Assembly: GCA_028285145.1 (NCBI GenBank)
Contig: JANQQC010000045.1
Span: 1-64,000 of the forward strand
Direction of reading: 5' to 3'
DNA: 64,000 nucleotides
From: Hyphomonadaceae bacterium
Lineage (GTDB): Bacteria; Pseudomonadota; Alphaproteobacteria; Caulobacterales; Hyphomonadaceae
Part shown: piece by piece, positions 1-64,000 of the stretch
How positions within the stretch are numbered: position 1 is the first letter of the stretch
Layout: each line of letters starts with the position of its first letter
Made by a program: the position numbers and the translations under genes
Notes under the pieces: generated by a model
The model's input: the letters and a program-made list of their open reading frames with translations, nothing else
Told to the model about the DNA's origin: nothing
Database searches by the model: none

Positions 1-2
1 AC

Positions 3-70
3 GCGCGCGGACGCCGAGGCGTCCACCCTTAGCGCACTCACACTCAACGGATGCCCCGGCGTCCGCGCGC
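3..70. repeat. Long inverted repeat (hairpin) at left edge
   Basis: Bases 3-24 are the reverse complement of bases 49-70 except at two positions, one of which would be a G-U pair in RNA. The loop is about 24 bases. The stem is very GC-rich. No T-run follows, so it could be the end of an upstream gene's transcript or a REP-like palindrome. A second small palindrome (CCTGCC-TC-GGCAGG type) lies at about 76-92. I see no gene in bases 1-155. Confidence 0.5.
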
Positions 71-155
71 AAAGCCCTGCCTCCGGCAGGCTTGCTCAAT
101 CTCAACACCCGGACGTGGACACACGGGCCGGCTCAAGGCGCAGGGAGAGACTGCC

Positions 156-455
156 ATGACGAGGAGAAAACACCGGCGCTCAGACGCGCTCACCGAGGCC
201 GCCCTGCGCGGCCGGGCCGAGCGGGCCCGCCGGACCGGGGATGAAGCCGGGCTCGCCCGCGCGCTGGCGAGCCTGTCCCGTCTCAAGCGGCTTGCCGCCT
301 TTACCCCGCCTGCGGACCCTATGCTCAGTGATGAGGCCCGCTTCGAGGCGATGAGCGATGATGAATTCTACGCCAAGCTGGCGCGTCTTAATGACGGGCT
401 CGCCGGGACGCGGGAAGGGGAAGATAAGGGACTCGACTCCGATATATGTTCTTGA
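156..455 (+). CDS. Small hypothetical protein, 99 aa
   Basis: I do not recognise this protein. The ATG at 156 follows a purine-rich ribosome binding site (AGGGAGAGA) by about five bases. An open frame continues upstream to 51, but its translation looks like the left-edge hairpin, so the later start was chosen. The first half is rich in Arg and Ala; the second half is acidic, with a DDEFYAKL segment. No signal peptide or membrane segment is visible. It precedes the VOC gene in the same direction by 33 bases. It is probably real given the ribosome site, but function is unknown. Confidence 0.5.
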   Translation: MTRRKHRRSDALTEAALRGRAERARRTGDEAGLARALASLSRLKRLAAFTPPADPMLSDEARFEAMSDDEFYAKLARLNDGLAGTREGEDKGLDSDICS

Positions 456-488
456 TACGTTCCGGTTCTCATCACGCTGGAGAATACA

Positions 489-863
489 ATGATTGGATAT
501 GTCACACTCGGCACGGCGGACATTGCCCGCGCGGCGAAATTCTATGATGCCATCGCTGAGGAAATGGGCGTTGGCCGGATGATGGGTTCTGAAGATGAGA
601 ACTTCATTGCCTGGGGCGAGCCGGGCGGTTCGGCAGGCATTGGCCTGACCAAGCCCTTCGATGGCCAGCCGGCCAGTGTCGGCAATGGCGTCATGGTCGC
701 CTTTCAGGCAAAGGACGCCGATCATGTGAAGCGGATCTATGACCGGGCCATGTCGCTCGGCGCGACCGATGAAGGCGCACCGGGCCCGCGCGGCGACAGC
801 GGCTTTTATGCCGGCTATTTCCGCGATCCGGACGGCAACAAGCTGAATGCCTTCTGTATGTAA
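489..863 (+). CDS. VOC (glyoxalase/bleomycin resistance) family protein
   Basis: This 124-residue protein has the single vicinal-oxygen-chelate layout: MIGYVTLGTADIARAAKFYD at the start and a DPDGNKLNAF strand at the end. The opening matches the family's MIGYVT-GT-D-RA-FYD pattern. The usual metal ligands are not all obvious: the first strand has Tyr where many members have His, and the last strand has Asn where Glu is common. A metal-dependent reaction therefore cannot be assumed. A GGAGA site precedes the ATG. The gene is convergent with the SDR gene, 13 bases away. Family assignment is good; the substrate is unknown. Confidence 0.8.
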   Translation: MIGYVTLGTADIARAAKFYDAIAEEMGVGRMMGSEDENFIAWGEPGGSAGIGLTKPFDGQPASVGNGVMVAFQAKDADHVKRIYDRAMSLGATDEGAPGPRGDSGFYAGYFRDPDGNKLNAFCM

Positions 864-876
864 AAGGGTGTGCCGC

Positions 877-1635
877 CTAGTCGAGCACGCTGCTCAGGAT
901 TGAGCGCCCGCCATCCAGCATCAGGGTCGCGCCGGTAATGATCGCGGCTTGCGGGGAGGAGAGGTAAAGCGCGGCGTCGGCGACCTCATCGGCGAGCGCG
1001 GCGCGGCCAAGCGGCGTGCGCTGTTTCAGCCAGGGCTCGGTCTCTTCGGCGCGCGGCCGGACGGCGACTACGGCATTGGCGCGAATGCCATCTTCGGCGA
1101 GTTCCAGCGCGCCGGCCCGCATCGCGCCGAGCACGGCGCTCTGGGTGATACTGTCGGTAAAACGTCCCGGTTCGCCGAGGCGCGCATTGATGGAAAGGAC
1201 AAAGGTGATCGTGCCCATCTGCCGGGCGCGTTCCATGCCGCTGGACGGGGTGTCCTCTTGGGCCCGCATCCGGGTCGCAAACAGGCGCATGGCCAGTGCC
1301 GCCCCCCGCAGGGCCTTCATCGTGGCCTGCTCGAAGACATCGTCGTCGAACTCGAGCAGCGTGTCGGGCTCAGCGACGCGGGGAACGATCACGGCATTAT
1401 CGATCCGGTCGAAGCGCTCCAGCGCTGCGGTCAGGGCGTTCTTCAGGCCCATCTCGGTGTCGAGATCGGCCTGGGACAGGATCACCTCTTCCGGAAGCGC
1501 TTCGCGGGCCTGTGCGACGCGTTTCTTGTCCGGGTCGGCGGCGATGACATGGTGGCCTTCCTCATGGAAGCGCCGCGCAATGGCCGGGCCAACTTCCCGG
1601 CCAAGGCCGAGAATTGCTGTGACGGGCGTGGCCAA
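877..1635 (-). CDS. SDR-fold protein with degenerate active site
   Basis: This 252-residue protein follows the short-chain dehydrogenase/reductase fold from end to end. It has an N-terminal LGLGREVGPAIA nucleotide loop, a DNAVIVP strand where NNAG is usual, a FVLSINARLG strand and a C-terminal GATLMLDGG. Where active SDRs carry YxxxK this protein has TDSITQSAVLG, so both the catalytic Tyr and Lys appear replaced (by Asp and Gln). The N-terminal TG pair is LG. It may bind a nucleotide or partner without reducing a substrate. It lies two bases upstream of the membrane protein gene's stop, and both read on the minus strand. Fold certain, activity doubtful. Confidence 0.82.
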   Translation of the reverse strand: MATPVTAILGLGREVGPAIARRFHEEGHHVIAADPDKKRVAQAREALPEEVILSQADLDTEMGLKNALTAALERFDRIDNAVIVPRVAEPDTLLEFDDDVFEQATMKALRGAALAMRLFATRMRAQEDTPSSGMERARQMGTITFVLSINARLGEPGRFTDSITQSAVLGAMRAGALELAEDGIRANAVVAVRPRAEETEPWLKQRTPLGRAALADEVADAALYLSSPQAAIITGATLMLDGGRSILSSVLD

Positions 1636-1637
1636 GC

Positions 1638-1973
1638 CTAGGCGTCCTTCTTGGCTGCCGCGCTGGCACCGGGCGATGGTTCTCCGCGAACGGTGCGCAG
1701 ATCATCGCCGAGGATGGTCAGCCGGTCGTTCAGCCGGTGCAGCGCCATCAGAATTTCAGACAGGAGGCGCACGACGAGGAACGCAAACAGGGCGATTGAG
1801 AGCCCCGCCGCCGCCTGGATGAAGGCCGGGATAATGGAGCCGCTGAACAGCGTTCCAAGGGCCATCAGGATCACGAACACCGACAAGGCGGCGAGCAGGA
1901 TCCCCAGAAAGAATACACCTGTCTTGATCAGCGCTGGTGATAGCGCACGGTCCTGATTCAATAAGTCTTTCAT
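1638..1973 (-). CDS. Small membrane protein, DUF4282-like
   Basis: The protein has 111 residues with two strong membrane segments (about residues 16-40 and 45-70). A polar tail follows that contains LHRLNDRLTILGDDLR and ends in Ala/Lys. The ATG at 1973 is preceded by GGAGGTAGGT, a near-perfect ribosome site, so an upstream in-frame start at 2018 was rejected. The two-helix layout with a trailing amphipathic helix resembles DUF4282, a family of unknown role. It is transcribed with the degenerate SDR downstream. Confidence 0.65.
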   Translation of the reverse strand: MKDLLNQDRALSPALIKTGVFFLGILLAALSVFVILMALGTLFSGSIIPAFIQAAAGLSIALFAFLVVRLLSEILMALHRLNDRLTILGDDLRTVRGEPSPGASAAAKKDA

Positions 1974-2027
1974 ACCTACCTCCGGATCCCGCTCGGGGGA
2001 TCCGAGGCGGCGCTGCAAATATTGAGC

Positions 2028-2195
2028 CTAGCTCGCCTGCAGGTGTCGCAGCTCCTCCTTAATTCGGAGTTTCTGTCGCTTCAGTTGCTGGACCTGCGTG
2101 CTGTCATGGGTGGGTCGTTTCTGCTCCGTCTCGATCTTCTCATCGAGCTTGCGGTGGCGCACGGACAATTCTTCGATCCGACCTTGCAATGACAT
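2028..2195 (-). CDS. YdcH/DUF465 family small protein
   Basis: A 55-residue protein starts MSLQGRIEELSVRHRKLDEK and ends RIKEELRHLQAS. This is the DUF465 (YdcH) pattern of two short charged helices: LxxRHxxLDxxI, then LKxxKLxIKEELxxL. It is found widely in alphaproteobacteria as a cytoplasmic helical hairpin of unknown role. A purine-rich stretch (AGAAGGAGT, revealed on the minus strand upstream) serves as ribosome site. It is short and easily missed by length cut-offs, but the conserved pattern makes it convincing. Confidence 0.85.
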   Translation of the reverse strand: MSLQGRIEELSVRHRKLDEKIETEQKRPTHDSTQVQQLKRQKLRIKEELRHLQAS

Positions 2196-2297
2196 GGGCA
2201 ACTCCTTCTGCTTGAAGAAAGACGATCGTGTCTTTCATGCAACAGTTAATCATAAGAGGGTGCGTCCGTCACGTGAAAACAGAGTCAGCCCGCTCGC

Positions 2298-2984
2298 CTA
2301 TGGCGCGTGCTGTCGGACCTGCGTTTTCCGGGCAAACATGGCCTCATCGGCCGCCGCCAGCACGTCTTGGGCGGTTTGCCCGCGTCGCCATGCCGCGACA
2401 CCGAAAGAGGCGGAGGGCTGAATCACGCCGTCGCTGCCATCCGGCTCGATTTTGAGGGCATGAACAGCCGCGGCGAGTTCCCTGGCCTTGGCCTCGCAGT
2501 CGGGCCGGCTCGCATGCGGCAGGATCAGCCCGAACTCATCCCCGCCAAGACGGCCAACAATATCGGATTCCCGTACATTCGATTCCAGCGCACCGGCTAC
2601 GGACACCAAAACCGCGTCGCCAGCAGCATGACCGTGGGCATCGTTCACGGCCTTGAACCGGTTGAGATCGGCAAAGATCACGCAAAGCGGCGAGCCATAT
2701 CGCTCCGCCAGCGCAATCTCCCGGCGCAGCTCCCGCTCAAAGGCCCTGCGATTGAAAACCGGGCAGAGCGCATCATGATCGGCCAGCGCTTCGGCATCGG
2801 CCAAAGACTGTTTCAGCTCCGCCACTGCTTCACGCAGGAACAGGACTTCCTCGCTGAAGGCCTCAACGGCCGCCCGGGTACGCGGATCGAGCTTTTCCAG
2901 ATCAACCCCCAAAGCCCGGATCAGCGCGCGCCGTTCCTCGCTCAGGCCGTTAATGTCGCTAAGGGGATCTTGGTCATCCGCCAT
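2298..2984 (-). CDS. Diguanylate cyclase (GGDEF domain)
   Basis: The protein has 228 residues. Residues 1-65 form a charged, coiled-coil-like helix; residues 70-225 form a GGDEF domain with an intact GRLGGDEFGLI signature. RESD sits five residues before GGDEF, which is the RxxD product-inhibition site, so the enzyme should make c-di-GMP and be feedback-controlled. There is no membrane segment or recognisable sensor domain. The start at 2984 (MADDQDPL) was chosen because the longer frame to 3191 runs through the purE promoter and start. It is divergent from purE. Confidence 0.88.
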   Translation of the reverse strand: MADDQDPLSDINGLSEERRALIRALGVDLEKLDPRTRAAVEAFSEEVLFLREAVAELKQSLADAEALADHDALCPVFNRRAFERELRREIALAERYGSPLCVIFADLNRFKAVNDAHGHAAGDAVLVSVAGALESNVRESDIVGRLGGDEFGLILPHASRPDCEAKARELAAAVHALKIEPDGSDGVIQPSASFGVAAWRRGQTAQDVLAAADEAMFARKTQVRQHAP

Positions 2985-3090
2985 TGCCTGAACCCTAGCA
3001 TACAGAGGGCAAAAGGCGAGATCGCGCCGGTTCGGCTTGACCTTGCACCGAGACACCATAAGGTCGCGCGCTTCTCCAGAGGGGGCCGAC

Positions 3091-3594
3091 ATGACAAAGG
3101 CGACTTCCAGCGGCGATGCGCTCGTCGGCGTGATCATGGGAAGCCAGTCCGATTGGCCGACAATGAAGGCCGCCTGCGATGCGCTGGACAAGCTCGGTGT
3201 GCCCTATGAAACACGCATAGTCTCGGCGCACCGCACACCGGACCGGCTCACCGACTATGCCAAGACTGCGAAATCGCGCGGGTTGAAGGCCATCATCGCG
3301 GGCGCGGGTGGCGCGGCGCATCTCCCCGGCATGGCCGCTTCGATGACGCCACTGCCTGTGCTCGGCGTTCCGGTCCAATCCAAGACGCTGTCGGGCCTCG
3401 ATAGCCTTCTCTCGATTGTTCAGATGCCGCGCGGCATTCCAGTCGCCACGCTCGCCATAGGGGAGGCGGGCGCTGCCAATGCCGGGCTTCTCGCGGCATC
3501 CATCGTTGCCCTCGAGGATGAGAGCGTTGCGACCGCTTTGGATGCTTACCGGGCCGAGCAGACCGCGGCGGTTGCGGAGACGCCCGAGCGATGA
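3091..3594 (+). CDS. purE: 5-(carboxyamino)imidazole ribonucleotide mutase PurE
   Basis: This enzyme converts N5-CAIR to CAIR in purine synthesis. The 167-residue length is normal for class I PurE. Diagnostic segments are [13 protein letters not shown] near the N terminus, VSAHRTPDR, and [12 protein letters not shown]. The ATG at 3091 follows a GAGGGGG ribosome site; an earlier in-frame ATG at 3037 has none and overlaps the divergent promoter. The stop overlaps the start of purK (ATGA), indicating translational coupling. Confidence 0.96.
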
Positions 3595-4655
3595 GGCCAT
3601 TGCCGCCCGGCGCGGTGATCGGGATGCTCGGCGGCGGGCAGCTCGGCCGGATGATGGCCGGGGCCGCAGCCCAGCTTGGGTATGACATGCATGTGTTCAG
3701 CCCGGAGGCTGACAGCCCGGCGGGCCGGGTGTCCGCGACTGAAATAGTGGCCAACTATCTCGACGAGACCGCCTTGGAGGCGTTCGCGGCCCAATGCGAT
3801 GTCGTGACTTATGAGTTCGAAAATGTGCCGGTTGAAGCAGTCGCGATCCTGGAGGCCGCCGGCGCAACTGTTCGTCCGGGTGCGATGGCGCTTGAAAAGG
3901 CTCAGGACCGGCTGATCGAGAAGCGCTTCCTCAACGATGTCGGCATTAAGAGCGTTGCCTTTGAGGCGGTCGATGCGCCTGCAGCGATTGCGCTGGGGCT
4001 GGAGCGACTGGGCGGTGAAGGCATTCTGAAGCGCCGGCGCGAAGGCTATGACGGCAAGGGCCAGGTGCGCGTCGAGATTGGCGACGATTACGCAGCGGCC
4101 TGGAAGGCGCTTGGCGAAGCGCCCTCCATTCTGGAAGCACTGGCGCCCTTTGAGTGCGAGATCTCCGCGATTGTCGGACGTGGGGTGGACGGCACGCTCA
4201 CATCGTTCGAGCCGTCGCGAAATACGCACGTGAACGGCATTCTAAGACGCTCTGAAGTTCCGGCGCGCGTCGGCGAAGATACCGTGGCAGATGCGATTGA
4301 GCAGGCGCGCCGGCTCGCCAATGCACTGGACTATGTAGGTGTTCTGGCGCTCGAATTCTTTGTGCTGCCCGGCGGCGATCTGCTCGCCAATGAATTTGCG
4401 CCCCGCGTTCACAATTCTGGCCACTGGACGCCGGAGGCCTGCGATACCGGCCAGTTCGAGCAGCATATTCGCGCCGTTGCCGGGCTGCCTTTCGGATCTC
4501 CGGACCGCCGCTTTGATGCGGTCATGGACAATCTGCTCGGCGAGGAAGCGATCCTGGCTGCCGGGGAGCCGGGCGTAACGCTCTATGGCAAGGGTGAGCC
4601 AAGACCCGGCCGTAAGATGGGCCACAAGGTCACCCGCATTAAGCTGGCCGGCTAA
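3591..4655 (+). CDS. purK: 5-(carboxyamino)imidazole ribonucleotide synthase PurK
   Basis: PurK carboxylates AIR with ATP and bicarbonate to give N5-CAIR, the substrate of PurE. The 354-residue protein begins with [13 protein letters not shown], then shows the ATP-grasp segments [19 protein letters not shown] and the metal-binding [14 protein letters not shown] near the end. It overlaps purE by four bases. It ends one base before the convergent COQ9-family gene, leaving almost no room for a terminator. Confidence 0.96.
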
Positions 4656-4656
4656 C

Positions 4657-5283
4657 TCAGGCGGTTTCGCTGGACTTTTGCCTGAACGGCCGCAGGAACG
4701 GCCCGAGGACTTTTGAGCCGGCCTGACCCAGCTGCATCGCGTTCTTCAGTCGGCTGGCAATATGAGCATCGATTGCCTCGCTATCGGTCTCGTCCAGCCA
4801 TTTCAAAACGATGGACGGCAGCGCGGAGGCTAGAAGGCCACGCTTGGTGTAGCGGTTATAGTCTTCTGATGTGTCGCCGGTCGCCGTCCATACCATGTCG
4901 GCAACCGACCATGTGCGCTGGGCCGGAGCGCTGACCCGCCAGGGAAGGGCTCCCCAATTGATTGCGCGGCGAACGGCTTCGCGGTGATCACTCATTTCGT
5001 CGAGCCATGCGCGCACGCCAAAAGCGACTTTCTCATGAATCCTGAGATCGGACAGGTCTTCAGCTTCGATCCTGGTGCGGGCGGCGTCTTCTGCGCGATT
5101 GAAGAAGTGCTCGACGAGATCGGCGACACCGCCCGGCGCGGCGAGCGCCTGCTCTGCTTCGGAGAGACCTGCTTCCTCCGCGGCGCGGGTTGCTGTGACA
5201 TTGGTCCAGCCGTCGAAAGCGACCTCTGGCAGGAGGGCGTCGAGCCAGGTGTCCCGGAGCAGATTTGATGGTGAACGCGTCAT
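4657..5283 (-). CDS. COQ9 family protein (ubiquinone biosynthesis helper)
   Basis: COQ9 proteins are lipid-binding TetR-fold proteins that assist hydroxylation steps of ubiquinone synthesis. The 208-residue sequence shows the N-terminal helix-turn-helix-like DGWTNVTATRAAEEAGLS and the C-terminal family block RTWSVADMVWTATGDTSEDYNRYTKRGLLASAL, including the conserved W-x-GD-S-DYN-Y-KR pattern. In alphaproteobacteria it commonly stands beside rpsU, as here, where it is divergent. A second ubiquinone-related gene (Coq4 family) lies at about 62 kb. Confidence 0.9.
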   Translation of the reverse strand: MTRSPSNLLRDTWLDALLPEVAFDGWTNVTATRAAEEAGLSEAEQALAAPGGVADLVEHFFNRAEDAARTRIEAEDLSDLRIHEKVAFGVRAWLDEMSDHREAVRRAINWGALPWRVSAPAQRTWSVADMVWTATGDTSEDYNRYTKRGLLASALPSIVLKWLDETDSEAIDAHIASRLKNAMQLGQAGSKVLGPFLRPFRQKSSETA

Positions 5284-5395
5284 GTCATATACCTAGTAGG
5301 CAAGTGGCTGCGCCCATGATATAGGCGCGTCCTTCGATTACCTATGTGGCAAGACAAAGCGGGTTTCGCCACCCGAGACAAATGGAGATTGACCC

Positions 5396-5605
5396 ATCGT
5401 ACAGATCGTCGTCCGCGACAATAATGTCGAGCAGGCCCTGCGCGCGCTGAAGAAAAAGATGCAGCGCGAAGGCCTTTTCCGGGAAATGAAAAGCCGGACC
5501 CACTTTGAAAAGCCGTCCGAAAAGCGTGCCCGCCAGCGCGCCGAAGCTGTGCGCCGTGCGCGCAAGCTGGCCCGCAAGCGAGCCCAGCGCGAAGGCCTGC
5601 TCTAG
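5396..5605 (+). CDS. rpsU: 30S ribosomal protein S21, apparent ATC start
   Basis: The frame encodes [20 protein letters not shown] at the N terminus and ends [14 protein letters not shown], which is S21 across its whole length (69 residues with the start). The codon where Met must be is ATC at 5396-5398. A TGA lies in frame six bases upstream, and the next ATG in frame is residue 22, inside the conserved region. GGAG at 5384-5387 is eight bases before the ATC, good spacing. An out-of-frame ATG at 5382 opens a 22-codon overlapping frame. A strong terminator follows at 5631. Either initiation is at AUC or the base is a sequencing error. Confidence 0.93.
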
Positions 5606-5630
5606 AGGCAGCTTTTCGATCGATCTGAAG

Positions 5631-5666
5631 AAAAACCCCGTGGCGGATGCTACGGGGTTTTTCTTT
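5631..5666 (+). terminator. Rho-independent terminator after rpsU
   Basis: A perfect 11-base-pair stem (AAAAACCCCGT, 5631-5641, with ACGGGGTTTTT, 5652-5662) encloses a 10-base loop. The descending arm merges into a T-rich tail (TTTTTCTTTT). It lies 26 bases after the rpsU stop. Confidence 0.93.
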
Positions 5667-5760
5667 TGTACGGACACCTGCCGCTGCGAGAGGGCAGCGT
5701 TTGTCTTGCTTATCGCCGCTGCGCGTTCAACCATGCCCTTGATTTGGGAGGATCGGCGTG

Positions 5761-7050
5761 ATGAGCACAATCAGCATTTGGAGCAATGGCCGGCGCTTGC
5801 TGGCGGCTTCGACTGTGTCCGTTCTGGCGGTGGCGTGCGCGACAGCTCCGGCAGAGGAGGTGCCGGTCGCAGCGGCCGAGATGAGCGTTGAAGCGATCCA
5901 TGAACGGGCGCTTGTCCTCGATGCCCATGCTGACATCGTCCTGCCATCGACTTCGGCGCTTTATCTTGCCTCGGACGGGCAATCCAAGGTCGCGCCATCG
6001 AAGCTTGAGGCCGGCGGCGTTGATGCTGTGGTTATGGCCGTTGCGGTCGGGCCCGGTCCGCGCACAGCTGAAGGCGATGCGGCGGCGCGCGCGGAAACTG
6101 ACGAAAAGCTCGCTGCGGTTCAGGCGCTTGTTGCAAGTTCGCCGGAGGCATTGGCGCTGGCGAGATCGGCCGATGAAATCACCGCGACTGTTGAGAACGG
6201 CCAGATCGCGCTGATCCTCGGTTTCCAGAATGCACGGGCTTTTGGCGGCGATGTCGATTCGATTGATGTGTTTTATGAGGCCGGCGTCCGCGTCTTCGGG
6301 TTCAACCATATCGGGCACAATGATTTCTCGGACTCCTCGCGCCCGGTCTTCATCTCGGAACTCGGCGCCTATGAGCCGGCTGAAGAGCATAACGGGCTGT
6401 CTGAGCTTGGCGTTGCGGCTGTTGAGCGGATCAATGCGCTCGGCGGCGTGATTGATGTCTCCCAGATGTCGAAGGCGGCGACGCTGGACGTGCTCGACCT
6501 TTCCACCGCGCCCATTATTGCGACGCACTCAAATGCTCGCACGCTGTCCAATGTCAGCCGGAACCTGTCGGACGAGGAGATCGACCGGATCGGCGAAACC
6601 GGCGGCGTGATTCATATCGCCTCGTTTGGTGCTTATCTCATCGACCTGTCGGACGAAGCCCTGCTGGCGGAGATTGATGCGGTTCGCAGCAATGCCGGCC
6701 TGCCGGCGGAATATTCTTATCCCTATGAGCTCTACTGGGAGATCGAGGACGAAGAGGCCAAGCTCGCCTTTCTCGGGTCGATGCGGGCTGTGCTCGGGCC
6801 GAGCAGTGTTGGCCGAATGGTCGATCATATCGATTATGTCGTGGAGCGGATCGGGATTGATCATGTTGGCGTCGGGACGGACTTTAATCATGGAGGCGGG
6901 ATTGGCGGTTTCACCGATGCCAGCGAGGCCATGAATGTGACCGCTGAGCTCGTAAAGCGCGGATATTCTGAAGAAGACATCGGGAAAATCTGGGGCGGGA
7001 ATTTCCTGCGTGTGCTGCGCGCGGCCGAAGAAGGGGCGAGTTCAGAATAG
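5761..7050 (+). CDS. Membrane dipeptidase, M19 family, lipoprotein
   Basis: This is a zinc dipeptidase of the renal dipeptidase family. The signal peptide ends LAVAC at about residue 26, so it is a predicted lipoprotein acting in the periplasm or at the outer membrane. Motifs are LDAHADIVLP (HxD metal site), FGFNHIGHNDF, THSNART and GVGTDFNHGGG near the C terminus, where the family has GSDFDG. The 429-residue length is typical. GGGAGG lies nine bases before the ATG; a GTG three bases earlier is possible. It ends 61 bases before the P450 gene, so both may share a transcript. Confidence 0.92.
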   Translation: MSTISIWSNGRRLLAASTVSVLAVACATAPAEEVPVAAAEMSVEAIHERALVLDAHADIVLPSTSALYLASDGQSKVAPSKLEAGGVDAVVMAVAVGPGPRTAEGDAAARAETDEKLAAVQALVASSPEALALARSADEITATVENGQIALILGFQNARAFGGDVDSIDVFYEAGVRVFGFNHIGHNDFSDSSRPVFISELGAYEPAEEHNGLSELGVAAVERINALGGVIDVSQMSKAATLDVLDLSTAPIIATHSNARTLSNVSRNLSDEEIDRIGETGGVIHIASFGAYLIDLSDEALLAEIDAVRSNAGLPAEYSYPYELYWEIEDEEAKLAFLGSMRAVLGPSSVGRMVDHIDYVVERIGIDHVGVGTDFNHGGGIGGFTDASEAMNVTAELVKRGYSEEDIGKIWGGNFLRVLRAAEEGASSE

Positions 7051-7111
7051 GGCTGATTGTCTGACGCTGGGGGAGGGATGCTATTATCATCCTAACAATG
7101 GAGATCTTGTC

Positions 7112-8431
7112 GTGAGCATTGCAGGTCAAACGCTTGAGCGGCCAAAGCTGAGCTATCGCAAGCCGGCCCGGCCTTATTATCTCGAACGCGGCGACAGTGT
7201 TTTGCCGGCGAGCGAGCTTGATCTGGAAACGCTTGATCTCGTCGATGCCGAAGTCTGGCGGCAGAACAAGATGTGGGACCGGTTCGAACGCCTCCGCAGG
7301 GAAGACCCGCTTCACTGGACGCCGGAGAGTTTTGTCGGGCCTTACTGGTCCGTCACGCGATACGAAGATGTCATGGCGATTGATGTCGACCATAAGCGCT
7401 TCTCCTCCGACGCAAAGTATGGCGGGATCACCCTTGGCTCTCCGATTGAGGGTTTCAGCGCGCCTAGTTTCATCTCCTCCGATGAGCCGGTTCATTCCGC
7501 CCAGCGCAAGACGGCTCAGCCCGCGGTCGCGCCGACCATGCTGCGCGATTATGAGCCGCTGATCCGCCAGCGCACGCGCAAGGTTCTGGACAGTCTCCCG
7601 GTCGGTGAGCCGTTTGACTGGGTCGATACGGTCTCGATTGAACTAACGGCGATGATGCTGGCCACACTGTTCAACTATCCCCAGGAGCGCCGGCGCGAGC
7701 TGACGCATTGGTCCGACATTACGACCAATCCCCGCGATCCGGACATTTGCCCCGGCGGCGTCGACCAGTGGCGCGAAGAACTCGCCGAATGCCTGCGCGT
7801 CTTCTCCGCCATCTTCGAAGAGCGCAAATCCGCCCCGCCTTCGCCGGACCTGATGAGCCTGCTGGCCCATGGCGAGGCGACGCGGGACATGAACCCGCAG
7901 GAGCTGCTCAGCAATGTCATCCTGCTGATCATTGGCGGTAATGACACGACCCGCAATTCCATGTCCGGCGGGCTGTATGCGTTGAACCAGTTCCCGGAAG
8001 AATATGACAAGCTGAAAGCTGATCCGTCGCTCATCCCGAACATGGTCTCGGAGATGATCCGCTGGCAGACGCCGCTTTCATATATGCGGCGCACCGCGCT
8101 CGAAGATGTCGAGATGCACGGCAAGACGATCCGAAAGGGCGACCAGATCGCCATGTGGTACATCTCCGGAAACCGGGATGAAAACTTTTGGGACGAAGAT
8201 CCCAACCGCCTGATCATCGACCGCAAACAGGCGCGCAATCATATCTCCTTTGGCTTTGGCATTCATCGCTGCGTCGGCAATCGCCTGGCCGAGCTTCAGC
8301 TGCGCATCCTCTGGGAAGAGATCCTTGAACGGTTCGAGCATATTGAAGTGATCGACGAGCCAAGCTTCGTGCCGAGCTCATTCGTACACGGATATAGCTG
8401 GCTGCCGGTCGTCTGCCATCCGAAGGGCTGA
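7112..8431 (+). CDS. Cytochrome P450, CYP153 family (alkane hydroxylase type)
   Basis: CYP153 enzymes are soluble bacterial P450s that hydroxylate the terminal carbon of alkanes and fatty acids. The 439-residue protein carries the subfamily's I-helix LLIIGGNDTTRNSMSGG, the K-helix region MIRWQTPLSYMRRTALED, and the heme loop SFGFGIHRCVGNRLAE with the Cys ligand. The start is a GTG at 7112, eight bases after GGAG; longer readings run into the preceding gene. No ferredoxin or ferredoxin reductase gene is in the window, so redox partners must be encoded elsewhere. Confidence 0.95.
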   Translation: MSIAGQTLERPKLSYRKPARPYYLERGDSVLPASELDLETLDLVDAEVWRQNKMWDRFERLRREDPLHWTPESFVGPYWSVTRYEDVMAIDVDHKRFSSDAKYGGITLGSPIEGFSAPSFISSDEPVHSAQRKTAQPAVAPTMLRDYEPLIRQRTRKVLDSLPVGEPFDWVDTVSIELTAMMLATLFNYPQERRRELTHWSDITTNPRDPDICPGGVDQWREELAECLRVFSAIFEERKSAPPSPDLMSLLAHGEATRDMNPQELLSNVILLIIGGNDTTRNSMSGGLYALNQFPEEYDKLKADPSLIPNMVSEMIRWQTPLSYMRRTALEDVEMHGKTIRKGDQIAMWYISGNRDENFWDEDPNRLIIDRKQARNHISFGFGIHRCVGNRLAELQLRILWEEILERFEHIEVIDEPSFVPSSFVHGYSWLPVVCHPKG

Positions 8432-8470
8432 GTGCGGCGCGGTCTGACATCTCTGAAACCCTCATTGTGA

Positions 8471-8590
8471 GCGTCACCCTCGATGGCCGTCAGGCCATCT
8501 GAGGGCCCAGCTCGAATGTTTTCCACCTTTGCGATATCTGCAGGCCACCAGAGATGGGCCCTCAGACGGCTGCGCCGTCGAGGGTGACGC
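8471..8590. repeat. Nested palindromic element between convergent genes
   Basis: An outer 13-bp perfect inverted repeat (8471-8483 with 8578-8590) encloses a 12-bp perfect inner repeat (8498-8509 with 8555-8566). Between them each arm carries its own mini-hairpin (TGGCC/GGCCA on the left, CGGC/GCCG on the right). The result is a cross-shaped fold with a central loop of 45 bases. It lies between the ends of the P450 gene and the convergent unknown gene. Thirteen bases of it (8501-8513) recur in inverted form at 12208-12220. Confidence 0.8.
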
Positions 8591-8667
8591 GTAAAAGGGG
8601 GATCCTGCAAAACCCCCAGCGCCAGCGGCCCGCAGGGCGGGCTTCAAGGCAGGATTATCGAGACAGG

Positions 8668-9294
8668 TCAGGGTGGGTAGGCCTCGCGCGCCCGCATATC
8701 GAGCCCGCGCAGCAGGCCGGCATTGAGCCCGGTATCCCGGGCGAGCACGCCCGGCGGCAGGCCGATGCGACAGATCCAGCAATGTTCCGGCCGGGAGCGG
8801 GCGGTGACCTCCGCCGCGAAACGGATTGCCCGCCGCCGCATCCAGCGCGCCATGCGCGCGGCCATCGGGACCGGGTCTGCGATGACGGCGTCCAGCCGGT
8901 CCTGCCGGCGGGTGAGCCAGTCGGCCGGGCGGCCCGCATCTTTCTCCTGCGCCTGTTCAATCTGGCTGAAGTCGATCCCGCCGGAGCCCCATGGATCGAA
9001 CAGGGGCAGGGGATTGCTCTTCGGCCCGGATCGCGCGCGCCGGTGTGGGACCGGGGCGGCCTCAGGCACGGCGATCGGCGTGATGTCCAGCCGCACGGCG
9101 ATGAGCAGCACCATCCGGCGCACCATCGCCTCGGCCATTTGGAGTTCTCTTAAGGCGGCATTGTAGATCCGGCGCGGCACCCAGCCATTGTCGGCGGCCT
9201 GCACGGCGCAGGTCACGCCGAGCTTCAGCGCGCCAAGCGCGTTGCCCATCCGCGCAAACAGGTCGCGCGCAAAATCGAGAACATCATCCGGCAT
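8668..9294 (-). CDS. Hypothetical protein, 208 aa
   Basis: I do not recognise the family. The protein is basic and Ala/Arg-rich. Residues 30-70 look helical (RELQMAEAMVRRMVLLIAVRLDI), followed by a Pro-rich linker (PVPHRRARSGPKSNPLPLFDPWG). A C-terminal part contains a single CWIC pair. No signal peptide or clear membrane helix is visible. Its codon use matches the GC-rich surroundings, unlike the OLD gene that follows in the other direction. The WG-x-G and PLFDPWG region looks conserved-like, so it is probably a real gene. Confidence 0.6.
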   Translation of the reverse strand: MPDDVLDFARDLFARMGNALGALKLGVTCAVQAADNGWVPRRIYNAALRELQMAEAMVRRMVLLIAVRLDITPIAVPEAAPVPHRRARSGPKSNPLPLFDPWGSGGIDFSQIEQAQEKDAGRPADWLTRRQDRLDAVIADPVPMAARMARWMRRRAIRFAAEVTARSRPEHCWICRIGLPPGVLARDTGLNAGLLRGLDMRAREAYPP

Positions 9295-9482
9295 TCCGGC
9301 GGAGTATAGCTCAGCGCCAGAAGGCGGGGATAAGTTTGCTGGATGGGTAGTGTTTCTCGCGGAAAGGGTGGGGATAGAGGCGGGGTTGTCCTCTCAACCA
9401 ATTTGACCGCAGTGGACTGTCTAGTCACTCGCAAATGAGTCAGTACCACCTATCTAAAAGCAACCTAGAGTGGGGGGATGGC

Positions 9483-11336
9483 ATGAGGCTTACACGATTT
9501 CGGATATCAAACTATCGCAATGTTATCGATTCTGGATGGATCGAAACCACGAAAGTAACCGCGTTTGTTGGACAAAACGAAGCCGGGAAGAGCAATCTTT
9601 TCGAAGGCCTGTACGGCCTAAATTCCTACGTCGACACAAACTATGATCCCGATGAAGACTGGCCCGTCGACGATTGGAAGGGAAAGAAAAACTCGAAGGG
9701 GAGTATTGTTTCCCAAGGCTACTTCGCATTCGAGGACGAAGAGGCCGAAGCGCTTTTTGAGTACGCTGATGATAGGCCAATTGAACCGGAAAACGATGAA
9801 GAGGCTGAGGAGGTGCCAGCAGCCGCAACTCCCCCAGACGGTATTCAGCTCTACGCTCGCCGGAAGTATGGTTACAAGACGGAGTTCTTTCTCGCCAACG
9901 AAGCAGGAGAACTCGTCGATCTCGGCGATCTAAACCTCTCGCAGGATAAGATAACTGAATGGGCAGAAGAATGCGTTCCTCGTTTTGTGCTAATTCAGGA
10001 TTACGAATTTTCGGGTGCTCAAGTTGAGCTTAATGAACTCAAGTCGAGAAGAGACAATGCCGGCGGGGCTGCGCAAGTCCACAAACTCTCGATTGATGAT
10101 CAAACAATTCTGATCGTCTTGGACCTAGCTGAAATCGAATTGGACGATTTTGTTGCGAAGGCGCAAAGCGCAGAAGGTCGTACTTTGCGTCAATTCGACA
10201 AGAGGGCAGCTTCAGCCTACCTGACCCAGCAATTTCAGGCGCTATGGAAACAAAAGAAGGTCAAGTTTGAAATCGACGTGGATGGTCCAACGCTCAACAT
10301 CTTTGCCGAAGATGAGGCCATCGGTTTCCCAGTCCGACTGAACCGCCGCTCCACCGGCTTCCGGTGGTATGTGTCATTCGCTTGGAAGTTCACGCATGCC
10401 TCTAAAGGTGACTTCCAAGACTGTGTTCTTTTATTGGAAGAACCGGGCATTCATTTGCACCATAGTGGTCAACAAGACCTGTTGAGAGTTTTTGAGGATT
10501 TATCGGCGACGAACACTGTCCTCTACACCACACACTTGTCTTCTATGGTCGATAAGGCCAATCCTGAGCGAGTTCGAATCGTAGAAACCGATGCTGATCA
10601 TCATCTGAAAGTCAGGCATGGCGTAGTTAGCAGTCAGTCCGCGCCGATGGCTGTGATCGAAAGTGCGCTTGGTTTGACTTCCGATCTGTCGGGCATGCTC
10701 GGCAACCGTAAAGTGCTTATCGTCGAGGGCGGAACAGACGCCTTGATCCTAAGTAAACTGTCCGGTCTGCTTACAACAGCAGGAAAGGTGGGGCTTTCTG
10801 ATCACATATACATGTGGCCGGCTCAGACTTCCACAAAGGTACCTATGTATGCCGCGTTCGCCATTGGCCAGCGATGGGATGCCGGTGTTCTTCTCGACAC
10901 TGACGAAGCTGGTCACTACGCAGCGGATCAAATCAAAGGAATGGATTTAAAGGCGTATGCTGAGGAAACTGGGCAGGATTTTCGAGTATTGATGCTTGGG
11001 GCTGCGTCGGGAGTGAAGAAAACTGATGTAGCTATCGAGGATATCTTCCCGGAGAAGTGGTTCCTTGATTGCGTAAATCGAGCATACGGCCTCGCGCTGA
11101 AGCTCGAAGATTTGCCCAAAGACGGTTCTTCGTTGATCGCGAAGCGAATTGAAACTGCACTAAAAGAGCGCCATGCGCGAAGCCTTAAAAAGAAGGATGT
11201 TCTGAAAGAAATGCTCAGCGATTTTGACAGTTGGAACACCCTAGCAGACTTGCCTAAAGGCACCGCCGCAAATGCGGAGCGCCTTTTTAAGAAAATCAAC
11301 GCGGCCTTTGGCGTTGATGAGGTGGAGCCTCAATAA
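9483..11336 (+). CDS. OLD-family ATP-dependent nuclease (AAA + TOPRIM)
   Basis: The 617-residue protein begins with an SMC/RecF-like ATPase half. MRLTRFRISNYRNV is followed by a Walker A loop, GQNEAGKSN (about residues 30-38), and an LLLEEPGIHLH Walker B/D-loop region at about 320. The C-terminal half is a TOPRIM nuclease with VLIVEGGTDA and LLDTDEAG. OLD proteins include anti-phage and DNA-processing nucleases. No UvrD-type helicase (GajB) or reverse transcriptase is adjacent, so it looks like a stand-alone OLD. Lines counted by hand run 45-52% GC against 60-67% around it. The start at 9483 follows a GGGGGGA site. Confidence 0.9.
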   Translation: MRLTRFRISNYRNVIDSGWIETTKVTAFVGQNEAGKSNLFEGLYGLNSYVDTNYDPDEDWPVDDWKGKKNSKGSIVSQGYFAFEDEEAEALFEYADDRPIEPENDEEAEEVPAAATPPDGIQLYARRKYGYKTEFFLANEAGELVDLGDLNLSQDKITEWAEECVPRFVLIQDYEFSGAQVELNELKSRRDNAGGAAQVHKLSIDDQTILIVLDLAEIELDDFVAKAQSAEGRTLRQFDKRAASAYLTQQFQALWKQKKVKFEIDVDGPTLNIFAEDEAIGFPVRLNRRSTGFRWYVSFAWKFTHASKGDFQDCVLLLEEPGIHLHHSGQQDLLRVFEDLSATNTVLYTTHLSSMVDKANPERVRIVETDADHHLKVRHGVVSSQSAPMAVIESALGLTSDLSGMLGNRKVLIVEGGTDALILSKLSGLLTTAGKVGLSDHIYMWPAQTSTKVPMYAAFAIGQRWDAGVLLDTDEAGHYAADQIKGMDLKAYAEETGQDFRVLMLGAASGVKKTDVAIEDIFPEKWFLDCVNRAYGLALKLEDLPKDGSSLIAKRIETALKERHARSLKKKDVLKEMLSDFDSWNTLADLPKGTAANAERLFKKINAAFGVDEVEPQ

Positions 11337-11456
11337 CCTAGCAGCATTCTGTTGGGTTAGGGCCGCCTTAGTCTCCTCCACCCCAAATGAGACCGAGCCC
11401 ATTGACTCGCCCCTCATTCCGACCAGCCTTGCTTGCAACGCCAAGGAGCAACGGCG

Positions 11457-11867
11457 ATGTCAAAATGGTTGTGCGGGATTGGCGTGGGGCTGTTGCTCGT
11501 CATGGCGGCGTTTCACGGCATGGGCCTCGTCTATCTATCCGGGCTGATGGCCGGGTCCGAAGCCCCGCAATTCCTGAAAGACATTTTCCCGGTCCTGTTC
11601 GTCCATGTGACGATCCATCTGGCGACGCTTGCAGCCTTCGGCGTGGCGGCGCTGGCCCTGCCGGCGGCGCGGCGGGTGCTCTCATTCATTATCGCCGGAG
11701 CTGTCGTGTTCAGCGGCGCGCTGGCGGTTTATCTCGGCGCGGTCGTGCCAAGTGTCATTCTGTTTGGCGTGGCGGCCTGTTTTCTCGGGGCAGGGCTGAT
11801 GGGTCGCCCTGCCGCGTCACCGCCGCTTACGGAGCGAGCGAAGCTAGCAGCCCCAACACAGCAATGA
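11457..11867 (+). CDS. Small integral membrane protein, 136 aa
   Basis: This protein is not recognised beyond topology. Four membrane segments are predicted by eye: residues 5-25, a segment around LFVHVTIHLATLAAFGVAALAL, then FIIAGAVVFSGALAVYLGA and VILFGVAACFLGAGLM. The ATG at 11457 follows AAGGAG by eight bases. The four-helix layout with a His in helix 2 resembles DUF423/DUF4345-type small membrane proteins, but I would not assign it. Its last 41 bases overlap the end of the convergent gene. Confidence 0.6.
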   Translation: MSKWLCGIGVGLLLVMAAFHGMGLVYLSGLMAGSEAPQFLKDIFPVLFVHVTIHLATLAAFGVAALALPAARRVLSFIIAGAVVFSGALAVYLGAVVPSVILFGVAACFLGAGLMGRPAASPPLTERAKLAAPTQQ

Positions 11868-12102
11868 ACGCGACAAACAGGACAAGCAAAGCAAAGAGCG
11901 CAAATGTCAAAAGTGCGGCCAGCTTAAAGATCACGATGCCGGCGTGCATGACGATTAGGGCTAATCGGCCCGCAACGTCGGTGGCTTGATCATACCCATC
12001 CTTTGGCCAGACCATCACGATGAGAATGGAAAACAGGATCAACGCCAAGAAGGTTTCAAGCAAGGCGTCGTATAAGAGCGAGATTGCGACCGCTAATTCC
12101 AT
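11827..12102 (-). CDS. Small integral membrane protein, 91 aa
   Basis: The protein has two long hydrophobic stretches: residues 5-32 (VAISLLYDALLETFLALILFS with its continuation) and residues 50-91, which may be two helices. A short loop (WPKDGYDQATD) lies between them. The ATG at 12102 has an excellent GGGGAGGT site six bases upstream. Its 3' end overlaps the preceding convergent gene by 41 bases, a long overlap for two real genes, yet each has a strong ribosome site. Function unknown. Confidence 0.55.
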   Translation of the reverse strand: MELAVAISLLYDALLETFLALILFSILIVMVWPKDGYDQATDVAGRLALIVMHAGIVIFKLAALLTFALFALLVLFVAFIAVLGLLASLAP

Positions 12103-12207
12103 TTGTACCTCCCCAGGCCAACTAGCGTTTAGGTAGACTACGTTCATGATGCGACGTTGTCTTGTCGCTGCGCTATCGCGACTCGCCGGACGTTGGGTGT
12201 CACGTCA

Positions 12208-12237
12208 GAGCTGGGCCCTCGGGTCGAGCCCGAGGGC
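12208..12237. repeat. Palindrome related to the 8.5-kb element
   Basis: GCCCTCGGG (12215-12223) and CCCGAGGGC (12229-12237) form a perfect 9-bp stem with a 5-base loop. Bases 12208-12220 are the exact reverse complement of 8501-8513. The interval 12103-12444 has no convincing gene: the open frame through it gives an Arg-rich translation typical of non-coding GC-rich DNA. Confidence 0.6.
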
Positions 12238-12444
12238 GGCGGGGCTGAGGGGTCTGGGCTTTGTTCAACGCCCCGTTCTCAAAGCTACGAAACACCCTTA
12301 AGGGGGGATGGCCGTCATCAGGACGAGAGCCGAGCAACAAAGCGAGAGCGACCTTTGGACAAAGCGCCGCCTGCCAGTCACCGACGACTCCAACGAGACA
12401 AAGACTTTACAGGCGGCCGGCTCTCCAGCTTTCGCGAGGTCTTT

Positions 12445-12960
12445 TTGCGCCATGGCCTGCCGGGGCTTGGTCTGGCGCTGGGCTTCCTCTGCCTTCCGGG
12501 CCTTTGGGATGTCTTCGTCGAGAGCCTTGAGCGGGGGCTGGCGACGCCCGGGCGCTATCTGATCGGGGCTGTCCTGATCTTTGTGGGGTTGAATGCCTAT
12601 GCCTGGTGGACGGACGGGCGCTTGCGCCTGCCGACGCTCGGATGGATCGCCTATCTCGGCGCGCTGTCCCTCTGGGAAGAGTGGGTGTTCCGCCTCGCCA
12701 TGCCTCATCTTCTGGAGGGCATGGGCGCATCGGTCTGGGGGGCGGCGATCATCAGCGCGCTGGTCTTTGGCGGGGCGCATTACTTCACGCTGCGCTGGAA
12801 GTGGCAGTGGTGCGTCGGCGCGTTTATTGGCGGGCTCGCCCTGAGCCGGCATATGGGCCTGCATGGCGATCTGCTGCTGATCACGGCGTTTCACTGGATC
12901 GCCACGAGCGTGAATACGCCGCGCCCGCCGGGGCAGTCTGCGACGCGGGCGGTGGCCTGA
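12445..12960 (+). CDS. CPBP-family intramembrane protease
   Basis: This is an integral membrane metalloprotease-like protein of the CAAX-protease/bacteriocin-processing (Abi) family. The three family motifs are present: EEWVFR (EExxxR), FGGAHY (FxxxH) and HWIATSVN (HxxxN), in consecutive membrane segments. The start is uncertain. The frame is open from 12157, but the first ~95 residues read like translated repeat DNA. I chose the TTG at 12445 after GCGAGG; TTG 12358 is an alternative. The substrate is unknown. Confidence 0.78.
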   Translation: MRHGLPGLGLALGFLCLPGLWDVFVESLERGLATPGRYLIGAVLIFVGLNAYAWWTDGRLRLPTLGWIAYLGALSLWEEWVFRLAMPHLLEGMGASVWGAAIISALVFGGAHYFTLRWKWQWCVGAFIGGLALSRHMGLHGDLLLITAFHWIATSVNTPRPPGQSATRAVA

Positions 12961-12965
12961 CGGGT

Positions 12966-14120
12966 TTAGCTGAGCCGCGTCAGAAGTTTCCCGAAAATCT
13001 CCACGCCCTGGGCGAGCTGCGCCGGGTCGATGAATTCATTCTCGACATGGGCCTGATCGATGGAGCCGGGGCCGCAGATCACCGCCGGGAGGCCGGCGCG
13101 CTGGAACTGGCCGGCTTCGGCCGCGAAGGAGACCGCGCGCTGGGCATTGTCGCCGGTGAGGGCGCGCAGCAGGATCTCTGCCGGGCTGCCGGGCTCTGCA
13201 TTGAGCGGGGGCACGTTGGAGAGGCGGTCGAGGCGCACGCCGGCCTCCGGGAAGCGCGCCTTGAGAGCGGCGTCGGCAGCCTCTGCGGCGGCGGTGAGCG
13301 GGGCGAGGATGGTGTCCACGTCAAAGCCCGGCGGGCAGCGCAGATCGCAGGAGAAGCGGCACTCCCGCGCGAGGATGTTCGTCGCCGTGCCGCCAGAGAT
13401 GATATTCATGTTGAGCGTCGGGTAGGGCGGGTCGAAGGGGGAGTCGTCAGGGGCTTGTGTTTTTAGGTCCGCCTCGATCTTTCGGACGACCGCCATCAGG
13501 TCCGCCGCGACGCCGATAGCGGAGACGCCATGGTCCGGCAGGGAGGAGTGGGCCTCATGGCCGGTGACGATCACCTCTGTCAGGGAAATGCCCTTATGGC
13601 CGGAGACGACCTGCCAGAGCGTCGGCTCGCCGACCCAGACCGCTTCCGGCTGTGCGCCGCGGCGGATGATCTCCTCGATCATATAAGGCGCGCCCTTGCA
13701 GCCGATCTCTTCATCATAGGAGAAGGCGAAGTGGACGGGGCGGGAGAGGCTGGCGGCGGCAAAGTCCGGCGCGAAGGCGAGGCAGAGGGCGAGGAAGCTC
13801 TTCATGTCGGACGTGCCGCGCCCATGGAGCAGACCGTCTTTTTCGGTGAGCGTGAACGGGTCGGTGGTCCAGTCCTGCCCGTCGACGGGGACGACGTCTG
13901 TATGGCCGGAGAGGACGATGCCGCCCGGCGCATCCGGCCCGATGCGGACCCAGAGATTGGCCTTGTCGCCGGCCTCGTTCGGGATGCGTGTGCAGACCGC
14001 GCCGAGGGGGGTGAGCTTGTCCTCGATCCAGTCGATCAGCGCGAGATTGGAATAGCGCGAGGTCGTGTCGAAGGCGATGAGATCGGCGAGCGTGTCACGA
14101 ACGAGGGGAAGGGAGGGCAT
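12966..14120 (-). CDS. argE: Acetylornithine deacetylase ArgE
   Basis: ArgE hydrolyses N-acetylornithine to ornithine. The 384-residue M20-family enzyme shows SGHTDVVPVDGQDW, LHGRGTSDMKSF, SYDEEIGCKGA, EPT, and the dimerisation-domain segment HKGISLTEVIVTGHEAHSS, with the final AHVENEFI containing the last metal His. The ATG at 14120 was chosen because the frame to 14351 runs into the permease gene. It follows that gene by five bases on the same strand. The window also encodes ArgJ, which recycles the acetyl group, so the two routes to ornithine coexist. Confidence 0.9.
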   Translation of the reverse strand: MPSLPLVRDTLADLIAFDTTSRYSNLALIDWIEDKLTPLGAVCTRIPNEAGDKANLWVRIGPDAPGGIVLSGHTDVVPVDGQDWTTDPFTLTEKDGLLHGRGTSDMKSFLALCLAFAPDFAAASLSRPVHFAFSYDEEIGCKGAPYMIEEIIRRGAQPEAVWVGEPTLWQVVSGHKGISLTEVIVTGHEAHSSLPDHGVSAIGVAADLMAVVRKIEADLKTQAPDDSPFDPPYPTLNMNIISGGTATNILARECRFSCDLRCPPGFDVDTILAPLTAAAEAADAALKARFPEAGVRLDRLSNVPPLNAEPGSPAEILLRALTGDNAQRAVSFAAEAGQFQRAGLPAVICGPGSIDQAHVENEFIDPAQLAQGVEIFGKLLTRLS

Positions 14121-14125
14121 GGGGC

Positions 14126-15580
14126 CTACCCTGATGCCTTTTTCTTTCCGGGCACAAGGCGCTTGAACCAGTTTGCGACATCGGAGACGCCCGTACCGTG
14201 CACCGCGCCGGCGCGGTAGACCTTCGCCGCCAGCCACAGGATGAGCGCCGTTGCCGCCGCCATCATGCCAAGCTGGGCGACGACTTCCCACAAAGCGGGC
14301 TCTGTCGGCATGCGCAGGATGAGCAGGAAGGGCGTCAGCAGCGGGATCCATGACATGACCTGCACGATGGGGGAGGTCGGGTCATTGGCGGCGACCATGA
14401 ACATGATCAGCGGCGACATCAGCAGGACGAGCAGGGGCGTCATCAGGGTCTGGGCTTCCTGGATGGTGTCGCAAAGGGAACCGAGCGCGAGGAAGATCGA
14501 GCCATACATGAGGTAGCCGAGGACGAAGCTTAAGAGCGCCGGCCCGACAATGGCGGGTTTGAGCGCCGCGCCGACCACCGCGCTGATCGTGGAGGCGGCT
14601 TCTCCGGAGATGGCCGAGCTTGCCCAGATCGAGACCAGCGAGCCGCCAACCCCCCAGAAGGTCATCAGGGTAAGCGAGACGGCGAGCACGGCCAGCAGCT
14701 TGCCGGCCAGAAGCTGGGGCAGGCGCACGGAGGTGAGCAGCGTGTCGAAGATCTTGTTGGAGCGCTCCTCAATCGTGCCCATCAGGAGATAGTTCACCAC
14801 GGAGAAGATCAGCGTCCACAGCACAAAGGCCATGCCGATGGCGGCAAAGTAGGGCGCGCGGTCGGCGATGGTGACGCGATTGTCGCCGCCGCTGGTCGGG
14901 CGGGCGCGGCGTTCCTCGATGGGGCGGGTGGTGTCTGCGATGGTTTGCAGGATGGACGGGTCAATGCCGCGCGCCTCGAAGATGCGTTCCTGCGCGAGGG
15001 CGCGGGCGGCGCGCCCGGTGATGGCTTTAAGCTCGCCGGAGGTGATGTTCTCAGACCAGTATTCGATGGGCTCGTCATCTTCCGGCACGATGATCGCGGC
15101 GAAGAGGGGCAGCGGGCCGTCCGGGGTCTCGATGAAGCGTTCGCCCATCAGCCACGGGCGCAGCGCGTCTGCGGTCTGCGCAGGCGGTGGCACGGGAATG
15201 TAGGCGGCCTGCGGCAGGGCAGCGATGTTCTGCACCCCGGCAGCTTTCAGTGCGGCTTCGGGGGAGGCGCCGCCCTCAATGGCGTCATCAAAGCGCGCGC
15301 CCATGGCGGCTTCGTCCTGTCCCATCATGCCGAGGGCTGTGATCTGGGCGCGTGCGGCGGCGATGCGCGTGCGGCCGAACTCCTCGTTCAGGGCGTCGGC
15401 GAACTCGGTGCCGCTCTCGATGACGGTGTAGTAGCGCGTCGGCGTGGTGGAGGCGGCAAGGGCCGGGGCGAGGGAGAACACGCCGAGCAGGACCGGGGTC
15501 AGGAACAGGCCGAGCCAGAAGCCCCAGGCCGTGACGTAGCCAAGATAATCCCGGCGGGCGACGAGAAAGACGTTTCGCAT
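14126..15580 (-). CDS. ABC transporter permease (ABC-2/NatB type)
   Basis: The 484-residue membrane subunit has one N-terminal helix (about residues 18-45), a large extracytoplasmic domain (about 46-240), then five to six helices. The N-terminal MRNVFLVARRDYLGYV and the IADRAPYFAAIG ... FSVVNYLLMGTIEERSNKIFDTLLTS segment are typical of NatB/YhaP-type exporters. The EERSNKI element is the coupling region. The start codon overlaps the stop of the ATPase gene, so the two subunits are co-translated. The substrate is unknown. Confidence 0.9.
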   Translation of the reverse strand: MRNVFLVARRDYLGYVTAWGFWLGLFLTPVLLGVFSLAPALAASTTPTRYYTVIESGTEFADALNEEFGRTRIAAARAQITALGMMGQDEAAMGARFDDAIEGGASPEAALKAAGVQNIAALPQAAYIPVPPPAQTADALRPWLMGERFIETPDGPLPLFAAIIVPEDDEPIEYWSENITSGELKAITGRAARALAQERIFEARGIDPSILQTIADTTRPIEERRARPTSGGDNRVTIADRAPYFAAIGMAFVLWTLIFSVVNYLLMGTIEERSNKIFDTLLTSVRLPQLLAGKLLAVLAVSLTLMTFWGVGGSLVSIWASSAISGEAASTISAVVGAALKPAIVGPALLSFVLGYLMYGSIFLALGSLCDTIQEAQTLMTPLLVLLMSPLIMFMVAANDPTSPIVQVMSWIPLLTPFLLILRMPTEPALWEVVAQLGMMAAATALILWLAAKVYRAGAVHGTGVSDVANWFKRLVPGKKKASG

Positions 15581-16557
15581 CAGGCGGCTTCCTCCGGGAC
15601 GGGAGCAGGGGTGGGCGCCTCGAGCTCTGCGGCTTCGGCCTCGCTGACGAGGGAGACAAAGACATCGCGCAGGCGGGCCTCTTCAGGGGCAAAGCCGGCA
15701 ATGGGGGCTCCGGCTTCGATGGCCGCGCGCAGGGCGTCCTGCGCGTCCCGGCCGGGCGGCAGCGTGATGCGCCACCAGTCCTGATCGTCGGTCATTGGCT
15801 CATGCACGGCGGAGAAGGGCGTAGAGGCGAGCGCACTGTCGAGCGCGAACCCATCGGAGACGGCAATCCGCGCGCCGCGGCCCAGCGTCTTGAAAGCCTC
15901 GTCCAGCGTGCCGTCAAAAACCTTCTTGCCGCGTGCCATCATAACGATGGAGTCGCACAGGCGCTCGGCATGCTCCATCACATGGGTGGAGAACAGGATG
16001 GTCGCGCCGCGCTCATGTTCTTCTCGGATCAGGTCTTCCAGGCCCTGCTGGTTGACCGGATCGAGGCCGGAAAAGGGCTCGTCGAGGATCAAGAGTTCAG
16101 GGCGGTGAGCGAGGGTCGAGAGGATCTGGACCTTCTGCGCCATGCCCTTGGAGAGTTTGGAAATGCGGGACCGCGCGAACTCTTCCAGACCGGACATGTC
16201 CAGCAACTCATCCGCGCGGGAGTTGGCTTCGGCTCCGCTCATCCCCTTGAGCTTGGCGAAATAAGCGATGGTGCCGCGCGGCGTCATCTTCTTGTAGAGG
16301 CCGCGTTCTTCCGGGAGGAAACCGACCCGGTGCAGCGCTTTCAGGTCTGGCGGACCGCCAAACAGGCGCGCTTCGCCCTGATCGGGCGACACGACACCGA
16401 GCGCCATGCGCAGGCTGGTCGACTTGCCGGCTCCGTTCGGGCCGAGAAATCCGATAATCGAGCCCTGCGGGACAGTGAAGCTCAGACTGTCGACCGCGCG
16501 GAAATTGCCGAACCATTTGGTCGCATTCCTAAGCTCGAGCGGCGTTTCAGCGGTCAT
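15580..16557 (-). CDS. ABC transporter ATP-binding protein (NatA type)
   Basis: The 325-residue ATPase has Walker A GPNGAGKST, signature LSKGMAQKVQ (SKGM in place of SGGQ, usual in the NatA/YhaQ group), Walker B LLILDEPFSGLDPVNQ and switch STHVMEHAE. The C-terminal 100 residues form the extra domain seen in exporter ATPases and end in a Pro/Glu tail. It leads the minus-strand operon with the permease and argE. It most likely exports a small ion or toxic compound rather than an arginine intermediate. Confidence 0.92.
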   Translation of the reverse strand: MTAETPLELRNATKWFGNFRAVDSLSFTVPQGSIIGFLGPNGAGKSTSLRMALGVVSPDQGEARLFGGPPDLKALHRVGFLPEERGLYKKMTPRGTIAYFAKLKGMSGAEANSRADELLDMSGLEEFARSRISKLSKGMAQKVQILSTLAHRPELLILDEPFSGLDPVNQQGLEDLIREEHERGATILFSTHVMEHAERLCDSIVMMARGKKVFDGTLDEAFKTLGRGARIAVSDGFALDSALASTPFSAVHEPMTDDQDWWRITLPPGRDAQDALRAAIEAGAPIAGFAPEEARLRDVFVSLVSEAEAAELEAPTPAPVPEEAA

Positions 16558-16659
16558 AGGGCCTGCTTTCGGTCAGTCTCTTCGTGAATAACGATATGTA
16601 GGTCTTCTGTTTTGTCGAAGCGCCTTGCTATCGGATTAATCCCGGCGCAGCATTCCTGC

Positions 16660-16905
16660 ATGAACACAGACCTCGACCAAGAGCGTCTGGCCTGGCTGGA
16701 CGATGGTGATGACACGCCGCGCATCGGTTGCAACCGCAAAATAGGCGGGGTGACCTCAGATGCAGACGCGCTGCAGCGTATCGAGCGCGCACTCGACCGC
16801 ATCAAGTCCGGGGATTATGGCTATTGTGTTCGCTGCGGAGATCCGCTGTCACTGATCACGCTTGAATCTGATCCGGCAGCGGATTCCTGCCAGCGGTGCG
16901 CCTAG
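16660..16905 (+). CDS. DksA/TraR-type C4 zinc-finger protein
   Basis: The 81-residue protein has an N-terminal segment, an ALQRIERALDRIKSGDYGYC helix-to-finger join, and a CxxC...CxxC zinc finger (YCVRCGDP ... SCQRCA). It is a short TraR-like member that lacks the long coiled coil of true DksA. Such proteins bind the secondary channel of RNA polymerase. The ATG at 16660 was preferred over an upstream TTG at 16612, although neither has a strong ribosome site. The gene ends three bases before the convergent oxidase subunit gene. Confidence 0.82.
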   Translation: MNTDLDQERLAWLDDGDDTPRIGCNRKIGGVTSDADALQRIERALDRIKSGDYGYCVRCGDPLSLITLESDPAADSCQRCA

Positions 16906-16908
16906 GCG

Positions 16909-17211
16909 TCAGACGATCAGCCCGAACAGCGTGATGATCACCTGAACGAAAACAGCAAGCGCCGTCAGGCCAATGACCGCCGCAACCCATGCACCGCCCA
17001 TGCCCATGGCCAGTCCACCGACAAGGCCGGCACCCGCGACGAGAACGAGGGAGACCATCCAGTTCATGCCAATGGCGAGCGTGAAGGTCAGGTAAGCGAC
17101 GACGAGGGTCGTGATGAAGCCGCCCCATACGCTGGCTTTCATGAAGCCGTCCCAGGTGCTTTTCTGGTCCGAAATGTCCATTTCGCCACGAACGTAATTG
17201 CTGTCAGCCAT
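16909..17211 (-). CDS. aa3-type cytochrome c oxidase subunit IV
   Basis: The first 25 residues (MADSNYVRGEMDISDQKSTW and the FMKAS that follows) are the family signature of the small alphaproteobacterial subunit IV: a GEMDI-DQ--TW-GF peptide and one membrane helix. In this 100-residue version further hydrophobic segments follow (residues 50-70 and 78-100), so it has about three helices, more than the minimal form. It is an accessory part of the terminal oxidase in the inner membrane. The catalytic subunits are not in the window. Confidence 0.85.
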   Translation of the reverse strand: MADSNYVRGEMDISDQKSTWDGFMKASVWGGFITTLVVAYLTFTLAIGMNWMVSLVLVAGAGLVGGLAMGMGGAWVAAVIGLTALAVFVQVIITLFGLIV

Positions 17212-17292
17212 TTGGCTCTCCGCGCATTGGTAATTGCACGTCTCTTAAGCGTCCGCCTCCCGGCGTCAAGCCGCCAAACCCGCGCAGTCGCG

Positions 17293-17718
17293 CTAGTTCA
17301 CCTTTTTCGGGTCTGCCGGTGTGTCGGGAACGAAGATGTCGGGCAGGGGCGCGGCCGGCACGCCTTCCTCTTCCAGTGCGACGCGCTCTTCTGCGGTCGT
17401 CTGGCCCCAGATGGGCCGTTCTTCCTTATCGCCATAATACATGGCGCGCGCCTCATCGGCGAAACCATCCCCGACATTGTCATATGTTTCAGCGATATGC
17501 GCCTTTGCTTTTCGGGCTAGGGCCGCAAGATCTGGCGCGGCTGACGTGTCCGTACGCTTCACGGAGGGGGCCATGATCTGCTTGCCGACGGCGGTCGAGC
17601 CGCAAAAGGCACACGTCACGTCGCCTGCCTCTTTCTGCTCGTCATAGGCCGACGAGGACTTGAACCACGCATCGAAATCGCGGTCGCAATCAGAACAGGT
17701 CAGCGCATACTTGATCAT
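17293..17718 (-). CDS. DUF1178 family protein
   Basis: The protein has 141 residues. The N terminus MIKYALTCSDCDRDFDAWF and the VTCAFCGSTAVGKQIMAPSV block form a rubredoxin-like pair of CxxC motifs. The middle part (AHIAETYDNVGDGFADEARAMYYG) and PIWGQTTAEERVALEEEGV are DUF1178 signatures. The family's role is unknown; it is probably a zinc-binding cytoplasmic protein. It lies eight bases after grxC and 290 bases after comF, as one minus-strand operon. Confidence 0.92.
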   Translation of the reverse strand: MIKYALTCSDCDRDFDAWFKSSSAYDEQKEAGDVTCAFCGSTAVGKQIMAPSVKRTDTSAAPDLAALARKAKAHIAETYDNVGDGFADEARAMYYGDKEERPIWGQTTAEERVALEEEGVPAAPLPDIFVPDTPADPKKVN

Positions 17719-17726
17719 GGGCGGTC

Positions 17727-17984
17727 TCAGGCGGTGAGCAGAGCATCCAACTGTCCGCGTTTCTCCAGCGCCATCATATCATCACAGCCGCCAATATGCT
17801 GGTCGCCGATGAAGATTTGCGGATAGGTGCGCCCGCCATTGGAGCGCTGGATCATTTCCGCGCGTTTGCCGGCATCCATACCCGCATCGATCTCTTCAAA
17901 GTCGGCGCGCTTCTTTTTCAGAAGAGATACAGCCCGCGAACAAAAAGGGCAGAAGCCGCGCGTGTAAATCGTTACCTTGGCCAA
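17727..17984 (-). CDS. grxC: Glutaredoxin 3
   Basis: This is a dithiol glutaredoxin reducing disulfides with glutathione. It begins (M)AKVTIYTRGFCPFCSRA with an intact CPFC active site and contains RTYPQIFIGDQHIGGCDD with the cis-Pro loop and GGCDD glutathione-binding motif. I chose a TTG start at 17984, which gives the canonical 85 residues and sits six bases after GGAG. A TTG at 17996 would add four residues. It lies between comF and the DUF1178 gene. Confidence 0.94.
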   Translation of the reverse strand: MAKVTIYTRGFCPFCSRAVSLLKKKRADFEEIDAGMDAGKRAEMIQRSNGGRTYPQIFIGDQHIGGCDDMMALEKRGQLDALLTA

Positions 17985-18008
17985 ACCGGTCTCCAAAACT
18001 GCTGAGCG

Positions 18009-18779
18009 CTATATGGTGACATCTTCGGCGCGGACAACGCGGGCGAGCACAAGGACGTCGACGCTCGCTGCACCAGCCTTAGTGAGCGCACGAGTACAGG
18101 CGGTCAGGGTTGCCCCGGTCGTCAAGACGTCGTCGACCAGAACGATGCGCTGTCCATCGACCAGTTTGGTCCGCGACCGGCGAACATCGAACGCGCCCTC
18201 GACGTTGCGGCGGCGAGCCCGCGCGGCGAGGCCGGCTTGCGACGGCGTGGACCTGATACGGCGCAGAATATCCATCCGTGCCGGAACACCAGAGGCACGC
18301 GAGACGGCAGCGGCAAGCCAACCCGACTGGTTGTGGCCGCGTGTTACGAGCCGGCGATAGTGCAGGGGGACGGGGACGAGCAGGTCGGCTTCAGCCAGGA
18401 GCGGGCGACCGGCACGAGCCATCCAGCCGCCCATGGCGGTAAGCCCATCGCGTCGGCCTGCGCGTTTCAGGTCGAGCACGGGGCGGCGCGAGGCATCATC
18501 ATAGACAAGGGCTGCGCGGGCGCGTTTCCAGCGGGGCGGGCGGGCTGTGCAGGCTGGGCAGACGGTCTGCTCGCCAAGGTCGATGTCCTGCGGTCGGCCG
18601 CAAAGATTGCAAAGTGGCTCGTCGATAAAGACCAGCGCCGCCCAGTCCGATGGTGCAACAGCCCCAACGCCGCCCCCGCGCTCGCCGGACACGATCGACC
18701 GGGAGGGCCATATCCACTCTGACAGTGCGGCAGCCGCGCGCTTTGCCGGGCCGTGCAACTGGTTCATATCTGGCTTCAT
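18009..18779 (-). CDS. comF: ComF family phosphoribosyltransferase-like protein
   Basis: ComF/GntX proteins take part in DNA uptake or use in several bacteria. The 256-residue protein has a four-Cys finger (CNLCGRP ... CPACTA, residues 53-75) and a PRTase domain with IVLVDDVLTTGATL as the PRPP-binding loop near the C terminus. GHNQS and the RI--T-SQ-GL-ARARR-NV block are family features. The ATG at 18779 follows a GGGAG site; an inner ATG at 18767 lacks one. Its start codon shares a CATG with that of the divergent methyltransferase. Confidence 0.9.
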   Translation of the reverse strand: MKPDMNQLHGPAKRAAAALSEWIWPSRSIVSGERGGGVGAVAPSDWAALVFIDEPLCNLCGRPQDIDLGEQTVCPACTARPPRWKRARAALVYDDASRRPVLDLKRAGRRDGLTAMGGWMARAGRPLLAEADLLVPVPLHYRRLVTRGHNQSGWLAAAVSRASGVPARMDILRRIRSTPSQAGLAARARRRNVEGAFDVRRSRTKLVDGQRIVLVDDVLTTGATLTACTRALTKAGAASVDVLVLARVVRAEDVTI

Positions 18780-19677
18780 GACCGCTCCCGCTGCCCCCAT
18801 AGTGTTTGACCGCTCACGCCTGCGCAAGCGCAGGGACAGGGCCGCTGACGGGTTTGAGGGGTTTGATTTCCTCCACCGGCGGGCAGCAGGTGAACTGGTG
18901 GAGCGGCTGGAGGATGTGTCCCGGACGTTTCCGTTGGCGCTTGATCTGTCTTCCGGTGCAGGCGGATCAGCCGCAGCGATCAGGGAGTCCGGCAAGGTGG
19001 GGCATCTTGTGGCAATGGCGCTGTCTCCTGTGGCGGCTGAGCGGTTCCGGTCGGCGAGCAACACGGCGCTGGCGGGCGATGTCGAGGTGATGCCGTTTCG
19101 CGATGACGTTTTTGATCTTGCGGTTTCCCTGCTCGATTTGCACTGGGCGAATGACCTGCCTGGGGCGCTGATCCAGATCCGCCAATGCCTTAAGCCAGAT
19201 GGGTTGTTTCTTGGTGCGCTGCTGGGAGCGGGGACGCTGAGCGAGCTGCGCCAGTCGCTACTCGCTGCCGAAGCTGAGGTGACAGGCGGGGCTTCGGCGC
19301 GGATTTCACCTCTGCCGGGGCTGCAGGATATGGCCGGATTGCTTCAGCGCGCCGGGTTCGCCCTGCCAGTAGCGGATATTGACCATGTCACCGTACGTTA
19401 TGACAGCGCATTCGAGCTGCTTAGCGATCTAAAAGGCATGGGGGAGCGTGCAGCGTTCGCCGAAACAACAGGGCGCGGGCTATCGCCGCGTATCCTGAGG
19501 CGAATGGCGGAGATTTATGCTGAACGCTTCAGCGATCCGGATGGCCGCGTGCGCGCCACTTTCGAAATGATCTGGTTGTCGGGATGGGCTCCGGCTCCGC
19601 ACCAGCCAATACCGCTCAAGCCCGGAAGCGGACGGGTCAGCCTTGCCGATGCGGTGAAGAGCTCAGGCTCCAGATAG
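18778..19677 (+). CDS. Class I SAM-dependent methyltransferase, BioC/NDUFAF5-like
   Basis: The 299-residue protein opens with IVFDRSRLRKRRDRAA, the signature of the alphaproteobacterial relatives of NDUFAF5, and has a SAM motif ALDLSSGAGGSA. A VMPFRDDVFDLAVSLLDLHWANDLPGALIQIRQCLKPDG stretch is the motif II/III region (first part LPGALIQIRQCLKPDG at about 135-150). The eukaryotic homolog NDUFAF5 hydroxylates a complex I subunit; BioC methylates malonyl-ACP. The role here is undecided. The start has only a weak ribosome site. The last 15 bases overlap mutT, which is convergent. Confidence 0.85.
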   Translation: MTAPAAPIVFDRSRLRKRRDRAADGFEGFDFLHRRAAGELVERLEDVSRTFPLALDLSSGAGGSAAAIRESGKVGHLVAMALSPVAAERFRSASNTALAGDVEVMPFRDDVFDLAVSLLDLHWANDLPGALIQIRQCLKPDGLFLGALLGAGTLSELRQSLLAAEAEVTGGASARISPLPGLQDMAGLLQRAGFALPVADIDHVTVRYDSAFELLSDLKGMGERAAFAETTGRGLSPRILRRMAEIYAERFSDPDGRVRATFEMIWLSGWAPAPHQPIPLKPGSGRVSLADAVKSSGSR

Positions 19678-20097
19678 GCGGGCGCGCTGCCAGGCCGGAC
19701 GACCGGCAAGCGCGGCGAATAGTGGGATGTCGGCCGGCGGGGCCGGATAGGTGTTCAGTTCGTCCGGCGTCACCCAGGCAAAGGCCTGCCCTTCGAGCGG
19801 TTTGGGGTCGCCCGACCAGTCATGCGCGGCAAAGAGCGGCATCAGGAGATGGAACGTCTCATAAGTGTGGCTGGCGAAGGTGACGGGCTCGAAGACCTCA
19901 GGTGCGATGCGAATATCCAGTTCCTCAGTGAGTTCGCGGGCGAGCGCGGCTTCCGGGGTCTCGCCGGTTTCAACCTTGCCACCCGGAAACTCCCAGAGTC
20001 CTGCCATCGACTTTCCTTCTGGTCGCTGAGCCAGCAGGATACGGCCTTCGCGATCAAAGAGAGCAGCGGCGGCGACCAGCAGCACAGGCCTGGTCAT
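19663..20097 (-). CDS. mutT: MutT-type NUDIX hydrolase (8-oxo-dGTP diphosphatase)
   Basis: The Nudix box is GGKVETGETPEAALARELTE followed by ELDI, matching GX5EX7REUXEE with Asp where the box usually has Gly. SMAGLWEFPGGK upstream of the box is the MutT pattern for sanitising oxidised dGTP. The 144-residue length is usual. It is the last gene of a three-gene operon, overlapping argJ by four bases (ATGA), so it should be translated with it. Confidence 0.92.
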   Translation of the reverse strand: MTRPVLLVAAAALFDREGRILLAQRPEGKSMAGLWEFPGGKVETGETPEAALARELTEELDIRIAPEVFEPVTFASHTYETFHLLMPLFAAHDWSGDPKPLEGQAFAWVTPDELNTYPAPPADIPLFAALAGRPAWQRARLSGA

Positions 20098-21335
20098 GTC
20101 CGGTACGCACCGTTGATGTCGACATAGGCGTGGGTGAGATCGCAGGTATAGACCCTCGCGGTCCCGGGACCTCGTCCGACTCTGATCGAAATGTCGATCT
20201 CGGGCTGTGCGCAGACCGCGCTTGCAGCTTCCTCGCTGTAATCCTTGGCCCGCGCGCCGCCTTCCGCGACCAGCACATCCCCGAAACGGATGTCGAGCTG
20301 TGACTGGTCGACGGGCTCAAGGGATTTGCCGACCGCCATGACAACCCGCCCCCAATTGGCGTCGCCTGCTGCGAGCGCTGTCTTCAGAAGCGGTGAATTG
20401 GCCACGCTACACGCAATCGTTCTGGCGGAGGCCGTGTTGACCGCTCCGGCGACGTCTATGGTGATGAACTTCGTCGCGCCCTCGCCGTCCTTAACGATTT
20501 GAACGGCCAGCTCTTTGCAGACTGCATTTAATTCCGCCGCAAATGCAAACAGTCTGTAGTCATCCCGGTCTTCGATGAGCGGCGCGCCTGAGGCTCCGGT
20601 GGCGAAGACCATCAGCGTATCGGAGGTTGACGTATCGCCGTCCACGGTGATGGCGTTGAAGCTTCGGTCGGTCACCTCCCGCACAAGCTCGTCGAGCAGG
20701 GCCGGGGCGATGGCTGCGTCGGTGAACGCGTAGGCGAGCATGGTTGCCATGTTCGGCGCGATCATGCCGGACCCCTTGGCGATGCCGACGATGGAGACTT
20801 CGGTTTCATCCACAGGGCACGTCGCGCTCGCGCCTTTGGGATAGGTGTCTGTTGTCATGAAGGCGCGGGCGCAGGCCTCCCAGTCGGGCGGGCCCAGCGC
20901 GGACAAGAGGTCTGGCACAATGGAGCCGACATAATTCGGATCGGGCAGCGGCTCCCCGATGACGCCGGTCGCCGCGAGGAAGCAATGGTCTTTGGGGACA
21001 TCCAGCGCGGAGACCATCGCGGCGAGACTCGCTTCGTTCTTTTCGACGCCGTTGGGCCCGGTAAAGGCATTCGAGTTTCCCGAATTGACAAGCAGGCCGC
21101 GTGCCGCGCCTTCACCCGTCTCAAGGGCTTCCCGGCACCACTGGACATCCGCCGACGCCGTTGTGGAGCGGGTGAACACGCCAGCGCATGTCGTTCCTTC
21201 GTCAAACGCGAAGAGAAAGACATCATCCCGGAGGGCTCCGTAAAAGCCCCGGGAAGCCGTGGCCGCGCGCATGCCCTTTACAGGCGGAAGCGCAGGGAAG
21301 TGGTCCGGCGCGAATGGAGAGGGTTTGAGTTTCAA
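20094..21335 (-). CDS. argJ: Bifunctional glutamate N-acetyltransferase/ornithine acetyltransferase ArgJ
   Basis: ArgJ moves the acetyl group from N-acetylornithine to glutamate. The 413-residue precursor has the self-cleavage region GSGMIAPNMATMLAYAFTDA, where the bond before the second Thr-containing ATML is cut to give alpha and beta chains. GVNSGNSNA-type and GATKFITIDVAGA segments also fit. It overlaps mutT at one end and the PPIase gene at the other, each by four bases. With argE at 13 kb, the genome has both linear and cyclic options for ornithine. Confidence 0.96.
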   Translation of the reverse strand: MKLKPSPFAPDHFPALPPVKGMRAATASRGFYGALRDDVFLFAFDEGTTCAGVFTRSTTASADVQWCREALETGEGAARGLLVNSGNSNAFTGPNGVEKNEASLAAMVSALDVPKDHCFLAATGVIGEPLPDPNYVGSIVPDLLSALGPPDWEACARAFMTTDTYPKGASATCPVDETEVSIVGIAKGSGMIAPNMATMLAYAFTDAAIAPALLDELVREVTDRSFNAITVDGDTSTSDTLMVFATGASGAPLIEDRDDYRLFAFAAELNAVCKELAVQIVKDGEGATKFITIDVAGAVNTASARTIACSVANSPLLKTALAAGDANWGRVVMAVGKSLEPVDQSQLDIRFGDVLVAEGGARAKDYSEEAASAVCAQPEIDISIRVGRGPGTARVYTCDLTHAYVDINGAYRT

Positions 21336-22255
21336 AGCGGGTCTCCCGCACCGGTCCGGCCCGGATCGAGCGGGCTTGTCTCGCGTTCAGGCCGGCCTTC
21401 CGGCGCATTGCCCGGGCGGCGTTCGATGATCGCCTCAACGCGCAATTCTTTCAGGATGCGGCTGATCTCTGAGTAAGTGAGAAAGGTCACGATTTCCGGG
21501 CGCATCTGTTCCAGCGTTTGCGGGGCTTCGGTGCGCCGGTCTTCGACGCGCAGGATGATCCAGCCATTCTCGCTTTCAAAGGGCTCCGACATGGTGCCGG
21601 TTTCGGTGTTGCCGATCATGGCGGCATAGGTGGAGGGAAGGTCCCCGGGCACGATATAGCCAAGCGAGCCACCATCGAGGCGCGTGGCGCGGTCGATAGA
21701 GTGTTCCCGCGCAATGTCGGCAAAGTCGGCCCCGTTCATCAGTTCGGTATAGAGCTCAGCGGCCTCGCTCTCGGTGTCGGCGACGATGTGGCTGACCCGG
21801 ACCTCGTCGTCGAGCTGCTGAAGCGCGACCTGCTCTTCATACATTTCCGCGATGCGGGCCTCGGTGACATCGCTCGCAACAAGGCTTTCCACCAGGATGT
21901 TGCCGAGAATCCGCTCGCGCGCGGTCTGCAGGCGGCGCTGCGCGACCGGATCCTGCGTCAGCCCCCGTTTGAGCGCTTCCTGCGCCATCAGTTTCTGGTC
22001 GATCATCTGATCGAGAATGGTGTCGTAGTCAGGGTGAGAGGGTCCAAAGGACTCGCCCGGCGCAATCACGCCCTGAGCGGCGGCCTCAAGTTCAACATCT
22101 TCCACAAAGACCGGATCGCCGTTCACGAAAGCCGCTGAAGCAGCGTCGACACGTAGGGGTGGCTCTTCCTCTACGGGCGGTTCGGAACCGCACGCAGACA
22201 GGGCAATCAGGGCAGACGCGACACCAAAGACGCGCAAATGCTTAAAATGACACAT
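21332..22255 (-). CDS. Parvulin-type peptidyl-prolyl isomerase, lipoprotein
   Basis: The 307-residue protein has a lipoprotein signal (LIALSAC, cleavage at about residue 22), an N-terminal SurA-like helical part (EAAAQGVIAPGES ... MIDQKLMAQEALKRGL), and a PPIC domain (VRVSHIVADTESEAAELY ... DGGSLGYIVPGDLPSTYAAM ... SENGWIILRVEDRR). It should fold outer-membrane or periplasmic proteins. The ATG at 22255 follows GAGG; two upstream ATG codons lack good sites. It is divergent from secA across 183 bases, a sensible pairing of export and folding. Confidence 0.92.
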   Translation of the reverse strand: MCHFKHLRVFGVASALIALSACGSEPPVEEEPPLRVDAASAAFVNGDPVFVEDVELEAAAQGVIAPGESFGPSHPDYDTILDQMIDQKLMAQEALKRGLTQDPVAQRRLQTARERILGNILVESLVASDVTEARIAEMYEEQVALQQLDDEVRVSHIVADTESEAAELYTELMNGADFADIAREHSIDRATRLDGGSLGYIVPGDLPSTYAAMIGNTETGTMSEPFESENGWIILRVEDRRTEAPQTLEQMRPEIVTFLTYSEISRILKELRVEAIIERRPGNAPEGRPERETSPLDPGRTGAGDPL

Positions 22256-22438
22256 GTTCGTCCTCATTGGGGCAGGCGCAGCCGGTCGGATTGACACCCC
22301 ATTGCGGCGTTCTTAAGTCTCGAATGCACATCGGTCGAGTGGGAGCGGCCAGCGTGTTTCACGCGCGACGTAACTCCGTTTCAACGTCTCGTCGGATATT
22401 GGCCCGGCCTCCTGCCTAAAGCGATTTGGTTTTCTTGT

Positions 22439-25159
22439 ATGTTGTCTGTCGCCCGTAAGATTTTCGGTTCCTCGAATGATCGTAAGCTCAAGCCCCTGAC
22501 GGCTCGCGTCAATCGCATCAACGCGCTTGAGCCGATGATGGAGGCGCTGTCCGACACCGCGCTGAAAGCAAAGACCGAGGAGTTCCGCACCCGGCTGGCC
22601 GAGGGCGCATCGCTCGACAGCCTGCTGGAAGAGGCCTTTGCGGTTGTTCGCGAGGGTTCGAAGCGCTCGCTTGGCATGCGGCATTTCGACGTTCAGCTGA
22701 TGGGCGGCATGGTGCTGAACAATGGCGCGATTGCCGAAATGCGCACCGGCGAAGGCAAGACGCTGGTGGCCACGCTGGCGGTCTACCTCAACGCGCTGGA
22801 GGGCAAGGGCGTCCACGTCGTGACGGTGAACGACTACCTTGCCAAACGCGATGCAGAATGGATGGGCCAGCTCTACGGCTTCCTTGGCATGTCGACGGGT
22901 GTGATCGTTCCCGGCATGAGCGATCCCGAGCGCCGCGAGGCCTATCACTCAGATGTGACCTACGGCACGAACAACGAGTTCGGCTTCGACTATCTGCGCG
23001 ACAATATGAAGTATGCGCTGAGCGACATGGTCCAGCGCGATCATCATTATGCAATCGTCGATGAGGTGGACTCCATCCTGATTGATGAGGCGCGCACCCC
23101 GTTGATCATCTCGGGGCCGACCGACGACCGCTCAGAGCTTTACCGCGCCGTGGATGCGCTGATCCCACAGCTGGAAGACGAAGATTTCGAACTTGATGAG
23201 AAGCAGCGCTCGGTCGTGTTCACAGAAGAGGGCTCAGAGAAAGTCGAGCAGTTGCTGACCGAGGCGGGCGTACTGGAAGGGTCTCTGTGGGAACCGGCCA
23301 ACATCTCCATCGTCCACCACACCAACCAGGCGCTGCGCGCGCACAAGATGTTCCAGCGGGACAAGGACTACATCGTGAAGGATGAGCAGGTGATGCTCAT
23401 TGATGAGTTCACTGGCCGCATGATGGAAGGCCGGCGCCTGTCTGAGGGCCTGCACCAGGCCATCGAAGCCAAGGAAAAGGTCGACATCAAGCCCGAGAAC
23501 CAGACGCTCGCCTCGATCACCTTCCAGAACTATTTCCGCCTCTATGAAAAACTGGCCGGCATGACCGGCACAGCCCTGACCGAGGCTGATGAGTTTGCCG
23601 ACATCTACAAACTTGAAGTCGTCGACCTGCCGACCAACAAGCCGATCATGCGGATTGATGAGGATGATGTCGTCTACCGATCGGCGCAGGCGAAATATGA
23701 CGAGATCATCGCCGTGGTCCGCGAAGCTCAGAAGAACGGGCAGCCCGTTCTGCTCGGTACGGCCTCAATCGAGAAGTCAGAGCTTCTGTCCTCACTTCTG
23801 AAGAAGGCCAAGGTGCCGCATGAAGTGCTGAATGCCCGCCATCACGAGCGTGAGGCTTACATCGTGGCGCAGGCCGGCGTGCCGGGCGCGGTGACGGTTG
23901 CAACCAACATGGCCGGCCGGGGGACAGACATTCAGCTTGGCGGCAACCTCGAAATGCGGGTCGAGGAAGAATCCGAGAAGATCCGCCAGAAGGAAAAGCG
24001 CGAGCCGACCGAGTCAGAAATCTCGATGATCACCTCGCAGGTGAAAGCCGAGATCGAGGTGAAGAAGAAGCAGGCGCTGGATGCGGGTGGCCTGTTCGTG
24101 ATCGGAACCGAGCGCCATGAGAGTCGCCGGATCGATAACCAGCTAAGAGGCCGGACGGGCCGTCAGGGCGATCCGGGCCGCTCGAAATTCTTTATCTCCA
24201 TCGAAGACGATCTGATGCGCATCTTCGCCGCCGAACGGCTGGAAGTCGTCATGCGCCGTCTTGGCATCAAGGAAGATGAGGGCATCACCCATCCCTGGAT
24301 GAACAAGGCGATGGAGACCTCGCAAGGCAAGATCGAGACGCGCAACTATGAGATGCGCAAGAACGTCCTGAAGTATGACGATGTCATCAATGACCAGCGC
24401 AAGGTAACCTTCGAACAGCGCCGGGACTTCATGCACTCCGATACGGTCGGGGATACGATCGCGGACATGCGCGAGGATGTGATTGACGGCATTGTTGCTG
24501 CGACCATGCCGGAAAAGGCCTATGCCGAGCAGTGGGACATTGCCGGTCTCGATGAGATGATCAAGCGCGATCTCGGGCTCGACCTGCCTGTGGCGGACTG
24601 GGCGGCGGAAGAGGGCGTCGCCAATGAGGAGGTCCATGAACGGATATCCAAAGCGGCCGCCGATTCTTATGCTGCCAAGCGTAAAGCGGCGGGCGACCAG
24701 CAGGTCGACCATATTGAGAAGCAGGTCCTGCTTCAGGTTCTGGACCTGCGCTGGCGGGAACACCTGCAGCAGATCGACCAGCTGCGCTCGGTGATCCATT
24801 TGCGCGGCTACGGCCAGCGCAACCCTCTGAACGAATTCAAGGAAGAAGCTTTCAAGCTGTTCCACGCACTGCTGGCGGACCTGCGGTCAACAGTGACGCG
24901 ATCCCTGATGAATCTGCGGGTTGAGGCGGCACCACCACCCCCGCCAACGCCGCCGCGGACTTTTGAAACCCATGTCGATCCGGATACGGGCGTAAACGAA
25001 ATGGCCTCGACTTCCGGGCCGGTAGCCGAACCGCCACCGAACTCCCGCGTCGCGCAGGCCGAGGCCGACTGGTCGAAGACGCCGCGTAATGCGCCATGCC
25101 CATGCGGGTCTGGAAAGAAGTTCAAGCATTGCCACGGGGCGCTGGCCGGACAGGTCTGA
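22439..25159 (+). CDS. secA: Preprotein translocase ATPase SecA
   Basis: SecA is the motor that drives proteins through SecYEG. At 906 residues it is complete. It has Walker [13 protein letters not shown] (about residue 100), [16 protein letters not shown], the Walker B region [20 protein letters not shown], and [14 protein letters not shown] and [12 protein letters not shown] of the second motor half. A Pro-rich linker precedes the C-terminal zinc finger [16 protein letters not shown]. The start [18 protein letters not shown] is the usual N terminus. The upstream 183 bases hold no gene. Confidence 0.98.
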
Positions 25160-25294
25160 GACCGCCCGATCCTTAACGAATGCTAAGAATCGCCGCGTTT
25201 CAGCCGCGCGAAAACCCGGCATGCGCCTGACTGACGCCTTTTGCGCTGATCAGTTTTCAGCCTTGCAAACATAATCTGCAAGGAGGCGCGGTTC

Positions 25295-26707
25295 ATGACC
25301 GACACATCACAGGGCCCGCCCGGCAATTCGCCGACCTCTTCCATTACCAGCGCCGTCGGCGCGCTGGTTCCACATCGGTCGGCAGGATTGAAGCTGCTCC
25401 TCGTTTGCGGGCTGGCCCTGCTGATGGCGATCCCGGCGCTCTTCGTTTTTGGCGTGGTTCAGGACCGCTCCAGCGGGGCCTCGCATGCTCTGAACGAAGT
25501 CAGCCAGAAAGTGGGCGGGCAGCAGTCTGTTCTCGGGCCTGTTCTGGCCTTGCCCTATAGCCGGACGCCGAATCCTCAAAAGCCTGACGTCGTCGTCCAC
25601 GGCGTGGCCATTGCCTATGCGGAAGAGGGGAGTGTCACAGCGGATGTCAGCGTTGAGGAGCGCGAGCGGGGCATTTACCTGGTGCCAGTGTTCAACGCTG
25701 AGATGGACTTCGAGGCGCGTTTCGATCCTGCTGCCCTGCGAGGCGCTTTGCCTCCGGATGCGAGCCCGGTTTGGTCTGATGCGCGGATCTATTTCGGCGT
25801 CAGCGACAATCGCGGCATCGGGGCGACCCACCTGCGCGTGAATGGTGCCTCGGTTCCGGTCGAGCCCGCGCCATACCTGCATCGCCATGATGGTGGTTAT
25901 CACCCCGTCCCGGCTTCCGGTGTGTCGCTCGCGGGCGGCGACTGGGCTGGATTGCAGACGGCAGAAGCCCCATTCGATGTTGATCTGGCACTCTCGCTTA
26001 CCGGCGCGCAGCGCCTTGCTGTGGGGCCATTTGCCAAGACGACCACCATGTCGATGACCAGCGACTGGGAGTCGCCAAGCTTTACCGGTGGCATTCTGCC
26101 GGGCGCTCACAATGCCTCCGAGGAGGGGGTCGAAGGTTTCACGGCCTCGTGGAGTGTTCCTTATCTGGCGCGAAACATTCCGGGAGCCGGGCCGATGCTG
26201 AACCTGTCGGATGTAACCGCCTGGGACCAGCGTGACATGGCCGTGCGGTTCATGCGCGAAGGTAATCCGTATCAGAGTGTCCAGCGCGCTCTGAAGTATG
26301 CCGCCATGTTCGTTGGCTTTGTCTTCCTGGCTTACTTCCTGTTCGAAATCGCCAGTGGATTGCGCGCCCACCCGGCGCAATATGTTCTTGTCGGTTTGGC
26401 GCAGGCGATTTTCTATCTGCTTCTGCTGGCGCTGTCTGAGCGGATCGGATTTGACGGCGCATTCTTCCTCGCCGCGACCATGACGGTCGGCCTCACAGCG
26501 GCCTATGCGGCTTCTGTGTTTCGGTCGATGGCCTATGGGCTCCGCGCGCTTGGCGTTCTGTCAGGGATTTACGGACTGATCTTCATCCTGATGCGGGCCG
26601 AAGATCACGCGCTGCTGGCTGGCGCGTTTGCGAGCTTTGCGGCGATTGCGCTGACCATGTGGATGACCCGCCATATCGACTGGTATGGGGAACGAAGCGC
26701 GGCGTAG
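25295..26707 (+). CDS. creD: CreD family inner membrane protein
   Basis: CreD proteins are linked to envelope integrity and beta-lactam or colicin tolerance. The 470-residue protein has one N-terminal membrane helix (about 32-55). A long periplasmic domain contains GGQQSVLGPVLALPYSR and FTASWSVPYLARNIP. At least five C-terminal helices begin at VQRALKYAAMFVGFVFLAYFL, a CreD hallmark. A GGAGG site precedes the ATG. There are no creBC-like regulators nearby. It ends two bases before the convergent acyltransferase gene. Confidence 0.92.
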   Translation: MTDTSQGPPGNSPTSSITSAVGALVPHRSAGLKLLLVCGLALLMAIPALFVFGVVQDRSSGASHALNEVSQKVGGQQSVLGPVLALPYSRTPNPQKPDVVVHGVAIAYAEEGSVTADVSVEERERGIYLVPVFNAEMDFEARFDPAALRGALPPDASPVWSDARIYFGVSDNRGIGATHLRVNGASVPVEPAPYLHRHDGGYHPVPASGVSLAGGDWAGLQTAEAPFDVDLALSLTGAQRLAVGPFAKTTTMSMTSDWESPSFTGGILPGAHNASEEGVEGFTASWSVPYLARNIPGAGPMLNLSDVTAWDQRDMAVRFMREGNPYQSVQRALKYAAMFVGFVFLAYFLFEIASGLRAHPAQYVLVGLAQAIFYLLLLALSERIGFDGAFFLAATMTVGLTAAYAASVFRSMAYGLRALGVLSGIYGLIFILMRAEDHALLAGAFASFAAIALTMWMTRHIDWYGERSAA

Positions 26708-26709
26708 GC

Positions 26710-27606
26710 CTAAGGCTCGAACGGGGCGTCGGGGGCGTTGCGCAAGGTTTCGGAGATATGATGACGCAACTTGCGGGTCAGATCGACGGCGTCGCCCTTG
26801 AAGGTCTCCGGAGAGATGAGAGGCCCGAACGTCATCTCGAAAGAGGAGCGCTTCTTGTTCAGAAGCTCATGGAAGAGGGTGATGTCGCGAAGCTCGCCGT
26901 TCAGCTTCGACAGGGTGTAGAACAGCTTCGAGTTCCGCGCGTCCAGATTCAGCGGGATGACGGGAGCCTTCTGTTTCCGCGCGAGGCCGACCGCGGTTGA
27001 GAACCACTCCTGCTCGGTCAGCTTCCCATCGATCATCTTGGCGAGCTTGCCCGATGGGAAGATGACCACGCATTTCTCCTCGGCGAAGGCTTCACCTGCC
27101 AGCCGCAGGGTTTCCCGCGTCTTGGCGGGCGAGCGCTTCTCCATCACCCATTCAACAGGAATGACCACATCGCCGAACCTGGGGTTTACACGCATCGCGT
27201 CAGCATTCGCGAAGAATACGACATCCTTGCGCACGGCCGTTAGGGCCTCCCAGACAGCAACGCCATCGGCGAGGCCGGTAGGGTGGTTCGCGATGACAAC
27301 GGTACGCCCTGTTTCCGGGACCCGGCCGAGATTCTGTGTCGTAATCCGGAAATCGAGCGCCTGAGCTAGAAAATCGAAGGAATCGGCCCCTGACATGTGA
27401 GACAGGTCATCGGCCATGCGCCGGGCTTTGTCGTAACCCAGCATGCTGTAGAGGACCGGCCTGACCACTGGCCACGTCCAGTGTTCGGAAAAGGACGGGC
27501 AGCGCTCCTCGATGAGAACGTCCACGATATGTGCGTCAGAAGCCGGCTCAGCACTGAGAAAGGCCGATTGTCTCGGCGCAGGCGCGGCGATGGACTCTTC
27601 TGCCAT
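26710..27606 (-). CDS. Lysophospholipid acyltransferase family protein
   Basis: The 298-residue protein shows a PlsC-like core. The block VVIANHPTGLADGVAVWEAL carries the catalytic His/Asp pair with five residues between them rather than four. FANADAMRVNPRFGDVVIPVEW follows, then VVIFPSGKLAK (the FPEG equivalent) and PVIPLNLDARNS. The NHPTG-ADG variant is typical of a distinct group of putative acyltransferases related to hemolysin-like or ornithine-lipid enzymes. The start at 27606 follows GGGGAG. The acyl acceptor is unknown. Confidence 0.82.
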   Translation of the reverse strand: MAEESIAAPAPRQSAFLSAEPASDAHIVDVLIEERCPSFSEHWTWPVVRPVLYSMLGYDKARRMADDLSHMSGADSFDFLAQALDFRITTQNLGRVPETGRTVVIANHPTGLADGVAVWEALTAVRKDVVFFANADAMRVNPRFGDVVIPVEWVMEKRSPAKTRETLRLAGEAFAEEKCVVIFPSGKLAKMIDGKLTEQEWFSTAVGLARKQKAPVIPLNLDARNSKLFYTLSKLNGELRDITLFHELLNKKRSSFEMTFGPLISPETFKGDAVDLTRKLRHHISETLRNAPDAPFEP

Positions 27607-27857
27607 TTGGCTCCCCTGAACCGATATCTGGTCCTGAATAAGACAGAACGCAGGCCTTATTCTTCGTAACACTTAGCTTAGCATGAACGGTGCCGCCCGA
27701 CGCCACCCTGCGAAACACATGCCCGGATAAGGCGAGAAAGATGCAAATTTAAACACCTTGGTCACTTTCACTTTACCAAGCCGAAACACCCGCATGCGAA
27801 AGTCGCCTCCACAGAGACAACCGGGGCAACGACCCCGACAGTAAAAAGGCGGAAGCA
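27607..27857. other. Intergenic region with inverted repeat, no gene seen
   Basis: These 251 bases separate divergent starts. CTTGGT (27757-27762) and ACCAAG (27775-27780) form an inverted repeat with a 12-base spacer, about 80 bases before the receiver gene. A short CGGGG/CCCCG hairpin lies at 27822-27837. The region is richer in A and T than its neighbours and probably holds both promoters. I see no open frame worth calling. Confidence 0.4.
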
Positions 27858-28292
27858 ATGAAGGTACTTTGGGTCGAGGATCATGCGCCGGTATGCGACA
27901 TGCTGACGATCGCCGCCGACAAGGCCGCGCGAAATCGCGTTCAGGTCGACCTCGTCATTGCAAATACGCTGATGGAGGCTGAGCGCCGCCTGCGTCTGGA
28001 GCGGTTCGATCTCGTTGTCCTGGACCTGACGCTGCCCGACAGTTTCGATGCTGACATGACGATTGCCCGGGTCGCCAATATGGGCAAACACCGCATCGCT
28101 GTTGTGTCCGGCAGCGAGGAACGCGATGCTGCCGTTGAGACCGCGCTTGGCTGCAATTGCAACATCTCGCCGGAAGCTGTCTCCAAGGCGAGCGTGCCGT
28201 TCAACCGTTTCATCCAGCGTCCGGACGCGTTTGAGGATTTCCTCTTCGATTTTATGCCGGCCGCAGGTGCAGCGTCGGTCCGCGCGGCTTAA
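27858..28292 (+). CDS. Single-domain response-regulator-like protein
   Basis: The 144-residue protein is a stand-alone receiver domain. It has VLWVEDH (acidic pocket), FDLVVLDLTLPDS with the phospho-accepting Asp at about residue 56, and IAVVSGSEE with the Ser of the switch position. The usual KP loop on strand five is not there: the corresponding stretch reads GCNCNISPEAVSKASVPFNRFI, with a Cys pair and only a displaced Lys. No output domain is present and no kinase gene is adjacent. It may be a phosphate sink, an adaptor or a degenerate receiver. Confidence 0.85.
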   Translation: MKVLWVEDHAPVCDMLTIAADKAARNRVQVDLVIANTLMEAERRLRLERFDLVVLDLTLPDSFDADMTIARVANMGKHRIAVVSGSEERDAAVETALGCNCNISPEAVSKASVPFNRFIQRPDAFEDFLFDFMPAAGAASVRAA

Positions 28293-28297
28293 AGACT

Positions 28298-29227
28298 TCA
28301 GTCGAAAACAGACCAGCCAGCCGCCTTTGCGAAATGCTCCAGCGCGGCTGATCCTGCGAGAGACGTCCCCGCCTTGTTGAGCCCGGGTGACCAGGCCGCG
28401 ATCGCGCCGCGTCCCGGAGCGATAGCGAGAATCCCACCACCAACACCGCTCTTTCCCGGCAGGCCGACGCGGAAGGCAAACTCGCCGGAATTGTCATAGT
28501 GACCACAGGTCATCATCACGGCATTGATCCGCCGGCATCGTTCTTCGGAGATAATCTGGGCACCCGTCTTCGGGTCGCGTCCATTGCATGCGAGAAATAG
28601 CCCGGCCTGCGCCAGCTGACGGCAGGAGAGGGACAGGGCGCACTGGCGGAAATAGGCCCCGAGAGCTGTTTCCACCGGCTGGGTCAGGTTGTCGAAGGCT
28701 GCCATGAAGTGCGCAAGGCTGCGATTGCGCGCCCCGGCCTTGGCTTCGGACTGGGCGACCTCTTCGTCGATCTCAATCGTGTCATCGACCGCCCGCTCGC
28801 GGAGGAAGCCGACAAGCTCGGCGATGGTCTCCTCGGTGGATCGATCGCCGATCAGCCGGTCGGTCACTGCAATCGCACCTGCATTGATAAGAGGATTGCG
28901 TGGCCGCCCGTTCTCGCTCTCCAGCTGGACAATCGAGTTGAAAGCCGTGCCTGAAGGTTCGCGTCCGACACAAGACCAGAGCGCGTCGCTGGTTCGCTCC
29001 AGTGCGAGAGCGAGGGTGAACACCTTCGAGACAGACTGGATCGAGAAGGGCGTGTCGGCGTCCCCGGCTGTGTGGCAGACCCCATCGGTTGTGGCGACGG
29101 CGAGTCCGATCTGGTTGGGATCCACTTTGGCAAGGGCCGGGATGTAGTCGGCAACCGTCCCCTCACCGCACCGGGGCTTCGCGGCGGCCAGCGCGGCATC
29201 TACCATCTCACTCATCGTATCGGCCAT
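28298..29227 (-). CDS. glsA: Glutaminase
   Basis: This enzyme hydrolyses glutamine to glutamate and ammonia using a serine-beta-lactamase-like fold. The 309-residue protein has the catalytic S-x-x-K in FSIQSVSKVF, plus EPSGTAFNSI, RPRNPLINAGAI, NRSLAHFM, the MMTCGHYDNSGEFAFRVGLPGKSGVGGG block, and a SPGLNKAGTSLAG C terminus. These are all B-type glutaminase features. The ATG at 29227 has a GAGGG site about ten bases away. It is convergent with the receiver gene, five bases apart. Confidence 0.95.
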   Translation of the reverse strand: MADTMSEMVDAALAAAKPRCGEGTVADYIPALAKVDPNQIGLAVATTDGVCHTAGDADTPFSIQSVSKVFTLALALERTSDALWSCVGREPSGTAFNSIVQLESENGRPRNPLINAGAIAVTDRLIGDRSTEETIAELVGFLRERAVDDTIEIDEEVAQSEAKAGARNRSLAHFMAAFDNLTQPVETALGAYFRQCALSLSCRQLAQAGLFLACNGRDPKTGAQIISEERCRRINAVMMTCGHYDNSGEFAFRVGLPGKSGVGGGILAIAPGRGAIAAWSPGLNKAGTSLAGSAALEHFAKAAGWSVFD

Positions 29228-29360
29228 CAGGCACACCCTCTGATGCTGTTCTTGTTTTCCGTGTCGTGTCCGGGATTTGGCCGCCTGTCCAGCAGCAGGG
29301 TCTTGCCCCCGGCATCGCTTTCCGGCATTTCGCAAGTCAGCTGCCCGGGTCTGACTGTAT

Positions 29361-29972
29361 ATGGATATGCTATCCGCTGCGCCGGTGACGGTGATTCTCA
29401 TCGCGATCAATGTTGTCGCGAGCCTTTACGCCTTCGCAAACCAGGACTTCCTCGAGGAGAACACCTTCCATGTCGGGCCCGTCCGAGCCGGACAGTGGGG
29501 CCGGATGCTGACCTCCGGCTTCCTGCATGTGAACATGATTCACCTGTTCCTGAACATGTTCGTCCTTTTCCAGTTCGGCCCACCGATTGAGGGATATATC
29601 GGCACCGTGAACTACAGCCTGCTCTACTTTGCATCGCTGCTGGGCGGGAATGTCTGGGCGCTGCTCGATAACTGGAAGAAGCTGGAGTATCGCGCCGTTG
29701 GAGCCTCGGGCGCGATTTCAGGTGTCATCGCCTCGTTCTGCCTCTTCCTCCCGACCGTGACGCTCTGGCTATTTGCAATCATCCCGATGCCGGCCCTGCT
29801 GCTGCTTGTGCTTCTGCTGGCAGGGAGCGCGTATTTTTCGACCCGGCCCAACACCATCATCGGTCATGAGGCCCATTTTGGTGGCGCGCTTGCTGGAGCG
29901 GTCGTGACGCTGATGGTTGCGCCCTATGCCTGGGGCCGCTTCATGGAGGCTCTGACGGGGTATCTGGGCTAG
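29361..29972 (+). CDS. Rhomboid-family intramembrane serine protease
   Basis: The 203-residue protein has six membrane segments. The catalytic Ser is in VGASGAISGVIASF and the catalytic His in HEAHFGGALAGA. The loop-1 WGRMLTSGFLHVNMIHLFLNM (first 20 residues given by WGRMLTSGFLHVNMIHLFLN) carries the HxxxxHLxxN element. Cleavage is within the membrane; substrates are unknown. It ends one base before zapE, so the two genes are probably co-transcribed. Confidence 0.93.
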   Translation: MDMLSAAPVTVILIAINVVASLYAFANQDFLEENTFHVGPVRAGQWGRMLTSGFLHVNMIHLFLNMFVLFQFGPPIEGYIGTVNYSLLYFASLLGGNVWALLDNWKKLEYRAVGASGAISGVIASFCLFLPTVTLWLFAIIPMPALLLLVLLLAGSAYFSTRPNTIIGHEAHFGGALAGAVVTLMVAPYAWGRFMEALTGYLG

Positions 29973-29973
29973 C

Positions 29974-31104
29974 ATGGTCGACATCTCATCCAGATATCAG
30001 GCCCGCATCGCCACTGGCGCGCTTACCCCCGATCCGGCGCAGGCAAGGGCCGTCGCCGCCCTGGATGATCTTGCAACACGCCTGCGGCACCGTGGAGGAG
30101 GATTCTTCTCAAAACCAAAGCCCGTGCGCGGCCTCTACATGTGGGGCGGGGTCGGGCGCGGGAAGTCCATGCTAATGGATCTGTTCTTTGCCGAAGCCGC
30201 GATCGAACAAAAACGGCGTGTCCACTTCCACGCCTTCATGGCGGGCGTCCACGATATGCTGGCCGACTGGCGCGCCATGGATGAGAGCGCCCGCCGCAAG
30301 TCACCCTGGCGGGTGAAAGGGGCAGGGGATGATCCCATTGCGCCCGCCGCGAAGAAGATCGCCAGCGAAGCGCAACTTCTCTGCTTCGATGAGTTCCAGG
30401 TAACGCAGATTGCCGATGCGATGATCCTGTCACGCCTGTTCGAAGCGCTGTTCGATCGCGGCGTGACTGTGGTGGCGACGTCCAATCGTCATCCGGACGA
30501 ACTCTACAAAAATGGGATCAACCGCGAGCTGTTCACGCCCTTTATCGATTTGCTGAAGGATCGCTGCGATATCCATGAGCTGGCTTCGGACCGGGACTAC
30601 CGGCTGGAGCGACTGACGGAAGCCCCGGTCTGGCATTCCCCGCTTGGGCCAAAAGCGACCGCCGCCATGGATCGGGCCTGGGAGCGCCTGACCCTCGGCG
30701 CGGATCCGCAGGCTTGCGAGCTGACGATCAAAGGACGCAAACTGATGGTCTCGCGCGAAGCAGCCGGCGTGGCGCGGTTCACCTTCGAGGAGCTGTGCGC
30801 CCGCCCGCTCGGTGCGTCCGACTATCTGATGATCGCGGCGACCTTTCACACGCTTATGCTGGAAGATGTCCCGGTTCTCGGCCCGCACAAGCGCGATCAG
30901 GCAGCTCGGTTCGTCTCCCTGATCGATGCGCTTTATGAATCGAAGACCAAGCTTGTCGTCTCGTCTGATGCCGAACCGGAAGCTTTGTATCCGTCCGGGG
31001 ATGGCAGCTTCGAATTCCAGCGCACCGCCAGCCGGCTGCATGAAATGCGAAGCGATGACTACATCGCGGCCGAGCGTGAGATGCTGGTTCCCGACGATCG
31101 CTGA
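29974..31104 (+). CDS. zapE: Cell division protein ZapE (AFG1-like ATPase)
   Basis: ZapE is an FtsZ-associated ATPase of the AFG1 family. The 376-residue protein has Walker A GGVGRGKSMLMDLFF, RRVHFHAFM, Walker B LLCFDEFQVTQIADAMIL, the sensor-like VVATSNRHPDELYKNGINRE and the C-terminal SDYLMIAATFHTLMLEDVP. These are standard for the family. It follows the rhomboid gene immediately. The length fits bacterial ZapE. Confidence 0.94.
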   Translation: MVDISSRYQARIATGALTPDPAQARAVAALDDLATRLRHRGGGFFSKPKPVRGLYMWGGVGRGKSMLMDLFFAEAAIEQKRRVHFHAFMAGVHDMLADWRAMDESARRKSPWRVKGAGDDPIAPAAKKIASEAQLLCFDEFQVTQIADAMILSRLFEALFDRGVTVVATSNRHPDELYKNGINRELFTPFIDLLKDRCDIHELASDRDYRLERLTEAPVWHSPLGPKATAAMDRAWERLTLGADPQACELTIKGRKLMVSREAAGVARFTFEELCARPLGASDYLMIAATFHTLMLEDVPVLGPHKRDQAARFVSLIDALYESKTKLVVSSDAEPEALYPSGDGSFEFQRTASRLHEMRSDDYIAAEREMLVPDDR

Positions 31105-31158
31105 GCTTGCGCGGTCATGCCGCCATGTTAGCGTTCAGCCATAAAACTGGAGGGAACC

Positions 31159-31947
31159 ATGAAGCGTCTATTGTCCGCCGGCCTTTTGGTCATGGCGGTG
31201 TCGGCCTGCGCCGTTCAACCTGAAGCGCAGGAGCTGTCCGCGCCGGTCGAGGCCGAAACAGCGATGCCCGCCATCACAATCTATCATCTGGAAGGGCGTC
31301 GTTCTGAGCGCGTTGTCTGGCTCATGGAAGAGCTGGAGCTTCCCTATGAGCTGAAATTCGTGCGGGGCGATCTTGGCGCATCGATGCAGCTTGTCCGGGA
31401 TCTCGGTCATGGCATGCCAATGGTGCCGACCGTGACCTATGGGGACCAGATCCTCGTGGAGTCCGGGGCGATTATCGATGTGATCCTGACCCGGCATGCG
31501 CCGGACCAGCTCTTGCCTGCGATCGACAGTCCGTATTACCCGCACTATGTGAAATGGATGCATTATGCGGAAGGTTCGCTTTCCGCGCGTCTGTTCAGCG
31601 ACTATCGCGCCTGGCGGATTAATCCGCCGACTGAGCGCTCGCCGCTCGTGGATAGCGAAAATGTTGTTCAGTATGCTGAAGATTATCTCGCTGAAAACCC
31701 GTGGTTCGGTGGGCCTGAATTCTCTGCCGCCGACATCATGATGACCTTCCCGCTGAATGTTGCGACAGGCCTCAACCTCGTTGATTCAGAGCAGTTTCCC
31801 AACGTGGCGGAGTGGAAGACCCGGATCGAGGCGCGTCCGGCCTATCAGCGCATGCTCGCCAAGGCGCGCCCTGACGGGATGATCGGCAGTCTGCCCCCGG
31901 TTCAGCATCCGCCATCCGACAAGCGCGCGACTTTTCCGGGCCGCTAA
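31159..31947 (+). CDS. Glutathione S-transferase domain on a lipoprotein signal peptide
   Basis: The first 17 residues form a lipoprotein signal ending VSAC, with Ala at +2, which favours the outer membrane. After an acidic linker, residue 37 onward is a full GST: AITIYHLEGRRSERVVWLMEEL, then MVPTVTYGDQILVESGAI (cis-Pro and the ES glutathione contact), then a helical C-terminal domain with FSAADIMMTFPL. GSTs are normally cytoplasmic. An internal ATG at 31264 could give a soluble form. The outer ATG has a GGAGGGAA site, so the lipoprotein is the expected product. Confidence 0.88.
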   Translation: MKRLLSAGLLVMAVSACAVQPEAQELSAPVEAETAMPAITIYHLEGRRSERVVWLMEELELPYELKFVRGDLGASMQLVRDLGHGMPMVPTVTYGDQILVESGAIIDVILTRHAPDQLLPAIDSPYYPHYVKWMHYAEGSLSARLFSDYRAWRINPPTERSPLVDSENVVQYAEDYLAENPWFGGPEFSAADIMMTFPLNVATGLNLVDSEQFPNVAEWKTRIEARPAYQRMLAKARPDGMIGSLPPVQHPPSDKRATFPGR

Positions 31948-32036
31948 CCGAAGCAGCTTGCGCCGCTGACAGAATTGCTTAGGTGACGTGCAGGGTCGGC
32001 CAAAAGAGGTCGGCCCTCGCTTCAGTGGAGCAGGTT

Positions 32037-33254
32037 ATGGACAGAGTTCTCATTATTGGTGCCGGCGCGGCAGGATCTGTTGTTGCGAAAAAGTGCGCAA
32101 TGGACCGTGAGACCTTCAAACACATTCATCTGGCTTCGCGCCGGATTGAAAGCTGCGAGAAAGTTGCATCAGAAACGGTGACGCCCATCGAGATCAGCCA
32201 GGTGGACGCCGATGATGTCGAGGCAACAGCCGCGCTGATTGAACAGGTCAAGCCGGACCTCGTGATCAATATGGCGCTGCCCTATCAGGACCTACCCATC
32301 ATGGATGCCTGCCTTGAAGCAGGGGCGAATTACATGGACACGGCCAATTACGAACCCCGCGAAGAAGCGAAGTTCGAGTACAAGTGGCAGTGGGCCTATC
32401 AGGATCGTTTCAGAGAGGCCGGCCTGACAGCCATTCTCGGCTGCGGCTTCGACCCCGGGATGACCAATATTTACTGCGCCTACGCCCAGCAGGAAGGACT
32501 GTTTGACGAGATCGAGTATATCGACATCGTCGACTGCAATGCGGGTGATCATGGAAAGACGTTCGCCACGAACTTCAATCCGGAGATCAACCTTCGCGAA
32601 GTCACGCAGGACGGAAAATACTGGAAAAATGGTGATTGGATCGAGATCCCTGCGCTCTCAATCCGCACCATGATCGACTACCCGGAGGTCGGCCCGACCA
32701 TGTCTTACCTGATCTACCACGAGGAAGAGGAATCCCTCGTGAAGCACATCAAGGGCCTTAAGCAGATTCGTTTCTGGATGACCTTTGGCGACGAGTACAT
32801 CAAGCATCTCGATGTGTTCAAAAGCATCGGTCTGATCGGGCTGGAGCCGATCAAGCACAAGGGCATGGACATCATCCCGATCGAGTTTCTCCGGGACCTT
32901 CTGCCCGTGCCGTCTACGCTGGCTGAGGGCTATACGGGCAAGACTTCGATCGGCGTTATCCTGCGGGGCACGAAGGATGGCCAGCCGGTCACGAAGATGA
33001 TCTACAATGTCTCCGACCATGCGAAGACGAATGAAGAGGTCGGCGCGCAGGCGGTGTCCTATACGACCGGCGTGCCCCCCGTCTCCGGTGCGAAGATGTT
33101 CTTCGACGGCGTCTGGTCAGGGACCGGCGTGTTCAATGTTGAACAGTTCCCGGCCAAGCCATTTCTTGAAGATGTATCGGAGCGGGGCCTGCCCTTTCAC
33201 GTGAAGGATGTTTCTGCGAACGATCAAGCCGCACTCTTCGATGTGGACACCTAG
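32037..33254 (+). CDS. Carboxynorspermidine/carboxyspermidine dehydrogenase
   Basis: This saccharopine-dehydrogenase-like enzyme condenses aspartate semialdehyde with a diamine to give carboxy(nor)spermidine. The 405-residue protein has an N-terminal VLIIGAGAAGSVVAKKCA dinucleotide loop, VINMALPYQDLPIMDACLEAG, LGCGFDPGMTNIYCAYA and the C-terminal PPVSGAKMFFDGVWSGTGVFN. All of these are typical of the family. GGAG lies eight bases before ATG 32037. The partner decarboxylase gene is 1.4 kb downstream on the same strand, with three minus-strand genes between. Confidence 0.93.
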   Translation: MDRVLIIGAGAAGSVVAKKCAMDRETFKHIHLASRRIESCEKVASETVTPIEISQVDADDVEATAALIEQVKPDLVINMALPYQDLPIMDACLEAGANYMDTANYEPREEAKFEYKWQWAYQDRFREAGLTAILGCGFDPGMTNIYCAYAQQEGLFDEIEYIDIVDCNAGDHGKTFATNFNPEINLREVTQDGKYWKNGDWIEIPALSIRTMIDYPEVGPTMSYLIYHEEEESLVKHIKGLKQIRFWMTFGDEYIKHLDVFKSIGLIGLEPIKHKGMDIIPIEFLRDLLPVPSTLAEGYTGKTSIGVILRGTKDGQPVTKMIYNVSDHAKTNEEVGAQAVSYTTGVPPVSGAKMFFDGVWSGTGVFNVEQFPAKPFLEDVSERGLPFHVKDVSANDQAALFDVDT

Positions 33255-33688
33255 CAGCATCCGCCTTCGCTAAGCGGTTTCGGAACATGGGAGGTGATGT
33301 CCCGCTGGTCCTGACCATAGGTCGGGATCGTCTCCATCGAGTGGAACATTTCCCAGATCACGCCCTGAGGGTCGGCCGCCCAGTGCTTGTTGGAGTGCGC
33401 GTAGCAGCAATTGGCACCCGGCTCCGCAAGCGTGGACTGCTCTGCCGACACAAGCGCATTGTTCAACGCTTCGAGGTCTTCGTCGCTGTCGACCTGTATG
33501 CCGACATGATCAACTCCGCGGGTTGCGCCGTCGCGCTGGCTGACGGCAAGATTGATGCGGGGATCATCCAGCATCCATTTCATGTAATCGGGTTTCTCGA
33601 CCGTTGGTTCGATTCCGAACAAGGCCGTGTAGAATCGTTTCGTCGCATCGAGATCGGCGGCGCTAATATGGATATGCAGGCGTTTCAT
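33251..33688 (-). CDS. arsI: ArsI/CadI-type VOC metalloenzyme (C-As lyase family)
   Basis: ArsI is a ferrous dioxygenase that splits carbon from trivalent organoarsenicals. The 145-residue protein has HIHISAADLDATKRFY, GVDHVGIQV with metal His, the defining Cys pair in ANCCYAHSNKHWAADPQG, and IWEMF with the final Glu ligand. A further CC ends the protein. The start overlaps the stop of arsR by four bases, so regulator and enzyme are coupled. CadI (cadmium-induced) is the alternative name for the family. The stop overlaps the convergent dehydrogenase gene by four bases. Confidence 0.92.
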   Translation of the reverse strand: MKRLHIHISAADLDATKRFYTALFGIEPTVEKPDYMKWMLDDPRINLAVSQRDGATRGVDHVGIQVDSDEDLEALNNALVSAEQSTLAEPGANCCYAHSNKHWAADPQGVIWEMFHSMETIPTYGQDQRDITSHVPKPLSEGGCC

Positions 33689-34014
33689 CTAGGCCTCTTG
33701 AGGTGCAGATCTGTCTGGGTTGAAGGGAATACGCCCTTGCAGCAATCCTTGATGAGGAAGCTGTGCAGCGTTCGGATGGCATCGTAGCTCGCGGTCGAGA
33801 CGACCTCTCGGCCGCGCTTTTCCTGCTCGACAAGGCCCGCCTGTGCGAGGGCCTTGAGGTGGTGGGCAAAGGTCGAAGCGGGAACGCCAAGCGAGTCTCT
33901 CAACTGCCCGACCGTCAGCCCGCAGCACCCGGCCTGAACCAGTTTGCGGAGTACTTTCACCCGGTTCTCGTGACCGAGGGCGGCGAATTGGGCGGCGGCG
34001 TTTGCGTCATTCAT
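33685..34014 (-). CDS. arsR: ArsR-family transcriptional repressor
   Basis: The 109-residue winged-helix protein has FAALGHENRVKVLRKLVQAG and the recognition region VPASTFAHHLKALAQAGLVEQ. Cysteines occur as CC in QAGCCGLT and again as DCC near residue 93, where several ArsR subtypes bind trivalent arsenic. The DNA upstream carries an AT-rich inverted repeat fit for its operator. There is no ribosome site before the ATG, only a T-run, so translation may be leaderless or weak. Confidence 0.92.
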   Translation of the reverse strand: MNDANAAAQFAALGHENRVKVLRKLVQAGCCGLTVGQLRDSLGVPASTFAHHLKALAQAGLVEQEKRGREVVSTASYDAIRTLHSFLIKDCCKGVFPSTQTDLHLKRPR

Positions 34015-34022
34015 AAAAAACT

Positions 34023-34046
34023 AAATAACTAGAATTATCGTTATTT
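34023..34046. promoter_or_regulatory. Candidate ArsR operator
   Basis: AAATAAC (34023-34029) and GTTATTT (34040-34046) are a perfect inverted repeat separated by ten bases, eight bases upstream of the arsR start codon. The centre is strikingly AT-rich for this window. Position and symmetry fit autoregulation by ArsR; binding itself is inference. Confidence 0.6.
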
Positions 34047-34087
34047 CAAGACGGCTATGTTATTTTTCCAACGTCGCCCATTAAGCG

Positions 34088-34618
34088 TCAGCCAAGTGGC
34101 TTGCGCATCCTGAAGACGGGAACCGTCGTGCCGTCGGCGCTTTGCGGGGAAATGTCTTCGATCATTTCGTACCCGCAGACTTCATAGAGCGGGCGACCGG
34201 GCGCGGTGGATCCCATCTCCATGGCCTTGAACCCTTCAGCGCGGGCGGCCGCCTCGCCAGCGTTCAGCAAAAGGCGTCCGATCCCTCGCCGCGTGAAGTC
34301 TGGATGGGTGTACATGGCCCGTATCTTTGCCGGTTCCGTACGCGGATCTGCCAATGCATCATCGCGCCCGGCGGTAGCGTCACCGCCATAGAGCGTGCGT
34401 CGTCTCGACCAGCCGCCACATCCGGCAGCCTGCTCACCGGCCATAACGAGGAAATAAGTGCCATCTGCGATCAGCAGGCGGTCGATACCCATGCTCTCGG
34501 TCGAACGGGCGACCTGACGCTCATCGAGAAACTGCGGAAGAATCGCGTCCATTGACGCACGCATGACCTCTTCGATCGCGGGGATGTCGTCGAGCGTGGC
34601 GATGCGAAGATCGAACAT
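34088..34618 (-). CDS. GNAT-family N-acetyltransferase
   Basis: The 176-residue protein has the GNAT core: LRIATLDDIPAIEEVMRAS at the start, AKIRAMYTHPDFTRRGIGRLLL (acetyl-CoA loop RRGIGR) and YEVCGYEMIEDI near the end. The central WSRRRTLYGGD region is substrate-specific and unassigned. The substrate could be an amine, which would fit the polyamine neighbours, but that is conjecture. The start is 38 bases from the divergent nspC start, leaving very little promoter space. Confidence 0.85.
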   Translation of the reverse strand: MFDLRIATLDDIPAIEEVMRASMDAILPQFLDERQVARSTESMGIDRLLIADGTYFLVMAGEQAAGCGGWSRRRTLYGGDATAGRDDALADPRTEPAKIRAMYTHPDFTRRGIGRLLLNAGEAAARAEGFKAMEMGSTAPGRPLYEVCGYEMIEDISPQSADGTTVPVFRMRKPLG

Positions 34619-34656
34619 GGTGCGCCGGTGCCGGTTTCAGGTTAGTCAGCGTCACC

Positions 34657-35802
34657 ATGACAGACTCATCTCAGCTTTCCGACGTGCAAACGCCGGTTTT
34701 CATTCTGGATATCGGCCGGTTGCAGAAAAACTTGGCAGTCGCAGCGCGCATTCGCCAGGAAACGAGCGCGAAAATTCTGCTCGCGACCAAGGCCTTTGCG
34801 ATGCCGGCTGCCTTTCCCTATATGCGCCCGCATCTGGACGGGACGACAGCGAGTGGGGTTCATGAGGCAAGGTTGGGCGCGACAGAGTTCGGCCGCGATG
34901 TTCATGTCTACTCGCCGGCCTATACCGATAGCAGTCTGCAGCAACTGGCTGGCATCGCCACCGATATCTACTTCAACTCGGCAGAGCAGCTGGCGCGTTT
35001 CGGTCCGGCGGCGCGAGGCATGGCGGCGCGGATCGGGCTTCGGATTAACCCGGGCTATTCAAACGCAACACTTGGCGGAGCGCTATATGATCCGTGTGCG
35101 CCTTATTCGCGATTTGGCGAGGTGGCCACCCGCCTCGGTGAGGTGGACTGGGGAGAGGTCGACACCCTCCATGTCCACGCCCTGTGCGAGTCGCTGCATG
35201 ATGGCTCGCTCGGCCTGATCGAGCATGTGACAGAACACTTCGCAGATCAGATCAGGCAGGTGAGCGCCGTGAATTTCGGCGGCGGGCACTTCATCAACGC
35301 GGAAGGCTATGATGTGAACGCCGTTATTAAGGCCATCGGGGCCTTCCGGGAAGAATTCGGGGTTGATGTGATCCTTGAACCCGGGGCAGGGCTGGTGGTT
35401 GGGACGGGCGAGCTACATGCACGCGTCATTGGCTTGCATGAGAACGACAAACCGATTGCCATCCTGGATGTCTCAGCCTCGACCCACATGCCAGATGTTC
35501 TCGAAGCGCCGTACCGTCCGCAAATCGAAGGCGCAGGCGAAGTCGGCGAGCATGCCCATTCCTACATTCTGGCTGGGAATACCTGTATGACCGGGGACGT
35601 CATCGGCGAGTATTCCTTCGCCGATCCCCTGAAATCGGGCGACCAGCTGATCTTCACCGACCAGATGCACTACAGCTTTGTGAAGACGAACACCTTCAAC
35701 GGAACGCCGCTCGCCAATCTGGCCATCCGCCATGAGGGCGGGGCCGTCGAGATGGTCTCTGATTTTGGATATGAGGCGTTTCGGCAACGCCTCGGGCGCT
35801 AG
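34657..35802 (+). CDS. nspC: Carboxynorspermidine/carboxyspermidine decarboxylase NspC
   Basis: This is a PLP-dependent fold-III decarboxylase completing alternative (nor)spermidine synthesis. The 381-residue protein shows TPVFILDIGRLQKNL, the PLP Lys in ILLATKAFAMP, RINPGYS, HVHALCESLHDGS, VNFGGGHFINAEGYD, EPGAG and the C-terminal MHYSFVKTNTFNGTPLANLAI. Its partner dehydrogenase is upstream at 32-33 kb. The end overlaps the convergent histidine kinase gene by four bases. Confidence 0.95.
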   Translation: MTDSSQLSDVQTPVFILDIGRLQKNLAVAARIRQETSAKILLATKAFAMPAAFPYMRPHLDGTTASGVHEARLGATEFGRDVHVYSPAYTDSSLQQLAGIATDIYFNSAEQLARFGPAARGMAARIGLRINPGYSNATLGGALYDPCAPYSRFGEVATRLGEVDWGEVDTLHVHALCESLHDGSLGLIEHVTEHFADQIRQVSAVNFGGGHFINAEGYDVNAVIKAIGAFREEFGVDVILEPGAGLVVGTGELHARVIGLHENDKPIAILDVSASTHMPDVLEAPYRPQIEGAGEVGEHAHSYILAGNTCMTGDVIGEYSFADPLKSGDQLIFTDQMHYSFVKTNTFNGTPLANLAIRHEGGAVEMVSDFGYEAFRQRLGR

Positions 35803-37406
35803 AGCGCGCCTGCTTTTCTGAGAAGCGCGCGATCCGGCGCGGCCAGAAGGGCTTCCGCGAGTGTCATCACCAGGGCGCGGGAACGGATAGGTTTTTCCAC
35901 CACGGCGTCGAAGCCCGCCGCCAGCGCCTGTGCCCGGCGCGTTGGCGAGGCATCAGCGGTCACGGCGAGGATCACCGCCTTTGCTGTTGCATTGTCGCAG
36001 GCCCTGAACTCGTCGACGAGATCCTCGCCGTTCACGTCCGGCAGGCGAAGGTCGCAAAGCACGGCCTGATAGTCGGCCTCGCTGGCGCGCAGCGTGGCCT
36101 GAAGACCGTTCTCAACCGCATCGACCTGCCATCCGGCAGCGCGTAGGGCCTCGCGCATCACAAACCGGCTGACATCGTGGTCCTCCACAAGCAGCACCCG
36201 GCCGAGTTCGAAGGTCCGGCGCGTCGGAGGAGCAGGGTTGTCGACTGCAAGCCGTGGTCCGGCCTTGCGGACAGCGACACTCACAGTGAAAACTGAGCCG
36301 CCGCCGGGATTGTCGGCAAGGGTGATCGTGCCATCCATTGCCGCAGCGAGTTTGCTGGCAACGGCCAGGCCAAGCCCGATGCCGTCCTTTTCGCTGGCTG
36401 CTCCTTCCTCCGCGCGTTCAAAGGCCCCGAACAGGCGCTGACGATCCGCGGGAGCGATGCCACAACCTGTATCCGTGACACGCATCACGAGTTGAAGCGT
36501 GTTACCATCCTGTTGCGTGCCGAGTTCCGCACTGACGGCCCCGGAATCCGTGAACTTCAGGGCATTGCTGATGAGGTTGAAAAGGATTTGACGTAGTCGG
36601 GCTGGATCAGCCTCGATACGTTTCTCGCTACCGCGCCTGACGGAGACCGCAAGCGCCAACTCGTCAGCTTCGGCACAACCACGCCAAAGGGCTTCAGCAT
36701 CCGAGGCGAACTTTTTAAGATCGAATGGTTCGGGCCTCAGGTCCAGACGGCCCGCATCCAGGCGGGCGGCATCAAGAAGGTCGTCGAGGATGCGTTTCAG
36801 GTGATCGCCAGAATGGGAGATGGCGCGGGCATATCCTCTGGCCGACTTTGAGATATCGGCTTCGCAGAGCATATCGGCGAGGCCGAGAATGCCGGTTAGC
36901 GGCGTGCGGATTTCGTGTCCGACCGCGGCAAGGAAATCGGCTCGGCCGGTCTCGGTCTCTTCTGCGCGGGCCTTCAGGTGTTTCATCGCCCGGGCGCGCT
37001 GGATATTCTCTTCTGCGACGGCAGAGAGAAGGGTCTCTGGCGAGACGAAGCCGACATAGAGCCCGTCAGCATGGACGATCATCCCGTCGATCAGCGCCCG
37101 CGAGTTTTTCTTTGCCGCTGCGCCTGCGACCATGGCGGCCGGCTTGTCACCGCTGACCAGAACAGGCCGCGGACTGGCCGCCTCAATGGCCAGTTTTCCG
37201 GCAATCGGGATATGCGAGCCAGACCTCGCAAAGGCCTCAGAGAGAGCGAGACGGGTAATCAGCCCGACCGGAGCTCCCTCATCGTCGACAACGGGAAGCG
37301 CGCACAACTCCGGCTCAGAGAAAAAGCGCTGCAGGGCCGCTTGGGCGGTTGCATCGGGAGAGAGCGGCAGGATCGGCGCTGCAAGATCGCGCATTTTGGC
37401 GGGCAT
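35799..37406 (-). CDS. Hybrid histidine kinase with N-terminal CBS-like domain
   Basis: The 535-residue cytoplasmic protein starts with a CBS-like pair (residues 10-130; ALPVVDDEGAPVGLITRLALSE). It continues with a short coiled coil and a HisKA domain (FLAAVGHEIRTPLTGILGLADM, catalytic His at about 164). Next come the HATPase (NLISNALKFTDSG, DTGCGIAP, GIGLGLAVASKL) and a C-terminal receiver (LLVEDHD, VLCDLRLPD, VVEKP). There is no membrane segment, so it should sense something internal, perhaps through the CBS part. No cognate regulator is adjacent. Confidence 0.92.
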   Translation of the reverse strand: MPAKMRDLAAPILPLSPDATAQAALQRFFSEPELCALPVVDDEGAPVGLITRLALSEAFARSGSHIPIAGKLAIEAASPRPVLVSGDKPAAMVAGAAAKKNSRALIDGMIVHADGLYVGFVSPETLLSAVAEENIQRARAMKHLKARAEETETGRADFLAAVGHEIRTPLTGILGLADMLCEADISKSARGYARAISHSGDHLKRILDDLLDAARLDAGRLDLRPEPFDLKKFASDAEALWRGCAEADELALAVSVRRGSEKRIEADPARLRQILFNLISNALKFTDSGAVSAELGTQQDGNTLQLVMRVTDTGCGIAPADRQRLFGAFERAEEGAASEKDGIGLGLAVASKLAAAMDGTITLADNPGGGSVFTVSVAVRKAGPRLAVDNPAPPTRRTFELGRVLLVEDHDVSRFVMREALRAAGWQVDAVENGLQATLRASEADYQAVLCDLRLPDVNGEDLVDEFRACDNATAKAVILAVTADASPTRRAQALAAGFDAVVEKPIRSRALVMTLAEALLAAPDRALLRKAGAL

Positions 37407-37489
37407 GGATGACCTGATATCGGCGTCTGATTAACGCCGACACTGCACCCAAAACCTTTCTCAAGCCCGAACCAGACCTAACGAGTTGG

Positions 37490-38080
37490 TTAAAGAACGT
37501 CTTTTTTGCTTGAGACGATTTTTCCGACCAGACCGTACTCAACAGCTTCTTCAGCAGACATCCAGAAGTCGCGGTCGGTGTCCTGCTTGATCTTCTCAAG
37601 CGGCTGACCGGTCGCATCAGCGAAAATCTTGTTCAAACGCTCGCGCATCTTGATGATTTCGCGGGCCTGGATTTCGACGTCAGTGGCCTGTCCGCCGACG
37701 CCGCCACGGGGTTCGTGAAGCAGGAAGCGGGTGTTTGGCAGTGCGTAGCGGTTTTCCTTCGTCGCGGCCGAGTAGATCAGCGCACCCGCACTGGCGACCC
37801 AGCCCGTGCCGAGCACTTTTACCGGGGCTTCGACGAATTTGATCATGTCATGGATCATGTCGCCGGACTCAACGTGCCCGCCGGGGGAGGAGAGCACCAG
37901 GAGGATGGGCTCCTGACTTTCAGACGCGAGGGCCAGCAGCCGCTCGCACACACGGCGGGCCTGTTTGTCGTCAATGCCACCGGTGAGGAGAATGGTCCTT
38001 GCATTGAAGAGGGCTTCTTCAAGAAAGGCGTTGGGCTCGCCAATTGGCCGTTCGTTGGATTCTTCGTCGAGGCGGGTCAT
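37490..38080 (-). CDS. clpP: ClpP-family serine protease, paralog-type
   Basis: The 196-residue protein keeps the ClpP triad: Ser in GWVASAGALIYSA, His in RFLLHEPRGGVGG and Asp in KQDTDRDFWMSAEEAVEYGLV. GWVASAG differs from the GQAASMGA of the main housekeeping ClpP. The gene stands alone, without clpX or tig, suggesting a second ClpP. SSPGGHVESG and MIHDMI are also family features. The ATG at 38080 follows GGAG. The start of the longer frame (38110) has no ribosome site. Confidence 0.9.
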   Translation of the reverse strand: MTRLDEESNERPIGEPNAFLEEALFNARTILLTGGIDDKQARRVCERLLALASESQEPILLVLSSPGGHVESGDMIHDMIKFVEAPVKVLGTGWVASAGALIYSAATKENRYALPNTRFLLHEPRGGVGGQATDVEIQAREIIKMRERLNKIFADATGQPLEKIKQDTDRDFWMSAEEAVEYGLVGKIVSSKKDVL

Positions 38081-38176
38081 GCAGGCTCCGGAATGAAACG
38101 TTGACGGCATAGGTGAGGCGCGCAGCGCGTCTGGTCAATGGGTGACCAGCCATAGGCTGTGAAAGAAACCGGCTGA

Positions 38177-38848
38177 CTATGCGCCGAGGATGCGCTGGAC
38201 CAGTCCCATTGCGCCGGTAAAGCGCAGGCCGCCATCACGGACCGCAAGCGCAAAGCATGGTGATCCGGGGTCGGCTACAGGTTGGTGGGTGTCTTCCGGG
38301 CCCTTCAGCGCGACATCGCCGGGCCCGAACGAGCCAGTCTCGTCGGTAAAGCCGCCGGCCGCAATCAAGGTTGCCTCGTATCCCTCATGGGTGTGGCGCG
38401 GTACGGCTGCACCTGGTTCGATCCGGTAAAGCTCGACTTCCGCATCGCTCGCGCAGTCCAACCGCAGGCGGCGAATGCCGGGAGAGGTGAATTGCCAACC
38501 CGTTGAGCCGGCCGCATCCAGCGCCTTCGCGCGAAGCGGTTCGGGCAGAGTAAGGATTTCATCAAGCGCCTTGCCTGCCATCCGTGCGGCACTGTCCTCG
38601 GTTGCGCGGGTCACTTCGAGATCGTCAATCACGGCTAAAGCCCGATCGGCCGCGCCGTCGGCCATCTCTGCCTTGTCTTCGCGCTCTAGTAGAACGCCCG
38701 CGATCACTTCGGACTGGCGCACCGTCTCCGCAATGTCCGCGCGGAGCGCGCTTTGGGTCTCCACAAGCAATGCGAATGCCGGATCGAGACATCCGGCCGC
38801 GTAGGCGCTGTAGAGTTCGCTGAAGGTGGGAGGTCTGTTACTCGACAT
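38177..38848 (-). CDS. ChrR-like cupin anti-sigma factor lacking zinc-finger ligands
   Basis: ChrR proteins hold an ECF sigma factor inactive until singlet oxygen or peroxide is met. The N-terminal LYSAYAAGCLDPAFALLVET matches the anti-sigma domain. Where ChrR has His, His, Cys and Cys this protein has Pro, Gln, Arg and Ile (TQSALRADIA), so the structural zinc site appears lost. The C-terminal cupin keeps VPRHTHEGYEATL, GPGDV and DTHQPV, its metal ligands. It lies 92 bases after the sigma gene. The start is uncertain; GTG 38893 and ATG 38869 are also in frame. Confidence 0.85.
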   Translation of the reverse strand: MSSNRPPTFSELYSAYAAGCLDPAFALLVETQSALRADIAETVRQSEVIAGVLLEREDKAEMADGAADRALAVIDDLEVTRATEDSAARMAGKALDEILTLPEPLRAKALDAAGSTGWQFTSPGIRRLRLDCASDAEVELYRIEPGAAVPRHTHEGYEATLIAAGGFTDETGSFGPGDVALKGPEDTHQPVADPGSPCFALAVRDGGLRFTGAMGLVQRILGA

Positions 38849-38940
38849 GTCTTGATCTTGGAATTTCATTTGTAATTCAGCGATATTGAGCACTCGGCGT
38901 CTTGGTCAAGTCATTGCAGCTCTGGATTGCACAGGGGAGG

Positions 38941-39522
38941 TTAAGACTCAGCTTCCAACTGGCCTCTCAGGCGATTGAAGGCGAGCCGGATCCGAGATTT
39001 TACCGTTCCCAGCGGCAGGTTAAATGCCTTTGCAATCTCAGTGTGCGATAGGCCGTCATAGAAGGCCGCCTGCAGCAGGATGAGTTGCTCTTCTGGGAGG
39101 GTTGCGAGCTCGCGGCGCACGATTTCCTCATGCTGGAGGCGGTTCAGGCCGTCATCGGGCTGCTCGGCCGGGGCTGGCTGCAGCATTGGCTCATCGGGCT
39201 CCAAAGCGGGTTTGTTGTTGCGACGATGCGCATCAATCCGGCGGTTTCGTGCAATGCGGAAAATCCAGGTGGAAACGGAAGCCTTCGAGCGGTCATACTG
39301 GTCGGCCTTGCGCCAGACCGTGACCATGACTTCCTGCGCCAGTTCTTCGGCTTCCTGATCGTCGGCCCCGAGCCGGCGCATATAGCTCTTCAGCCGCGGA
39401 GCGAAGAACTCGAACAGTTCAGTGAACGCATCCCGGCATTGACGTGACGCAATCCGCCCGACACACGCCGCGAAGTGTTCGCGCTGCTCGCGCTCAATGT
39501 CTAGATTGGTCGTTTGGGTCAC
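38941..39522 (-). CDS. ECF sigma factor, RpoE/ChrR (ECF11) type
   Basis: The 193-residue sigma factor has region 2 (FTELFEFFAPRLKSYMRRLG, AEELAQEVMVTVWRKADQYD, STWIFRIARNRRIDAHRR) and region 4 (LATLPEEQLILLQAAFYDGL, HTEIAKAFNLPLGTVKSRIR). The ADDQEAEELAQEVM and DGLSHTEIA segments fit the ChrR-controlled group. The GTG start at 39522 follows a GTGGG stretch. The next gene is its ChrR-like partner. Two inverted repeats lie upstream. It probably drives an oxidative-stress regulon. Confidence 0.92.
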   Translation of the reverse strand: MTQTTNLDIEREQREHFAACVGRIASRQCRDAFTELFEFFAPRLKSYMRRLGADDQEAEELAQEVMVTVWRKADQYDRSKASVSTWIFRIARNRRIDAHRRNNKPALEPDEPMLQPAPAEQPDDGLNRLQHEEIVRRELATLPEEQLILLQAAFYDGLSHTEIAKAFNLPLGTVKSRIRLAFNRLRGQLEAES

Positions 39523-39532
39523 GAACCCACTC

Positions 39533-39554
39533 TTTTATGGCCGCGACCATAAAA
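39533..39554. promoter_or_regulatory. Perfect inverted repeat 10 bases before the ECF sigma start
   Basis: TTTTATGG (39533-39540) and CCATAAAA (39547-39554) are perfectly symmetrical around a six-base CCGCGA. In the sigma mRNA this would be a small hairpin just upstream of the ribosome site; as DNA it could be an operator. A related CCATTTATG follows at about 39558. Function is inference. Confidence 0.5.
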
Positions 39555-39602
39555 CGCCATTTATGAACCTTAAGCAACTCTGACGTTGGTCAATTCTCAG
39601 TT

Positions 39603-39621
39603 ACACACGTTTATCGTGTGT
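39603..39621. promoter_or_regulatory. Perfect inverted repeat in sigma/IalB divergent region
   Basis: ACACACG (39603-39609) and CGTGTGT (39615-39621) are perfect arms around TTTAT. The site lies 80 bases from both divergent start codons (sigma at 39522, IalB at 39698), a natural place for a shared operator. The 175-base region holds no gene. Confidence 0.45.
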
Positions 39622-39697
39622 GACAAAATTCGGCCTTAACCGCCCCTCAGGATTTGAGGTGCAGAGACATTTCACCAAGTAGAGGACTGCTCTTCGG

Positions 39698-40213
39698 ATG
39701 GCGATCAGACGACTGAAACTCAGCAAGGCAGGCCTCCTGGGTCTGATGTCGGCAATGCTGGCGGGAGCCGCAACAGCAGCGCCGTCCGCAATTGGGCGGT
39801 TCAATGACTGGACCGTTTATGAGGACACTGTGGGCGGTACGCGGATCTGCTTTGCGGCCACCGAAGCGACTGATAAGGCTCCGAAGTCTGCTTCCCATGG
39901 CGATGTATGGTTTTACGTCACCAACTGGGCGGACGGCGCAGCCCGCGGCCAACCCAGCCTGAAGGTGGGCTACGAGCTACGCGCTGACCTGCCGGCAAAG
40001 GCACGGATCGGGCGCTCGGTCTGGCCGATGTTTAATAATCAAAACGAGGCTTTCGCGGAGGATGAGGATGATCCGCGTATCGTTAGAGCCCTGAAGCGCG
40101 GGTCTGAGCTGCGTGTCGAGGCGGTCTCCGCGCGCAATACTGCGGTCGCTTATCACTTCTCTCTGAAGGGCTCCTCCAAGGCGATTGACCGCGCCGCAGC
40201 GGCCTGCCGCTGA
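39698..40213 (+). CDS. Invasion-associated locus B (IalB) family protein
   Basis: The 171-residue exported protein has a signal peptide ending AGAATAA (cleavage at about residue 28). The mature part has IGRFNDWTVYEDTVGGTRIC, CFAATEATDKAPKSASHGDV, FYVTNWADGAARGQPSLKVGY and a C-terminal FSLKGSSKAIDRAAAAC. These match periplasmic IalB-like proteins, common in alphaproteobacteria and not evidence of pathogenicity. It is divergent from the ECF sigma gene. Confidence 0.88.
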   Translation: MAIRRLKLSKAGLLGLMSAMLAGAATAAPSAIGRFNDWTVYEDTVGGTRICFAATEATDKAPKSASHGDVWFYVTNWADGAARGQPSLKVGYELRADLPAKARIGRSVWPMFNNQNEAFAEDEDDPRIVRALKRGSELRVEAVSARNTAVAYHFSLKGSSKAIDRAAAACR

Positions 40214-40240
40214 ATATCGCCCTGACGGCGCGGCCGTGTT

Positions 40241-41419
40241 ATGGGCCGCCTCATGAAGACCGAACTTGATCTGACCCGGCGGCCACAGGTCGCCGCTGCG
40301 CCGGTATCTCTTGCCGGTATGCCGGTCCCTGCTTTGCGCAGTGAGATGGAGGCGCTCGGCCTCGATCCGAAGAAAGCCAGGATGCGCGCGCACCAGCTGC
40401 GCCGTTGGATGCACTATTTCGGGGTGCAGGACTTCGACGGCATGACGGATATCGCCAAGGCTCTGCGCGCGCAGCTCGCCGAGCAGTACACACTGGAGCG
40501 GCCTGAAATCGTGGAGCACAAGATCTCGGTCGACGGCACGCAGAAATGGCTTACCCGGTTCGGCCCGAACGTCGAAGGCGAGAGCGTGTTCATCCCCGAT
40601 GTCGCAAGGTCGGGCGCGCTTTGCGTCTCGTCGCAGGTTGGCTGTACGCTCAATTGCACCTTCTGCCATACCGGCACGCAAAAGCTCGTTCGCAACCTGA
40701 CGGCACAGGAGATTGTCGCGCAGGTGCTGATCGCGCGGGACGAGCTCGAAGAGTGGCCGTCAGCAGCTGAGAACCGCCGCCTGACCAATATCGTTTTCAT
40801 GGGCATGGGCGAGCCGCTCTACAATCTGGATCATGTCGCCGACGCCATCGACACGATCTCCGACGGGGACGGACTGGCAATCGGTCGCCGGCGCATAACA
40901 GTCTCGACGGCGGGCGTTGCTCCGAAAATCCCCGAGCTTGGCGCTCGGACGGGTGCGATGCTTGCGATTTCCCTCCACGCGGTGCGGGACGATCTGCGGG
41001 ATGAGATCGTACCGATCAATCGCAAGTATGACCTGCAGACCCTGTTCGAGGCCATCCGGGCCTATCCGGACCTTGGCAATTCGAAACGGGTGACCTTTGA
41101 ATATGTCATGCTGAAGGGCGTGAATGACTCCGCTGCTGAAGCGCGGGACCTCGTCAAACTGTTGCGCGGCGTCCCGGCCAAGATCAATCTGATCCCCTTC
41201 AATCCCTGGCCTGGCGCACCCTATGAGTGCTCGGACTGGGAAACCATCGAGGCCTTCGCCGACATTGTGAACCGCGCCGGCTATGCCTCACCCATCCGCA
41301 CGCCCCGGGGCAGGGACATCTTCGCCGCCTGCGGGCAGTTGCGCTCGGAAAGCGTGAAGAAGAGCGCCGCCGAGAAGCGCCGCGAGGCGGCGGCTGCCGA
41401 CACTCATCTGAGTCACTGA
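40241..41419 (+). CDS. rlmN: 23S rRNA/tRNA adenine-C2 methyltransferase RlmN
   Basis: This radical-SAM enzyme methylates A2503 of 23S rRNA and A37 of some tRNAs. The 392-residue protein has the [13 protein letters not shown] cluster loop (CxxxCxxC), [40 protein letters not shown] and the methyl-carrying Cys region FAACGQL near the end. Either ATG 40241 or 40253 could be used; neither has a strong ribosome site. Its last seven bases overlap the convergent lipoprotein gene. Confidence 0.96.
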
Positions 41420-41853
41420 GTGGCTGGATAGTACCAGACCCGAACAATCAATCCGTCATTGATCTCGTAGACTGCGAGTGCCGATTGTTCGGCTGTCGAG
41501 CCGTCTGCGCCTAGCCAGCTGGCGGTCTCCTGCACCGCGATGAAGGGGCCGTCCACCACTGAGCGCCCGAGCAAGCTGGTCGTTGCGCTCGGCGAAGCCA
41601 CATAATCTGTCATTTGCGCCACGAGGTCCGCCTTGCCATCGGCGACAACAACAATCTGATCGCCCTCGACGCTGAGCCACTGAATGTCTGGATGCATCAG
41701 CGCTGACATCGCAGCGACATCCCGATCATTGTACGCCTCTGTGTAAGACGAGATGACCGTGTGTTGGCTGTTTTTCTGAATGGCCGCGCTCGATACGCAC
41801 CCGGCCAGTGTCGAGCCAGCTGCGACTATCACAACCGTCGAGAAAAACTTCAT
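41413..41853 (-). CDS. NTF2/SnoaL-like lipoprotein
   Basis: The 146-residue protein begins with a lipoprotein signal ending STLAGC (Cys at about 19). The remainder is an NTF2-like cone: [32 protein letters not shown], then [11 protein letters not shown] and a final [17 protein letters not shown]. Such folds bind small ligands or are catalytic; this one is probably a periplasmic or outer-membrane-attached member of unknown role. It is convergent with rlmN. Confidence 0.82.
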
Positions 41854-41947
41854 GGTTCACACCTCAGGCAAGGTGGAGCGATCGGGGCCCCAATGGGGCC
41901 TCTTACCATTTGTACGCCTGGTTCCGCCGAACAGCAAAAGGTGGGTC

Positions 41948-42559
41948 CTAGGCTGCCGCGCTTTCGCGCGCCGCAACCCGGTCAAACCATGCGCTGACAT
42001 TTTTCAGATCGCGGTTGAGTGGCTGGCCAACCGCTTCTCCGAAAGTGAGAAAGCAGAACAGCAGGACATCGGCGAGTGAGAAGTTTTCGCCTGCCAGAAA
42101 GGCTTTGCCATCCATCTGGCCGTCCAGCCATTTCAGCTTGTCCTGCGCGCAGGCTTTCAGGCCGTCGGCGGCTTCGGGGAGGCAGCGCATCCGATCCTGA
42201 AACATGGGCAGGCCTTCGCTGAATCGGAACCCATTGGCCAGCGGCTCGATGACGTTGAGGTCGGCCCAGCGGGTCCATTGGCGTGTTTTGGCGCGCGCCT
42301 CCGGCGTTGATCCGATCAGGCTGTCGCCGGGATGGGTCTCATCGAGATATTCGCAAATGACCGTGATCTCGGTGAGGATCGATCCGTTATCCAGTTGCAG
42401 GGCAGGGAGCTGGCCGGCGGCGTTGACCTCCAAATAGGGCGCGGCCCGATTGGCCCCGGCCATGATGTCCACTTCTTCCATATCGAGAGAGATACCGCGT
42501 TCAGCGGCAAACATACGAACGACATGGGGGTTCGGGCCCACGGAATTGTAGAGTTTCAT
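41948..42559 (-). CDS. Glutathione S-transferase family protein
   Basis: The 203-residue cytoplasmic GST begins MKLYNSVGPNPHVVRMFAAE, has the thioredoxin-fold AAGQLPALQLDNGSILTEITVI with the cis-Pro and Thr-Glu glutathione contact, and a helical C-terminal domain with FLAGENFSLADVLLF. The ATG at 42559 has GAGGA nine bases upstream. It is separate from, and unlike, the lipoprotein GST at 31 kb. The substrate is unknown. Confidence 0.9.
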   Translation of the reverse strand: MKLYNSVGPNPHVVRMFAAERGISLDMEEVDIMAGANRAAPYLEVNAAGQLPALQLDNGSILTEITVICEYLDETHPGDSLIGSTPEARAKTRQWTRWADLNVIEPLANGFRFSEGLPMFQDRMRCLPEAADGLKACAQDKLKWLDGQMDGKAFLAGENFSLADVLLFCFLTFGEAVGQPLNRDLKNVSAWFDRVAARESAAA

Positions 42560-42622
42560 TCTGGCTGTCCTCACTTGATATCTATTATGAGGAGCATGCT
42601 GCGCGCCTTTACCGGCCGTCTG

Positions 42623-43633
42623 TCAACGCTTCGCAGACCGGACCATGAAGGCGTGCGCGGCCTCTCCGACAAAGTCGGACAGTTCGAGGATGTCGCTGAT
42701 AGCGGTGCGGACGCTTTCCTCGCTCCATTCGCCTGTGACCAGGTTGAGCAGGTCGAACCGGTCCCCGCCACCCTCAAGATTGATCACGAGATGCTGCCCG
42801 AAGGCCGTGGCCTTGATCTTGTCGCCATGGGCGAGCTCTGCAACGCGCTCAATCACCGCCGGATTGAAAATGGCGCGCGCCTCGGTCTGATCATTGCTGC
42901 GCAGCTTGAAACGGCGTGAGAAGATTTGAGGTCCGAGATCGACCTCGTCGAGATCAGCTTTGCTGACATTGCGTGGCCAGCTGGTTGACCTTGTTCGCAA
43001 CTGCGTGACGCCCTGAAGGCGCAGCGGGGCCGTCAGCACGATGACAAGGTGATGAATGTCTGGTGCCTCATCGACACTTTCGACCCATTCGAAGGCGGCG
43101 AAGGTGACGCCTTCACGTTCGCCCAGAAACCCGTCTTCCAGACGCGCGCTTGTCGCCTGGTTCGCATAGATCGCCCGTTGCTCCGGCGTCCCGCCAATCA
43201 CCGTCGCCGGCGCGGCCATGACACCGGCCTGCCGGGCGGCCTCAAGCGCGTCATCCATACCGCCATGCGTCTCCAGCATCTTAACGGCCTCGCGGATTTC
43301 CTTTGGCGCGCGTTTCCAGTTGGCAAAGGCTTTCAGGGAGGGCGGAGCTCCGCCGGGTGCCGGAACATATGTAAAGCCCGCCCGGGCCGCGAAAGCTGAC
43401 AAGGCCTTCGACCGCACCAGAAACCGGCTCTGACTTCGCAGCAGGAGGCCGACGAATCGATCCCTGAACAGGATGAGGATGCCGAAGATGCAGGCCAGAA
43501 AGCCGACAATGAACAGGGGGATGTGCAGGATGATGCCGAAGAATCCGTCCGGCAGGATGCCATCCAGAGTCATGTTTAGAACAAAGAACAGAATAATCCC
43601 AATGGACATCGGCAGGCCGAGGCCCTTAGGCAC
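42623..43633 (-). CDS. DUF3137-like membrane protein
   Basis: From the GTG at 43633 the protein has 336 residues: two membrane helices (about 10-30 and 33-56), then a cytoplasmic domain with DGFLGEREGVTFAAFEWVE and FSRRFKLRSNDQTEARAIFN, which resembles DUF3137. The function is unknown. The frame remains protein-like for 42 codons further upstream (LPGFDGVQAEFDHEFGLELA) to a CTG at 43759 that is seven bases after AAGGA. No ATG, GTG or TTG is in that extension, so the true start may be CTG. It follows the J-domain gene. Confidence 0.8.
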   Translation of the reverse strand: MPKGLGLPMSIGIILFFVLNMTLDGILPDGFFGIILHIPLFIVGFLACIFGILILFRDRFVGLLLRSQSRFLVRSKALSAFAARAGFTYVPAPGGAPPSLKAFANWKRAPKEIREAVKMLETHGGMDDALEAARQAGVMAAPATVIGGTPEQRAIYANQATSARLEDGFLGEREGVTFAAFEWVESVDEAPDIHHLVIVLTAPLRLQGVTQLRTRSTSWPRNVSKADLDEVDLGPQIFSRRFKLRSNDQTEARAIFNPAVIERVAELAHGDKIKATAFGQHLVINLEGGGDRFDLLNLVTGEWSEESVRTAISDILELSDFVGEAAHAFMVRSAKR

Positions 43634-43762
43634 GCCTTTGGAATCCCGCTCGTCCTGCGGCAGCCGAGCGAGCTCCAGTCCGAATTCGTGGTCAAACTCT
43701 GCCTGAACGCCGTCAAAGCCTGGCAGGCGTTCAATCTCGCTCCAGCTCCGCGCGGCCAGCGG

Positions 43763-44377
43763 TCAGTCCTTCATCAGGCCGGCGGCCTTGAGCGTCTTGC
43801 CGGCGCGGATCACACGGGACAGCTTATGCTCAGAGCTTCGGTCCCCGCCATTGGAGTCCGGGTGAAAGCGGCGCACATAATCGGCATAGCGCGCGCGAAT
43901 GTCGGCGGGCGTTGCGGCCTCATCGAGGTCGAGCTCATTGAGCGCGCGGACCTGCAGCTGCGTCCGGCGGCGCTGTTCCTGACGCGCAGCATCGGCGACG
44001 CCATCCTCGAACAGGTCCCGTCCACGCCATTTGCGCATATCGTGCGCATCGGCCGACTTCTTGCCGGCCATGGGGCCGCTGCCAAACTTCCACGTCTTCT
44101 TGAAGCCATGGCGCGCTTCTTCGTTGAAGCGTTTGAGATCCTCGTCGCTCATGCCTTCGAAGAAATTGAATCGGCGATTGTACTCGCCCGCATGGCGCTG
44201 GCAGAACCAGTGCCGTCCATTGCCATTGCGCTTGGGGGCCGGAAACTCTCCCGCCAGCTCGCAATCATCATGCTCGCAGACGCGCGTTTTCTTCGCGCGT
44301 TCGCGCGATTTATCGGCTGCGGGAGGCTTCACCCGGATGTCGGTGAACTTCACGCGGTATGGAAAAGATCCGTCCAT
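43763..44377 (-). CDS. J-domain (DnaJ-like) protein
   Basis: The 204-residue protein has a basic N-terminal half with CEHDDCELAGEFPAPK and HWFCQRHAGEYNRRFNFFEG, a probable metal-binding Cys/His cluster. A C-terminal J domain follows (LNELDLDEAATPADIRARY, HPD in RRFHPDSNGGDRS), so it should stimulate a DnaK. This layout, J domain at the C terminus, is common in alphaproteobacteria. It is divergent from bolA, 40 bases apart, and lies directly upstream of the DUF3137 gene. Confidence 0.9.
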   Translation of the reverse strand: MDGSFPYRVKFTDIRVKPPAADKSRERAKKTRVCEHDDCELAGEFPAPKRNGNGRHWFCQRHAGEYNRRFNFFEGMSDEDLKRFNEEARHGFKKTWKFGSGPMAGKKSADAHDMRKWRGRDLFEDGVADAARQEQRRRTQLQVRALNELDLDEAATPADIRARYADYVRRFHPDSNGGDRSSEHKLSRVIRAGKTLKAAGLMKD

Positions 44378-44417
44378 GGGGCCAGATAGTGGGGCGCAGC
44401 GGTTAAGGAGACAAGAA

Positions 44418-44690
44418 TTGACACGCAGGATTGACCGGATTCGTGACCTTCTGACCGAAGCTTTTCAGCCCGTTTCACTTGAGGTTGTAGACGACAGCGC
44501 CCGGCACGCGGGTCACGCGGGCGCATCTCCAGAAGGGGAGACCCATTTCAACGTCGCAATTACCAGCGAAGCGTTTGAAGGATTAAGCCGGGTTCAGGTC
44601 CAGCGCGCAGTGAATATGGTGATGGCGGAAGAGTTCGAAACCGGCCTTCACGCCCTCTCCATCAAGGCCGGGCCGCCCTCATCAGACTGA
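44418..44690 (+). CDS. BolA family protein
   Basis: The 90-residue protein reads RIDRIRDLLTEAFQPVSLEV, then HAGHAGASPEGETHFNVAI, FEGLSRVQVQRAVNMVM and ELHALSIKA-type end (GLHALSIKAGPP). This is the BolA fold, with the conserved H and the HFNV strand. BolA proteins partner with monothiol glutaredoxins in iron-sulfur handling. The start is TTG at 44418, seven bases after a perfect AAGGAG; no ATG is available near it. Confidence 0.93.
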   Translation: MTRRIDRIRDLLTEAFQPVSLEVVDDSARHAGHAGASPEGETHFNVAITSEAFEGLSRVQVQRAVNMVMAEEFETGLHALSIKAGPPSSD

Positions 44691-44799
44691 GTGATGCTTA
44701 ATCGGGCGTTTTCGCGATTGCCTCGTTATCGCCCCGATCCGGAAATCACGGCTTAATCGCACTGTGTCAGGTTCCGCTACAATAGGGCGGAGAGAAATC

Positions 44800-45465
44800 A
44801 TGCGGACTCGTATCGTGGTCCTCGCCAGTCTGGCACTGGCCGGCTGTGCGGGCGGAATGTCGAAAGATGAATGTCTTTATGCGGACTGGAAGTCAGTCGG
44901 CTATGAAGATGGCGCGCGCGGCGCGCCGGCCAGCGCGATTGCGCCGCGTCGACAGGCCTGTGCCTCCAAGGCGGGTGTCACGCTTAATATGGACGCGTAT
45001 CTCGAGGGTCGTGCAATCGGCCTTGCGCAATACTGCACGCCATCGAACGGATTTGCCGTCGGCGCGCAGGGCCGCGTTTATAACGGTGTCTGCCACGGCT
45101 ATAACGAAGCGGCCTTCAAGTCCGAGTTCTGGGACGGGGCGCATCTCTATAAGCTGAAGTCTGTCGTCCAGAGCGCGTCCGCCGCTGTCCGCTCAGCCGA
45201 GCGGGACCTTGAGGCGATCCATTATGACATCGCCTTTACCGAGGCCGCCCTGATCGCGCCCGAGACCACGATCGTTGAGCGCATCGAGCTTTTGGCTGAA
45301 CTCAAACACCTCAATGAGGAACAGTATCGCATCGAGGAAGCCATGATTGGCCTGCAGCTCGCGCATCAGGACGCCCGCCGGGAGCTTGAGTCCTATGAGT
45401 GGCGGCTAGCCTCTGAAGGAAGCTCGGACGCTCGCACCAAGACGGCGCTCGCCATCCTGCGCTAA
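44800..45465 (+). CDS. DUF2799 domain lipoprotein
   Basis: The 221-residue protein has a lipoprotein signal ending LALAGC (Cys at about 16), then CLYADWKSVGYEDGARG and YLEGRAIGLAQYCTPSNGFAVG, with a GRVYNGVC repeat, which is the DUF2799 pattern. The rest is a long charged helix that may form a coiled coil (SAERDLEAIHYDIAF ... YRIEEAMIGLQLAHQDARRE). GGAGAGA precedes ATG 44800. Probably an envelope protein; its role is unknown. Confidence 0.85.
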   Translation: MRTRIVVLASLALAGCAGGMSKDECLYADWKSVGYEDGARGAPASAIAPRRQACASKAGVTLNMDAYLEGRAIGLAQYCTPSNGFAVGAQGRVYNGVCHGYNEAAFKSEFWDGAHLYKLKSVVQSASAAVRSAERDLEAIHYDIAFTEAALIAPETTIVERIELLAELKHLNEEQYRIEEAMIGLQLAHQDARRELESYEWRLASEGSSDARTKTALAILR

Positions 45466-45530
45466 AGGCGACCGGCGAAAAACTGGCGTCATTGTCCCCG
45501 GTGGCTATGCTGGCCGCTGAGGAGACACAA

Positions 45531-46349
45531 ATGGAAGATTTCAAGGACAAGGTTGCCGTCATAACGGGCGGCGCAACCGGGATCGGTTTCGCGCTGGCAA
45601 AAGGGCTTGGCGCGGAAGGCGCGAAGGTCGTTATCGGCGAGCCACGGCAGGACCGGCTGGATGAGGCGGTCGCGGCCCTTACAGCAGAAGGGATCGAAGC
45701 GCGTGCAGTAGTATGCGACGTGCGCGATCTTGCGAGCGTCGAAGCGCTTGCGGATTTCGCATGGAGCGCGTTGGGGCAGGTCGATCTTGTCTTCAATAAT
45801 GCGGGGGTTGGGCTGGGTCAGAAACGGCTCGTCAATTCAGAGATGGACGATGTCCGGAACCTATTCGACGTGAATTTCTGGGGTGTCTGGCACGGCTGCA
45901 AAGTCTTTGGCGAGCGCATGATCAAGCAGGGCACGCCGGCCGCCATCTACAATACCGGGTCTGAGAACTCCCTGTTCATCGCCGTTCCGGCGAACGCCGC
46001 CTACGTCGCTTCCAAACACGCCGTGCTTGGCCTTACCGACAGTCTCGACGAGGAGATGCCGGACTTCATTCGCGTCGGTGTGATCATTCCGGGTTTTGTG
46101 CATTCTGAAATGACCCGCGGACCCTTCGGCGAACTGGCCATGAAAGCTGACGATTTCGCGGCGATTATCCTCAGGCAGGTCAAAGCAGGGGAACGTTATT
46201 GCGTCAGCCATCCCTACAACATCGAACGTGTCGAGGAACGCATGGCCCCGATCAGGAAGGCGTACGAGACCTATGCGCCCCGCTATGAGGGCGACGAGGA
46301 ACACGATGTCCGGACCCTCATCGAGAAAGTCCGGGGCAAGTCGGTTTAG
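45531..46349 (+). CDS. SDR family oxidoreductase
   Basis: The 272-residue classical SDR has VAVITGGATGIGFALAK (TGxxxGIG), VFNNAGVG, a TGSENS strand with the catalytic Ser and YVASK with catalytic Tyr and Lys. IIPGFVHSEM matches the usual PG motif. All active-site residues are present, unlike the SDR at 0.9-1.6 kb. GGAGACACAA precedes ATG 45531. It ends six bases before the convergent trxB. The substrate is not predictable from sequence. Confidence 0.92.
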   Translation: MEDFKDKVAVITGGATGIGFALAKGLGAEGAKVVIGEPRQDRLDEAVAALTAEGIEARAVVCDVRDLASVEALADFAWSALGQVDLVFNNAGVGLGQKRLVNSEMDDVRNLFDVNFWGVWHGCKVFGERMIKQGTPAAIYNTGSENSLFIAVPANAAYVASKHAVLGLTDSLDEEMPDFIRVGVIIPGFVHSEMTRGPFGELAMKADDFAAIILRQVKAGERYCVSHPYNIERVEERMAPIRKAYETYAPRYEGDEEHDVRTLIEKVRGKSV

Positions 46350-46355
46350 GGGCGG

Positions 46356-47324
46356 CTACTCCGCCGCCACGGCTTCTTTCAGCGCGGCTTCTTCTTCCAG
46401 CCAGCGCTCGGCTTCCAGGGCGGCCATGCAGCCCATGCCGGCCGCTGTCACGGCCTGCCGATAGATTTCATCGGTGACATCACCTGCAGCGAACACGCCG
46501 GGTATGTTGGTTGCCGTCGAATCCGGCGCGGTGAGAATGTAGCCATTGTCCTTCATGTCGACCTTGCCGGTGAACAGCTCGGTCGAGGGGGCATGGCCGA
46601 TCGCGATGAAGACGCCATGGACCGGGACGAGCGTGGTCTCGCCTGTGTTCCGGTTCTTGATCTTCGCGCCAGTGACGCCGAGCGGATTCTCATCACCGAC
46701 AACTTCTTCCAGCTCGGAGTCCCAGAGAATCTCGACCTTGGGGTTCTTGAATAGCCGGTCCTGCAGGATCTTCTCGGCCCGCAGGGAGTCGCGGCGATGC
46801 ACGAGGGTGACCTTGGAGGCAAAGTTCGTGAGGAAGAGGGCTTCTTCCACAGCAGTGTTGCCGCCGCCGACCACAATCACGTCTTTCTCGCGATAGAAGA
46901 AGCCGTCGCACGTTGCGCAAGCCGAGACGCCGAAGCCCTGAAACTTGTCTTCCGAAGGCAGGCCGAGCCATTTCGCTTGCGCGCCGGTGGAGATGATGAG
47001 GGCATCGCCGGTGTAGACCGTGCCGCTTTCGCCGATGGCGCGGAACGGGCGCGCATCCAGATCGACCTCCGCGATGTGATCCTCGGCGGTTTCCGTGCCC
47101 ATCTTCTCTGCATGCTCGCGCATCTTGTCCATCAGCTCGGGGCCCTGGATTTCGGCAAATCCGGGATAGTTCTCCACATCAGTGGTGATGGTCAGCTGGC
47201 CGCCAGGCTGCAGACCCGCCACGACCAGCGTCTTGCGCATGGCGCGCGCGGCGTAGATGGCGGCCGTCCAGCCGGCCGGGCCGGAGCCGATGATCAGGAT
47301 TTCGGCGTGCTTCGTATCGCTCAT
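46356..47324 (-). CDS. trxB: Thioredoxin reductase
   Basis: TrxB is the NADPH flavoenzyme that reduces thioredoxin. The 322-residue protein has LIIGSGPAGWTAAIYAARA (FAD loop), QLTITTDVENYPGF, the redox-active SACATCDGFFYR, the NADPH loop VIVVGGGNTAVEEALFL with HRRD, and VPGVFAAGDVTDE-type (IPGVFAAGDVTDEIYRQA) at the end. It is complete and typical. It reads on the minus strand, 108 bases after the CDF exporter gene. Confidence 0.97.
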   Translation of the reverse strand: MSDTKHAEILIIGSGPAGWTAAIYAARAMRKTLVVAGLQPGGQLTITTDVENYPGFAEIQGPELMDKMREHAEKMGTETAEDHIAEVDLDARPFRAIGESGTVYTGDALIISTGAQAKWLGLPSEDKFQGFGVSACATCDGFFYREKDVIVVGGGNTAVEEALFLTNFASKVTLVHRRDSLRAEKILQDRLFKNPKVEILWDSELEEVVGDENPLGVTGAKIKNRNTGETTLVPVHGVFIAIGHAPSTELFTGKVDMKDNGYILTAPDSTATNIPGVFAAGDVTDEIYRQAVTAAGMGCMAALEAERWLEEEAALKEAVAAE

Positions 47325-47432
47325 GGCGTGCGCTCCTTCGAAAAAGGGCAGGGGAATCGTTGGAGCCTATGTATGGGGTTTTGAGACGCGGGATGAAAGT
47401 CCCGGGCCTGCTCACAAGAGTGTGCAGTGGGG

Positions 47433-48302
47433 TTAAATCGGCTCACTAACGACTTCAACGGTCGCATGGGAGACATCAAACGCCTCCTTCAGCCGGGCCT
47501 TGATGTCCCGCCTCAGGGTTTCCGGGCAGGCCCCTGACGCGCAGGTGACTTCCAGTGTGACCATGGGTTTCGCCTCTGTCAGCTGCCAGGCATGTACGTG
47601 CGATACACGGCTTGCTTCCGGGATGAGCGCTTCAAGATCGGCAATGATCGCAGCCGAGGATAATGTCTCGGGAGCGCCCTGCAGAAGGATGTGGCCGGAT
47701 TTGCGCACGATCCGCAGACCTGCCCATGTGATCAGTGCAGCCACGAGCGTGGAAAGGAGCGGGTCAATCGGGGTCCAGCCCGTCCCGATGATGATAAGGG
47801 CGGCGGCGATGGCGGCGACCGAACCAAGCAGGTCCCCTGCGACATGCCAGAGCGCGCCGGACAGGTTGAGATCGTCATGATCTCCACCATGCAGCACGGT
47901 AAAGGCGGCCACATTCACAAACAGTCCGCCAACCGCGATCCATAACATCAGGCTGCCCATAATGGGCTGAGGGTCCAACAGGCGCATACCCGCCTCGAAC
48001 AGGATCCAGACGGCCAGCACGATCAAGGCAAGTCCGTTGACGAAGGCCGCCAGAATCTTGAACCGCGCAAAGCCATAGGACCGGCGCTCATCGGCCGGCC
48101 GTTCAGCAAGGTAGTAGCCAATCCAGGCAAGGGTGAGCGAACCGGCATCGGTCAGCATGTGCGCCGCATCCGCCAGCAGAGCGAGGGAGCCTGACAGGAT
48201 GCCACCGATGACCTCGACCCCCATAAAGGAGAAGGTCAGAACGGCCGCGACCGCAACGCGCCAGCGGGCGTCCGAATGTGCATGAGCGTGATCGTGCGCC
48301 AT
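47433..48302 (-). CDS. Cation diffusion facilitator (CzcD-type metal exporter)
   Basis: The 289-residue protein begins with a His-rich MAHDHAHAHSDARW, then has five to six membrane helices with the metal sites LLADAAHMLTDAGSL and NLSGALWHVAGDLLGS. A C-terminal cytoplasmic domain follows, with SHVHAWQLTEAKPMVTLEV. The HD...HxxxD arrangement is typical of zinc/cobalt/cadmium export by proton antiport. The start may be ATG 48302 or GTG 48311; neither has a strong site. No metal-responsive regulator is adjacent. Confidence 0.93.
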   Translation of the reverse strand: MAHDHAHAHSDARWRVAVAAVLTFSFMGVEVIGGILSGSLALLADAAHMLTDAGSLTLAWIGYYLAERPADERRSYGFARFKILAAFVNGLALIVLAVWILFEAGMRLLDPQPIMGSLMLWIAVGGLFVNVAAFTVLHGGDHDDLNLSGALWHVAGDLLGSVAAIAAALIIIGTGWTPIDPLLSTLVAALITWAGLRIVRKSGHILLQGAPETLSSAAIIADLEALIPEASRVSHVHAWQLTEAKPMVTLEVTCASGACPETLRRDIKARLKEAFDVSHATVEVVSEPI

Positions 48303-48383
48303 CAGGTTCACATGCTTTCGGCTGGCGATACTGTCAACAAATAACCCATGAAAATCAGAGTATTAGAATGTGATATCGTAGCG

Positions 48384-49463
48384 TCAGAGCCAGTCGGGCG
48401 CGATTACCGTATCATCTCCAGCCGGTGGCATGGCCGGTTGTGGATGCCGCTTCAGGAGCGCTTCGACAATCGCATCAGCCACCCGGTCGGCTTCGCGCAG
48501 GGGTTCATAGCTCCAGCTTTCAAGCGTCTCGCCGAGCCAACGCGCGGCACCGCGATCAATCAGGCTTTGATGCAGGCGGTCGAACTTTGCAGACCGTCCG
48601 GACAGCCGGGCGATGTGCACGGGCAGGCCGTGATAAGCCGCGTCCGACAGCATGTTGGCGGAGTCCTCGGTGACGATTGCCGCATCGGAGAAGATCAGCC
48701 AGGCGAGGTACGGATTGGGGCCGTCCTCCGGCCCGGTCCAGATACGTGCGCCGACCTCATCAGCAATGCCCTTCACGACGGCGATGGCGTGGGCGGGCGT
48801 GCGACGGGAGGTTGTGATTCGCAGCCGCCAGCCCTCCCCAGCGAGCTGGCGAAGCGTTGCCGCGAGACGCTCGGCGGCGGCGGGTGTGAATTTGTGGGTC
48901 TTGGAATCCCCGCCCAGGACGATGATACAGCTTTTGCCACGTTCGTCCGCAAGGTCAGCAAAGGCGAGGCCGGCTTCTTCAATGGCGTCGGAAGAGAAGT
49001 ATGATGGCGACCCGGCGGTACGGATCACATTGTCCCCTTCCAACTCATCGTGTGCAGGCGTGACAAGCATATCGAACGCGCTCGGTGACATACGTGGGTC
49101 TAAAATCTGGATGCAAAGTGTTTGCCCCGCCGACCATTCGCGGACTTTTGCTGTGAAGGGCGCGCTGCGCCGGCCAGCGGCAATCATCAGGGTTGGCCAT
49201 GGAGCGGACAGCGCCTGACGTTCTTCTGCGGGTAGGGCGAGTTTCGGCCAGATCCAGGCTGAGCTCGGCAACCAGGTGCAGGGCGGCCGTGGGTGCAGCT
49301 CCAGTGGATCGGCGCGATGTCCTTCGCCATTAATGTGCGCGATGCGCATCCAGCGTTGGGTTTCGGTCAGTGCATTGACGATGGCACGAACCTGCGAGGC
49401 ATTTCCAGCGCGCCCGTCGGATGCCGCCCAGATGGACGGTCCGAACGAGCGCTGGTCCGTCAT
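48384..49463 (-). CDS. ELM1/DUF1022 family protein
   Basis: The 359-residue protein opens with SIWAASDGRAGNASQVRAIV and contains the family blocks LMIAAGRRSAP, QILDPRMSPSAFDMLVTPAHDEL and SCIIVLGGDSKTHKF. It also has the C-terminal IVTEDSANMLSDAAYHGLPV and FDRLHQSLIDRGAARWL. In plants ELM1 assists mitochondrial fission; in bacteria the fold resembles a GT-B nucleotide-sugar enzyme and the role is unsettled. It starts two bases after the greA stop, so it is in the carB-greA transcript. Confidence 0.9.
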   Translation of the reverse strand: MTDQRSFGPSIWAASDGRAGNASQVRAIVNALTETQRWMRIAHINGEGHRADPLELHPRPPCTWLPSSAWIWPKLALPAEERQALSAPWPTLMIAAGRRSAPFTAKVREWSAGQTLCIQILDPRMSPSAFDMLVTPAHDELEGDNVIRTAGSPSYFSSDAIEEAGLAFADLADERGKSCIIVLGGDSKTHKFTPAAAERLAATLRQLAGEGWRLRITTSRRTPAHAIAVVKGIADEVGARIWTGPEDGPNPYLAWLIFSDAAIVTEDSANMLSDAAYHGLPVHIARLSGRSAKFDRLHQSLIDRGAARWLGETLESWSYEPLREADRVADAIVEALLKRHPQPAMPPAGDDTVIAPDWL

Positions 49464-49465
49464 GA

Positions 49466-49939
49466 TTATTCGTACTCGACGCTGGCGATTTCGTAAGCGC
49501 GGGCACCGCCGGGCGCGGAGACCTCAGCCTCGTCGCCCTCTTCCTTCCCGATCAGCGCGCGGGCGAGTGGGGAAGAGATCGAGATCTTGCCGTTCTCAAT
49601 GTTAGCTTCGTCCTCACCGACAATCCGATAGGTCGACTCCTTCTCCGATTCCACATCGATGATTGTCACCGTCGCGCCGAACACGATCTTCGAGCCGCTG
49701 ATCTTCGTCATATCGATGATTTCGGCACGCGCGAGCTTGTCTTCGAGCTCTGCCACACGGCCTTCGATAAAGCTCTGCTTTTCCTTAGCCGCGTGATACT
49801 CGGCGTTCTCGGAGAGGTCGCCATGTTCGCGCGCTTCAGCGATCGCCGCGATGATGGCGGGGCGCTCAACCGTCTTCAGATTCTTCAGCTCTGCGTCGAG
49901 GGCCTGATGCCCTTCGGCGGTCATGGGAATGCGTTGCAT
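49466..49939 (-). CDS. greA: Transcription elongation factor GreA
   Basis: GreA rescues backtracked RNA polymerase by stimulating cleavage of the transcript. The 157-residue protein has the N-terminal coiled coil with [20 protein letters not shown], whose acidic DLSENAEY tip carries the catalytic residues, and the FKBP-like C-terminal domain ([10 protein letters not shown] ... [20 protein letters not shown]). Length is standard. It follows carB, the usual alphaproteobacterial order. Confidence 0.97.
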
Positions 49940-50003
49940 GGGATCTACTCTGATTGATCAACGAAACGTTGCACAAAATACCGGCGGGTCAAGTGGGGAG
50001 CCG

Positions 50004-53000
50004 TCAGGCCGATTGCAAGGGCCGCACGGTCATGCTTCGCGTCTTCTGCGCCCGGATCGCCTGAACCGATGCGCGCGAGGCCGCGAGCGTCGTGAAGTAC
50101 GGGATACGTTGGCTTAGCGCAGTCTTTCTGATGGATGCAGAGTCCTTCAGGGATTGCGCGCCCTCGGTCGTGTTGAAGACCAGAGCGACCTCGCCATTGA
50201 TCATGGCATCCACAATGTGCGGCTGGCCTTCAATCACCTTGTTCACCGGCGAGATGGCGAGGCCCGCCTCGCTCAGGAACGCGGCGGTGCCGCTGGTGCC
50301 GATCAGGGTAAAGCCCATATCGATTAGGTCCTGCGCCGCTTCGATCATCCCCGCCTTGTCGGCATCCTTCAGGGAGATGAAGACTGCGCCTTCAGAGGGC
50401 AGCTTCGTGCCCCCACCGATCTGGGACTTGAGGAAGGCCGCACCGAAATCGTCATCCCATCCCATGACTTCGCCTGTGGATCTCATTTCCGGACCCAGAA
50501 CAGGGTCAACCCCTGGAAAGCGTGCAAACGGGAACACGGCTTCTTTCACGGCTACGCGGCTCGGCGTGGCGTGCTTAAGGTCGAAGTCCGCGAGCTTGCT
50601 GCCGGCCATGATCTTGGCGGCGATCGCGGCAATCGGTGCTCCGACCGCTTTCGCCACGAAAGGCACCGTCCGGCTGGCACGTGGGTTCGCTTCGAGGACG
50701 TAGATCTCTTCATCCTTCACCGCGAACTGGATGTTGATCAGGCCTTTGACATTAAGCGCCTTGGCCAGCGCGATCGCCTGCTCTGACAATCGTCCAATCA
50801 TGCTGGGCAGGAGAGTATAAGGCGGTAGCGCACAGGCAGAGTCCCCGGAATGGACGCCGGCTTCTTCGATGTGTTCCATAACGCCTGCGACATGGACGTC
50901 GCGGCCGTCGCACAGGGCGTCGACATCGACCTCAATCGCGTCGGCAAGATATCGGTCGATCAGGAGCGGCTGCTTGCCGGTGACCTTAACGGCTTCGTTC
51001 ACATAGCGCTTCAGATCATCCATATCCCGAACGACTTCCATGCCGCGTCCGCCAAGAACAAAAGATGGGCGCAGCATGACCGGGAAGCCGATCTGCTCTG
51101 CCGCAGCGATGGTCTCCTTGACCGAGCGCGCGATGGCACCGGGGGCCTGCCTCAATCCGATCTCATCCAGCAGCGCCTGGAATTGTTCCCGGTCCTCGGC
51201 AAGATCGATGGACTTCGATTGTGTTCCCAGGATGGGTACACTTTCCGCATCGAGCAGGCTGGCAAGTTTTAGCGGCGTCTGCCCGCCGAACTGGACAATC
51301 ACACCGGCCAGTTCTCCTGCGCTCTGCTCCTTGTGGACGATCTCCAGAACATGCTCGTCCGTGAGCGGTTCGAAATAGAGCCGGTCGGACGTGTCGTAAT
51401 CGGTGGAGACCGTTTCCGGATTGCAGTTCACCATGATCGACTCAATACCGATGTCCGCCATCGCGAAGGCGGCATGGCAGCAGCAATAATCGAACTCGAT
51501 ACCCTGCCCGATCCGATTCGGCCCGCCGCCAAGAATGATCGCTTTTTTCCGCTCGGACACGCCGGCTTCGCAATCAGCTTCGGTCTCACCGTAGGCGGGG
51601 TGCTCATAGGTTGAGTACAGATATGGCGTCTTTGCCGCGAACTCAGCGGCGCAGGTGTCGATGCGCTTGTAGACGGGGCGCACATCGAGCTTGTGACGTG
51701 CTTTGCGCACAGCCGTTTCAGTCTTGCCGGTCAGCTTGGCGAGCCGAGCGTCCGAAAAGCCCTTGCCCTTGAGATCGATAAAGTCGCTTCGGGCTGTTGG
51801 CAGGCCGTCGCGGCGCACCGCATCCTCGATTTCGACCAGCTCCGCCATCTGGCGCAGGAAGAACAGGTCAATGCTGGTTAGCTCGTTGACGGTCTCAACG
51901 CTCATGCCGCTGCGCAGCGCCTGGGCGACCGCGCAAAGCCGGGTCGGAGTTGGCGTTGTCAGGCCCTGGCGGAGCGCGTCCTCGCTTTCGAACTCCATTT
52001 CATCAAGGCCAGACAAGCCGGTTTCTAGAGAGCAGAGGGCCTTCTGCAGGCTTTCCTGAAAGTTCCGGCCAATAGCCATGGCCTCGCCGACGGATTTCAT
52101 CGCAGTCGTCAGGACAGGTTCTGCGCCCTTGTACTTCTCAAAGGCAAAGCGCGGGATCTTGGTGACGACATAATCGATCGTCGGCTCGAACGAGGCGGGC
52201 GTGACTCCTGTGATGTCGTTGTCGAGCTCATCCAGCGTATATCCGACGGCGAGCTTGGCGGCGATCTTGGCAATCGGAAAGCCGGTAGCCTTGGAGGCGA
52301 GTGCTGAGGAACGCGAGACGCGCGGGTTCATCTCGATCACGACAAGTCGGCCATTTGCCGGGTTCACCGCGAACTGCACATTGGAGCCGCCGGTTTCGAC
52401 GCCGATCTCGCGCAGCACGGCGAGCGATGCATTCCGCATCACCTGATATTCCTTGTCCGTCAGGGTGAGCGCAGGGGCGATAGTGATGGAATCGCCGGTG
52501 TGAACACCCATCGGGTCGATGTTCTCGATGGAGCAAATGATGATAGCGTTGTCAGCTTTGTCGCGGACGACCTCCATCTCGTACTCTTTCCATCCGAGGA
52601 GGCTCTCATCGACAAGGATCTGCGCCACGGGGGAGGCGGCAAGGCCGGACCGGCAGATCTCTTCATATTCCTCGATATTGTAAGCGACGCCGCCGCCCGT
52701 GCCGCCAAGGGTAAAGGCCGGGCGGATGATCGCGGGCAGGCCGACCGTCTCGAGCGCGTCCATTGCGACCTGAAGACCGGCCAGCCGGTCGTAGCTGCCA
52801 TCTTCGCGCTTCGGAGAAGAGACAATTTCGGCACGCGGATTCTCAAGGCCGATCCTGTCCATCGCCTCGCGAAACAGTTTACGATCCTCGGCCATCTCGA
52901 TGGCTTCGGCCCGCGCCCCGATCAGCTCCACGCCATGTTTCTCAAGCACGCCGGCATATTGCAGATCGAGGGCGCAGTTCAGCGCGGTCTGTCCGCCCAT

Positions 53001-53267
53001 GGTCGGCAGCAGCGCGTCCGGTTTTTCCGCAGCAATGATCTTCTCGACGAAGTCCGGCGTGATCGGCTCGATATAGGTGGCGTCCGCCAGCCCCGGATCG
53101 GTCATGATGGTGGCGGGGTTCGAATTGACGAGGACAACGCGGTAGCCTTCGTCTTTAAGCGCCTTGATCGCCTGAACACCTGAATAGTCGAACTCGCAGG
53201 CCTGTCCGATAATGATGGGACCGGCGCCGATTACGAGGATGGACTTGATATCGTCGCGCTTCGGCAT
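50004..53267 (-). CDS. carB: Carbamoyl-phosphate synthase large subunit
   Basis: CarB makes carbamoyl phosphate for arginine and pyrimidines with two ATP-grasp halves. The 1087-residue protein starts [20 protein letters not shown] and repeats the core in the second half ([20 protein letters not shown]). The allosteric MGS-like domain ([24 protein letters not shown], first 20 residues of that stretch) forms the end. Both ATP-grasp repeats look intact ([26 protein letters not shown]). ATG 53267 has a GAGGA site. The small subunit gene carA is not in the window, as is usual in this group. Confidence 0.98.
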
Positions 53268-53386
53268 GAGCGGGGTCCTCGAACGGCGGTTGGGCAAACG
53301 GCTGGGCTATAGCGGGGTCCGGCAGTGTTCTGCAAGCGGAGATCGTCGCAGCCGGCGCTCGTGCCGCCTGATAGTTGTGGAACCGT

Positions 53387-53764
53387 TCAGGTGCTGAAGG
53401 CCGAAAGGTCGGCATAGACCCGCCAATTGGCGATGCGATCGCCGTCAAACCGGTAGATGTCGGTACAGGGCAGGATGAGGGCCGTTTCGTCGGCGTGACG
53501 GAAGAAGTGACTGTCGACTTCGATGATGACGGTATCGCCGGTTTCGAGCATCAGGCGCGGCGTGTGCCCATCCCAGCGGACAAGCTGCATCTGACCAGCC
53601 ATATAGTCACGGATGCCCTCGATTCCGTGTCGCGGGGCTTGTGCGCCGACCTGATACTGGACGTCCGGCGTGAAGTGCGCGCCGGCGGCGGCCCAGTCAC
53701 CCTCACCGAGCTGGCGCTCCATTTCGAGGATAGAGCGGATGCGAGGCGTGTCCTGAAGGGGCAT
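53387..53764 (-). CDS. SnoaL/NTF2-like protein
   Basis: The 125-residue cytoplasmic protein has a single NTF2-like cone: EMERQLGEGDWAAAGAHFTPDVQYQVG, then GIEGIRDYMAGQMQL, VIIEVDSHFFRHAD and CTDIYRFDGDRIANWRVYADLS. The ending is the classic SnoaL pattern. It could be an isomerase, a hydrolase or a small binding protein. It lies 17 bases downstream of the MBL hydrolase gene on the same strand. Confidence 0.82.
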   Translation of the reverse strand: MPLQDTPRIRSILEMERQLGEGDWAAAGAHFTPDVQYQVGAQAPRHGIEGIRDYMAGQMQLVRWDGHTPRLMLETGDTVIIEVDSHFFRHADETALILPCTDIYRFDGDRIANWRVYADLSAFST

Positions 53765-53781
53765 GGTTCGCTCCCCGGGCT

Positions 53782-54465
53782 TTAACGAAGGCCCGTGACC
53801 TGATCGGCGACATAGGGGTTGTCGACACGTTCCTGACCGAAGGTGGAGATTGGGCCATGACCGGGCACGAAGCGCATTTCCTTGCCTAGCGGCCAGAGTT
53901 TGGAGGTGATGGAGTCGATCAGCTGCTGATGGTTGCCGCGCGGAAAATCGGTCCGTCCGATTGAACCGCGGAACAGCACATCGCCAACAAAAGCGAGCTT
54001 GCCCTCCTGCTGGTAGATCACGACATGACCGGGTGTGTGTCCGGGGCAGTGGGTAACGCCGAACTTAAGGCCGTTCAGCTCCAGCTCGTCGCCTTCTTCA
54101 AGGTAACGGTCAGGCTGAACATTCTTGCCATCCGCGATGCCGTATTTTGCGCCCTGCTCCTCGATCTCGTCGAGCAGCCACTGGTCGTCCTTATGCGGCC
54201 CGATGATCGGGCACCCGGTACGCTCCTTCACGGCGGTTGCTGCGCCTGCATGATCGAGATGGCCATGGGTCAGCCAGACGGCGACGATCTTCACGCCGAA
54301 TTCTTCCGCCGCGGCCATTAGGCGATCTACTTCGCCACCTGGATCGATGAACACGCCTTCCATGGTCTCGGTGGACCAGATCAGGGAGGTGTTCTGCTGG
54401 AGCGGTGTCACCGGAATGATCCGGATTTCGAGCTTGGGCGCGGCATGTTCAGTCATGCGCGACAT
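53782..54465 (-). CDS. MBL-fold metallo-hydrolase (glyoxalase II-like)
   Basis: The 227-residue hydrolase has the two-metal motif WLTHGHLDHAGAA (HxHxDH), THCPGHTPGHVV, FVGDVLFRGSIGRTDFPRGN and FVPGHGPIST. The GRTD and PGHG signatures place it in the YcbL/glyoxalase II-like group that opens hydroxyacylglutathione-type thioesters. Starts at 54465 and 54456 are both possible. It is transcribed with the SnoaL gene. Confidence 0.92.
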   Translation of the reverse strand: MSRMTEHAAPKLEIRIIPVTPLQQNTSLIWSTETMEGVFIDPGGEVDRLMAAAEEFGVKIVAVWLTHGHLDHAGAATAVKERTGCPIIGPHKDDQWLLDEIEEQGAKYGIADGKNVQPDRYLEEGDELELNGLKFGVTHCPGHTPGHVVIYQQEGKLAFVGDVLFRGSIGRTDFPRGNHQQLIDSITSKLWPLGKEMRFVPGHGPISTFGQERVDNPYVADQVTGLR

Positions 54466-54497
54466 TTAAGGTAGGAAGGCCTGCATTCAAAGCAGTT

Positions 54498-55184
54498 TCA
54501 AGCGGCGCGCCTAGCTTCGATAAAAATTCGCGCATCGAAGTATTTGCCAAGCCATGGCAGCGCCGAGAACGGATGTAAGTGCCTGAGAGCGTTGTAATGT
54601 GGAATGTAAGATTGTTTCTGCACTTCCAAACCAGATCGCTCCACCAATGCGACGTTGTCCTCCATGCTTCGGACAGCGATATGCTCCGGGAATTGTTTCA
54701 GGATGAAGTTCTTCTCCTTCATCAGTTCGATGAAGAATGCCCGGTTCGGAGTGTGCAGGAAAATGCGACCGTTGGGTTTGAGCGAGTTCTTCATTGCGCT
54801 TAGAAATTCAAGCCAGTCATCGTCGTAGACATGTTCTGAGAAGTCGAAGGCGAGCGCGATATCGAATTCAGCCGGATGGGTCTGGCAAAATCCAATGATG
54901 TCTTCGCAGTAGAACTCGGCGTGACTCGCATTCAGCTGCTGGGCGCGCATCCGCGCTTTTTCGATGAATTCCGGAGAGAAATCGACGCCAGCGTAGCGGC
55001 CAATCCGGTCATGTATTTCTCCAAGCGCCATCGCGTTGCCGCAACCGAAATCGCAAACCGCATGATGCTTCTGAAAGTCGATCTGCTCCAGCAGGCGAAG
55101 AACCCGTTTCGGATTCTGAGTTTCGAATTTCTCGACATATTCCGCGCCGTGGAGGGCTTTGCGCTCGGTTTCCGAAAGAGACAT
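54498..55184 (-). CDS. Class I SAM-dependent methyltransferase
   Basis: The 228-residue protein has the SAM loop CDFGCGNAMALGEI, GVDFSPEFIEKAR, a FDIALAFDFSEHVYDDDWLEF acidic region (FDIALAFDFSEHVYDDDWLE as the first 20 residues), and LKPNGRIFLHTPN. The target is unknown. Two lines counted by hand are 53% and 48% GC, below neighbours, so it may be a recent arrival. Its codons use more A/T in third position than adjacent carB. It is divergent from the M48 gene. Confidence 0.85.
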   Translation of the reverse strand: MSLSETERKALHGAEYVEKFETQNPKRVLRLLEQIDFQKHHAVCDFGCGNAMALGEIHDRIGRYAGVDFSPEFIEKARMRAQQLNASHAEFYCEDIIGFCQTHPAEFDIALAFDFSEHVYDDDWLEFLSAMKNSLKPNGRIFLHTPNRAFFIELMKEKNFILKQFPEHIAVRSMEDNVALVERSGLEVQKQSYIPHYNALRHLHPFSALPWLGKYFDARIFIEARRAA

Positions 55185-55344
55185 GCGACCGTATCCTACT
55201 TGATCGACCGGTCATTAGTCGAAACTCGCTAAGGCATCGCTAATGGGGCACCGGAGCTTGGGGCTGCGATTAAAGGCTGAACGCGCTTTCGTTCAGTGCT
55301 CCGTTTGTCTATCACTGACATGCACAACCAGATGGAGCTGAATC

Positions 55345-56301
55345 TTGCGCATGCCGAACGGTCGTAGAGCAGGGGGCCTGCCGGGGGGGCGTTTCAGCAT
55401 CATCCTGATCGGTCTGTTGGGGCTCGCCTTTTACTGGTTCTCGAACCAGAAAGAGGTGCCATTCACCGGCCGCAGTCAGTTCAACACCATGAGCATTGAG
55501 GACTCCGCCCGGCTGGGGGCGCAGTCGTACGTCCAGATACTCCAGCAGGAGAGCGCCCGAGGGAACACGGTTTACTGCACTCAGAATACGAGCTGCACGA
55601 CCGGCGAGCGCGAGATCACTGAAACGGTTCGCGAGATTGGCGAGCGTCTTGAAGCGGCGGCGATTGAGTTGGAAGCTGAATTGCTCCAGCAGGGTTATGA
55701 TTTTGAGCCCGTCGCCAGCGCATTCGACTGGACCTACTATGTCGTCCAGTCCGACCAGCCCAACGCCTTCTGCCTGCCGGGCGGTTATGTGGCGGTCTAT
55801 ACCGGCATTCTCGACATCACCGGTAATTATGATGGGGAGGTTTCGCTGTCTGACATCAACGATGTCGATAAGCTTGCTGTGGTGATGGGGCACGAAATTG
55901 GCCATGCGCTGGCCCATCATGGTTCGGAGCGGATGAGCCAGCAAAAGGTCGTCCAGCTCGGATCGATGGCGGTTGGGCTAGGCCTTAGTGATATGTCGGC
56001 CGGCCAGCAACAAGCCGTCATGCAGGCCTTTGGCATGGCAGCGCAGGGCGCGGTCCTGTCTTATTCCCGCCAGCACGAGACCGAGGCCGACAAGATCGGA
56101 CTCGATCTATTGGTGCGGGCTTGTTTCGATCCGCGCGAAGCCCCCGAACTATGGGAGCGCATGGGAGAGATTGGTGGTGGCCAGCGGCCGCCTGAATGGA
56201 TGTCGACCCATCCGGCCTCCGCGACGCGCGCCGAGAATTTCCGCAAATGGATGCCGGACGCCATCGCCGAGTATGAACGCCGCTGCGGTCCTTTGCCTTA
56301 G
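55345..56301 (+). CDS. M48-family metalloprotease, membrane-anchored
   Basis: The 318-residue protein has an N-terminal membrane helix (FSIILIGLLGLAFYWF, about 17-33), then a periplasmic domain with the zinc site VVMGHEIGHALAHHGSERMS (HExxH) and SRQHETEADKIGLDLL, which supplies the third ligand. AFCLPGGYVAVYTGIL is the usual edge strand. It ends in the STHPASATRAENF motif. The TTG at 55345 is seven bases after GGAG; the ATG two codons later is too far from that site to be preferred. Confidence 0.92.
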   Translation: MRMPNGRRAGGLPGGRFSIILIGLLGLAFYWFSNQKEVPFTGRSQFNTMSIEDSARLGAQSYVQILQQESARGNTVYCTQNTSCTTGEREITETVREIGERLEAAAIELEAELLQQGYDFEPVASAFDWTYYVVQSDQPNAFCLPGGYVAVYTGILDITGNYDGEVSLSDINDVDKLAVVMGHEIGHALAHHGSERMSQQKVVQLGSMAVGLGLSDMSAGQQQAVMQAFGMAAQGAVLSYSRQHETEADKIGLDLLVRACFDPREAPELWERMGEIGGGQRPPEWMSTHPASATRAENFRKWMPDAIAEYERRCGPLP

Positions 56302-56302
56302 T

Positions 56303-57127
56303 CTACATATTCGGTAGCCAGAAAATCTGCGCGGCCATGAAGATCCCCAGACCGGTCGCGGCGGTCAAAGCGAGCATGCCGCCAGTCATTGCTGTCTTTG
56401 CGACGGGTCCATCCGTGTCCCTTGCGCGATAGTACAGCTCCAGGATCACGATGGGGACGATGGAGTAGGCAAAGGCCAGCGACAGATCGAACGGGCCCTC
56501 CAGATTGTTCTGGCTGCCGGGCATCTCTCCACCTGTGATGAACGCGTAGAACCCAAATCCGAGGCGAAAGAACCAGACACCGCTTACGGCCAGGAACATC
56601 CGCATCGCCCAGCGTTCATGGCTGCGAAAGTCTCGCGCCATGGCCCGCCGGATCGTCATGAAGGCAAAGTACATGATCAACGCCGCGTTCAGCGTGTTTG
56701 CGGCAATCATCCACGGGCCACCTATCACGCCGCGTGAATAGACCAGCACGAGGGCTCCAAGGCTGATGATGAAAGCGGTCGCAATGTAGATCCGCCCATT
56801 CCAGCGATGGAAGGTGCGAAACCGGTTCCGAACCTGCGGGATGAGCTGTAACGGTCCGCCGAAGGTGATTGAGAAGGCCAGCAGGACATGGCCCATGAAC
56901 AGGGCGTTTCCGAGCACGTCACCTGCGATGAAGCCGTGAAAGACGCGCCCGTCAATGCGTTCGAAATCACCGGCAAGCGTCGATCCGCCATAGAAAATGG
57001 CGATGTAGACGACGAAGAGCCACTGCCCGGCGAGTGCAACAGTAAACCACAACATGGCGGCTCCTTTCAGGGCGCGGTCGGGACCGAAGGCGGTTTGGCG
57101 CATTTGCGCCGTTGCGACGGTGTTCAT
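56303..57127 (-). CDS. DUF2306 family membrane protein
   Basis: The 274-residue protein has about seven membrane helices. FRTFHRWNGRIYIATAFIIS is the family's heme- or metal-like conserved His region. SHERWAMRMFLAVSGVWFFR is a second family block, typical of DUF2306, whose function is unknown. Its start is divergent from the AraC-type regulator with 134 bases between, a common sign that the regulator controls it. Confidence 0.85.
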   Translation of the reverse strand: MNTVATAQMRQTAFGPDRALKGAAMLWFTVALAGQWLFVVYIAIFYGGSTLAGDFERIDGRVFHGFIAGDVLGNALFMGHVLLAFSITFGGPLQLIPQVRNRFRTFHRWNGRIYIATAFIISLGALVLVYSRGVIGGPWMIAANTLNAALIMYFAFMTIRRAMARDFRSHERWAMRMFLAVSGVWFFRLGFGFYAFITGGEMPGSQNNLEGPFDLSLAFAYSIVPIVILELYYRARDTDGPVAKTAMTGGMLALTAATGLGIFMAAQIFWLPNM

Positions 57128-57261
57128 CTGGGAGGCCTCAAGGATAAGTTGAAGGTATCCCGAGCCTAAGATTTACGATTGTGCGCAGACATGACCGGTG
57201 TGATCAAAACCATGACTTCGGGTTACATTGCGCCCGAAGGCGCGGCGACAAAGGAGCATCG

Positions 57262-58293
57262 ATGGCAGAGCCCACCGTTTCTGCAGGCTATACAAAGGCC
57301 CTGTTTGATCTGGCGGTGTCCAAGGGTGCGGATCGCGGTGAACTCATGAGCGCGGCGGGCCTGACCTCAGATCAGTTCGACGACCCCGACTCTCGTTTGC
57401 CTTTTGCAACTTTCAAGACACTGATGCGCGCCGGCAAGCAGCTGTCGGCCGAGCCCGCTCTGGCGCTACTCTTTGGATCGTCGATCTCTTTCGAGAAGCT
57501 CTCAATCGTAGGTCTGGTCGCCTACTCCTCGGAATCGATGCTGGATGCCTTTCAGCAGATGAACCGCTACGGGCGTTTGGTGATTGAGGTTGAGGGCGTT
57601 GGCGATGATGACAGGTTCAAGATTGTCCGGCGCAATGGCGAAGTCTGGATTGAGGACATGCGCAAGAATCCGAACGATTTTCCCGAGCTGACGGAATCGA
57701 CGCTCGGGCGCTTTATCTGTGGCCACAACAGGTTCCAACCAGACAACCCGGCCTATCTCAGCGCGGAAGTGACTCATGATGCGCCTGAGTACGCTGAGCT
57801 TTACGAGCAGATTCTCGGCGTGCCGGTTGCATTTGGCGCACCGCGCAACGCGATGCAGCTCAAGGAGGTCTGGCTGACCATGCGGCTCGCGACTGAGCGG
57901 CCCTACGTCTTTGGAGTTCTCGCCAAGCATGCAGATGAATTGCTGGCGGAGCTGAAAGACTCAAAGACGGTGCGCTCGGCCGTCGAGGCGCGGCTCATCC
58001 CCATCCTGCATAAAGGGGAGGTGAGCATGGAGAGGATTGCCCGCGAGATGGGACGCAGCCGTCAGACCCTTTATCGTCAGTTGAAAGCTGAGGGTGTTGG
58101 CTACGAGACACTGCTTGACGAACTGCGCCACCGGATGGCGATCCACTATCTCAATGGGGAAAAGGCTTCGGTAAATGAAACGGCTTACCTGGTCGGCTTC
58201 TCAGACCCGAGTTCGTTCTCGCGCGCTTTCAAGCGGTGGACCGGCTATAGTCCGGGTCAGTCCCGAACCCTTGAGGTGCGAGACGAGGTTTAG
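57262..58293 (+). CDS. AraC-family transcriptional regulator
   Basis: The 343-residue protein has an N-terminal ligand domain of the type shared with OruR/ArgR-like regulators (residues 1-230; GKQLSAEPALALLFGSSISF). A C-terminal AraC HTH follows (EVSMERIAREMGRSRQTLYRQLK, first helix-turn-helix MERIAREMGRSRQTLYRQL; then YLVGFSDPSSFSRAFKRWTG). AAGGAG precedes ATG 57262. It faces the DUF2306 gene and may sense a fatty acid or aromatic compound. It overlaps the EAL gene's end by four bases. Confidence 0.92.
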   Translation: MAEPTVSAGYTKALFDLAVSKGADRGELMSAAGLTSDQFDDPDSRLPFATFKTLMRAGKQLSAEPALALLFGSSISFEKLSIVGLVAYSSESMLDAFQQMNRYGRLVIEVEGVGDDDRFKIVRRNGEVWIEDMRKNPNDFPELTESTLGRFICGHNRFQPDNPAYLSAEVTHDAPEYAELYEQILGVPVAFGAPRNAMQLKEVWLTMRLATERPYVFGVLAKHADELLAELKDSKTVRSAVEARLIPILHKGEVSMERIAREMGRSRQTLYRQLKAEGVGYETLLDELRHRMAIHYLNGEKASVNETAYLVGFSDPSSFSRAFKRWTGYSPGQSRTLEVRDEV

Positions 58294-60290
58294 ACTTGGC
58301 CGACGGCGCGCTTGCGGTCTTGCAACTGGCCTGAATTCCAGCGCGCCGCAAAGTCGACTACATCCTCGGCTGGTAGGGCCGGGCTGTAGAGGTAACCCTG
58401 TGCCAGCGTACATCCGCGACGGAGTAGGAAGTCGGCCTGCATCGGCGTCTCAACGCCTTCCGCCACTGTCGACAGGCCAAGAGTCTCAGCCATGGCGAGG
58501 ATCATCTCAATGATGGCCGGAGCCTGACCGCCGCGGTCGAGCGCTGACACGAACTGACGGTCGATCTTGAAGGTCGAGAAGGGCAGTTGCGAGAGCATGG
58601 ACAGGTTTGAGTGCCCGGTGCCGAAATCATCGATGGCAAGGCTGACACCCATGGCTCGCAGAGGCTCCATGACCGAGGATACTCGCGTCGGATCGGACAC
58701 GGCCATGGATTCGGTGATTTCCAGTTCGAGCTTGGTCGGCGGCAGCCCGGTCAGGCGCATCGACTCAATGATCTTGTCGACAAACCGTTTCTGCTCGAAC
58801 TGCATAGGTGAGACGTTGACCGCAACGCCGGCATCGACGCCCGCCTCGGTCCACTCTTTCGCTTTCTGACAGGCCTGGATGAGAATGTGATCGCCAATGT
58901 CGCGGATAAGCCCGGTTTCCTCCGCCAGCGGAATAAAGGCCGCTGGAGAGATAATCTTGCCACCCGGACGCCGCCAGCGCGCGAGGGCTTCAAAGCCGGC
59001 AATGCGGCCCGTCTTGAAGTCGACCTTCGGCTGAAAGGAGGCGCGGAACTCCTGATTCTCAATGCCTTCGCGCAACTCTGCCTCGAGGCGAAGCCGGCCT
59101 TCCTCAATGCGGTCGAGACGTGGCGTGTAGAACTTGAACCCTGAGCTGTCATCGTTCAGCATTTTCTTCAGCGCGAGCTCGGACCGCCCGAGAACGGCAT
59201 CCGGTGTTGTGCCATCTTCCGGGATCATGGCCACCCCGCCGGAGACGCGGGCGAACACTTCGCTCCCATCAAGTTCAAATGCAGCGGCGAGCCTGCGGCG
59301 CAGGGCGCGCAACAGGGCAGACACATCCGAACGGCTGCCGGATTCAGCGATGAAGAGCCCGAGATGGTCTTCGGCCACCGCGCCGATGGCAAAAGCTTCG
59401 CGCTTGTCCTGGACGTCGGCGAAGTGCGCGTTCATCTCCTCGGTCAGGCGCTCTGCCGCCGCTCTGAGAAGGTCGCGCATGGCATTCGGAGCCGTGGCGG
59501 CGCTCAGTGCGCCTTCCGGCTCGAACCGGAGAAGGATGTAAGCGGCAGGGGTGTCGAAGGTCGCGATCCCGCCGGCGGCTTTCAGCCGCTCGACGATCAG
59601 CGCTGCGTTTGGAAGGCCAGTTGTCGGATCGCGATAGACCTTGCGTCGCATATCTTCGTGTTTTCTGCGCAGGCGTTGGCTGGCCCGGCTGAGCGCGACC
59701 CGCAGGCGGAACATTTCGGAAAAAGCGACATCCCCGACGAACTCGGTCGCCTGTGTATCGCCAAGATTGGAGGCGTAGTCGGTCAGCTGGTTGAGACCAC
59801 TACCAATGCGCCGTGCGTAAAAGGCAGATGTCACATAGGCGGCCGCCACGCAGAACAGGGCGAGGATGCCAAGCAGCCAATAGGGCATTGGCGGGCCGTA
59901 GTGGATCATTGGTGGCGTAACCAGGGTGCCAACCGGTGTCGTCTGATAAACGATCGGATAGCGGCGCGCGCTCGAATTGGTCACGGCGTCCGAGTTTCCG
60001 GCAAGAACGGAATTGTCGAGCCCGATCACGGCTCCCTCGCCAGCGGTGTAGACTTCGAGAACGTGATCGATGCGATCTGTTTCGCGCCAGGCCACGTCCG
60101 GAGCGATTGTCTGTGCGACCGTTACGGCTGATCTGTCGGAGGCCTTAGACGCATTGAGATAGGCGTAAACCAGCGACGCTCCCATGATGGCAATGACAAG
60201 AAACGCGGCAAGACCCGACGCAACAATCGGCATCGAGCGCGCGATACCGAGCCTCTGAAGGTTCAGCACTGTCTGTTTGTCTATCGACAA
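58290..60290 (-). CDS. c-di-GMP phosphodiesterase (degenerate GGDEF + EAL)
   Basis: The 666-residue protein has two membrane helices (about 22-45 and 137-160) enclosing a periplasmic sensor region. A GGDEF-like domain follows in which the signature is AEDHLGLFI instead of GGDEF, then a complete EAL domain: [40 protein letters not shown] and VAEGVET. It should hydrolyse c-di-GMP, with the GGDEF half only regulatory. The start is a TTG at 60290; ATG 60233 would cut into the first helix. Confidence 0.93.
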
Positions 60291-60342
60291 GGCTGTTCAC
60301 CCTCTCCGGAGACTCTTCACCAATTCCAGCAACTTAAAAGCG

Positions 60343-60394
60343 GAAAACATTTAGAATTCGGTGAACATTACGAAGTGGAATGCTTAATGTTTTC
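60343..60394. repeat. Spaced inverted repeat upstream of hisB
   Basis: GAAAACATT (60343-60351) and AATGTTTTC (60386-60394) are perfect 9-base arms, 34 bases apart, between the divergent EAL gene and hisB. The arms are AT-rich against the background. The right arm is 17 bases before the hisB start. It could be an operator pair or chance. Confidence 0.35.
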
Positions 60395-60410
60395 GCACTA
60401 TGTGAGCGCG

Positions 60411-61007
60411 ATGACCGATACAAGAACCGCCTCCAAACGCCGTGAAACCCGCGAAACAGTGATCGAAGTCAGCGTCGATCTGGATGGGACGGGCAAAAGC
60501 GACCTGTCCACCGGGATCGGCTTTTTTGATCACATGCTGGAATCCTTTTCCAAGCATTCGGCGATCGATCTCACCGTGAAGGCCAAGGGCGACCTCCATG
60601 TCGACATGCACCACACCGTCGAAGACACCGGGATCGTGATTGGTCAGTGCATCAGGGAAGCGCTGGGTGATTTCGCCGGAATCACGCGCTTTGGGCACGC
60701 CTATATCCCAATGGATGAGACACTCAGCCGGGCCGCCGTGGACTTCTGCAAACGTCCCTACCTGATCTGGAAAGTCGATTTCACGCGCGACAAGATCGGC
60801 GAAATGGACACCGAACTCTTCAAGGAGTTCTTCCATGCGCTTGCCGGCAATGGCGGCATGTGCCTGCACGTGGAAAACCTTTATGGCGAGAACAGTCACC
60901 ACATCATTGAGAGCTGCTACAAGGCGACCGCGCGGGCTCTCCGCGCCGCAATCGCGCCGGATGCTCGCATGGGCGGCGCGCCCGCCTCGACCAAGGGTTC
61001 GCTCTAA
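60411..61007 (+). CDS. hisB: Imidazoleglycerol-phosphate dehydratase
   Basis: HisB removes water from imidazoleglycerol phosphate in histidine synthesis. The 198-residue monofunctional form has [51 protein letters not shown] and the C-terminal [19 protein letters not shown], all metal-binding His motifs. The ATG at 60411 was chosen over the one at 60375 because it gives the usual N terminus ([13 protein letters not shown]). hisH-hisA continue 1.9 kb downstream. Confidence 0.96.
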
Positions 61008-61084
61008 AATCAGCTGATTCGCCGGAACCAATCCTCGTCCAGCCCGTTTTCAATCTTGGGAATGATGGATGATGGGTTGATTGC

Positions 61085-61822
61085 ATGGGAGCTGAAGATT
61101 TTAGTCTGGGCGTTGCGCTTCTCGCGCTGAGTTTTGACTCGGATTCTCCCTGGTATGATGGGGATATTCGCCACGTCGCTACAGCGCTTTCGCACGGCGG
61201 CGCGCATGTGAGGGCGTTTGTGTTCGATATGCCGCGCGGCGAGCGACGCACCGACATTGATATCGAAATCATCGGCCTCGGCCCGGCGAAGGCTGCCGCT
61301 GATGCGCCTTATCCAACCATCGGGCTCATCGATCGGTTCATGATCCGCGGCCTGATGCGTCTTGAGCACTGGAAGGCACCGTTTGACATCATCGAAGCCG
61401 ATAGCCGGTTCGGCATTGCATCCGGCCTGACGCGTTTCCCGGCCTCGCTCATTATCAGCCTGCCGGAACATGCTGGCCGTCGCGATGGTTTTCCAAGCCA
61501 CCGCGTTGAACAACGCACAGCACAAGCGGCAGATGGCTTTGTCTCGCCGAGCCGCGACAGCGCCGCCGCGGCCCGCCATGTGTACGACCTTCCATTTGGA
61601 CGGTCGCACCGCGTGGTCGCACCTTTGACCCGTTCCTCTTCTCTTGAAGATTACCGCCTCGCTGCGCGTCAGCGCATCAATCTCTACCGTGAGGTGCTTA
61701 CGCTCGAAGGAGCCCATGCTCGTACCGGGATGGCTCCGGCCTACGAAATCGAGCCGGTCCGCTCGCATGTTGGTCCAGGGACCGCCACGGTCTTTGCGCG
61801 GTCAAGCCAGATGGCGAGCTGA
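61085..61822 (+). CDS. GT-B N-terminal-domain-like protein (half glycosyltransferase)
   Basis: I do not recognise a named family. Residues 20-180 resemble the first Rossmann domain of a GT4 glycosyltransferase: HVATALSHGGAHVRAFVF, PFDIIEADSRFGIASGL, then ADGFVSPSRDSAAAARHVYD and HRVVAPL, which correspond to the SPS/APS ... R-x-V-NP region of GT-B enzymes. The second, sugar-nucleotide-binding domain is absent: only about 55 further residues follow. The protein ends normally, without sign of frameshift. It may bind another glycosyltransferase or be inactive. Confidence 0.6.
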   Translation: MGAEDFSLGVALLALSFDSDSPWYDGDIRHVATALSHGGAHVRAFVFDMPRGERRTDIDIEIIGLGPAKAAADAPYPTIGLIDRFMIRGLMRLEHWKAPFDIIEADSRFGIASGLTRFPASLIISLPEHAGRRDGFPSHRVEQRTAQAADGFVSPSRDSAAAARHVYDLPFGRSHRVVAPLTRSSSLEDYRLAARQRINLYREVLTLEGAHARTGMAPAYEIEPVRSHVGPGTATVFARSSQMAS

Positions 61823-61841
61823 AGCCCGAAGCAGCCGGAGG

Positions 61842-62816
61842 TCACGCAGAAAGGCGCTGCTCGATCAGGTCGGCGGGGTAGGGTCGTTGATACGGCTCGA
61901 TACCGTACTTCGACCGGATCGCCTCTGTGGGTTTGCGCCATTCTGCTTCCCAGTCGATGGTGATGAGCGGGGGCGAGCGGCGGCCATGCACATAGGCGCT
62001 CGTGATCGATGTCATCAGCACAGGATAGCCAATTGACGGCGTGATTGCGCCCACAGCGGCCATCACGGCCAGGAACTGCGCAGAGTAGGCGTGGCCGAAC
62101 TGTGCCATTTGGAAGGCCGAGAGCGCGATCTCGTGCAGCGCCGTTGTCTCGTAGCCGGCGACGATGTGCCAGAGATCGTGAGACTGAAGGATCCGGGTGT
62201 TAAGGTAATCGAGCGGTGTTGGCAGGTCCGAGAGGCCGATCTCATCGCGGTCGAGCACCTCAAGATCGAATGTGTTGTCCACGATCAGGTCGTGGAAAGT
62301 CCGCCCCAGTGAGCCCTGCGGGCAGGAGGCCAGCGTCTCCAGTTCAATGCGATTGGGCAGTGGGTCTTCGGCAATTCTTGTGACGCCCGGATAGGCTTTC
62401 GCCGCCTCTGCCGTGCGGGCGAGATAGGCCTCGCCCATCGTGCCGCCAAGCTCTGCCGTTCGCATCGTGATCTGGGCCGCATCAAGCTTGCCGGCGACCG
62501 CGTCTTCCGCGATCGACCAGAACCCGTCCCAGAGCCCGTCCGGTGCAGGCAGCGATGGCCGGACCTCCGTAGGAAGCGCGGGTGCGCCGATGGGCTCGCC
62601 GGTCCAGCCTTCGCAGAAACCATCATAGATGTGCGGGATCGTATCGGGCGCGAGAAAGGCTGAATGGGCGAGCACCGCTGCGGCGTCGATGCGCGCTCTT
62701 CGGGATACCAGGCCACGCCAGCGCCGGGCCTTTCGCCCGCAGGTCTTGGCCCGGCCGTGATCTGGCCGATTGCCGATCTGTTCGAGAAAGGCCGGCTTCA
62801 CATCTGACTGCTTCAT
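61842..62816 (-). CDS. Coq4 family protein (ubiquinone biosynthesis)
   Basis: Coq4 organises ubiquinone synthesis and was shown to act on the C1 position of the ring. The 324-residue protein has the HDxxHx11E metal motif as SHDLWHIVAGYETTALHE near residue 215. LPTPLDYLNTRILQSHD precedes it and GYPVLMTSITSAYVHGRR follows. The N-terminal 100 residues are an extension with a basic first segment. It is longer than a typical Coq4 of about 230-260 residues. GGAGG precedes ATG 62816. It is antisense to, and inside, the his gene series. Confidence 0.85.
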   Translation of the reverse strand: MKQSDVKPAFLEQIGNRPDHGRAKTCGRKARRWRGLVSRRARIDAAAVLAHSAFLAPDTIPHIYDGFCEGWTGEPIGAPALPTEVRPSLPAPDGLWDGFWSIAEDAVAGKLDAAQITMRTAELGGTMGEAYLARTAEAAKAYPGVTRIAEDPLPNRIELETLASCPQGSLGRTFHDLIVDNTFDLEVLDRDEIGLSDLPTPLDYLNTRILQSHDLWHIVAGYETTALHEIALSAFQMAQFGHAYSAQFLAVMAAVGAITPSIGYPVLMTSITSAYVHGRRSPPLITIDWEAEWRKPTEAIRSKYGIEPYQRPYPADLIEQRLSA

Positions 62817-62921
62817 CGTGCATTTCCTCCGGCGGGAATGATTATGCACTTCCAGCCCTGCGGCAAGCCAGCAGGCCAACAGCCCTATCGTTTCAGTGGC
62901 GGCGGCGCTAAGAGCGTCGCC

Positions 62922-63566
62922 ATGCGCATGATCGCTCTCATCGACTATGGCTCCGGCAACATCCATTCGGCTGAGCGTGCCCTGCGCTCGGCTGCTGATG
63001 ATGCGAAGAAAACGCCGGAGATTCAGGTCACTTCAGACCCGGATGCCATCCGTCAAGCTGACCGGATCGTGCTGCCGGGGGTTGGGCACTATGCCGATTG
63101 CATGAATGAGCTGGATTCACGCGCTGGAGTTGTAAGCGCGCTGAAAGAGGCTGTGTTGGAACGAGGCGTACCGTTTCTCGGAATCTGTGTCGGTATGCAG
63201 CTTCTGGCGTCTCGCGGCCTTGAGGATGGCGAGACTCCGGGCCTTGGCTGGGTGCCGGGCGACGTGGCTGAAATCACTCCGGGGCCGGGCTATGCGATCC
63301 CTCATATGGGCTGGAATGCGTTGCATCTGAACGGAGCGCATCCCGTGCTCGATGGGCTGGGTGAGGAGCCTCACGCCTATTTTGTGCATTCCTATGCACT
63401 GACGCCGACCGATCCCGGCGTTATCGCCGCCACGACGGATTATGGCGGCGAGATCACCGCGGCGGTTGCGCGGGACAACATCTTCGGCACGCAGTTTCAC
63501 CCCGAAAAAAGCCAGCGTGTCGGCCTGAAACTGCTCTCCAACTTTGTGCTTTGGGACCCGTCATGA
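62922..63566 (+). CDS. hisH: Imidazole glycerol phosphate synthase subunit HisH
   Basis: HisH is the glutamine amidotransferase that feeds ammonia to HisF. The 214-residue protein has [30 protein letters not shown], the Cys nucleophile in [20 protein letters not shown] and [11 protein letters not shown] with the His and Glu of the triad. ATGs at 62922 and 62928 are both possible. It overlaps hisA by four bases (ATGA). hisF presumably follows beyond the window. Confidence 0.96.
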
Positions 63567-64000
63567 GTTTCGATCTCTACCCCGCCATCGACCTGAAAGA
63601 CGGAGCCTGCGTGCGCCTGATCCGTGGCGAGATGGATCGGGCCACGACCTTCAATGACGATCCGGCGGATCAGGCGTCACGGTTTGAAGCCATGGGCTTT
63701 TCAAAACTGCACGTCGTTGACCTCAACGGGGCCTTCGATGGCGCGACCGCCAATGGCGAGGCCGTCCGCGCGATCCTGAGAGCGACGGATGCACCAGTCC
63801 AGCTCGGCGGCGGCATCCGCACGCGCGCGCAGATCGAAGCATGGCTGGAGGCCGGCATCTCCCGCGTCATCCTGGGTACAGCGGCGCTACGAGATCCGGA
63901 CCTTGTAAAGGACGCGGCAAGGGCCCTGCCGGGCCGTGTCGCTGTAGGGATCGACGCGGTGAACGGAATGGTCGCCGTCGAAGGCTGGGCGGAAACCTCG
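63563..64000 (+). CDS. hisA: HisA isomerase, partial (runs off the right edge)
   Basis: The 146 visible residues begin [20 protein letters not shown] with the catalytic Asp in PAIDL, then show [22 protein letters not shown] and [15 protein letters not shown]. This is the N-terminal two-thirds of the (beta-alpha)8 isomerase that opens the ring of ProFAR. The start overlaps the hisH stop. The stop codon is outside the window. Confidence 0.96.

Follow-up and report, generated by a model that had tools for sequence, protein, structure and literature searches.

The window analysed here, a stretch of 64,000 nucleotides from a Hyphomonadaceae bacterium (contig JANQQC010000045.1), contains an open reading frame at positions 31159-31947 of the plus strand, on which the parts of this gene described below also lie. 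Its coordinates, frame and length (262 amino acids plus stop) were confirmed, and its product carries a glutathione S-transferase (GST) fold behind a putative lipoprotein export signal. The outer ATG at 31159 is preceded by the ribosome-binding site GGAGG (31149-31153) at a spacing of 5, as seen both in the sequence and in an SD scan. Residues 1-17 read MKRLLSAGLLVMAVSAC, followed by AVQPE. The first 16 of them, MKRLLSAGLLVMAVSA (31159-31206), correspond to a predicted signal peptide, which is supported by the sequence and by the coding constraint of this extension in relatives, and in which an n-region with two basic residues (MKR...) precedes a hydrophobic core (hydrophobicity of 2.58 over 9 residues) and the motif VSAC-A. 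The latter holds the lipobox V14-S15-A16-C17 (31198-31209), with Cys17, the sole cysteine of the whole 262-residue protein, as the predicted lipidated residue and Ala18 at position +2. The features of a signal peptidase II substrate (basic n-region, hydrophobic core and lipobox with its invariant cysteine) are thus present, and as far as can be judged from the sequence the N-terminus is a standard lipoprotein signal; the predicted export of the protein as a lipoprotein is strongly supported. A linker (residues 18-38; 31210-31272), whose sequence is unconserved among relatives, leads from the putative lipid anchor to the GST domain.

The domain itself (residues 39-262; 31273-31944) shows the two parts of the canonical, cytosolic-type GST superfamily, a thioredoxin-like N-domain and a helical C-domain, with GST_N, GST_N_2, GST_N_3 and GST_C all above their Pfam cut-offs. 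An AlphaFold model of residues 36-262 (227 residues) reached a mean pLDDT of 93.9, with low confidence at the C-terminal tail, and a structure search with this model returned 998 aligned chains, every one with Z of at least 8, all 50 matches listed being GST-like. Alignment with solved GSTs runs from end to end, and Foldseek agrees with the assignment. The GST fold of the product is certain. The best match, both by sequence (5.1e-24 with a profile) and by fold (Z 24.1, rmsd 2.5 over 203 residues), is 4hz4, a GST of Actinobacillus pleuropneumoniae with 26% identity, which differs in having a Ser of its own at the position of Arg47 and in its deposited chain (217 residues), which starts with the domain. 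The original prediction of a lipoprotein signal (VSAC, Ala at +2) that leads into a full two-domain GST, with a good ribosome site at the outer ATG, was in this way confirmed by the sequence, Pfam and the structure model.

Bacterial GSTs and glutathione are treated as cytoplasmic, and relatives of the gene were collected in searches none of which used a signal peptide as a criterion. Among 61 genomes (the window's own and 60 relatives), members with at least 47% identity were found in 15 of the 37 genomes of the same family, and in one of the 24 genomes from elsewhere in the order. Scanning 84,980 species genomes yielded 151 candidate stretches, of which 109 were confirmed as relatives and 80 loci were kept, while an order-wide sample was positive in 16 of 299 genomes and a phylum-wide draw in 2 of 398, one of these being the window's own; the exported family is therefore rare. 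Five loci from the order-wide sample all carry signals, some of them repeating sequences from the scan of 84,980 genomes. No clade member was found among 72,556 plasmid records. Matches at E 1e-20 or better came from 27 of these records, all below 60% identity (31-38% in the 20 listed), and in one of them (H4), where the match starts from residue 2, the annotated start is that of the domain. After removal of exact duplicates, the set comprised 95 clade sequences with domain identities of 49-100% and an outgroup of 22 GSTs with at most 38%.

N-termini were readable in 93 of the 95 members, the remaining two (L015 and L129) being cut by contig ends and excluded from the signal counts, as was L036, a copy divided between two frames. 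The genome of L015 bears a lipobox N-terminus on another contig (L037). Classes were assigned by our own sequence rules, in which the twin-arginine type means RR ahead of a hydrophobic stretch, a looser definition than the strict Tat consensus; one member (L137) was counted under this type and not as lipobox because its Cys sits within a signal of the twin-arginine type. On these rules an export-type N-terminus is found in 91 of the 93, with 45 lipobox, 28 plain signal peptide and 18 twin-arginine-type members. Further GSTs with lipoprotein signals, which the original prediction proposed to look for, thus do occur, and relatives without a signal peptide, which it regarded as counting against export, amount to two sisters on the tree (L106 and L116), both starting at the domain. 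Export as such holds across the clade, with many of the relatives' signals being plain or of the twin-arginine type, which the original prediction had overlooked. Signal-bearing members occur in Hyphomonadaceae, Caulobacteraceae, Sphingomonadales, Steroidobacteraceae, Pseudohongiella and other Gammaproteobacteria. In the lipobox members the Cys lies 14-28 residues ahead of the domain, and none of the 45 has Asp at +2, which fits outer-membrane sorting by the rule of E. coli, a rule not established for alphaproteobacteria. All 22 outgroup GSTs have a possible start 1-7 residues from the first strand. For three of these (L018, L040 and L041) the rule chose long starts, two of which it labelled signal peptides; in all three, an ATG preceded by a ribosome site is present at the domain. 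Domains free of cysteine make up 83 of the 91 exported members versus 16 of the 22 outgroup GSTs (p 0.011, uncorrected for kinship), a modest lowering of Cys content.

The possibility that the long start is a mis-call, the upstream frame being open by chance and only a short cytoplasmic form being made, draws on the tendency of GC-rich DNA to keep frames open and on the two members that have the short form only. Against it, the outer start comes with a ribosome-site match of at least 4 bases in 76 of the 91 signal-bearing members, and the lipobox Cys is nearly invariant in one alignment of relatives (A1), besides the export-type features of the 91. Moreover, in 36 close pairs the extension gave a raw pN/pS of 0.53 (0.12 for the domain), with 412, 293 and 613 differences at the three codon positions. 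The extension is therefore coding sequence under relaxed but clear purifying constraint, on which ground we count it as translated, the relaxation being what is expected of a signal peptide and linker. Altogether, these data render a mis-called start extremely improbable.

A different proposal for the same region was that one gene serves two locations, the lipoprotein form starting at ATG 31159 and a cytoplasmic form at an internal ATG directly before the domain (Met36; 31264-31266). This ATG exists, in frame, with GAGG as the only ribosome-site match upstream at a spacing of 11, and 59 of the 91 signal-bearing members likewise have an in-frame ATG no more than 8 codons from the domain, mostly at position -3 or -5 (outgroup starts lie mostly at -1 or -2). 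However, the remaining 32, spread over all three signal classes, have no such ATG, and a ribosome-site match of at least 4 bases accompanies 13 of the 59 near-domain ATGs (22%) versus 84% of the outer starts, compared with a background of 18% (in-frame codons picked at random) and 8% (ATG codons within the domain). Met36 is more simply read as part of an M-P-rich linker or as a possible remnant of the initiation codon used by a cytoplasmic ancestor. As a second start it is unsupported, and a dual location is very unlikely for this gene and unlikely as a general rule, with room left for single species. Of the overall interpretation first given to this DNA, lipoprotein export is hence retained, with a signal in nearly all readable relatives, and the two locations via Met36 are given up.

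A tree of 103 sequences, made by a quick method and with long outgroup branches, separates clade from outgroup by a branch with SH-aLRT of 100. Along this tree the signal type changes 19-20 times (shuffles gave a mean of 54), and counting its starred branches alone the minimum is 6 changes for the lipobox, 7 for the plain and 4 for the twin-arginine type. The nearest neighbour of the window gene, L058, comes from a sphingomonad and bears a plain signal peptide, as does L134, which is adjacent to the lipobox-bearing Pseudohongiella sequences L130 and L131, while the copies of Caulobacter and most of those of Phenylobacterium are of the twin-arginine type. With the signal type exchanged about 19-20 times and export retained, the conserved trait would therefore be the location and not the lipid; this swapping of routes with the destination kept is our strongest argument that the destination matters. 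The product of the window gene is very probably exported, and export of the whole clade, whether by a lipoprotein, a plain or a twin-arginine-type signal, is strongly supported by these N-termini. The members without a signal speak against this reading, but L106 and L116 are sisters, and a single loss therefore accounts for both.

These two sequences, from Caulobacteraceae, show GRRSDR in place of GRRSER and offer a natural test of what changes upon return to the cytoplasm. Several loci of Hyphomonadaceae type (L011, L013, L092, L101, L105, L110, L132 and L136) carry a pair of exported GST genes, arranged head to tail, the two copies usually belonging to separate branches of the clade. The split copy L036 (1618-2421; genome G009, contig C1, near 1276460-1277241) is a second exported-GST copy from a more distant subfamily that lies in two frames and looks decayed.

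The catalytic Tyr, Ser or Cys usual at the start of helix 1 is absent from the domain. All 95 clade members carry there the motif R47-R48-S49 (31297-31305), whereas position 47 in the outgroup is Ser in 20 of the 22 sequences, Thr in one and Gly in another; R48, as well as Ser49 two residues from position 47, is found in 21 of the 22. Since the scan of 84,980 genomes used the pattern RRSER[IV]VWL among others, the 74 sequences first seen in it are biased towards the Arg motif, which is nevertheless present in 21 sequences (a truncated one among them) found without the pattern and in the loci of the order-wide sample. In profile alignments R47 falls opposite the first Ser of two motifs, QSCSHR in 4hz4 and SRAS in 4nhw, and R48 opposite the Arg of the latter. 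Farther along the chain, the glutathione-site landmarks P90 (31426-31428), at the cis-Pro position and so named by position and not by geometry, and E101-S102 (31459-31464) are kept in 94 of the 95 members, the remaining one being masked by N. The change of Ser to Arg at the usual catalytic position was missed by the original prediction.

An arginine at this site has precedents in two GST classes. The chi-class enzyme SynGSTC1 of Synechocystis has the same fold, and its R11, which helps to lower the thiol pKa and corresponds to Arg48, holds the gamma-Glu carboxylate, the R11A mutant showing a kcat 75 times lower and an optimal pH raised by one unit, according to PMC9599700. The same paper reports that SynGSTC1 shares SRAS with SMc00097 (4nhw), its Ser being without thiol contact, that the first position of the chi motif is Ser and in a few cases Thr, and that R34 of the eta-class AtuGSTH1-1 of Agrobacterium (2ycd, 3lq7) is the equivalent of R11. 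The latter enzyme also lacks the classic Tyr, Ser or Cys and relies on Arg at this position, R34A being inactive according to PMC3319563. From these known Arg-type GSTs it follows that the helix-1 Tyr, Ser or Cys is not universal among GSTs. On alignment grounds, R48 would be a catalytic arginine of a known kind, and R47 is the feature that appears new.

SynGSTC1 shows SRAS where the clade has RRSE, its chain has 192 residues versus 227 in our model (shortened helices alpha4 and alpha5 being a chi-class trait), and the match reaches only 37 bits; AtuGSTH1-1 is likewise a weak sequence match (47 bits). PMC9599700 never uses the term 'signal peptide', nor does PMC3319563 mention the periplasm, and as far as their passages show both classes share the Arg principle but not the location, chi also being without the RRSE motif. 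Membership in the chi class was rejected, the SRAS motif being unmatched (its Arg is kept as R48 in all 95 members, its first Ser replaced by Arg). Two other families, the YfcG-type GSH-dependent disulfide bond oxidoreductases (NF010579; 33.2 bits versus a cut-off of 332) and FzlA (NF050814; 29.6 versus 300), were discarded for scores far below their cut-offs. The 50 structure matches listed include no chi structure; we take 7pka and 8ai8 to be those of SynGSTC1. The beta-class GST B1-1 of Proteus mirabilis (1pmt) is alike in fold (Z 20.1) and differs by its catalytic Cys. This enzyme is found partly in the periplasm and is not known to have a cleavable signal; in the parts of the literature checked for its location the periplasm is not mentioned. 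Searches of the open-licence PMC literature yielded no account of a family of exported GSTs in bacteria, which leaves absence in print unshown. The novelty consequently lies in the extracytoplasmic location, which is new to us, together with R47 in the clade, the GST fold and the Arg principle being already known.

Altogether, the reading we lean towards, by a modest preference, is that of an envelope GST exported via Sec, tethered by a lipid and performing glutathione chemistry with Arg48 and Arg47. After passage through Sec, the protein would receive its lipid at Cys17, and the flexible linker of about 20 residues would hold the enzyme to a periplasm-facing membrane, most likely the inner leaflet of the outer membrane. 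Glutathione leaked or pumped from the cell would most likely be bound in the periplasm, where Arg48, aided by Arg47, may lower the thiol pKa in place of the usual Ser, Tyr or Cys, so that electrophilic small molecules would be conjugated or reduced before crossing the inner membrane. Lipidation, the final membrane, glutathione use, the reaction and any substrate are all inferred. That the exported protein performs glutathione chemistry at all is, from its sequence, somewhat better than an even proposition.

Indeed, with the usual catalytic Ser lost in all 95 members, transferase activity could be lost too. The protein might then be an exported pseudo-GST, binding a ligand or a partner protein of the envelope and not working on glutathione, in the way that the GST homologue FzlA works by binding FtsZ in the cytoplasm. 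FzlA, to whose family there is a weak match, is an example of recruitment of this fold, and the supply of periplasmic glutathione is uncertain. On the other hand, that match lies far under the cut-off, the domain is under strong purifying selection (pN/pS of 0.12), and the conservation of P90, E101 and S102, beside that of Arg48, means that loss of glutathione use is not expected, which makes a pseudo-GST rather unlikely.

With respect to supply, the genome has a glutathione synthetase above cut-off and therefore makes glutathione. It also encodes two gamma-glutamyltranspeptidases, a family whose bacterial members are as a rule located in the periplasm or secreted, according to PMC10295655. 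The search of the genome for a dedicated glutathione exporter found none, all CydC-like matches being below cut-off, and this, with the lack of a neighbour pointing to a substrate, weighs against the glutathione-enzyme reading.

Glutathione could also serve a periplasmic disulfide reductase or oxidoreductase that works as YfcG does, on small disulfides or those of proteins, and does not conjugate. After 4hz4, the nearest folds include YfcG and the Nu-class disulfide-bond oxidoreductases (Z about 21-22), but fold ranks so close cannot separate GST classes, and the YfcG-type family score is an order below its threshold. YfcG and Nu-class enzymes are cytoplasmic, and YfcG-like enzymes do without a Cys in their own chain; the clade has its many Cys-free domains, and the periplasm is the place where disulfides are made and broken. 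This alternative we hold to be improbable.

The conjugating or reducing envelope enzyme would acquire a wider meaning as a dedicated extracytoplasmic class of glutathione transferases, in which the replacement of Ser by a second Arg and the move to the envelope happened on one branch, the location being kept since then through repeated exchange of lipoprotein, Sec and twin-arginine signals. We regard this as a tentative proposal, somewhat short of even. If it were true, periplasmic glutathione-dependent detoxification would be a first line of defence. A clade of which nearly all members leave the cytoplasm, by three interchangeable routes, suggests that selection holds the location itself, and raises the question of periplasmic glutathione as a working cosubstrate and of a conjugation or reduction chemistry of the envelope's own. 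It also provides a natural comparison for Arg replacing Ser in thiol activation.

The neighbourhood gives little guidance as to the substrate. The genes next to the window gene encode a rhomboid protease, ZapE and a carboxynorspermidine synthase, none of them suggestive of function, and a scan for promoters and terminators between the ZapE and GST genes stayed at or below the level of shuffled sequence. When the neighbourhoods of the 80 loci and the window (81) were clustered, no conserved neighbour pointing to a substrate was found. The recurring neighbours, several of whose loci are close relatives, are a PQQ/cytochrome c quinoprotein (12 of 81), a TonB-dependent receptor (10 of 81) and a regulator-like protein (9 of 81). 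Aldehydes from periplasmic alcohol dehydrogenases may be considered as substrates, as a lead. The quinoprotein was dropped as a basis for the mechanism, the window's genome being without it (one match, at 8.9e-6).

The quinoprotein and GST genes are no more than 6 kb apart in L058-L060, L075, L063, L093, L094, L107, L115, L119, L125 and L129, and the former directly follows the latter, 91-94 bases past its stop, only in the Ponticaulis loci L063 and L093. In L096, L101, L118, L126 and other Hyphomonadaceae the GST gene is often found between two genes that resemble those of glycyl-tRNA synthetase subunits, which we presume them to be from their sequence. Finally, between a carboxynorspermidine synthase-like gene (32040-33254) and a carboxynorspermidine decarboxylase-like gene (34657-35802) of the window there is, at 33254-34014 on the minus strand, a gene for a glyoxalase/VOC-family protein, with GGCC at its C-terminus, paired with that of an ArsR-type regulator, the start and stop codons of the two overlapping.

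Follow-up and report, generated by a model that had tools for sequence, protein, structure and literature searches.

Does an anti-sigma factor of the ChrR family still hold its sigma factor when it carries none of the four zinc ligands of its anti-sigma domain, and where would a signal then enter? This question is raised by a gene pair in the window, a 64,000-nucleotide stretch of DNA from a member of the Hyphomonadaceae, whose named relatives include Hyphomonas, Henriciella and Ponticaulis. In ChrR the zinc ligands of the anti-sigma domain are H6, H31, C35 and C38. ChrR without its cupin still inhibits and the response is lost, and the cupin ligands E147 and H177 are needed for that response (PMC6852236). 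What exactly the zinc of the anti-sigma domain does in the sensing of singlet oxygen is described as unknown (PMC6852236). The locus contains the following features.

38941-39522, minus strand: ECF11-type sigma factor, 193 aa, GTG start (Pfam Sigma70_r2/r4)
38177-38848, minus strand: ChrR-family anti-sigma factor, 223 aa, ATG start, without the anti-sigma-domain zinc ligands (TIGR02451, Cupin_7, 2z2s/2q1z by sequence and fold)
39523-39697, no strand: intergenic region upstream of the sigma gene, without the usual autoregulatory rpoE-chrR ECF11 promoter (PWM, pattern search)
39698-40213, plus strand: IalB-like gene, a conserved divergent neighbor (Pfam IalB)

The sigma gene comes first and is separated from the anti-sigma gene by 92 nucleotides. 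The best PDB relative of the sigma factor is R. sphaeroides SigE (2q1z_A, E 5e-41), and its promoter-contacting segments are near-identical to those of SigE. The anti-sigma protein scores 133 bits against the TIGR02451 ChrR model, above the curated cut-off of 124.5, and its closest solved relatives are the R. sphaeroides ChrR structures 2z2s and 2q1z. The IalB-like gene occupies the same place in most loci of the window's clade, in SAR116 loci and in several loci whose ChrR keeps all four ligands (HHCC), and an rlmN neighbor likewise recurs throughout the clade and in SAR116 loci. These shared neighbors indicate that the locus is orthologous to the canonical rpoE-chrR locus. A ClpP-like protease gene (37490-38110, minus strand) lies 67 nucleotides downstream of the anti-sigma gene. 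The proteolytic removal of ChrR made a functional link between the two appealing; the link was rejected when no other fetched locus had a ClpP-like neighbor.

Alignment with ChrR locates the former zinc ligands and the metal ligands of the cupin.

38828-38830, minus strand: P7 in place of the zinc ligand H6 of ChrR (alignment; place not conserved in the clade)
38753-38755, minus strand: Q32 in place of the zinc ligand H31 of ChrR (alignment; Q in 86% of the clade)
38741-38743, minus strand: R36 in place of the zinc ligand C35 of ChrR (alignment; R or K in 95% of the clade)
38732-38734, minus strand: I39 in place of the zinc ligand C38 of ChrR (alignment; V or I in 95% of the clade)
38387-38395, minus strand: cupin metal ligands H152 and H154 (HxH), corresponding to ChrR H141 and H143 (invariant in alignment A3)
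38375-38377, minus strand: cupin metal ligand E158, corresponding to ChrR E147 (invariant in alignment A3)
38285-38287, minus strand: cupin metal ligand H188, corresponding to ChrR H177 (invariant in alignment A3)

The preliminary description had reported an anti-sigma factor that lacks all four zinc ligands, keeps a cupin with its HxH motif and adjoins a sigma gene, and the alignment and the pair of ORFs bear out each of these observations; the C-terminal ChrR cupin (Cupin_7) has its full set of H, H, E and H ligands. The clade percentages are weighted and cover orthologues from dozens of genomes, and because these orthologues share the same substitutions the loss of the ligands is not attributable to chance or error. 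The anti-sigma domain (residues 1-90) contains no His and a single Cys (C20), which is missing from many members of the clade, and so has no other HHCC-type site. In place of the ligand set that defines ZAS proteins, Hx3Cx2C with an upstream His, the protein reads P/Q/R/I, and judged by its sequence it should not be named a zinc-binding anti-sigma (ZAS) protein.

Two simple explanations had been raised beforehand, and neither fits. The first was a frameshift or wrong start that hides the ligands. The preliminary version of the ORF starts at an upstream GTG (38893) and the ATG version begins at 38848; the upstream in-frame extension, PRRRVLNIAELQMKFQDQD, contains no His and no Cys, and the substitutions are shared by orthologues. 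The second was another, zinc-binding ChrR that is the true partner of the sigma factor. Apart from the window's anti-sigma gene, the genome has a single ChrR-like gene; it too is zinc-less, is shortened and has no sigma gene beside it. A search of the genome, which is 99.9% complete, for zf-HC2 anti-sigma factors gave none above the cut-off of that family.

The anti-sigma domain is predicted to keep its fold.

38603-38821, minus strand: anti-sigma domain with four predicted helices, residues 10-82 (AF2)

AF2 placed helices at residues 10-17, 23-35, 37-56 and 66-82/89 (pLDDT of the block 71-95), and all four were obtained both with a mixed alignment and with an alignment of zinc-less sequences only. 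The best Foldseek matches of the predicted fold were the ChrR chains of 2q1z and 2z2s (E 1e-14 to 2q1z), and the predicted structure contains helices I-III and helix IV of the class I anti-sigma domain (ASDI). The median dN/dS of the domain among close relatives is 0.077. The zinc-free anti-sigma domain is under strong purifying selection.

In an alignment of 257 sequences, the window protein falls in a clade that comprises 81 sequences of Hyphomonadaceae and their close relatives (support 98), none of which is HHCC; whether such a zinc-free clade exists had been asked in the preliminary description. Judging from these proteins, the zinc-less state is an old, family-wide property of the clade. 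The preliminary description had implied a single odd protein, and here the wider sample corrects it, as zinc-less ChrRs are common in alphaproteobacteria and zinc-less class I domains have already been described (PMC7406223). An even alphaproteobacterial sample of 123 intact ChrR proteins contained 88 with HHCC and 35 that lack one Cys or more, and 18 lacked all four ligands; the HHEH set of the cupin was kept in all 123. A sigma gene adjoins 92 of the 101 ChrRs with none of the four ligands. Two further HHCC proteins (L248 and L249) have lost their cupin metal ligands with HHCC intact, so a statement that the cupin is never lost is not quite correct. The cupin metal site is almost never lost, unlike the zinc site of the anti-sigma domain.

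A tree of the pair (sigma plus anti-sigma, with the ligand columns removed) needs ten changes of the zinc site, and well-supported branches force at least five of these. The AU test rejected one clade uniting the zinc-less sequences (p-AU 1e-112). These trees come from quick or FastTree searches and contain some long branches. The zinc-site losses are polyphyletic, with several independent events. The sister group of the window's clade in this tree is HHCC (L206, L207 and L233, support 99), which makes loss a simpler reading than gain, although the tree by itself cannot separate the two.

Other variants of the zinc site lie beyond the window's clade. Of the sister proteins L227 and L235, one has a partial site reading RHCA and the other the set QQRI, close to the PQRI of the window, and they possibly represent either an intermediate or a convergent replacement. 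A separate SAR116-type zinc-less lineage (L130, L132-L138, L140 and L146) has H, N and S at the H31, C35 and C38 places; it lacks the operon ECF11 promoter and has the same IalB-rlmN neighbors as the window's clade.

The ECF11 promoter model derived from HHCC loci, GTGATCC-N16-GCGTA, matches the published consensus TGATCC-N16-CGTA (PMC5507510). In the intergenic region upstream of the window's sigma gene (39523-39697) the PWM score is -5.9 compared with a 99% null of 7.2, and TGATCC-N16-CGTA is absent even with up to two mismatches. The promoter stands upstream of the sigma gene at 78 of 93 loci with a zinc site and at 17 of the 24 zinc-less loci that are scattered elsewhere, compared with 1 of 68 loci in the window's clade, 0 of 7 loci of near relatives, of which three are HHCC, and 0 of 10 in SAR116. 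We considered zinc loss as the cause of the lost operon autoregulation and rejected it, since the HHCC sisters L206, L207 and L233 also lack the promoter and zinc-less loci elsewhere keep it. A search for a new shared promoter motif upstream of the sigma gene in the window's clade found none. With the promoter lost at its own operon, the clade departs from the model system in some of its control.

The regulon itself appears to be retained. A pattern search of the window's genome for TGATCY-N16-CGTA gave 10 sites compared with 2 in a reversed control, and family-wide counts in 41 genomes were 328 versus 25. The five best-placed sites precede genes for a photolyase, an orphan ChrR (chrR2), IspA, a fasciclin protein and RpoH. 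The sigma factor of the window is the only close ECF11-type sigma in its genome, the next best paralogue having 26-29% identity. The regulon thus probably belongs to this sigma factor, the sole ECF11-like one found, with its conserved DNA-contact segments.

Downstream of one ECF11 motif the photolyase gene is followed by genes for an amine oxidase, a DUF1365 protein and cyclopropane synthase (cfa). In this core cluster of the singlet-oxygen regulon (L268:1-7418) these four genes occupy one strand, and the other carries a photolyase-related gene, a DUF6134 gene and chrR2.

L003:1471-2019 (L268:6870-7418), contig C9 of the window genome, minus strand: orphan zinc-less ChrR paralogue chrR2 (P0003), 182 aa, no adjoining sigma gene

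The orphan is headed by TGATCC-N16-CGTA and followed by the DUF6134 and photolyase-related genes, and at least 12 related genomes show this promoter-headed arrangement too. By score, 12 of 13 P0003 orthologues have the promoter; in the thirteenth (L262) the spacer is one base shorter. Most of the other zinc-less orphan ChrRs carry an ECF11 promoter as well. In aligned proteins of the P0003 type the helix IV segment is shortened or missing.

We consider it likely that the protein of the window is a working zinc-independent anti-sigma factor of the ECF11 type, that its cupin is the signal input, and that the sigma factor then drives the canonical ECF11 regulon. The anti-sigma domain would fold and hold the sigma factor with presumably no zinc in it, the former zinc site being repacked with a fixed Gln-Arg-Val/Ile set. 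By analogy with the zinc-free RseA and RskA, protein contacts alone may hold the sigma factor. The release signal, perhaps singlet oxygen or an organic peroxide as in related systems, would enter through the metal-binding cupin, and the freed sigma factor would turn on the photolyase, amine oxidase, DUF1365, cyclopropane synthase, rpoH and fasciclin genes. The preliminary description had offered either zinc-independent capture of the sigma factor or sensing through the cupin only. The evidence favors both, and these were never exclusive alternatives.

Since R. sphaeroides ChrR needs its zinc for inhibition (PMC7406223), a replacement for the zinc must be assumed here. The same requirement could instead mean that the anti-sigma domain no longer binds sigma, the protein serving as a sensor or enzyme through its cupin only, with the sigma factor free or held by other means; the orphan paralogue, also zinc-less, has visibly lost its helix IV segment. 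We think this unlikely, as the window protein is predicted to have all four helices with helix IV retained, strong purifying selection extends across its whole anti-sigma domain, adjacency to the sigma gene is conserved, the replacement residues are fixed and the genome contains no alternative ZAS.

Sensing may alternatively have stayed in a zinc-independent anti-sigma domain, for example if this domain is oxidized directly or proteolysis is set off elsewhere, and the cupin would then have a structural role only. ChrR of R. sphaeroides undergoes proteolysis in response to singlet oxygen, and the part played in this by the zinc of its anti-sigma domain has not been settled (PMC6852236). A domain with no His and one non-conserved Cys offers few oxidant-reactive side chains, and the cupin ligands are near-invariant and required for the ChrR response (PMC6852236), which makes such a sensor quite improbable. 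The same scarcity of His and Cys, together with fixed Q, R and V/I residues that make an implausible metal site, leaves very little room for another metal or cofactor bound by other residues of this domain.

Building on a zinc-independent anti-sigma factor with the cupin as its input, we tentatively propose a rewired ECF11 circuit in the Hyphomonadaceae and relatives, a reading about which we are more doubtful than confident. In this circuit a zinc-free ChrR1 would hold the sigma factor, the pair would not be activated by its own sigma, the promoter would instead stand at an orphan zinc-less ChrR2 near the core regulon, and the metal chemistry of the cupin would be the sole sensor. If true, this would amount to negative or modulatory feedback without positive autoregulation. 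The wiring, with the operon promoter lost and an orphan, truncated, zinc-less ChrR headed by one, is more unusual than the loss of zinc.

The zinc motif is absent from about 44% of class I anti-sigma domains and about 28% of the soluble ones (PMC7406223), so zinc-free domains of this kind are already known. We found no paper describing zinc-less ChrRs as such, or a promoter at an orphan ChrR, in a search that covered few subscription journals. The zinc-less ChrRs represent natural experiments in which the zinc site was removed several times while the sigma partner, the regulon promoters and nearly always the cupin site were kept. These natural losses point to a dispensable structural role of the first zinc and a central role of the cupin, both of which are open to direct testing in bacteria.

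The window pair shares with R. sphaeroides SigE-ChrR (2q1z, 2z2s) its two-domain architecture, fold match, adjoining sigma gene, cupin ligands, promoter motif and core regulon (photolyase, cfa and rpoH). It differs in lacking the four zinc ligands and the ECF11 promoter at the sigma-chrR operon, and in its 92-nucleotide gap where most HHCC pairs overlap by 4 nucleotides. RseA of E. coli and RskA of M. tuberculosis are membrane proteins, whereas the window protein is predicted to be soluble, with a metal-binding cupin. Like the window protein, RseA and RskA have a zinc-free anti-sigma helical bundle (PMC6852236, PMC7406223). Sigma binding by B. subtilis RsiW is zinc-independent (PMC7406223), yet RsiW keeps the zinc motif that the window protein has lost. 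The rpoE2-chrR2 pair of Azospirillum brasilense, reported as constitutively expressed in the title of a paper cited in PMC5507510, is comparable with the non-autoregulated operon described here.
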